A stretch of 25,843 bases of DNA from a virus. The DNA lies in IMG/VR virus record IMGVR_UViG_3300010389_000044, positions 1 to 25,843 of that record; one strand, written 5' to 3'. This document shows, piece by piece, positions 1 through 25,843 of the stretch; the stretch's first letter is position 1, and each line of letters begins with the position of its first letter. A program made the translations under genes and the position numbers. Under the pieces are notes generated by a model. It was not told the origin of the DNA and did no database searches. It worked only from the letters and a program-made list of their open reading frames with translations.

Positions 1-286
1 CATTCAGACCAGAAAAGTCAAAGCTTTTGAACATATTTTGAAGATATTCAGTATCCGAAGAAAAATCTCCACTGTAATTGAATATCTCTCCATTAAAAAG
101 AAGCCATCTGTTTTCACCTATTTGTAAAGGTTGAGACCAAGTATCTCCATCTAATGTTTGAATGGGAAGACGATGATGGATCAAAGAAATTCCTCCCTCC
201 TCTATATGATCATATTCTGTCCCTCGATGGGAGATTGAAAGTACTCTTTCTTCTGATGGGTTTTTTGCTACTAAAATTCCGCACAT
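1..286 (-). CDS. asnB: Asparagine synthetase B-like class II glutamine amidotransferase (N-terminal part only)
   Basis: Only the first 95 residues are present; the frame stays open off the left edge. The protein begins MCGILVAKN, so Cys2 would be the N-terminal nucleophile of a class II (Ntn-type) glutamine amidotransferase once Met1 is removed. The motifs follow the asparagine synthetase order: HRG at 20-22, HHRLPI at 37-42, QPL at 52-54 and NGEIFNY at 65-71. In that family this domain hydrolyses glutamine and passes ammonia to a synthetase domain, which would lie outside the window. The ATG (284-286) is one base after the stop of the upstream kinase-like gene, so the two are probably translationally coupled. 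GlmS/PurF-type amidotransferases share the MCGI start, but HHRLPI plus NGEIFNY favours the AsnB type. The final substrate cannot be told from this fragment. Confidence 0.8.
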   Translation of the reverse strand, partial: MCGILVAKNPSEERVLSISHRGTEYDHIEEGGISLIHHRLPIQTLDGDTWSQPLQIGENRWLLFNGEIFNYSGDFSSDTEYLQNMFKSFDFSGLN

Positions 287-287
287 A

Positions 288-830
288 TCAAATATTCTTT
301 AGAGTTAAAATAAAGCGTTTTAAGGACTCATCGTCAAAGTGATTAGGGTAAACAATGACTTTGTGTCCTAAGTCCTGTAGAAGCGAAGAAAACTGAGTAA
401 ACAGATGTCTTTCTTCTCCTATTCTAACATCGTCTCCATCCCAGATATCTTTTTCTCTGGATTCGTTCCAAGTACCTTCGATTCTCAGAAAGACAACATT
501 ATCTAGAAGTCCCATTTCACTAAATTTGATCAGATCGGCTATAGCTTGTTCTAAGGGGATTCTTTTTTGAAAAACACCCCAAACTGAATTTGTTAAGATG
601 CCCCGATCAACAATCAGAGTTTCCTCTTTGAGTTGGGACTGGTTATAAAGTTCATGTAACATGATTTCTTTTCCTAATCCCATCCAATGGGTGTCCTTAG
701 ATTCTCTACCTGGATTCCATTTAGAAAAAACTTCATTAAAGGGAAACTTAAATACAGGATACACATCTTGGTTTTGTACTAAGTATGTTTTTCCTGATTT
801 TCTTGGACCTTCGACAATTAAAAGGGACAT
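288..830 (-). CDS. P-loop (deoxy)nucleoside monophosphate kinase-like protein
   Basis: The 180-residue protein has an N-terminal Walker A loop, GPRKSGKT (residues 8-15), and a second motif LIVDRG (72-77) placed like the DR(x) motif of thymidylate/deoxynucleoside kinases. The Arg- and acid-rich stretch around 118-140 could act as a lid. The size fits small phage nucleotide kinases, which supply dNTP precursors in the cytoplasm. The substrate base cannot be assigned from sequence alone. The gene is the first of a pair with the AsnB-like gene; its ATG is 10 bases downstream of a GGGATATAAT-type promoter candidate and no Shine-Dalgarno sequence is evident. A polynucleotide kinase or another P-loop phosphotransferase remains possible. 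Confidence 0.6.
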   Translation of the reverse strand: MSLLIVEGPRKSGKTYLVQNQDVYPVFKFPFNEVFSKWNPGRESKDTHWMGLGKEIMLHELYNQSQLKEETLIVDRGILTNSVWGVFQKRIPLEQAIADLIKFSEMGLLDNVVFLRIEGTWNESREKDIWDGDDVRIGEERHLFTQFSSLLQDLGHKVIVYPNHFDDESLKRFILTLKNI

Positions 831-840
831 AATTTTTTAT

Positions 841-851
841 AATTATATCCC
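841..851 (-). promoter_or_regulatory. Candidate late promoter, GGGATATAATT
   Basis: Minus-strand GGGATATAATT lies 10 bases before the ATG of the P-loop kinase-like gene. It is a variant of the GGATATATAAG motif found upstream of many genes here. It resembles T4-type late promoters, which are a single AT-rich -10 element, but it is assigned by pattern only. Confidence 0.4.
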
Positions 852-897
852 TAAAAATAAGTAAAATTTCGGTAATTGGTCGATAATACCAATTAGA

Positions 898-3144
898 CTA
901 TTTAAGATCTACCGTGTCTTCTCTAACCCATCCAAATTCTCTTCCCTTCTTTTTCTCAGGAAACTGTATCTTGTACCATCTATAATCTTTTACTTTGCCT
1001 CTACCTTTGACCATCTTTGATGATATTACCAAACCGATGTTACCCGAAGTATGTTTATAAAGAAGATTGTTAATGGAACCTGTGTTTACTTCTGGTGAGG
1101 TTCTTACGTTTACGTATCCTGATCCAGTTGATGCCGGATATGCTTTTTTTCCTTGTACTTCATCAGAACCTCCGGATAGATCTTGTGTAATGTTACCAGA
1201 TACAACATCTATTAAGGGAAAGCTTTTTACCGTTTTACCAACTGTAAATTTTACCAAAGCTATCTTAGACGGCATCTTTTCGTCCCATTTACTTCCTTTT
1301 ATCCAATCAGAAAACTCTGAACCAGTTTTCAATGTGCCATTGAAGGTTTTCCCTGAACTTGTTTTATATGTAACTTTTCTATTGCTTTTAATGGTTCCTT
1401 CTATTCCTCCCCTAGAACTATAGTCTATATAAGGATTTCCCTCATCATCTATCTCAATATCTATAAAAGTCTTTGTGACTCCAAAGGAGGTTTTTGCTTG
1501 CTCTTTTAATCGACTAGCCATTTCTTTGATTTCCTTATTGGATAAAGGTTTTTGGTATCCGCTTGCTAGATAGAAGTTACTGATAGATGCTGTATCTTTT
1601 TCTATCTTAGTGCCTTTTTTAGACCCTTTAGTTACTTCTATCTTTTTACCATCTTCCGAGAAATTACCAGAACTTAAGAATTTCGAACCACCGGTAGATC
1701 CTTTTTTCTGAACAGTGAATATTTTCCATGTGTTTCCAGAATAAAAATAGTAGGCTAAAGGTTTATGTTTACTTAAGACTCTAACAGTGTCTTTTTTTCT
1801 TTTTTCTCCTTTTTTCATTAACTTCACACCTGCACTATTGTACTTGTTACACATTTCTATTATAGGAGTTAGTGATTCGTCAAATCCTTCAGGTATTTCT
1901 GCTTTATCTTCATACTCTTTACCAAATTCATCCCATGCTTTTTTGATGTATGAGTTAGTGTGAGATCCCTCTTTATCTAAGCGGTTTTCTTTGGCCCATT
2001 CTGGATGTTTGTCGTTTACCCAAGCTCTAAATTTGTTTCCCTCCTCTTTACTATCAAAAGTGTCAAATGATGCAGGTGCTCCACCACCGCTTCCAGCAGC
2101 AGGTTTTTTGATTTCTCCTGCAGTTTTTTTGAATGCCTCTGGATCAAATCCCTCTTTGATTTTTTTCGGAGCTATAAAATCGTCATATGAAATAAGAGAC
2201 TCTGAAAGAGAAGCCGATTCTTTAACACTCATTAGCTGATCTACAAACTCTTGTGTGATGTCTGATGATGTGTCAGCTAAACCGAATGCACTTTTGAGAG
2301 CAACCACCATGTTTGATGTTTTTCTCCCGTTTTTACCATCTGCAAAATTACCAGAAGAAAAATCTTTCCAAATCTGAGTTCCTGTAACGTCGCTATTTCC
2401 TTTGAATTTATCAAAGATCATTTGCTGGATCTTCTTAACTCTATCATTAGCAGGTTTACCTTTTGTCCATTCGGAAATAGGTTTTTCTATTTTTAGCTGT
2501 GATCCTGTTCCAACTCCTCCTGTTTGAGCTTTATTAGAAAGATTAGTAAGAAGCTCAGTCATCATAACTTCTGCTTCTCCAAATTTTGCAATAGCACTAT
2601 TAAGAGGATCTAGAATTCCTTTAAACTCTAATCCTTTTTGTGCTTCTATTCTTTCTTCTTGTACCTCTTTAGTGTAAGCCTCTTTCTTTTCCTTGAATTG
2701 AGCTTCTATCTTATTATAGATGTCTCTGTAACCAGATATCAGGGTTTCGTCCCCGCTTTCTAATTTTCTACCCTCTTTAGATCTAGTGTACTCCACATCT
2801 CCCATAAGCTTAGCTGTTCTCTCCAGTAATCCCATAAATTCTGATTTGTACTTTTCTGGAGTTTTTAGATCTGGGTTGATCTTCTTAACTGTATCAGCAT
2901 CGGTCAATTGTGAAATGATCTGATTTTTAAGAGCGGTAAGAGCCTTTAAAAAAGCATTGAGATTAAATTTACCAGTTCCTGAAGAATATTCTTCAGCTCC
3001 TCCCTGGTTAAATTTCTTTTCTTGTCTCTTTTCTTTTCTCTCCTCTTTTCTCTGCTTTCTAGTATCTTTGTCTTCTAAAAGATCCTCTTCAGAGATGGAT
3101 CTCATGCTTTCTGTTAGTTTTAGATATTTCTTAGAAAAATTCAT
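898..3144 (-). CDS. Large lysine-rich head-block protein with C-terminal bacterial SH3-like domain
   Basis: A 748-residue protein that I do not recognise as a whole. It begins MNFSKKYLKLTE (1-12), ending in an (I/L)xE prohead-protease consensus, followed by a very charged K/E/R stretch (about 25-50) and long predicted-helical regions. The middle contains a Gly/Ser/Ala-rich linker (about 350-360). The last 72 residues (677-748) look like a bacterial SH3 domain, with YVNVRTSP at the start and W(Y)KIQF and FGWV further on, as in domains that bind peptidoglycan or peptides. It sits downstream of the capsid genes in a series of K/E-rich proteins with similar N-termini, so a virion or internal-head role is inferred. 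Tail or baseplate location is the alternative. The SH3 call is moderately secure and the rest is hypothetical. Confidence 0.6.
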   Translation of the reverse strand: MNFSKKYLKLTESMRSISEEDLLEDKDTRKQRKEERKEKRQEKKFNQGGAEEYSSGTGKFNLNAFLKALTALKNQIISQLTDADTVKKINPDLKTPEKYKSEFMGLLERTAKLMGDVEYTRSKEGRKLESGDETLISGYRDIYNKIEAQFKEKKEAYTKEVQEERIEAQKGLEFKGILDPLNSAIAKFGEAEVMMTELLTNLSNKAQTGGVGTGSQLKIEKPISEWTKGKPANDRVKKIQQMIFDKFKGNSDVTGTQIWKDFSSGNFADGKNGRKTSNMVVALKSAFGLADTSSDITQEFVDQLMSVKESASLSESLISYDDFIAPKKIKEGFDPEAFKKTAGEIKKPAAGSGGGAPASFDTFDSKEEGNKFRAWVNDKHPEWAKENRLDKEGSHTNSYIKKAWDEFGKEYEDKAEIPEGFDESLTPIIEMCNKYNSAGVKLMKKGEKRKKDTVRVLSKHKPLAYYFYSGNTWKIFTVQKKGSTGGSKFLSSGNFSEDGKKIEVTKGSKKGTKIEKDTASISNFYLASGYQKPLSNKEIKEMASRLKEQAKTSFGVTKTFIDIEIDDEGNPYIDYSSRGGIEGTIKSNRKVTYKTSSGKTFNGTLKTGSEFSDWIKGSKWDEKMPSKIALVKFTVGKTVKSFPLIDVVSGNITQDLSGGSDEVQGKKAYPASTGSGYVNVRTSPEVNTGSINNLLYKHTSGNIGLVISSKMVKGRGKVKDYRWYKIQFPEKKKGREFGWVREDTVDLK

Positions 3145-3165
3145 TTTCTTCGTTTATTTATTTGA

Positions 3166-3708
3166 TTAAGCTAGAGCTTTTTTTGATGTGTTAAGACTTT
3201 GGGTAACCGAAGCCTCGAGTTCTTTCATCTTCTCGTTAACGAACTTTAAAAGTGAAGGATCCATTAAAAGATCTCCAGATTTTTCTTTTAGTGCTGCATA
3301 AGCCTTTAAAAGATCTGCAATACCCTCGTCAACTTTGTCATAAATCGGAGAAATCAGATCCTTGTATTTAGACCCTTCTCCTAGAGATTTGATTTCTTTC
3401 CAAGCTTCTTGCATGCCTTTGAAAAGATCATCAATAGAAGCATTCTCTGTCATTTTTCCCATTCTATTCATAAATGAACTAAGGATCTTAGTTTTAATTG
3501 AATCACTGAATGGGAAATTGATTGCCTGTTTAACAAGGTTCATCTGCATGTTATCTAGAAGCATCATTACATACTTTCTAACATCTTCTGCGTTCATATC
3601 TGATGATGATTGTTCATAAACAGTTTCAAATTCAAGTACCTCTTTAGGTCGAACTGATTCAAGAAGTGACTCGAATACTGGATTTTTTCCGTTATATGGG
3701 TTCTTCAT
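3166..3708 (-). CDS. Head-block protein with capsid-targeting-like N-terminus
   Basis: A 180-residue, mostly helical protein of unknown family. Its N-terminus MKNPYNGKNPVFESLLE (1-17) ends in LLE, a match to the T4 gp21 cleavage consensus (I/L)xE. It also resembles the start of the 825-residue protein at 9735-12212: Y-x-G-K-N, two or three variable residues, then E-S-L. That shared signal suggests both proteins go to the same place, plausibly the prohead core. The rest has amphipathic helices and no cysteine. A good GATATATAAATA promoter candidate lies 12 bases upstream of the ATG, and no Shine-Dalgarno sequence is visible. Confidence 0.6.
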   Translation of the reverse strand: MKNPYNGKNPVFESLLESVRPKEVLEFETVYEQSSSDMNAEDVRKYVMMLLDNMQMNLVKQAINFPFSDSIKTKILSSFMNRMGKMTENASIDDLFKGMQEAWKEIKSLGEGSKYKDLISPIYDKVDEGIADLLKAYAALKEKSGDLLMDPSLLKFVNEKMKELEASVTQSLNTSKKALA

Positions 3709-3720
3709 TTTCTCGATTTT

Positions 3721-3732
3721 TATTTATATATC
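3721..3732 (-). promoter_or_regulatory. Candidate late promoter, GATATATAAATA
   Basis: On the minus strand GATATATAAATA lies 12 bases before the ATG at 3708. Its TATAAATA core is identical to the T4 late promoter consensus, making this the closest match in the window to that established element. Confidence 0.55.
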
Positions 3733-3736
3733 TTCT

Positions 3737-4018
3737 TTATTGGAGAGATTCCAGTTTGGCTACCTCATTAGATTTATTTTGAAGCTCTGCTACTTTTTTC
3801 TGAAGTTCAAGAGCTTCCTGTTTTAGAGATTCACTCCTTTTGAGAGAGCCGTCTTTTTCTCTGTTTTTAACATTAGCTATAGCCAGATCTATTTCCGAGA
3901 TCTTTTTGTCTATCTCCATGATCTTAGCTTCGGCTGATGCAACGTCTTCTTTCTTTTTTCCCTTTTCTTCTGCTGATTGCTCTAAAATAAAGGAATCAAA
4001 ATTTTCTATAATTCTCAT
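3737..4018 (-). CDS. Small coiled-coil protein with capsid-targeting-like N-terminus
   Basis: A 93-residue protein beginning MRIIENFDSFILE (1-13) and then Q14. This pre-peptide of aromatic and aliphatic residues ending in ILE recalls the cleaved leader of T4 internal head proteins (MKTYQEFIAE). The rest, about 20-93, is a Lys/Glu/Leu-rich helix with heptad-like spacing (for example KKISEIDLAIANV), probably a coiled coil. Its ATG overlaps the stop of the upstream 284-residue gene by four bases (ATGA), so it is translationally coupled. The function is unknown. A small internal or core protein is an inference from the leader and the neighbours. Confidence 0.55.
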   Translation of the reverse strand: MRIIENFDSFILEQSAEEKGKKKEDVASAEAKIMEIDKKISEIDLAIANVKNREKDGSLKRSESLKQEALELQKKVAELQNKSNEVAKLESLQ

Positions 4019-4869
4019 TTTATTCTGTTCTTTATTTCTCTCTCAACCAAAGATATTTTAGATCTGATTTTGTCGATAGGTTTTCTGAGACTGAATCTAA
4101 GGGACATCTCTTCTTTTTCCAATGAAGAGATCATCCAAGATTCTCCAGAATTCCTGGCTCTTTTTAGATCCTTTCTTAATCTGGAAATAGCTTTATCGTA
4201 TTCAATTTCTAGATGGAACTTCCAGGTCTCTAATTGAGCCTTATAAGAGTCCAATTTTTCTTTAGTAAAACTTTTAGTGAGAGTTGATGCCTCTTGAGAA
4301 GGCATTTCAACAAAAGCTAGAACCTCTTTAGTTACACCATCAGGTAATTGGGTAAATTCAGGAGAAAGATATTCGGATCTTTCAATCTCTTGATAGGTCT
4401 GAGTTTTAGCATCTGTATCTTTAACAAGATCCTCGAACTCTTTAGCTAATTTATTCAATGAGTTTGGATCTTTATAGGGTTTTAGAAAATTCAACATTTT
4501 TTCAGTGCTGTCAGCCTGAATCTTTGAAAGTTCGGAATAATAAAAGGCTGATAGTTTCGGATCATCCTCTATAGTTTTTTCTGCTGTCTTAGTTAAAGCA
4601 TTTATTTCTTGAGATTTGATAGAGCTATAAACCCTTCTCTGTCTTTCCAGGTTCGAAAGTGCAAATCTGTATTCGGGAGATCCGTCCTTTTCCATATCTG
4701 CTATTTCCTTTTCTATTTTAACTGTATGGTCAACATCTTCTTCTCTGGCTTTTTGAATCTTTTTAAGAATTCCTTCCACCTTTGATTTCTTTCCTTTAAT
4801 GGCTTGACCAATAGAAGAAAAAATACCTTCGTTCAGAGGAAAATCGTTTATCCTTTTGATTCTAGACAT
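4015..4869 (-). CDS. Helical K/E-rich head-block protein with capsid-targeting-like N-terminus
   Basis: A 284-residue protein without a recognisable domain. It starts MSRIKRINDFPLNE (1-14), a basic and aromatic leader ending in LNE that fits the prohead-protease consensus, followed by GIFSSIGQAIKGKKS. The remainder is highly charged and probably almost wholly helical. The gene overlaps the stop of the 317-residue gene by one base (TAATG) and its own stop overlaps the next start by four bases, placing it in a three-gene coupled unit, 5822 down to 3737. No catalytic motif is visible. Confidence 0.55.
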   Translation of the reverse strand: MSRIKRINDFPLNEGIFSSIGQAIKGKKSKVEGILKKIQKAREEDVDHTVKIEKEIADMEKDGSPEYRFALSNLERQRRVYSSIKSQEINALTKTAEKTIEDDPKLSAFYYSELSKIQADSTEKMLNFLKPYKDPNSLNKLAKEFEDLVKDTDAKTQTYQEIERSEYLSPEFTQLPDGVTKEVLAFVEMPSQEASTLTKSFTKEKLDSYKAQLETWKFHLEIEYDKAISRLRKDLKRARNSGESWMISSLEKEEMSLRFSLRKPIDKIRSKISLVEREIKNRIK

Positions 4870-5822
4870 TATTTAGAACGTTTTTTTATTTCTCTGTTGA
4901 TGTAATCATAGACGCTGTGAATATTTTTCTTTTGTTCTTCGCTATACATCTTGTACTCCGGTCCCATGAAAATTCCCCTGATCTCATTTTTGAGAGATTT
5001 TAATTTATAAAGACCCTCGACATTATTAGCCATTTTAGTTGCTCTTTCTGCTTTCTTAACTAGATATTTTTCTGGATCTTGGGTAAATCCTGAAAAATCG
5101 TGATCTGGAGCTTTTTCCTCTGGTGTGTCATCCAGCTTCTTTTCTGCTTTTAGAGCATCTTCTCTTGCGTCCTGAACGTCTTTTCTGAGATCCTCTTTGG
5201 AAACCCCAAAGAAATCTTCCAGATCTTTTTCTCTTTCTTTGCTCTTTTGAGTGATAGCTTTAATCTTATCGTATCTCTCATTCTTGGTTAAAAGAACATC
5301 GTTTGCTCTTTGAGCATTGAAGTATTTTTTCTTTCTGTTGCTTTTACCTGTTAGATCTTTTACTTTCTGTTCAAGAGCTCCAAATATCTCATCATGAGTT
5401 TTTGTTAGCTCCTTCATTCTAGTATTTAAAGCATTTTTCTTTGCTTTGATATCCTCCATCATGGAAGTGTAATCTGGATTGGATTTGTCTTTTCTTAGCT
5501 GTCTTTCTTTTTCTAAAAGATCATAGAATTCATCGTAGATTTGAAATTCTTCCTCGTTGAATTTAAGCTCTTGGTTTTTCATCTGATCTAGAACTGTTTT
5601 AAGTTCCTTGATGTCTCCACCAAAAGAAGAGCTTAGAAAGTTAAGAATTCTATCTCCAATACTTTCATTTAATTGAATAATAGCGAAACGGATATCAACA
5701 TCATTCATATTCTGGAATTCTTCCATTTCTCGGAGGAGAGATGTTGTTCTTTCGATGTCTCCGTCGGTTTCAATAAAGACTCTTTTAGCCTTCTCAAATT
5801 GGTTTAGATTTTCAAATAACAT
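4869..5822 (-). CDS. Helical K/E-rich protein, first gene of the unit after the capsid terminator
   Basis: A 317-residue protein of unknown family, rich in Lys, Glu and Asp. Long helical stretches are likely (about 90-210), including a Glu/Lys run near 220-245. Its beginning is MLFENLNQFEKAKRV. LFE at 2-4 formally matches the protease consensus but is too near the start to resemble a leader convincingly. It opens the unit that follows the strong terminator after the capsid gene and has a GGGGATATATAG promoter candidate 18 bases before the ATG. A virion role is inferred only from position. Confidence 0.5.
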   Translation of the reverse strand: MLFENLNQFEKAKRVFIETDGDIERTTSLLREMEEFQNMNDVDIRFAIIQLNESIGDRILNFLSSSFGGDIKELKTVLDQMKNQELKFNEEEFQIYDEFYDLLEKERQLRKDKSNPDYTSMMEDIKAKKNALNTRMKELTKTHDEIFGALEQKVKDLTGKSNRKKKYFNAQRANDVLLTKNERYDKIKAITQKSKEREKDLEDFFGVSKEDLRKDVQDAREDALKAEKKLDDTPEEKAPDHDFSGFTQDPEKYLVKKAERATKMANNVEGLYKLKSLKNEIRGIFMGPEYKMYSEEQKKNIHSVYDYINREIKKRSK

Positions 5823-5840
5823 GATCCAATAGATTTTATT

Positions 5841-5852
5841 CTATATATCCCC
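5841..5852 (-). promoter_or_regulatory. Candidate late promoter, GGGGATATATAG
   Basis: Minus-strand GGGGATATATAG sits 18 bases before the ATG at 5822 and immediately after the capsid-gene terminator. This is where a new transcription unit would need to start. Confidence 0.5.
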
Positions 5853-5860
5853 AAAACCCC

Positions 5861-5894
5861 AAAAAACAAAAAGGCCTCCAATGAGGAGGCCTTT
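5861..5894 (-). terminator. Rho-independent terminator after the major capsid gene
   Basis: A perfect 10-base-pair stem, AAAGGCCTCC (5870-5879) with GGAGGCCTTT (5885-5894), encloses a five-base loop. On the minus strand it is followed by TTTTTGTTTTTT, so it is a strong intrinsic terminator 20 bases beyond the capsid stop codon. It would insulate the highly expressed capsid gene from the next unit. Confidence 0.9.
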
Positions 5895-5914
5895 AAGATT
5901 ATGCTTGACTATGA

Positions 5915-7639
5915 TTAGACAATAGCTGTAGCAGTACCAACGTTAACGTGGAAAGTCACGTACATTGTCTCTGGGTGGTGACCAGCTTCAACCAATGCGT
6001 AACGTGATTTAACAGCTACTTTTGGTGACATAGTACCTTCAGAGATAGTCTGGATAGACTCTGCCATCATGTAAGGCATGAACTTGATACCTGGCTCGTC
6101 ATCAGCACCTTTACGTCCAACAAGAATTCTGTTATCGCTGAATGCCATGTTCTGGTCAACGTATACGGTCATACCCGCAAGTGAACCTACTGGGTAAAGA
6201 GTTCCGTTGTTTTGTGTAAGAGTGTTAGTGAACGGAGCGAAAGTAAATTGGCTAATGTCCTGAAGTGCAGAAGCGATTTGAGAGTTAGTAACAATGAAGT
6301 TAGCAGGACCTCTTCTACCTCTGTTAGCTACAACGTTAGCAGCTGCAAGTACACGGCTGTAAAGTCTACGCTGAACTGTAGATTGGTTCTCAAATCCACC
6401 TGATGCAGGACCAGCTACTGCGCCTGGACGGCTAGCTCCAAGACCTGAACCTTCTTTACCGATGTAGTTAGGAACTGTGTAAGTAGCAGTACCACCAATT
6501 ACAAGGTTAAGGTTAAGGTTAGTGCTTTCAGTTAGCAAGAACTGAGAGTGGTTAGACCATCCAAGTGCAAATGCTCTTGAAAGGATGTGCTTGTTGATCG
6601 CCTGAGAAACCTCGTTAACAAGAGCGTTTTCGATCATTGACACTACGTCAATACCGAATTGCTTGTTAAGGTCTTGGATTTGCTCAGTTGTCACAGAAGC
6701 AGCAACTTGGAAAGTACCAGCCTCAACGAATTTAGTAAACGTTGAAAGTCCTAGTGACTTGTAGTAGTTGCTTTCACCAGTACCTCTTGTCATCGGATCG
6801 TAGTTAACTGTACCGTCAACGTAAGGTCCTTGGAAATCGTTAGTGTTGTCTGGTCCAGCTCCAGAGAATCCTTGGATGTGATCTTCTAGAGTTTTAACCA
6901 ATACAGCGTTACCGTCTGCAAAAGCTACAACAGTACCTGAAGCAGATCCAGTAGTGATCTGTGAGTTAACAGTTACCACATCAGCAACTGAATCACCAGA
7001 AGTTAAAGCTGTGATTCTGAAAATTGGGAATCCATCAATTCTTGAATAACCAACAAATGCAGAAGTTGCGAAAGCAGCTGGAGTACCAGTAACTGAAAGG
7101 TAATAAGTAGCACCTACTGTTAAAGTTCCGAATACTGGAGAAGCCTCAGAAATAGGAACTTTAATTACGTCTGGTGCGTTAGCTGTGAAAGGAGCAGCTG
7201 AAGTATCAGAACCGCTAAGCTTACCACCAGCATATACGTAGTCAAGGTAAGAAAGAACCCCTGTAGGACCACTCATTGGGATAACAGGAACTACGTCAAA
7301 ACCTACGGTTTTAGCAGCTACCTGAATAGCCAATGGAAGAAGTGAAGGGAACTTATCACCAGAACCAACGTATGGAGTACCAGCGTTGTAAGTACCATTG
7401 TAATAGAAACCAGCAGGCCCGTTACCAGCGGCACCACCTGTGTAGTTTCCTGGAGGGGTAATGTTACCCATACCATTTAGAACACCAAGAGAGTTGTATG
7501 CTCCAGCAGATTCGTTTAGTGAGTGGAAGTGGCAATACTTAGTAAGCCATTCTACCTTTGAACGATCCGTGATGCCAGTCTTGCTCTCGATGATCGGAGA
7601 CCATGTCTCGTAAATCTCGTTTTCGTTTAAGAGTTGCAT
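5915..7639 (-). CDS. 23: Major capsid protein, T4 gp23-like
   Basis: A 574-residue protein that forms the hexameric lattice of the head in T4-type phages. The start (MQLLNENEIYETWSPIIES) and the C-terminal half fit gp23 proteins. Recognisable stretches include QAINKHILSRAFALGWSNHS, GRRGPANFIVTNSQIASAL, VYVDQNMAFSDNRILVGRKG, and the ending KSRYALVEAGHHPETMYVTF. It is somewhat longer than T4 gp23, with an apparent Gly/Ala/Thr-rich insertion at about 145-265. Near the N-terminus LNE at 41-43, followed by SAGAYN, is the best candidate for the maturation cut equivalent to the one T4 protease gp21 makes in gp23. Base use differs from its neighbours, with more GC-ending codons, as expected for the most abundant product. 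It starts 12 bases after the protease-scaffold stop, without a Shine-Dalgarno sequence (TAATAAAAATG), and ends in a strong terminator. Confidence 0.93.
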   Translation of the reverse strand: MQLLNENEIYETWSPIIESKTGITDRSKVEWLTKYCHFHSLNESAGAYNSLGVLNGMGNITPPGNYTGGAAGNGPAGFYYNGTYNAGTPYVGSGDKFPSLLPLAIQVAAKTVGFDVVPVIPMSGPTGVLSYLDYVYAGGKLSGSDTSAAPFTANAPDVIKVPISEASPVFGTLTVGATYYLSVTGTPAAFATSAFVGYSRIDGFPIFRITALTSGDSVADVVTVNSQITTGSASGTVVAFADGNAVLVKTLEDHIQGFSGAGPDNTNDFQGPYVDGTVNYDPMTRGTGESNYYKSLGLSTFTKFVEAGTFQVAASVTTEQIQDLNKQFGIDVVSMIENALVNEVSQAINKHILSRAFALGWSNHSQFLLTESTNLNLNLVIGGTATYTVPNYIGKEGSGLGASRPGAVAGPASGGFENQSTVQRRLYSRVLAAANVVANRGRRGPANFIVTNSQIASALQDISQFTFAPFTNTLTQNNGTLYPVGSLAGMTVYVDQNMAFSDNRILVGRKGADDEPGIKFMPYMMAESIQTISEGTMSPKVAVKSRYALVEAGHHPETMYVTFHVNVGTATAIV

Positions 7640-7651
7640 TTTTATTAATCG

Positions 7652-9700
7652 TTATTTTTTGAATCTTTTACCTAAAGCTTCAGAGATATTTTGAAGATAA
7701 GCATTGCTAACTCCAGATCTCATATTAGTATCAGGTTGAGTAGATTCTTGGGACTCGTTGATTTGTTCTAGATTAGGTTTAACTGGAGCCTTAAGACCTC
7801 TTGTTCTCCAGAAGTTATTGATCTGGTAAGGAGTCGATAAATTATAGAACTTACTCTGTGCAACGATTGCATTTTTCTGTCCTTCGTTTAGTGATTCCCA
7901 AGCCGGAACTAAATCTTCTGGGATCATATCAAGGAATTTTTCTCCTGATTCAACCTGCTCAGTCAAAGCAGATCCCATAATGTGAGCGACATCCGTACCC
8001 GAATTGAAGCTCTGCTCGTTTAGAGCTTTGGCGACCTTTTGTTTTTCGGCCTCGTTCAAAGAAAGGAATCCTTCTCTTGTTCTCTCATCTACGAGATTCA
8101 AGAAAGGATAATTTTTTTCGTTTATGATCTTATCAGTTTCTTTCTTGTTTACTGATTCGATTAGACTATCAACTTTTGATGTTAAAGAAGTGTAGTTTCC
8201 TGAGAAACCTGAAGTTCTTTTACCTTCGTTGATAGATTCGTTAATTTCTTTAGTCATGTTACCTGGCTTAGTACCTTTGTTTACAGACTCTGCCAAGTAC
8301 TCTGAATATTCCATGTTAGACTTAACCTTTTCTGCTAGATATTCAGAGTAGTTAATGTTACCATTTAATTTCTCTGCTAGATAGTCAGCGTAAGAAATAC
8401 CTTTATCTAGATTTTCTGCTAGATAATCTGAGTAAGCTATATTCTTGTCTAAGTTTTCTGCTAGGTATTCTGAGTAAGAGATATTCTTATCTAAGTTTTC
8501 TGCTAGGTATTCTGAGTAAGAAATATTGCTGTCTAGATTCTCAGCCAAATATTCAGAATAGGAAATGTTCTTATCTAAGTTTTCTGCTAGATACTCAGAG
8601 TAAGAGATATTCTTGTCTAAGTTTTCTGCTAGATATTTGCTGTAAGCGATGTTCTTTTCTACGTTCTCTGCGATGTATTCAGAATAAGAGATATTTCCAT
8701 CTACGTGCTCAGCCAAGTATTTAGCGTATGAAATAGCTTTATCTAGATTTTCTGCTAAGTATTTGTTATAAGAAATAGAACCTTCAAGATTCTCTGCTAG
8801 ATAATCTCCATACTTGATCGAATTCTCTAGATTTTCAGCTAGATATTCTGAATATTTTTCGAGTCTTTGGACTCTTTCTTCTAGAGATGAATCAATTCCT
8901 TCAGATCCTGAAGAACCGCTCTCTGAAACAGTTTTGATTTCGTTTCTCAACGACTCTAACTCTTTATTTAGAATTAAGGAATACTCGTTGAGTTCCTCTG
9001 CTGTGACAAAGTTGTCCATGTTCCTATCTTTATTTGTGTTCTCTTTCAAAATTTTAGAGATTTTGTCTGTGTCTTTAATTCTATATATCTGAACGTTAGA
9101 ATTTTTCTCCAGCCCAAAACTCTCATTTATGTTATTTAGTGAGTTGATAATAGAATCTTTTCTGAAATTCTCGAATGAATCATGAGATACACTCTCATAA
9201 ACTCTTTCAAGTTGAGCATTTTCAAATCCAGGATCAGCAACAAGATCGTAAGTGAAAATCTTCTTAATTTCTACTTTTTTATCGTTCTTGACGTTACCTG
9301 CTGCTCTTGAAGAAATGGAAATTGGAATACCAGCATCAACTAATTCCTTAGCTACTTTACCAGCTGGGGTGTTAAGAAGTTTAATCTTGATTTTAAGAGT
9401 CCTATTGTCATTATCATATGAAAGATCAGTGATGATGTGAGAGATGTTCTTTAGTGAAACATCAAACTCTTTTGGGTGATCCAATTCTCCAACCAATCGA
9501 TTTTGCTCGATCTTCTTTTTTAGATAATCTAAATGAGGAAGATATTCCTTCTCCTCATAGATTCTCTTGTTGGAGTTCTCCACTCCAAAAACTGCTGCCA
9601 CACCCTCAAGAAAATACTCTCCATTTTCCTTCTTAGTTTGAAGGTTTTTTGAGGCTTTCTCGAGAATGAGAACGTAATCTAGATTTTTTTCCTTTTCCAT
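7652..9700 (-). CDS. 21: Prohead protease (gp21-like) fused to repetitive scaffold (gp22-like)
   Basis: A 682-residue protein. Residues 1-165 look like the T4 gp21 prohead protease: EGVAAVFGVENSNKRIY (32-48), GELDHP with the probable catalytic His75, PISISSRAAG with the probable nucleophile at Ser130 or Ser131, and YDLVADPGF (151-159). After a linker, residues 282-477 are fourteen tandem 14-residue units of the type SYSEYLAENLDKNI, probably an extended or coiled helix. The remaining 200 residues are helical and end in GKRFKK. In T4 the protease and core scaffold are separate adjacent genes; here they are in one frame directly upstream of the capsid gene. Met228 (codon 9017-9019) could be an internal start giving a 455-residue free scaffold. 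A promoter candidate is placed 2 bases before the first ATG. Confidence 0.85.
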   Translation of the reverse strand: MEKEKNLDYVLILEKASKNLQTKKENGEYFLEGVAAVFGVENSNKRIYEEKEYLPHLDYLKKKIEQNRLVGELDHPKEFDVSLKNISHIITDLSYDNDNRTLKIKIKLLNTPAGKVAKELVDAGIPISISSRAAGNVKNDKKVEIKKIFTYDLVADPGFENAQLERVYESVSHDSFENFRKDSIINSLNNINESFGLEKNSNVQIYRIKDTDKISKILKENTNKDRNMDNFVTAEELNEYSLILNKELESLRNEIKTVSESGSSGSEGIDSSLEERVQRLEKYSEYLAENLENSIKYGDYLAENLEGSISYNKYLAENLDKAISYAKYLAEHVDGNISYSEYIAENVEKNIAYSKYLAENLDKNISYSEYLAENLDKNISYSEYLAENLDSNISYSEYLAENLDKNISYSEYLAENLDKNIAYSDYLAENLDKGISYADYLAEKLNGNINYSEYLAEKVKSNMEYSEYLAESVNKGTKPGNMTKEINESINEGKRTSGFSGNYTSLTSKVDSLIESVNKKETDKIINEKNYPFLNLVDERTREGFLSLNEAEKQKVAKALNEQSFNSGTDVAHIMGSALTEQVESGEKFLDMIPEDLVPAWESLNEGQKNAIVAQSKFYNLSTPYQINNFWRTRGLKAPVKPNLEQINESQESTQPDTNMRSGVSNAYLQNISEALGKRFKK
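8270..8857 (-). repeat. Fourteen tandem 42-base units coding the scaffold repeat
   Basis: Fourteen contiguous 42-base units encode the 14-residue motif xYxxYLAENLDKNI. Third codon positions vary considerably between units while the protein pattern is kept. The array is therefore an old, selected protein repeat and not a recent slippage product. Every unit contains LAE or IAE. Confidence 0.95.
9017..9030 (-). promoter_or_regulatory. Possible internal translation start for a separate scaffold product
   Basis: In the minus strand GATAGGAACATG places an AGGA-like Shine-Dalgarno sequence just before the in-frame Met228 codon (9017-9019) of the protease-scaffold gene. It falls at the junction between the protease domain and the scaffold. 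The spacing is short (3-4 bases) and few genes here use a Shine-Dalgarno sequence, so this is tentative. Confidence 0.35.
9081..9090 (-). promoter_or_regulatory. Possible internal late promoter before the scaffold part, AGATATATAG
   Basis: AGATATATAG on the minus strand lies inside the protease-scaffold gene, about 62 bases before the possible internal start at 9019. It is nearly identical to the intergenic GGGATATATAG at 5841-5852. It could drive scaffold (and capsid) expression separately from the protease. Confidence 0.3.
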
Positions 9701-9702
9701 TT

Positions 9703-9714
9703 CTTTTATATATC
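9703..9714 (-). promoter_or_regulatory. Candidate late promoter, GATATATAAAAG
   Basis: Minus-strand GATATATAAAAG ends two bases before the ATG at 9700. If it works as a -10 element, the message would start at or next to the start codon and so be nearly leaderless. Confidence 0.45.
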
Positions 9715-9734
9715 TAATTTTCTATTAGAACTTT

Positions 9735-12212
9735 TTATTCTTCTTCAGCCATATCAGAAACCGCTATAGTAAGCTCATCCATACCCTCTGCTAGAGAATC
9801 AAGATCTTCTTCTGTAATATTCTTACAGTTTTCTCTCATTTTTGATGAATTAGCAGAAAGGGCATTAACTCCTCTCTTGATAGAATCCAAGGCATCCTCA
9901 AATTCTTTAGGAACTCCGGAAAGAGGATTTTTAGTTTTGAATCTAGGGAAAGATGGAATCTCGTCCATATCTGTATAGAGGTCTTTGAAGAATCCACCAA
10001 TTCCACCACCAATTATCTCATTGATTGAAGCTTGGATGCTTTCTCCTGCAAGAGAAAGAAATCTTTGTTCTACTAGAGGCCAAACTGGAATTGCCTTACC
10101 TGCTCCATCATTAGTGTAAGTTCCCCTTGAAAGAATAAGTGTTGACATGATAGCTAAAAGATCTTGAGATGAAACTGTTCCACCTAAGCTATTATAAAGT
10201 CCCCTAGCCATTGCATAAGCAGCATCTGGCTCGATGTATCCATTAAAGACTATTACTGTAACTGGATTTCTATCGTCACCAGCCCATTTAGCTATAGCTC
10301 CACCTCCAATTGCTCCTGCTGCAATAGTTCCAGCTGTTCCTAAAGCCCCAACTGCTGCTGCAGTACCTGTCGCTAAAGCTCCAGCTGCTGCAGTTCCACC
10401 AATTAGAGGAACTGAAGCTAAACCACCGGTAGCAACAATTGCACCGGCAACTAATCCGGAAATTAAAACTCCTTTTCCAACCCCACTGAACCATTCTGAC
10501 CAACTCTCATCGTAGTAGATAGAATAAGCTCCATCGTTAACCGGTTTAAGACCTTTCCATTCGATTGTCTCTTCTTCCTCTTTATCTTCCTCTTTATCTT
10601 CCTTATCTTCGTCTTTATCTGTATCTGCTCCCGCACAAGGAAGAACTTTTCCAGCTGCTAGAGAATCTTTGATACACTTATCTTTGAGTTTCTTTTTCTC
10701 TTCTTCTGTTTCTTTCTCTTCTTCCTTACTCTCTTCTTTTTCTGGAGCTTTTGCTTTTAATCTATCGAAAACTTGTTCGTCTAATTTTTCAAGTTCCAGA
10801 TTTTCCTCGATGACAGAAAAGAAATCATCAAATTCTAAGATAGAAGTTCCTTTAACTTCTTCCCTTTCTTGGACTTTTTCAGCGAAGGACATTTCCCAGT
10901 CTTTTGATTCTTCAAAAGCTGTTCCGACTGTTTCTGCTGTTTCAACATCAATATCATTAGATGTTAATCCCATGATACCGTCATACATTTCTTTGGTTAG
11001 ATCTGCAGTTAATTCCTGACCAGTCTCACCTGATAGGTATGCCCAAACAATATTACAAGCAGTTGAAGTTCCTTTACCATAAACTTTATCCGCTCCGCCT
11101 TTTTTAGAGAGGTATGTTTTGATTGAAGGAATAAGCTCCATCAATTTGGATTGGATCTTTCCGACCTCATTACATTTTGTGTTAAGCTTAACTGGGAATG
11201 TACACTCCTTAGTCGTAACTGGAGTGGTTTCTACTTTCTCCTTCTCTACGCTCACACAGATTCCTTTTCCTGAATCATATACTTTTCCTGGAGGACAAAC
11301 TGGAGGAATTACCGGAGGTGGTGTAAATCCACCCTGTTTAAGAATTCCATCCTTGATTCTATTGTATTCTTTTTTCTGTCTGATGATCTCATTGATAAGA
11401 TTATCCTGATCTCTCATATAATCTTTTCTCTTCATCGCTCCTTTAGGAGTAATAACCTGTAAGCCTTTTCGATCTACCATTTGGAGATCCTGTGCTTTTT
11501 GGTAGAGTCCAGTAGCAATATCTTTGTATCTGTCTACGTCTGCATTGTCTTTAAGAGCAGGAACGTATTTGTCTCTATCTACCATACCAACAAAAGCTGT
11601 GGCAGCATCTAAAGACTCCTTAGATTTATTAAAAGCTTTAGATCTGAATTCTGCTTCAGTTGTATCAGTCTCTTCACCACTTCTTTTGGCTTCTTCAACA
11701 ACATCACCAGATTTCTTAACCTCGTCATAAAGAGAAGGTTTTGTTTTCTTCATTTGTTTTTCTCTCTCAGCTAGATCAGCTTCGAAGTTATTCAGCATCT
11801 TTTTAATAGTGTCTTCCTTAGCTGAATTGAATAATCTCTCGTCAGCCATAACTGTTTCAAGGGATCTAAAAAGATCCATTAAATAACCAACGTTCTTATC
11901 GAATGCACTTTTTTGAGCAGGATCAAGGTATCCGAGTGATTGTACTAATGAGATCACATATTGCCTAAATGCACCGAAGTTTGAAATTCCGAGCATTTTA
12001 TTCTTAACCTCTGAAAATCCTCTTGTTGTTTTTAACCCTTCATTCTTAGAATTAAGGATAATTGAAAAAAGATTATTTAAAATAGTAGAAAGGGACGTTA
12101 GTGCGTCCATTGCTTCTTTTTTCTTGTCCTCTTTTTCTTCGTTGATTGAGGAAGAAAGACTTTCATAAATGAAGTTCTTTCCCTGATACATGTCTTGAAT
12201 TTTCTTGTTCAT
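9735..12212 (-). CDS. Large head-block protein with hydrophobic Gly/Ala segment and possible peptidoglycan-binding domain
   Basis: An 825-residue protein that I do not recognise as a whole. It starts MNKKIQDMYQGKNFIYE (1-17), a leader ending in IYE and related to the start of the 3166-3708 product. A helical charged region follows to about 300, then a small Pro/Cys module (CPPGKVYDSGKGICV, about 304-319). Residues 336-395 resemble a peptidoglycan-binding-type fold (GKIQSKLMEL then VYGKGTSTACNIVWAYLSG). A long Glu/Lys linker occupies 484-552. About 578-645 is a very hydrophobic Gly/Ala/Val stretch able to cross a membrane more than once. The rest is helical and ends in acidic residues. A protein packaged in the head and ejected into the envelope would fit this, but that is inference. 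Its start overlaps the nucleotidyltransferase gene by 50 bases. Confidence 0.6.
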   Translation of the reverse strand: MNKKIQDMYQGKNFIYESLSSSINEEKEDKKKEAMDALTSLSTILNNLFSIILNSKNEGLKTTRGFSEVKNKMLGISNFGAFRQYVISLVQSLGYLDPAQKSAFDKNVGYLMDLFRSLETVMADERLFNSAKEDTIKKMLNNFEADLAEREKQMKKTKPSLYDEVKKSGDVVEEAKRSGEETDTTEAEFRSKAFNKSKESLDAATAFVGMVDRDKYVPALKDNADVDRYKDIATGLYQKAQDLQMVDRKGLQVITPKGAMKRKDYMRDQDNLINEIIRQKKEYNRIKDGILKQGGFTPPPVIPPVCPPGKVYDSGKGICVSVEKEKVETTPVTTKECTFPVKLNTKCNEVGKIQSKLMELIPSIKTYLSKKGGADKVYGKGTSTACNIVWAYLSGETGQELTADLTKEMYDGIMGLTSNDIDVETAETVGTAFEESKDWEMSFAEKVQEREEVKGTSILEFDDFFSVIEENLELEKLDEQVFDRLKAKAPEKEESKEEEKETEEEKKKLKDKCIKDSLAAGKVLPCAGADTDKDEDKEDKEEDKEEEETIEWKGLKPVNDGAYSIYYDESWSEWFSGVGKGVLISGLVAGAIVATGGLASVPLIGGTAAAGALATGTAAAVGALGTAGTIAAGAIGGGAIAKWAGDDRNPVTVIVFNGYIEPDAAYAMARGLYNSLGGTVSSQDLLAIMSTLILSRGTYTNDGAGKAIPVWPLVEQRFLSLAGESIQASINEIIGGGIGGFFKDLYTDMDEIPSFPRFKTKNPLSGVPKEFEDALDSIKRGVNALSANSSKMRENCKNITEEDLDSLAEGMDELTIAVSDMAEEE

Positions 12213-12960
12213 TGTATATGTTTGTATATGCCTTCGATATAAGGTCTATTATCTTTCCTATATATCCTTCGTTTCTGAGTTTTTTGAAGACGAGATTTTC
12301 AACAGAGAATTCACCCCCTTTAGATAATCCTTCTCTTCTGGTCTTCACTATTTTCTTTTTGAGTTTTTGAGCTCTGTTGTAGATCTCTTCTTCTGTGATT
12401 TGTGAAAAATCTGAGGTATTAACAAGATTTTCCATTTTGGTGATCTCATCTACAAAATGGTGAAATTTGAGATCTACATCTCTATGGTCTATCTCGGGTT
12501 CAGTGTATCTAGGTTCTTTGATCCATTCTCCATTTAGAAGAGAATAAAGTCCCGATGCAACATGGGGTTCATTTATGTCTTGAGCATAAAGTTCCACATC
12601 GTGATCTCTAAGAACCACATTGTGACGCATATTCCAGATAAATCTTTGACCATCTAGTGCTTTTTTGACCAGATCCTTGTTCTCGTCAATTTCACTAAAA
12701 TCGAATAAGACATGGACGTCTAGATCTGATTTTTCTCCCCAATTATAATTAGCTAGGGATCCTGTTAGTTGTATGTCTCGAATTGGGACCTCAACTTTAA
12801 GAGCTTTATAGAAATCTTCCGCTATCTTTAATAGCTTTTCTCTGATTGTGGGATCGAACTGGTTACCAGTCCAAAATTTTGGATTGAGCTCCTTTTTATA
12901 AAATTCGTCTCTGTTTTCACTTTCAGAGACCCAAGAATTATAATCTAAAATGTTCTTCAA
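12163..12960 (-). CDS. Nucleotidyltransferase-fold protein (pol beta superfamily)
   Basis: A 265-residue protein whose residues 64-83 carry the nucleotidyltransferase signature: LTGSLANYNW (GS at 67-68), then SDLDVHV with metal-binding Asp79 and Asp81. A plausible third acid is Glu123 in HDVELYAQD. Such enzymes transfer a nucleotide to a protein, RNA or small molecule; the acceptor here is unknown. The start codon appears to be TTG (12958-12960), read in frame into KNILDYNSWVSESEN. No in-frame ATG gives the same N-terminus. The leader resembles those of neighbouring head-block proteins, though its site is VSE instead of (I/L)xE. It lies between the exonuclease and the 825-residue gene, overlapping the latter by 50 bases. 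Confidence 0.65.
   Translation of the reverse strand: MKNILDYNSWVSESENRDEFYKKELNPKFWTGNQFDPTIREKLLKIAEDFYKALKVEVPIRDIQLTGSLANYNWGEKSDLDVHVLFDFSEIDENKDLVKKALDGQRFIWNMRHNVVLRDHDVELYAQDINEPHVASGLYSLLNGEWIKEPRYTEPEIDHRDVDLKFHHFVDEITKMENLVNTSDFSQITEEEIYNRAQKLKKKIVKTRREGLSKGGEFSVENLVFKKLRNEGYIGKIIDLISKAYTNIYNEQENSRHVSGKELHL
12258..12267 (-). promoter_or_regulatory. Possible promoter for the 825-residue gene, GGATATATAG
   Basis: Minus-strand GGATATATAG lies within the end of the nucleotidyltransferase gene, about 45 bases before the ATG at 12212. It matches the motif seen between genes. Confidence 0.35.
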
Positions 12961-12993
12961 AACCCGGACTTTATACTTATATATCCGGGTTTT
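12959..12993 (-). terminator. Hairpin with a promoter motif in its loop, between exonuclease and nucleotidyltransferase
   Basis: A perfect 10-base-pair inverted repeat, AAAACCCGGA (12959-12968) with TCCGGGTTTT (12984-12993), surrounds a 15-base loop. On the minus strand it follows the exonuclease stop and ends in TTTT running into the TTG start codon. On the plus strand it is followed by a longer T-run. A GGATATATAAG motif lies across the loop and one arm. It may terminate the upstream unit while the same DNA starts the next one, or it may fold around the start codon and limit translation. Confidence 0.55.
12976..12986 (-). promoter_or_regulatory. Candidate late promoter, GGATATATAAG
   Basis: GGATATATAAG on the minus strand lies 15 bases before the TTG start of the nucleotidyltransferase gene and inside the hairpin at 12959-12993. 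It equals the consensus of this motif family. Confidence 0.5.
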
Positions 12994-12999
12994 TGTTTT

Positions 13000-13701
13000 T
13001 TAGAGATCGGTTATCCGATCAAAACACTTCATCGTGCAGATAACATCTTTTTCACAATAGTCTTTGATCTCTTCTACTGCTTCTCTTTCCCAATAGTATT
13101 CATGGACTTTAGACCCCTCCAAGTTGTCTTTAGATGAAGGAACACCCAGAACATGGGAGATAAGATCTAGGGAAGAAAAAGATTGTCCCCATGACCCAAA
13201 AGAGAATGTTTCTCCTAGATCTAGGTAAGGAAGTTCCCATGGCTTCTTGTTCCATGCTTGAATTAGGGGATCTGGGGTAATTGAATTGATAAGCATTCTC
13301 TTTCCAATATAAGGCACATCAAAATTCTTGATATTCAATCCTCCTATTTTAAATCCCTTTTTTCTTGAATTTTCGAATATCTTATTGGCTTTATTTAGAA
13401 TATCCATTTCATCATCTCCATAGAAGCTTGTGATTTTTTCTTCTCTCGTCGAGGTGAATACACCAAAAGAGATACAGATCACTCGCCCAAACTCTGGATG
13501 AAGGGAAGCTCTGTTTTTCCATAGATCCCCTGGATCTTTAGATTCTTCCGGATCAATATTTTTTTCTAGCCATTTACATCTTTTAATCCAAAGCTCAGCA
13601 AGTTTGGGATCTTCTTCTAAAACCTTATCGAATGTTGGATACTGGCCAGCAGTTTCAACATCAAAATAAAGGGTATTTTCTGTGATTTGTCTTGAGATCA
13701 T
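13000..13701 (-). CDS. 3'-5' exonuclease, DnaQ/PolB exonuclease-like (RNase H fold)
   Basis: A 233-residue protein with the three exonuclease motifs of the DEDD superfamily. Exo I is LYFDVETAG with Asp14 and Glu16. Exo II is GGLNIKNFDVPYIGKRML with Asn123 and Asp128. Exo III is DYCEKDV with Tyr215 and Asp219, which puts it in the DEDDy type. The arrangement matches predicted stand-alone 3'-5' exonucleases related to the PolB proofreading domain. It would trim single-stranded DNA ends in repair, recombination or replication in the cytoplasm. Its ATG faces the plus-strand small gene with only 17 bases between them. Its stop is followed at once by a hairpin. Confidence 0.85.
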   Translation of the reverse strand: MISRQITENTLYFDVETAGQYPTFDKVLEEDPKLAELWIKRCKWLEKNIDPEESKDPGDLWKNRASLHPEFGRVICISFGVFTSTREEKITSFYGDDEMDILNKANKIFENSRKKGFKIGGLNIKNFDVPYIGKRMLINSITPDPLIQAWNKKPWELPYLDLGETFSFGSWGQSFSSLDLISHVLGVPSSKDNLEGSKVHEYYWEREAVEEIKDYCEKDVICTMKCFDRITDL

Positions 13702-13706
13702 AATTT

Positions 13707-13716
13707 GATATATAAG
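13707..13716 (+). promoter_or_regulatory. Candidate late promoter on the plus strand, GATATATAAG
   Basis: GATATATAAG lies in the 17-base gap between two divergent genes, two bases before the ATG at 13719. It is the only copy of the motif that points along the plus strand into a gene, and it supports the reality of that gene. The spacing implies a very short or absent leader. Confidence 0.45.
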
Positions 13717-13718
13717 TT

Positions 13719-13985
13719 ATGGAAAAATACGGTTATAAAAACATAAGTGATAGAGACGAGTTTCAAAGATCCTCTTCTGAAACTAGAGGAGTTCATTACG
13801 GACCTTCTGATAAATCGACTACTACCGAAAACGGATTCACAGACTTCACTAAACAAGGAAGCTGGGGAATGCCAGGAGAAACTCGATATTTTGTAAAAGG
13901 ATTTGATGCTCTTGCTAAAGCTTCTGATAACGCAAGCCAAGCTGTAATGGGAAAAAGAAAACCTAAAGGGTTTGTTGGGTGGTAA
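13719..13985 (+). CDS. Small protein of unknown function, the only plus-strand gene
   Basis: An 88-residue protein, polar in its first half (many Ser, Thr, Asp) and ending in a basic, Trp-capped tail (GKRKPKGFVGW). It has no membrane segment or known motif. Three things argue that it is real. It fills the gap between the exonuclease and UvdE-like genes almost exactly (17 and 7 bases). A promoter-like GATATATAAG precedes its ATG on this strand. Its composition is protein-like, whereas the antisense frame is the Ser/Phe-rich type expected of a shadow. It is divergent from the exonuclease gene and convergent with the UvdE-like gene, so its transcript would overlap theirs. The function is unknown. 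Confidence 0.7.
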   Translation: MEKYGYKNISDRDEFQRSSSETRGVHYGPSDKSTTTENGFTDFTKQGSWGMPGETRYFVKGFDALAKASDNASQAVMGKRKPKGFVGW

Positions 13986-13992
13986 TTTAAAA

Positions 13993-14796
13993 TCAGGCTT
14001 CATCATCCTCCGGATTTTGGTTAATACTTTCTAATTCTTCTTTTGGCTCGGGAATTCTGTTATCTGTTGCAATATCAAGAACAAAATTATACGGGTTGAG
14101 ATCTTCTAGATCAACCATCTCTTCTGGAGATAACGGACAATAAACCAAAATTGGGTTTCCCCTTTCTGCCCAAGTAGATGCAGCTAAAAAAAGACTTTCT
14201 TTATAAGTCAATCCACCTTGATTAGTTCGGTATGAATTGGTTCTGAAAACGATTGGGATTTTTCTTTCCAGATACGTAACAGACAAAAGATCTTTAACCG
14301 AATAAAGACTGGGTTTATCATCATTGATAATACAAACCTTTTTCTGAGATTGCCAAGGAAGGGTATCAAAAAACTTACAGAATTCACCCATACTTTTTTT
14401 CCTATTCCCTTTTGCACCTCCGATGTGACAAATAACTGGAATATCAAATCTTCCACCTCCTAGTTCATCTGACATTTTAATAATTGTCGAGATCTCTTTT
14501 TTAGCCCTTGACCGAGAGTCTTTGTCTGTAGAGACAACATGATTTTTACTCTTAATATAAAAAGCCAATCTCAAATCCAGATCTTCTAAATAGTGAATAA
14601 ATCTCTCTTTTTCAAAAGATTCTATCTCTAGTAACTCTGGAATATCTTTTTCTGTGATTTCTATGATGAGGAAACCATAAGAAAAAATTCCCCCAATTGC
14701 TTCTTTGATCTTCTCTGCTATTTTACTTGGGAGAGATAAATTCTTATCTCTGACTGAGGATATTCCTAAAATGATACCGCTTCTTCTCTTTTCCAT
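13993..14796 (-). CDS. UvdE-like TIM-barrel protein, probably without full metal site
   Basis: A 267-residue protein resembling UV damage endonuclease UvdE, an endonuclease IV-like TIM barrel that nicks DNA beside UV lesions. The similar parts are PVICHIGGAKG (120-130), with a retained His124, then INDDK with SVKDLL (157-171), and IPIVF (180-184). In active UvdE these are followed or flanked by metal ligands: Glu in E-N-D-D, and D-x-H-H after the IPxVF strand. Here the Glu is Ile and the following stretch is RTNSYR. The later H-x-S motif seems to be YCPLS. The fold assignment is moderate. Loss of catalysis is an inference from these substitutions; a different substrate or a structural role is possible. 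It ends 7 bases from the convergent plus-strand gene. Confidence 0.5.
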   Translation of the reverse strand: MEKRRSGIILGISSVRDKNLSLPSKIAEKIKEAIGGIFSYGFLIIEITEKDIPELLEIESFEKERFIHYLEDLDLRLAFYIKSKNHVVSTDKDSRSRAKKEISTIIKMSDELGGGRFDIPVICHIGGAKGNRKKSMGEFCKFFDTLPWQSQKKVCIINDDKPSLYSVKDLLSVTYLERKIPIVFRTNSYRTNQGGLTYKESLFLAASTWAERGNPILVYCPLSPEEMVDLEDLNPYNFVLDIATDNRIPEPKEELESINQNPEDDEA

Positions 14797-14828
14797 ACTT
14801 ATTTTACTGGAAAGGAGGAGAAGAGTTT

Positions 14829-15620
14829 CTAAAGTGAATTAAACTCCTCTAAAGTCATTCTTGGCCAAGAATCGATTATGCTGATTGGAGATAGATTTGC
14901 TATTTTAACTCCTTTTTTCTTTAATTCCTCACCTAGCCTAGAATACTCCTCGTTGATTGAACCGGAGTGTCTATTTAATTTGTGAGTTCCTGTTTCTGCA
15001 AAAAAGTGATTAGGAGTAAAGTCTACCCCGATCATCCCTATTTTCTTAGCTCCCATCTGATAAGCGATGATAGCTGCCATGTATGGGGAATTCATAGTGT
15101 GATCGACTCTATCCTTTCTGTCTAGGTTGGGATTGTTTCTTTCACCAAGATTGATCTTCACCATGTGATCCCTTCTAGTGATAGGTCCCGGATTATCTAA
15201 ATGTGAAAAAATAACAGGGCTGAGAGATTCTCTCACCCATTCCCATCTTCCTCTAAGAAAGGTTCTATGGTCGTTTACTACAACTAGAAAATCTGGGGTC
15301 ATGATTCTTTCTATGTCATTTACCCCAATCACAAAATGATTGCTTAGATCCTCGAAGTAATTAATCGATTCCCCACATCCAGCAACAATGAAAGATTCCC
15401 CGGTGAATTTGTTAATGTAGTCGGGATAGAGGTTTTTTCCTAAATTAGAAGCCTTAACTTTTGTTTTGATTCTTTTCCCCACCTGCTTTGGTTTTGGTGG
15501 ATCCTGATGTGGAGCTTGTGTGTTTGTCTCCATATGGTGTCCTTTGGTGTTCAGTGGATTTACCCCCCTTTTTCTTTCTATACTTATTCTGAGATTTCTT
15601 CTTCTCTCTTCAAAACTCAT
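14829..15620 (-). CDS. DUF115-like glycosyltransferase candidate
   Basis: A 263-residue protein. After a basic, Pro-rich N-terminal region (1-65), residues 73-210 have the pattern of DUF115/MAF-type and sialyltransferase-like proteins: SFIVAGCGES (76-85) as a nucleotide-sugar loop, FVIGVNDI (96-103), FLVVVNDH (111-118), and KKIGMIGVDFTPNHFF (192-207). Relatives use activated sugars and act in the cytoplasm on surface or flagellar glycans. A phage copy could modify a virion protein or the host surface, which cannot be settled here. A second possible start is Met30, which would remove the most basic part. The first start is preferred because its ATGA overlaps the stop of the upstream gene, a pattern common in this block. 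Confidence 0.5.
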   Translation of the reverse strand: MSFEERRRNLRISIERKRGVNPLNTKGHHMETNTQAPHQDPPKPKQVGKRIKTKVKASNLGKNLYPDYINKFTGESFIVAGCGESINYFEDLSNHFVIGVNDIERIMTPDFLVVVNDHRTFLRGRWEWVRESLSPVIFSHLDNPGPITRRDHMVKINLGERNNPNLDRKDRVDHTMNSPYMAAIIAYQMGAKKIGMIGVDFTPNHFFAETGTHKLNRHSGSINEEYSRLGEELKKKGVKIANLSPISIIDSWPRMTLEEFNSL

Positions 15621-16489
15621 ACGTCTGAGAAATTTTTAATCATTTCTTTGGCTTTTTCCAGATGTTCGTCTTTAGCTTCTCCATAAGAAGTCCCTGCAAT
15701 CTTATCAAAATTGCGAAGGAGATATTTCTTAGCATCCAGTTCTTTTTTTATTTCCAAGAAAAGGATACAGATCATACATTTTAAAACATCATTCTCATTC
15801 TGAAGATCATCATGATAATTGAAGAAGGTATAACATTCTGCTCCCTTGATAGAGTTCTTAAGATCTTCGTAATTGTTAGTTCTTTTGCACTCTAGCGTGT
15901 TTTTTTCTCTATTATATAGAAAACCATCAAGTTTGTGTTCAGAGTCATTTACGGAGTCTTTAAGGACGATAGTAATACCTGTTCCCATTGGACCTTCGAT
16001 CTTTTTCCCGTTCTCTTCTGGAATTTCCCCATCATTTTCACTTTCAAATGACCCCCAGATAACGTTACCCCCTGAATATTTCAAATTCTGAGCATTCTTT
16101 TCCCTTGCTGACACATTGACACTCATGTTATTCTTTGAGTTCCCACGGTCTTCGATAAACTCGATCGATCCCGGAATAAGTGGGATTATTCTTTTGGTTT
16201 TGTGATCTTGGATTTTGATCCTATAAAATTTACCATCTTGAGATTTGGTCACCTCAACAATTTCACCCTCGACCTTCTTTTTACTCCTTGATCCTTTGCC
16301 TCTCACAATGTCACCAACCTGGTATTGTGAATCCTTGATCTCTACAGAAGGATCTGGATCTCTACCAACTGCAAGGGATAGATCATTAAATGGATGATAG
16401 GTTACCTTAAAAACGCCATTAGAGCTGTTAAAGCTGTCACCATCCAATGATTGGGCAAAATACTCGTTGATAGATTTAATTTTTGTCAT
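15617..16489 (-). CDS. Protein with KOW/SH3-like barrel, otherwise unknown
   Basis: A 290-residue protein. Residues 57-114 resemble a small SH3/KOW-type barrel: YQVGDIVRGKG, then KKVEGEIVEVTKS, YRIKIQD and a final PGSIEFIED. Such modules bind nucleic acid or protein. The rest, including a region with KGAECYTFFNYHDDLQ near 220-235 and a helical C-terminus, is not recognised. The start MTKIKSINEYF vaguely recalls the leaders of the head-block proteins. The gene overlaps both neighbours by four bases, so it belongs to the same translated unit as the UVR-motif protein and the glycosyltransferase candidate. Confidence 0.5.
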   Translation of the reverse strand: MTKIKSINEYFAQSLDGDSFNSSNGVFKVTYHPFNDLSLAVGRDPDPSVEIKDSQYQVGDIVRGKGSRSKKKVEGEIVEVTKSQDGKFYRIKIQDHKTKRIIPLIPGSIEFIEDRGNSKNNMSVNVSAREKNAQNLKYSGGNVIWGSFESENDGEIPEENGKKIEGPMGTGITIVLKDSVNDSEHKLDGFLYNREKNTLECKRTNNYEDLKNSIKGAECYTFFNYHDDLQNENDVLKCMICILFLEIKKELDAKKYLLRNFDKIAGTSYGEAKDEHLEKAKEMIKNFSDV

Positions 16490-17037
16490 TTCTTGTTCTT
16501 ATATATTGAGATCACATCTCTCAATTTGGAAGCAAGCTCGTAATTTTCTTCACTGAGTGCTTTTTCAAGTTCTTCTTCCAGATCACTTTTGATATCACTT
16601 TTAGTTGAGGACCTTCCTGTCTCCACCTCGTAATTTTCTACGACCATTTCTTTAGCAGAAACAAACATTGGGGAAAAACTGATTTCCAACGTTGATTCCG
16701 AGATAGGCATAAAGAGAGGTTCCTCTTCTAATTCTTCACCTATTGAATTTGGATCTATTTCAATTTCCCATTCTCCATTGATCCAAGTGACGTCCCAAGG
16801 GCCATAAAAGAATTCAGCCTTGTCATTTTCAACGACGTGAGTAACTATGCATGAGACTTCTTCCTTAATATCTTCACTTGTTAGTTTAGAAGCGGAGATT
16901 TTTTTAATTCCTGGTATTTGAGTAGATTCTGCTCCAATAGTTCTTCCTACTAGCTTATAAAATTTAAGGATCAGCTCCCAATCTATAGTATTTAAGACCT
17001 TATCGATAAATTCCTTGTTTTTTTCAGATATCGTCAT
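16486..17037 (-). CDS. Unknown protein with C-terminal UVR-like motif
   Basis: A 183-residue protein. The last 33 residues (151-183) fit the UVR (UvrB/UvrC) helical-hairpin motif: DLEEELEKALSEENYELASK followed by LRDVI. In UvrB, UvrC and some Clp ATPases this motif mediates protein contacts. The N-terminal 150 residues include FFYGPWDVTW (about 97-106) and are not recognised. Whether it touches host nucleotide-excision repair is speculation, although a UvdE-like gene lies close by in the same direction. It starts after an AAAAGGATTATAATG sequence, one of few places with a plausible Shine-Dalgarno. Confidence 0.5.
   Translation of the reverse strand: MTISEKNKEFIDKVLNTIDWELILKFYKLVGRTIGAESTQIPGIKKISASKLTSEDIKEEVSCIVTHVVENDKAEFFYGPWDVTWINGEWEIEIDPNSIGEELEEEPLFMPISESTLEISFSPMFVSAKEMVVENYEVETGRSSTKSDIKSDLEEELEKALSEENYELASKLRDVISIYKNKK
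16498..16510 (-). promoter_or_regulatory. Possible promoter, CTCAATATATAAG
   Basis: A variant of the TATATAAG motif on the minus strand, 8 bases before the ATG at 16489 and inside the end of the upstream gene. It is weaker than the intergenic copies because the GG before the core is missing. Confidence 0.3.
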
Positions 17038-17084
17038 TATAATCCTTTTATTTTTTACTTTCCTAACGAGGATATGTTTCTTTT

Positions 17085-22015
<4,931 letters not shown>

Positions 22016-22032
22016 AAGATGCTTTATCAGCT

Positions 22033-22431
22033 CTAAGAGAGGAGATCTTCTACGTCCTTATAATATTCTTCAAATTTTTGAGGAAAAAATTCTTTCAATT
22101 CTTCGATCTCCCTATTGGAGATATTATTTTTCTCCTTGATAAAATTGATGACCTCTTCTTTATAAGCAGCTTTCTTTTTTTGATTTTCTTTCTTTGCTGT
22201 TTTAGTCCAAGTCCAAGACGGCGAAGATTTGTATTTAGAGGAAAGAAGAAGCTTCCAAAAATCAATAACTTCCGGAGGAGATATCTTGATATGATTAAAA
22301 TAGTTTGCCTGGACCGGAAACTGAATTGAGCAAATCCGGTTGATCATAAAAAAGTTCTTGGATTTATCTATCGTGGTAACAGAATTCCAATTGCTATTAA
22401 AAAATGATTTTATAACTTCAAATGGATTCAT
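22033..22431 (-). CDS. Possible gp62-like small clamp-loader subunit
   Basis: A 132-residue protein. The stretch FFMINRICSIQFPVQANYFN (47-66) has the form seen in gp62-type proteins of marine T4-like phages as I know them (NPFMINR, then A-x-x-x-N). A basic, Trp-containing centre and a helical C-terminus follow, also in the right order. The small clamp-loader subunit joins gp44 to load the sliding clamp. Its nearness to the gp44-like gene (two genes away) supports this. The gene overlaps the RNase H-like stop by one base (TAATG). The match is short and from memory, and a gp33-like transcription coactivator or an unrelated protein cannot be excluded. Confidence 0.4.
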   Translation of the reverse strand: MNPFEVIKSFFNSNWNSVTTIDKSKNFFMINRICSIQFPVQANYFNHIKISPPEVIDFWKLLLSSKYKSSPSWTWTKTAKKENQKKKAAYKEEVINFIKEKNNISNREIEELKEFFPQKFEEYYKDVEDLLS

Positions 22432-23558
22432 TATTCGAATAATTTAAAAGGATCAAACTCTTTGGGAGCATTTCCTGTCCCGCTCCAAGGGGAGGATTCA
22501 AGAAGATCCTTTTTGTTGATGACCGGCGATTTTGCCTCTTCTAATGAAGGTCCTATTTTAGAATCAACTGACTCTATTAAATCACCAGGAATTGTTTTCT
22601 CTGATAACCAAACCAAAGTTCCATTCTCAAAATAATATTGTTTGAATTTTTCTCTGTTTTCTTGGTTGTCTGTTTGTTTGAGTAATCTTAAAGAAACCCC
22701 TGCAATCCATTCAAGAAATTCTTCATTTTCCCAAAGTTGATCCATTGAAAGATCTTTCCATTCAGTTTCCAGATAAAGATCCCATATCTTATTGGCCTTT
22801 CCCTCTGCAATGTTTGAGTTTCTCCCACTTTTTAGAGTGTGAGGATAGACACCAGGGACATCATCTTTTTTATCACCCGTGAGAATTTTCTTAAAAACTA
22901 GTTCTTTAACATCAATTTCTATCACTTCGCAGGAAGAAAGTAGCTTTTTGAGCTTTCCGTCTCCTGAACCTGATATTGGATCAACATCAAAAATACTAGG
23001 AGTTGCTTTTTTCTCTGGAGACCAACCAACAGGAACAACTAATTTGTTGTTTTTCGAATTGTTATTCCAAACCCCAATCCAATTGTCTCCTGAGACCTTA
23101 ACGATCTGGTGAAGATCCTTGTCTCCACTGATTGCAATGACATTATCCCCTTCTTCAATAATTCGATTTGCCCAAATCCAAAGAAGATCGTCGCCTTCTG
23201 CCCCATTCTGAGTTGAATAGATGTAACCCTTATCTTCTAGGTATTTTCCAAATTCGTCCATCACTCTAAAAAATGAACCCCAATCAACACCTTCGCTTTT
23301 AGTTCTGTTTTCTTTATAGACGCTTCTGGAAATTTCAAAATCTTTTCTCCATGACCTAGAGTCTTTACAAAAGATCACTCGATTTATATCTGGTATCTGA
23401 TTTAAAGCGTAAGCGAGATCTGTGATAACTTTCCTCACAAACATATTTGTTTCCCCCTCGGTGGAAAGTACATCCCCTGGATCTTTCTTCCCAAATCCAG
23501 AGAAGATACCGAAAGTCTTATGGAAAATATAGTTTCCGTCTAAAATTATTGTCGTCAT
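22431..23558 (-). CDS. rnh: 5'-3' exonuclease/RNase H of the FEN family, T4 Rnh-like
   Basis: A 375-residue protein with the acidic residues of the flap-nuclease family in order: LDGNYIFHK (Asp7), VIFCKDSRSWRKDF (Asp66, Arg71, Asp73) with YKENR (81-85), GAEGDD (Glu121, Asp123, Asp124), ISGDKD (Asp146, Asp148), and TGDKKDDVPG (227-236). The pairs W-x-x-D-F / Y-K-x-N-R and GDKKD(N/D)V are also in T4 RNase H, which removes RNA primers from Okazaki fragments, so the same role at the fork is likely. It is longer than T4 Rnh (about 305 residues), with extra C-terminal sequence ending in FDPFKLFE, possibly a partner-binding tail. It lies downstream of the guanylate-kinase-like gene by five bases. 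Confidence 0.85.
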   Translation of the reverse strand: MTTIILDGNYIFHKTFGIFSGFGKKDPGDVLSTEGETNMFVRKVITDLAYALNQIPDINRVIFCKDSRSWRKDFEISRSVYKENRTKSEGVDWGSFFRVMDEFGKYLEDKGYIYSTQNGAEGDDLLWIWANRIIEEGDNVIAISGDKDLHQIVKVSGDNWIGVWNNNSKNNKLVVPVGWSPEKKATPSIFDVDPISGSGDGKLKKLLSSCEVIEIDVKELVFKKILTGDKKDDVPGVYPHTLKSGRNSNIAEGKANKIWDLYLETEWKDLSMDQLWENEEFLEWIAGVSLRLLKQTDNQENREKFKQYYFENGTLVWLSEKTIPGDLIESVDSKIGPSLEEAKSPVINKKDLLESSPWSGTGNAPKEFDPFKLFE

Positions 23559-23563
23559 ATTGT

Positions 23564-24040
23564 TTAAAAATTTTCGTTCGTTATCATCATGTCAAAATCC
23601 TCAAAGTTTTCAAAGTCTTTTCGATCTGCTTCTAATCTTCTCTCCAATGAATCCGCGTCTCTTCTTTCACTTAGTCTTTTTCTTCGGATTTCTTCTGGGG
23701 GATTAAGATAGATGATGAAGGAAGATTTTCTGTCTTCCTTTTTGATATTTGATATTCCACTTGGTGTCATAATAAAGAGATCCTTTGAATAAAAATCCTC
23801 GGTCAAAGTCCCATATTTCCATCCATTGAATTCTGCTATTTCGTAGAATTTATTCCTATTTTTTTCAAAGTATTCTGGTGTGGTAAAATGATAGTCTTTT
23901 CCTTCTGTCTCGTTTTCTCTAATAGGACGGGAGGTAAACGAAAGAGAATATGTGAATCCTCTAGATTCCATTATTTTCCTCAGGTGGTCCTTTCCAGATC
24001 CACCAGGACCAACTAATATTATTCTCTTGTTTCCTATCAT
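23564..24040 (-). CDS. gmk: Guanylate kinase-like protein
   Basis: A 158-residue protein. GPGGSGKD (11-18) is the P-loop, though the usual Ser/Thr after Lys17 is Asp18, as in some phage deoxynucleotide kinases. SFTSRPIRENETEGKDYHF (34-52) is the GMP-binding element of guanylate kinases (TSR-x-x-R-x-x-E-x-x-G-x-x-Y). An Arg-rich lid, RKRLSERRD, lies near 113-122. It is shorter than bacterial Gmk (about 200). It likely phosphorylates GMP or dGMP for DNA synthesis. Its ATGA overlaps the end of the clamp-loader gene, and the RNase H-like gene follows in the same unit. Confidence 0.8.
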   Translation of the reverse strand: MIGNKRIILVGPGGSGKDHLRKIMESRGFTYSLSFTSRPIRENETEGKDYHFTTPEYFEKNRNKFYEIAEFNGWKYGTLTEDFYSKDLFIMTPSGISNIKKEDRKSSFIIYLNPPEEIRRKRLSERRDADSLERRLEADRKDFENFEDFDMMITNENF

Positions 24041-24990
24041 TTATTTGCCATTTGTTGTAAGGTGAAGATTAAAGCCAATAGGCTCACTACTGGATCTATC
24101 ACTTGGTTCCTTTCTGCTTGGTATTTTGCAACCGTGATAATTACCCCAGGAACCATAGAAGCTTTCTCTGGCTTTTTCTCTTGAATCCATCTAATAAAAT
24201 CCGATCCTAGTGCAGCCATGACCTCGTCGGTTTTTCCTGAATATTGCCCAACTATTAATTGGTAATTCTTAATTGGAGAGGGTTCAGTGAATATCAGATT
24301 AAAGATTTCTTCGTAATCCCAGAAAACCTCGTTGATCTTTTCTTTAGAAAGTTTTTTAACCCCGTCTATGCTCCATCTCTGAATCGTGTTCAGAGCAGAT
24401 CTCATATCTGGAAAATATTTTTTTGTGAATACCCCTAAGGTTTCTTCAGAATGCTCGATTGAAATAGCATTAAGAATCCGTCCAACCCTTTCCTTCCATT
24501 GTTCCTTGATCTCTAATTCTTCTTCCTTTGAAATCGGATCAAATTCATACGTCTCGAATCTGGATTTGATTGCGTCCGGTATTTTATTGATATAGTTACA
24601 CGTTGCAACGAACCTAGTTCCTTTAGCATATTTTTCTATAGTTCCTCGGAGAGCTTTATAGAATTGTTCTGATGCACCATCAAACTCGTCCAGAACAACA
24701 ACTTTCATGTTATTCTTCCCGTCCAATATCGAAACAGTTGAGCAAAAGTCACTGATTTTAGTTCTGATAGTTTCAACAGAGCTTTCGTCCGATACGTTAA
24801 TAAAAAGACTTGGTCTTTCAGACATAAGAATTTTAGCCATGCTTGTTTTCCCTGATCCAGGGGATCCAGCTAAAAGAACATTTTGCTGCAGACCGTTGAC
24901 GAAAGAAGATCTGATCCTTTCTGGAAGGATCATGTGCTTTAATTCTTTAGGTCTTAATTTTTCTGTTAATAGTTCTTGTATCATTTGCAA
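24037..24990 (-). CDS. 44: AAA+ sliding-clamp loader large subunit, T4 gp44-like
   Basis: A 317-residue AAA+ ATPase. EKLRPKELKHMILPE (10-24) is the usual clamp-loader start, GSPGSGKT (42-49) is Walker A, VVVLDEFD (97-104) is Walker B, ATCN (129-132) is sensor 1, and IKSRFE (141-146) carries the arginine-finger-type SR(C/F) motif. The length equals that of T4 gp44 (319), and YFPDMRSALNTIQRW in the C-terminal half fits the same family. It opens and loads the DNA polymerase clamp at the replication fork. It overlaps the ligase gene by ten bases and the guanylate-kinase-like gene by four, in a replication unit. A second Met at residue 3 is an equally good start. Confidence 0.9.
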   Translation of the reverse strand: MQMIQELLTEKLRPKELKHMILPERIRSSFVNGLQQNVLLAGSPGSGKTSMAKILMSERPSLFINVSDESSVETIRTKISDFCSTVSILDGKNNMKVVVLDEFDGASEQFYKALRGTIEKYAKGTRFVATCNYINKIPDAIKSRFETYEFDPISKEEELEIKEQWKERVGRILNAISIEHSEETLGVFTKKYFPDMRSALNTIQRWSIDGVKKLSKEKINEVFWDYEEIFNLIFTEPSPIKNYQLIVGQYSGKTDEVMAALGSDFIRWIQEKKPEKASMVPGVIITVAKYQAERNQVIDPVVSLLALIFTLQQMANK

Positions 24991-25802
24991 ATTGGTTTTA
25001 AATCATCTGGTTCTTGTTTATCTTCTCTTATCTCAACAAATCGGGGTAAAAAAAGAGACCATTCACCATTTTTATCACTTATTACGACATTATATTGGAT
25101 TGAACATACTTTACCCTTAAAGGAGTCAGGATCGGCGCTTAAATAAGCTAAATCGGCGTCAGTGAATCCAGATCCAACTTTGACCTTGACCATTCCGTTC
25201 AGGTCCTCGCAGATGAATCCTCCAATAAGTCCTTCTCTTTTACCCTCCCCTGGATACCATCCAGTTATTCTGAGATCACACTCATTCACCTCTTTCATCT
25301 TGATCCAGCTCTTGGATCTTTTACACTCGTAAATGTGATTTGGATCTTTCAGAATTACACCCTCGCCTCCTCTTTCAACGACTTTCTTATAGTAGTCATA
25401 GAAATCTTCTTTTGTCGATGTAGAGAATGATTCTGCTAAAACAAGATTTTCTGATATATTAGATTCAAAGACACCTGCAAGAGTTTCTCTTCTGATAGTA
25501 AAAGGAAGAATTCCCTTTCCATTTTTTAATGTGTCTCCGTCTTCTAAATCAAATACATTGAATAAAAGATCATCTCCAATGGATGGATCAGGATTTCCCT
25601 TTAACATTTGAGTTACCTTTCCAGAAACACTTTTTCTGTGGTGGTCTGTGAGTTCTCCATCAAAAAACCATTCACCACCAAGTCCTGCTGATTCGATAAG
25701 ATCGCAAAGGCCTTTTTCTATTTTTTGAAGATATTCAGAGGGGATCTCATTAAATGCTCTAGTGTAAAATTTGATCTCGCCGTTTTTATAGTAGCCAATA
25801 AC
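24981..25802 (-). CDS. 30: ATP-dependent DNA ligase, T4 gp30-like (5' part missing)
   Basis: Only the last 273 residues are present, cut by the end of the genuine sequence at 25802. Counting from the first genuine residue, FFDGEL (46-51) is motif III, GGEGVILKDP is motif IV, and KSWIKMK is motif V. An OB-fold-like C-terminal domain ends with FLPRFVEIREDK. The motif I lysine (KxDG) that is adenylated must lie just upstream and is missing. The enzyme would seal nicks between Okazaki fragments, fitting its position next to the clamp loader and RNase H. An apparent start at 25817 that adds five residues (MYKRQ) comes from sequencing adapter and is not part of the protein. Confidence 0.88.
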   Translation of the reverse strand, partial: VIGYYKNGEIKFYTRAFNEIPSEYLQKIEKGLCDLIESAGLGGEWFFDGELTDHHRKSVSGKVTQMLKGNPDPSIGDDLLFNVFDLEDGDTLKNGKGILPFTIRRETLAGVFESNISENLVLAESFSTSTKEDFYDYYKKVVERGGEGVILKDPNHIYECKRSKSWIKMKEVNECDLRITGWYPGEGKREGLIGGFICEDLNGMVKVKVGSGFTDADLAYLSADPDSFKGKVCSIQYNVVISDKNGEWSLFLPRFVEIREDKQEPDDLKPICK

Positions 25803-25843
25803 CTGTCTCTTATACACATCTCCGAGCCCACGAGACGTAGAGG
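25803..25843. other. Nextera sequencing adapter left at the contig end (artefact)
   Basis: CTGTCTCTTATACACATCT (25803-25821) is the Tn5 mosaic end used in Nextera libraries. CCGAGCCCACGAGAC (25822-25836) is the read-2 adapter, and GTAGAGG (25837-25843) fits the first seven bases of a Nextera i7 index (N712, GTAGAGGA). It is not biological sequence of the phage. The true contig ends at 25802. Confidence 0.97.

Follow-up and report, generated by a model that had tools for sequence, protein, structure and literature searches.

A protease-scaffold fusion gene beside a capsid gene

We analyzed 25,843 nucleotides (hereafter, the window) from an IMG/VR virus contig of 39 kb. As summarized in Table 1, the locus centers on a fusion open reading frame (ORF) in which a T4 gp21-type protease is joined to a scaffold, and a gp23-type major capsid protein (MCP) gene adjoins it. 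Two T4-type portal genes and a gene for a gp55-type late sigma factor lie farther along the same contig.

Table 1. Features of the locus in window coordinates. Arrows mark putative cleavage points.
Feature	Position	Strand	Basis or remark
Protease-scaffold fusion ORF, 682 aa	7652..9700	minus	Pfam Peptidase_S77/S80; PHROG head maturation protease
gp21-type protease domain, aa 22-171	9188..9637	minus	Profile, fold, triad columns
Catalytic triad	H75 9476-9478; S130 9311-9313; D152 9245-9247	minus	H/S/D columns invariant with T4 H85/S140/D168
Candidate release site NINE↓S (E193) after protease domain	9122..9133	minus	E193 invariant in A1 and A2
Internal late-promoter-like motif GATATATAGA	9080..9089	minus	One of four GATATATARA in window
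AAATAA element upstream of internal start	9030..9035	minus	Comparison with other internal ATGs
Internal start codon, Met228	9017..9019	minus	Met in all 62 representatives
Predicted nested scaffold-only ORF, 455 aa	7652..9019	minus	Opens at Met228
Fourteen 14-aa units, consensus SYSEY(L/I)AENLDKNI	8270..8857	minus	aa 282-477, in frame in 682-aa ORF
C-terminal scaffold region, 11 further [IL]xE sites	7655..8269	minus	Motif count
Candidate C-terminal release site INE↓S (E649), 33 residues from end	7754..7762	minus	E649 invariant in A2
gp23-type MCP	5915..7639	minus	Pfam Gp23, 1.4e-39
MCP candidate propeptide site HSLNE↓S	LNE codons 7511-7519	minus	[LIM]xE here in most aligned MCPs
Late-promoter-like GATATATAAA upstream of fusion gene	9705..9714	minus	Motif scan
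Late-promoter-like motif downstream of MCP, upstream of ORF 4869-5822	5840..5849	minus	Motif scan
Late-promoter-like motif upstream of ORF 3166-3708	3723..3732	minus	Motif scan

A preliminary description of this DNA placed a gp21-like protease in the same polypeptide as a repeat array, and that assignment is well supported. The domain matched PF03420 in Pfam (1.1e-9) and phrog_207 in PHROG (4.8e-38). Its best structural match was the T4 gp21 crystal structure 5jbl (profile E 2e-4, fold E 5e-7), with herpesvirus proteases as the next-best matches. By profile, by fold and by Ser-His-Asp residues that are invariant across the set, the domain belongs to the T4 gp21-type prohead proteases (S77). 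The rest of the ORF groups with T4 gp22-type scaffolds by its position between protease and MCP in gene order, its helical character (a low-confidence prediction) and its density of [IL]xE triplets. No Pfam or PHROG scaffold family matched this part in sequence, and Pfam matches to LTI65_PGEED, DUF7603 and PSCyt2 were judged to reflect repeats or low complexity.

Several further observations concern the neighborhood. The portal genes are adjacent and full-length (L040 1461-3023 and 3028-4647, G000:C1 ~26460-29646, minus strand; Portal_T4, 4e-57 and 2e-51). Two portal genes were also present in six of six W-clade relatives tested, and one in two L018-clade records; the portal is possibly duplicated or hetero-oligomeric. 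A second sigma-70-family factor with regions 2 and 4 (L040 12930-13553) is encoded besides the gp55-type one. A 782-aa protein (L040 6335-8683) repeats an F(I/V)E(D/S)xxNANLAxAP-like motif near its C-terminus and had no family match at cut-off. A 1633-aa protein encoded on the minus strand at 17085-21986 of the window has several GPTGPTG stretches of collagen-like type, and its gene repeats an 81-bp sequence three times almost identically; it is probably a fibre of the tail or head. Within the head cluster, the ORFs at 12163-12960 and 9735-12212 overlap, and the former is nucleotidyltransferase-like (NTP_transf_2). In the surroundings of the head genes (898-5822 and 9735-12960, minus strand), uncharacterized proteins start with short (I/L)xE peptides, such as FPLNE↓G, FILE↓Q and YLKLTE↓S. 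These proteins resemble T4 capsid targeting sequences at their N-termini and are candidate internal head proteins.

A regular array under selection at the protein level

The array was exactly as previously described: 14 contiguous 14-residue units, of which 13 contain LAE and one (aa 338-351) contains IAE. TRF recovered its 42-bp period. Residue shuffling predicted 4.7 [IL]xE triplets in the array, relative to the 14 observed. Since the units share ancestry, LAE or IAE in all 14 does not represent fourteen independent events. The weight of evidence is the retention of LAE through near-saturated synonymous change and across relatives. Over all 14 units pS was 0.78 and pN was 0.24, which bears out the earlier claim that the repeat is kept in protein and varied in codons. 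Codons 6-8, encoding LAE, had a pN of only 0.03 against a pS of 0.71, and the two Tyr codons had a pN of 0. The remaining nine positions had a pN of 0.36 against a pS of 0.72. The LAE codons of the array are under purifying selection.

Structure prediction of the repeat had been proposed as a check. AlphaFold2 (AF2) modelled the protease well and returned the array as a single helix of ~170 residues, but at low confidence. In two AF2 models the pLDDT of the array was mostly ~28-45, which is too weak for placing Glu8.

The unit is conserved among relatives

A first scan for relatives yielded 30 loci, and a second yielded at least 591 matches, 80 of which were kept. Conservation was quantified across 62 representatives at <90% identity, comprising 563 distinct units that are not phylogenetically independent. 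The nearest phage records were uncultured phages of 462-735 kb. Each representative carried 7-16 units per array. Across the 563 units, Tyr2 and Tyr5 were each conserved in 95%, Glu8 in 94% and Ala7 in 84%. Position 6, the putative P3, was L in 56%, I in 25% and V in 19% of units, so that L and I together accounted for 81%. Glu8 was by far the most conserved polar residue other than Tyr, with the remaining polar positions reaching at most 62%.

Whether LAE is the most conserved part of the unit thus has a divided answer: its Glu leads the polar residues other than Tyr, but both tyrosines match it. This implies that the constraint on the unit is partly structural. The preliminary description had also named homologues that lose LAE while keeping the helical periodicity as evidence against its reading. 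One such lineage exists, L005, in which Glu is kept in three of seven units and the YxxY[ILV]A periodicity is retained. A few units outside L005 also lack Glu with the periodicity intact. Dependence between Glu8 loss and Val at P3 was not significant (P 0.16).

Candidate cleavage sites in the scaffold and neighboring proteins

The T4 protease gp21 cuts after L/I-x-E and reduces gp22 to small peptides (PMC9026906, PMC9958956). Outside the array, the scaffold contained 13 [IL]xE triplets where 4.5 were expected, an approximately 3-fold excess. VxE was near chance in the non-repeat scaffold (2 versus 1.6 expected), and the protease domain had no [IL]xE excess (2 versus 3.4 expected). T4 gp22 itself has 16 [IL]xE sites in 269 aa, and the same bias was found in the separate gp22 scaffolds of T4, PA5oct, Va1, Moby and S-SZBM1, in agreement with the published L/I-x-E rule (PMC9026906). 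Because dense [IL]xE is general in gp22-type scaffolds, the novelty here is the regular array and the fusion rather than shredding. [IL]xE was also 1.65-fold enriched in aa 2-20 of 265 representative neighboring proteins (P 5e-8), as expected of head proteins with cleavable targeting peptides. VxE was not enriched (0.74) at the same N-termini.

Candidate xE↓S/N sites are conserved at both flanks of the scaffold. A site of the form [ILVM][NS]E↓[SAN] follows the protease domain in 60 of 62 representatives. Near the C-terminus, [ILVM]xE↓[SN] occurs at a median of 32 residues from the end in nearly all of the 62, with L or I at P3 in 57. Of the eight [IL]xE sites in the MCP, four fall within its first 43 aa, and [LIM]xE↓S/N at the expected propeptide end is conserved in most relatives.

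Val at P3 falls outside the T4 consensus and occurs in 19% of units and in 17 of the 60 sites after the protease domain. Hence, specificity is looser than that of T4 gp21 or some sites are uncut. As a disproof of cleavage Val at P3 is weakened, given that the sites after the protease domain also take Val and have an invariant Glu. A folded helix is not an obvious protease substrate. The earlier proposal that the array is a shredding ladder accordingly stands in part: the retention of Glu8 and the [IL]xE excess outside the array favor it, but Val at P3, the equal conservation of Tyr and the loss in L005 count against it. Judging from these sequence patterns, cutting at most LAE sites is likely.

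A putative nested scaffold gene

The preliminary description missed what appears to be a second gene inside the first. The internal Met precedes a conserved FVT-x-EEL-x-x-YS segment, and its flanks are variable with indels across the 62 representatives. GATATATAGA lies 61-70 nt before Met228. Four copies of GATATATARA occur in the window relative to 0.26 expected, and none of 100 shuffles reached four. All four are on the coding strand, three before genes and one inside the fusion gene. In T4, late promoters consist of a TATA box of 8 bp located roughly one turn ahead of the start and followed by AT-rich DNA (PMC2988020). The contig that contains the window encodes a gp55-type late sigma.

The motif is specific to the clade of the window, where the regions ahead of ORFs held GATATATA at a 23-fold enrichment. 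Of 55 anchored genes, 36 have a single copy within the ORF, always at -34 to -79 from the Met. In L017, the ancestral Ile-Tyr codons lack the motif, which appears elsewhere, closer to the Met and in another codon context. The L018 clade has AATAAATA upstream of ORFs and, at the matching place, inside the gene. Such movement in L017 and the L018 clade is what a DNA signal, unlike a protein motif, would be expected to show. The sister clades seem to have diverged in late-promoter specificity, with one of these motif types replacing the other. In the largest-genome clade (L001-L004, L029-L031, L034), the Met was kept and no clear motif was found.

AAATAA precedes the internal Met in 17 of 23 homologues versus 32 of 1166 other internal ATGs, and this A-rich context resembles the real starts of these phages. 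No Shine-Dalgarno sequence was found at Met228, and only 3.8% of real starts in these phages have one. Synonymous conservation upstream of Met228 was raised (1.26, peak at 202-223) and not significant alone (P 0.34); we therefore did not accept it, taken alone, as proof that an internal element exists. For the motif, synonymous nulls computed gene by gene were modest (P 0.004-0.18 each). Separately, synonymous conservation had a ratio of 1.34 (P 0.017) at aa 546-569 of the C-terminal scaffold (window ~7994-8065), for which we have no explanation. For the clade of the window, motif placement and start context make it likely that the nested scaffold-only gene is real, and we infer both its transcription and its translation.

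Proposed mechanism and alternatives

We consider it fairly likely that the locus is a nested protease-scaffold gene of a giant T4-type phage with a shreddable 14-unit rod. The full-length fusion protein would carry the gp21-type protease into the prohead core. The internal late promoter GATATATAGA and Met228 would supply extra scaffold without protease, making possible a surplus of scaffold over protease as in T4 and herpesviruses. The scaffold is envisaged as a long helical rod of 14-residue units. At maturation, the protease would free itself at NINE193↓S, remove the C-terminal tail of the scaffold at INE649↓S and trim the propeptide of the MCP at LNE43↓S. It would also cut behind the Glu of every LAE and so release 14-residue products such as NLDKNISYSEYLAE. 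This would break the scaffold into ~28 short peptides that could exit the head before DNA packaging; fourteen of these would have exactly 14 residues.

A different possibility is that the rod is structural only, with the 14-mer serving as a helical packing repeat in which Leu/Ile and Ala pack, Glu8 forms a salt bridge or a Tyr contact, and the few cuts fall outside the array. The YxxY pair, as conserved as Glu8, fits such packing, as do a P3 that accepts L, I or V, a lineage (L005) that loses Glu and keeps the periodicity, and the one long helix of the low-confidence AF2 models. Nonetheless, Glu8 is constrained while other polar positions of the unit vary, and the excess of the triplet outside the array does not extend to the protease domain. 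The same enrichment is seen in unrelated gp22s that lack this repeat, and the different repeat of Tenacibaculum phage PTm1 contains LSE/LCE. We regard a structural role alone as unlikely. Unit number might otherwise act as a length ruler that sets rod length and hence head size, with proteolysis being incidental. The range of 7-16 units between relatives, counted on contigs that are genome fragments, suits this idea, but it leaves Glu8 and the enrichment outside the array unexplained, and we consider it very unlikely.

Doubt could also be directed at the internal start, in that Met228 may belong to an N-terminal domain of the scaffold and GATATATA may merely reflect conserved Ile-Tyr codons. 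The Ile-Tyr pair is indeed nearly conserved in protein, and the per-gene synonymous nulls are only moderately small. Against this, L017 has Ile-Tyr in other codons with its motif elsewhere, and in the L018 clade Ile-Tyr is encoded by ATT TAC, with the clade's own motif just downstream. Each gene has a single motif, always near the Met, and the protein sequence on both sides of the Met is variable and contains indels, in the manner of an N-terminus. The absence of a gene start is, in our estimation, distinctly unlikely.

Returning to the nested gene with a shreddable rod, we lean toward the broader view that a large and widespread group of giant T4-type phages has a herpesvirus-like nested gene with an internal late promoter, both release sites and 14-residue self-destruct units. 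How the scaffolding core of T4-type phages is built and taken apart is not yet settled (PMC9958956). If its units are cleavable and nearly identical, such a scaffold would be a simple mass-spectrometry target, as it should give one family of 14-residue peptides.

Comparison with known systems

The locus shares with T4 gp21/gp22 the protease fold and triad, the order before a gp23-type MCP, an [IL]xE-dense scaffold and gp55-type late transcription. However, gp21 and gp22 are separate genes in T4 and the gp22 sites are irregular, whereas in the window a single ORF holds 14 regularly spaced units and, apparently, a nested start. We found no nested protease-scaffold gene in T4-like phages in the open-access literature searched. 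Lambda C/Nu3 is a protease-scaffold ORF with a nested scaffold, although the C protease is ClpP-type and not gp21-type. Lak phage and PTm1 also have a gp21-type protease fused to a scaffold, and the Lak C-terminal region resembles the scaffold C-terminus of the window by eye. Their fusions lack such a 14-mer array: in Lak, an acidic stretch with few [IL]xE sites occupies the middle, and PTm1 carries its own repeat. Internal promoter motifs were tested in the PTm1 and Lak fusion genes and none were found. The S80 proteases phiKZ gp175 and SPN3US gp245 likewise cut after Glu, undergo C-terminal autoprocessing and act on long multi-site propeptides (PMC5694885, PMC10052503). They differ in their motif (AxE or SxE), and phiKZ-type giant phages had no confirmed counterpart of gp22 (PMC5694885).

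Herpesvirus UL26/UL26.5 has a similar arrangement, in which a protease of matching fold likewise lies N-terminal to a scaffold in one ORF and a scaffold-only gene starts inside that ORF, as is predicted for the window. HSV1 UL26 is cut after residue 247 and after residue 610 of 635, the latter 25 residues from the C-terminus (PMC12474303); the window has candidate sites in the same layout, after the protease and near the C-terminus. The product of UL26.5, whose start is internal to UL26, is scaffold alone, and the protease-derived form makes up only ~10% of scaffold (PMC12474303). The window differs in its scaffold sequence, Glu-type motif, many internal sites and phage promoter. We describe a likeness of arrangement and make no claim of common descent. 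Should the nested gene prove real, phages with a related gp21-type protease would share the herpesvirus route to excess scaffold, which would bear on the evolution of a shared assembly plan.
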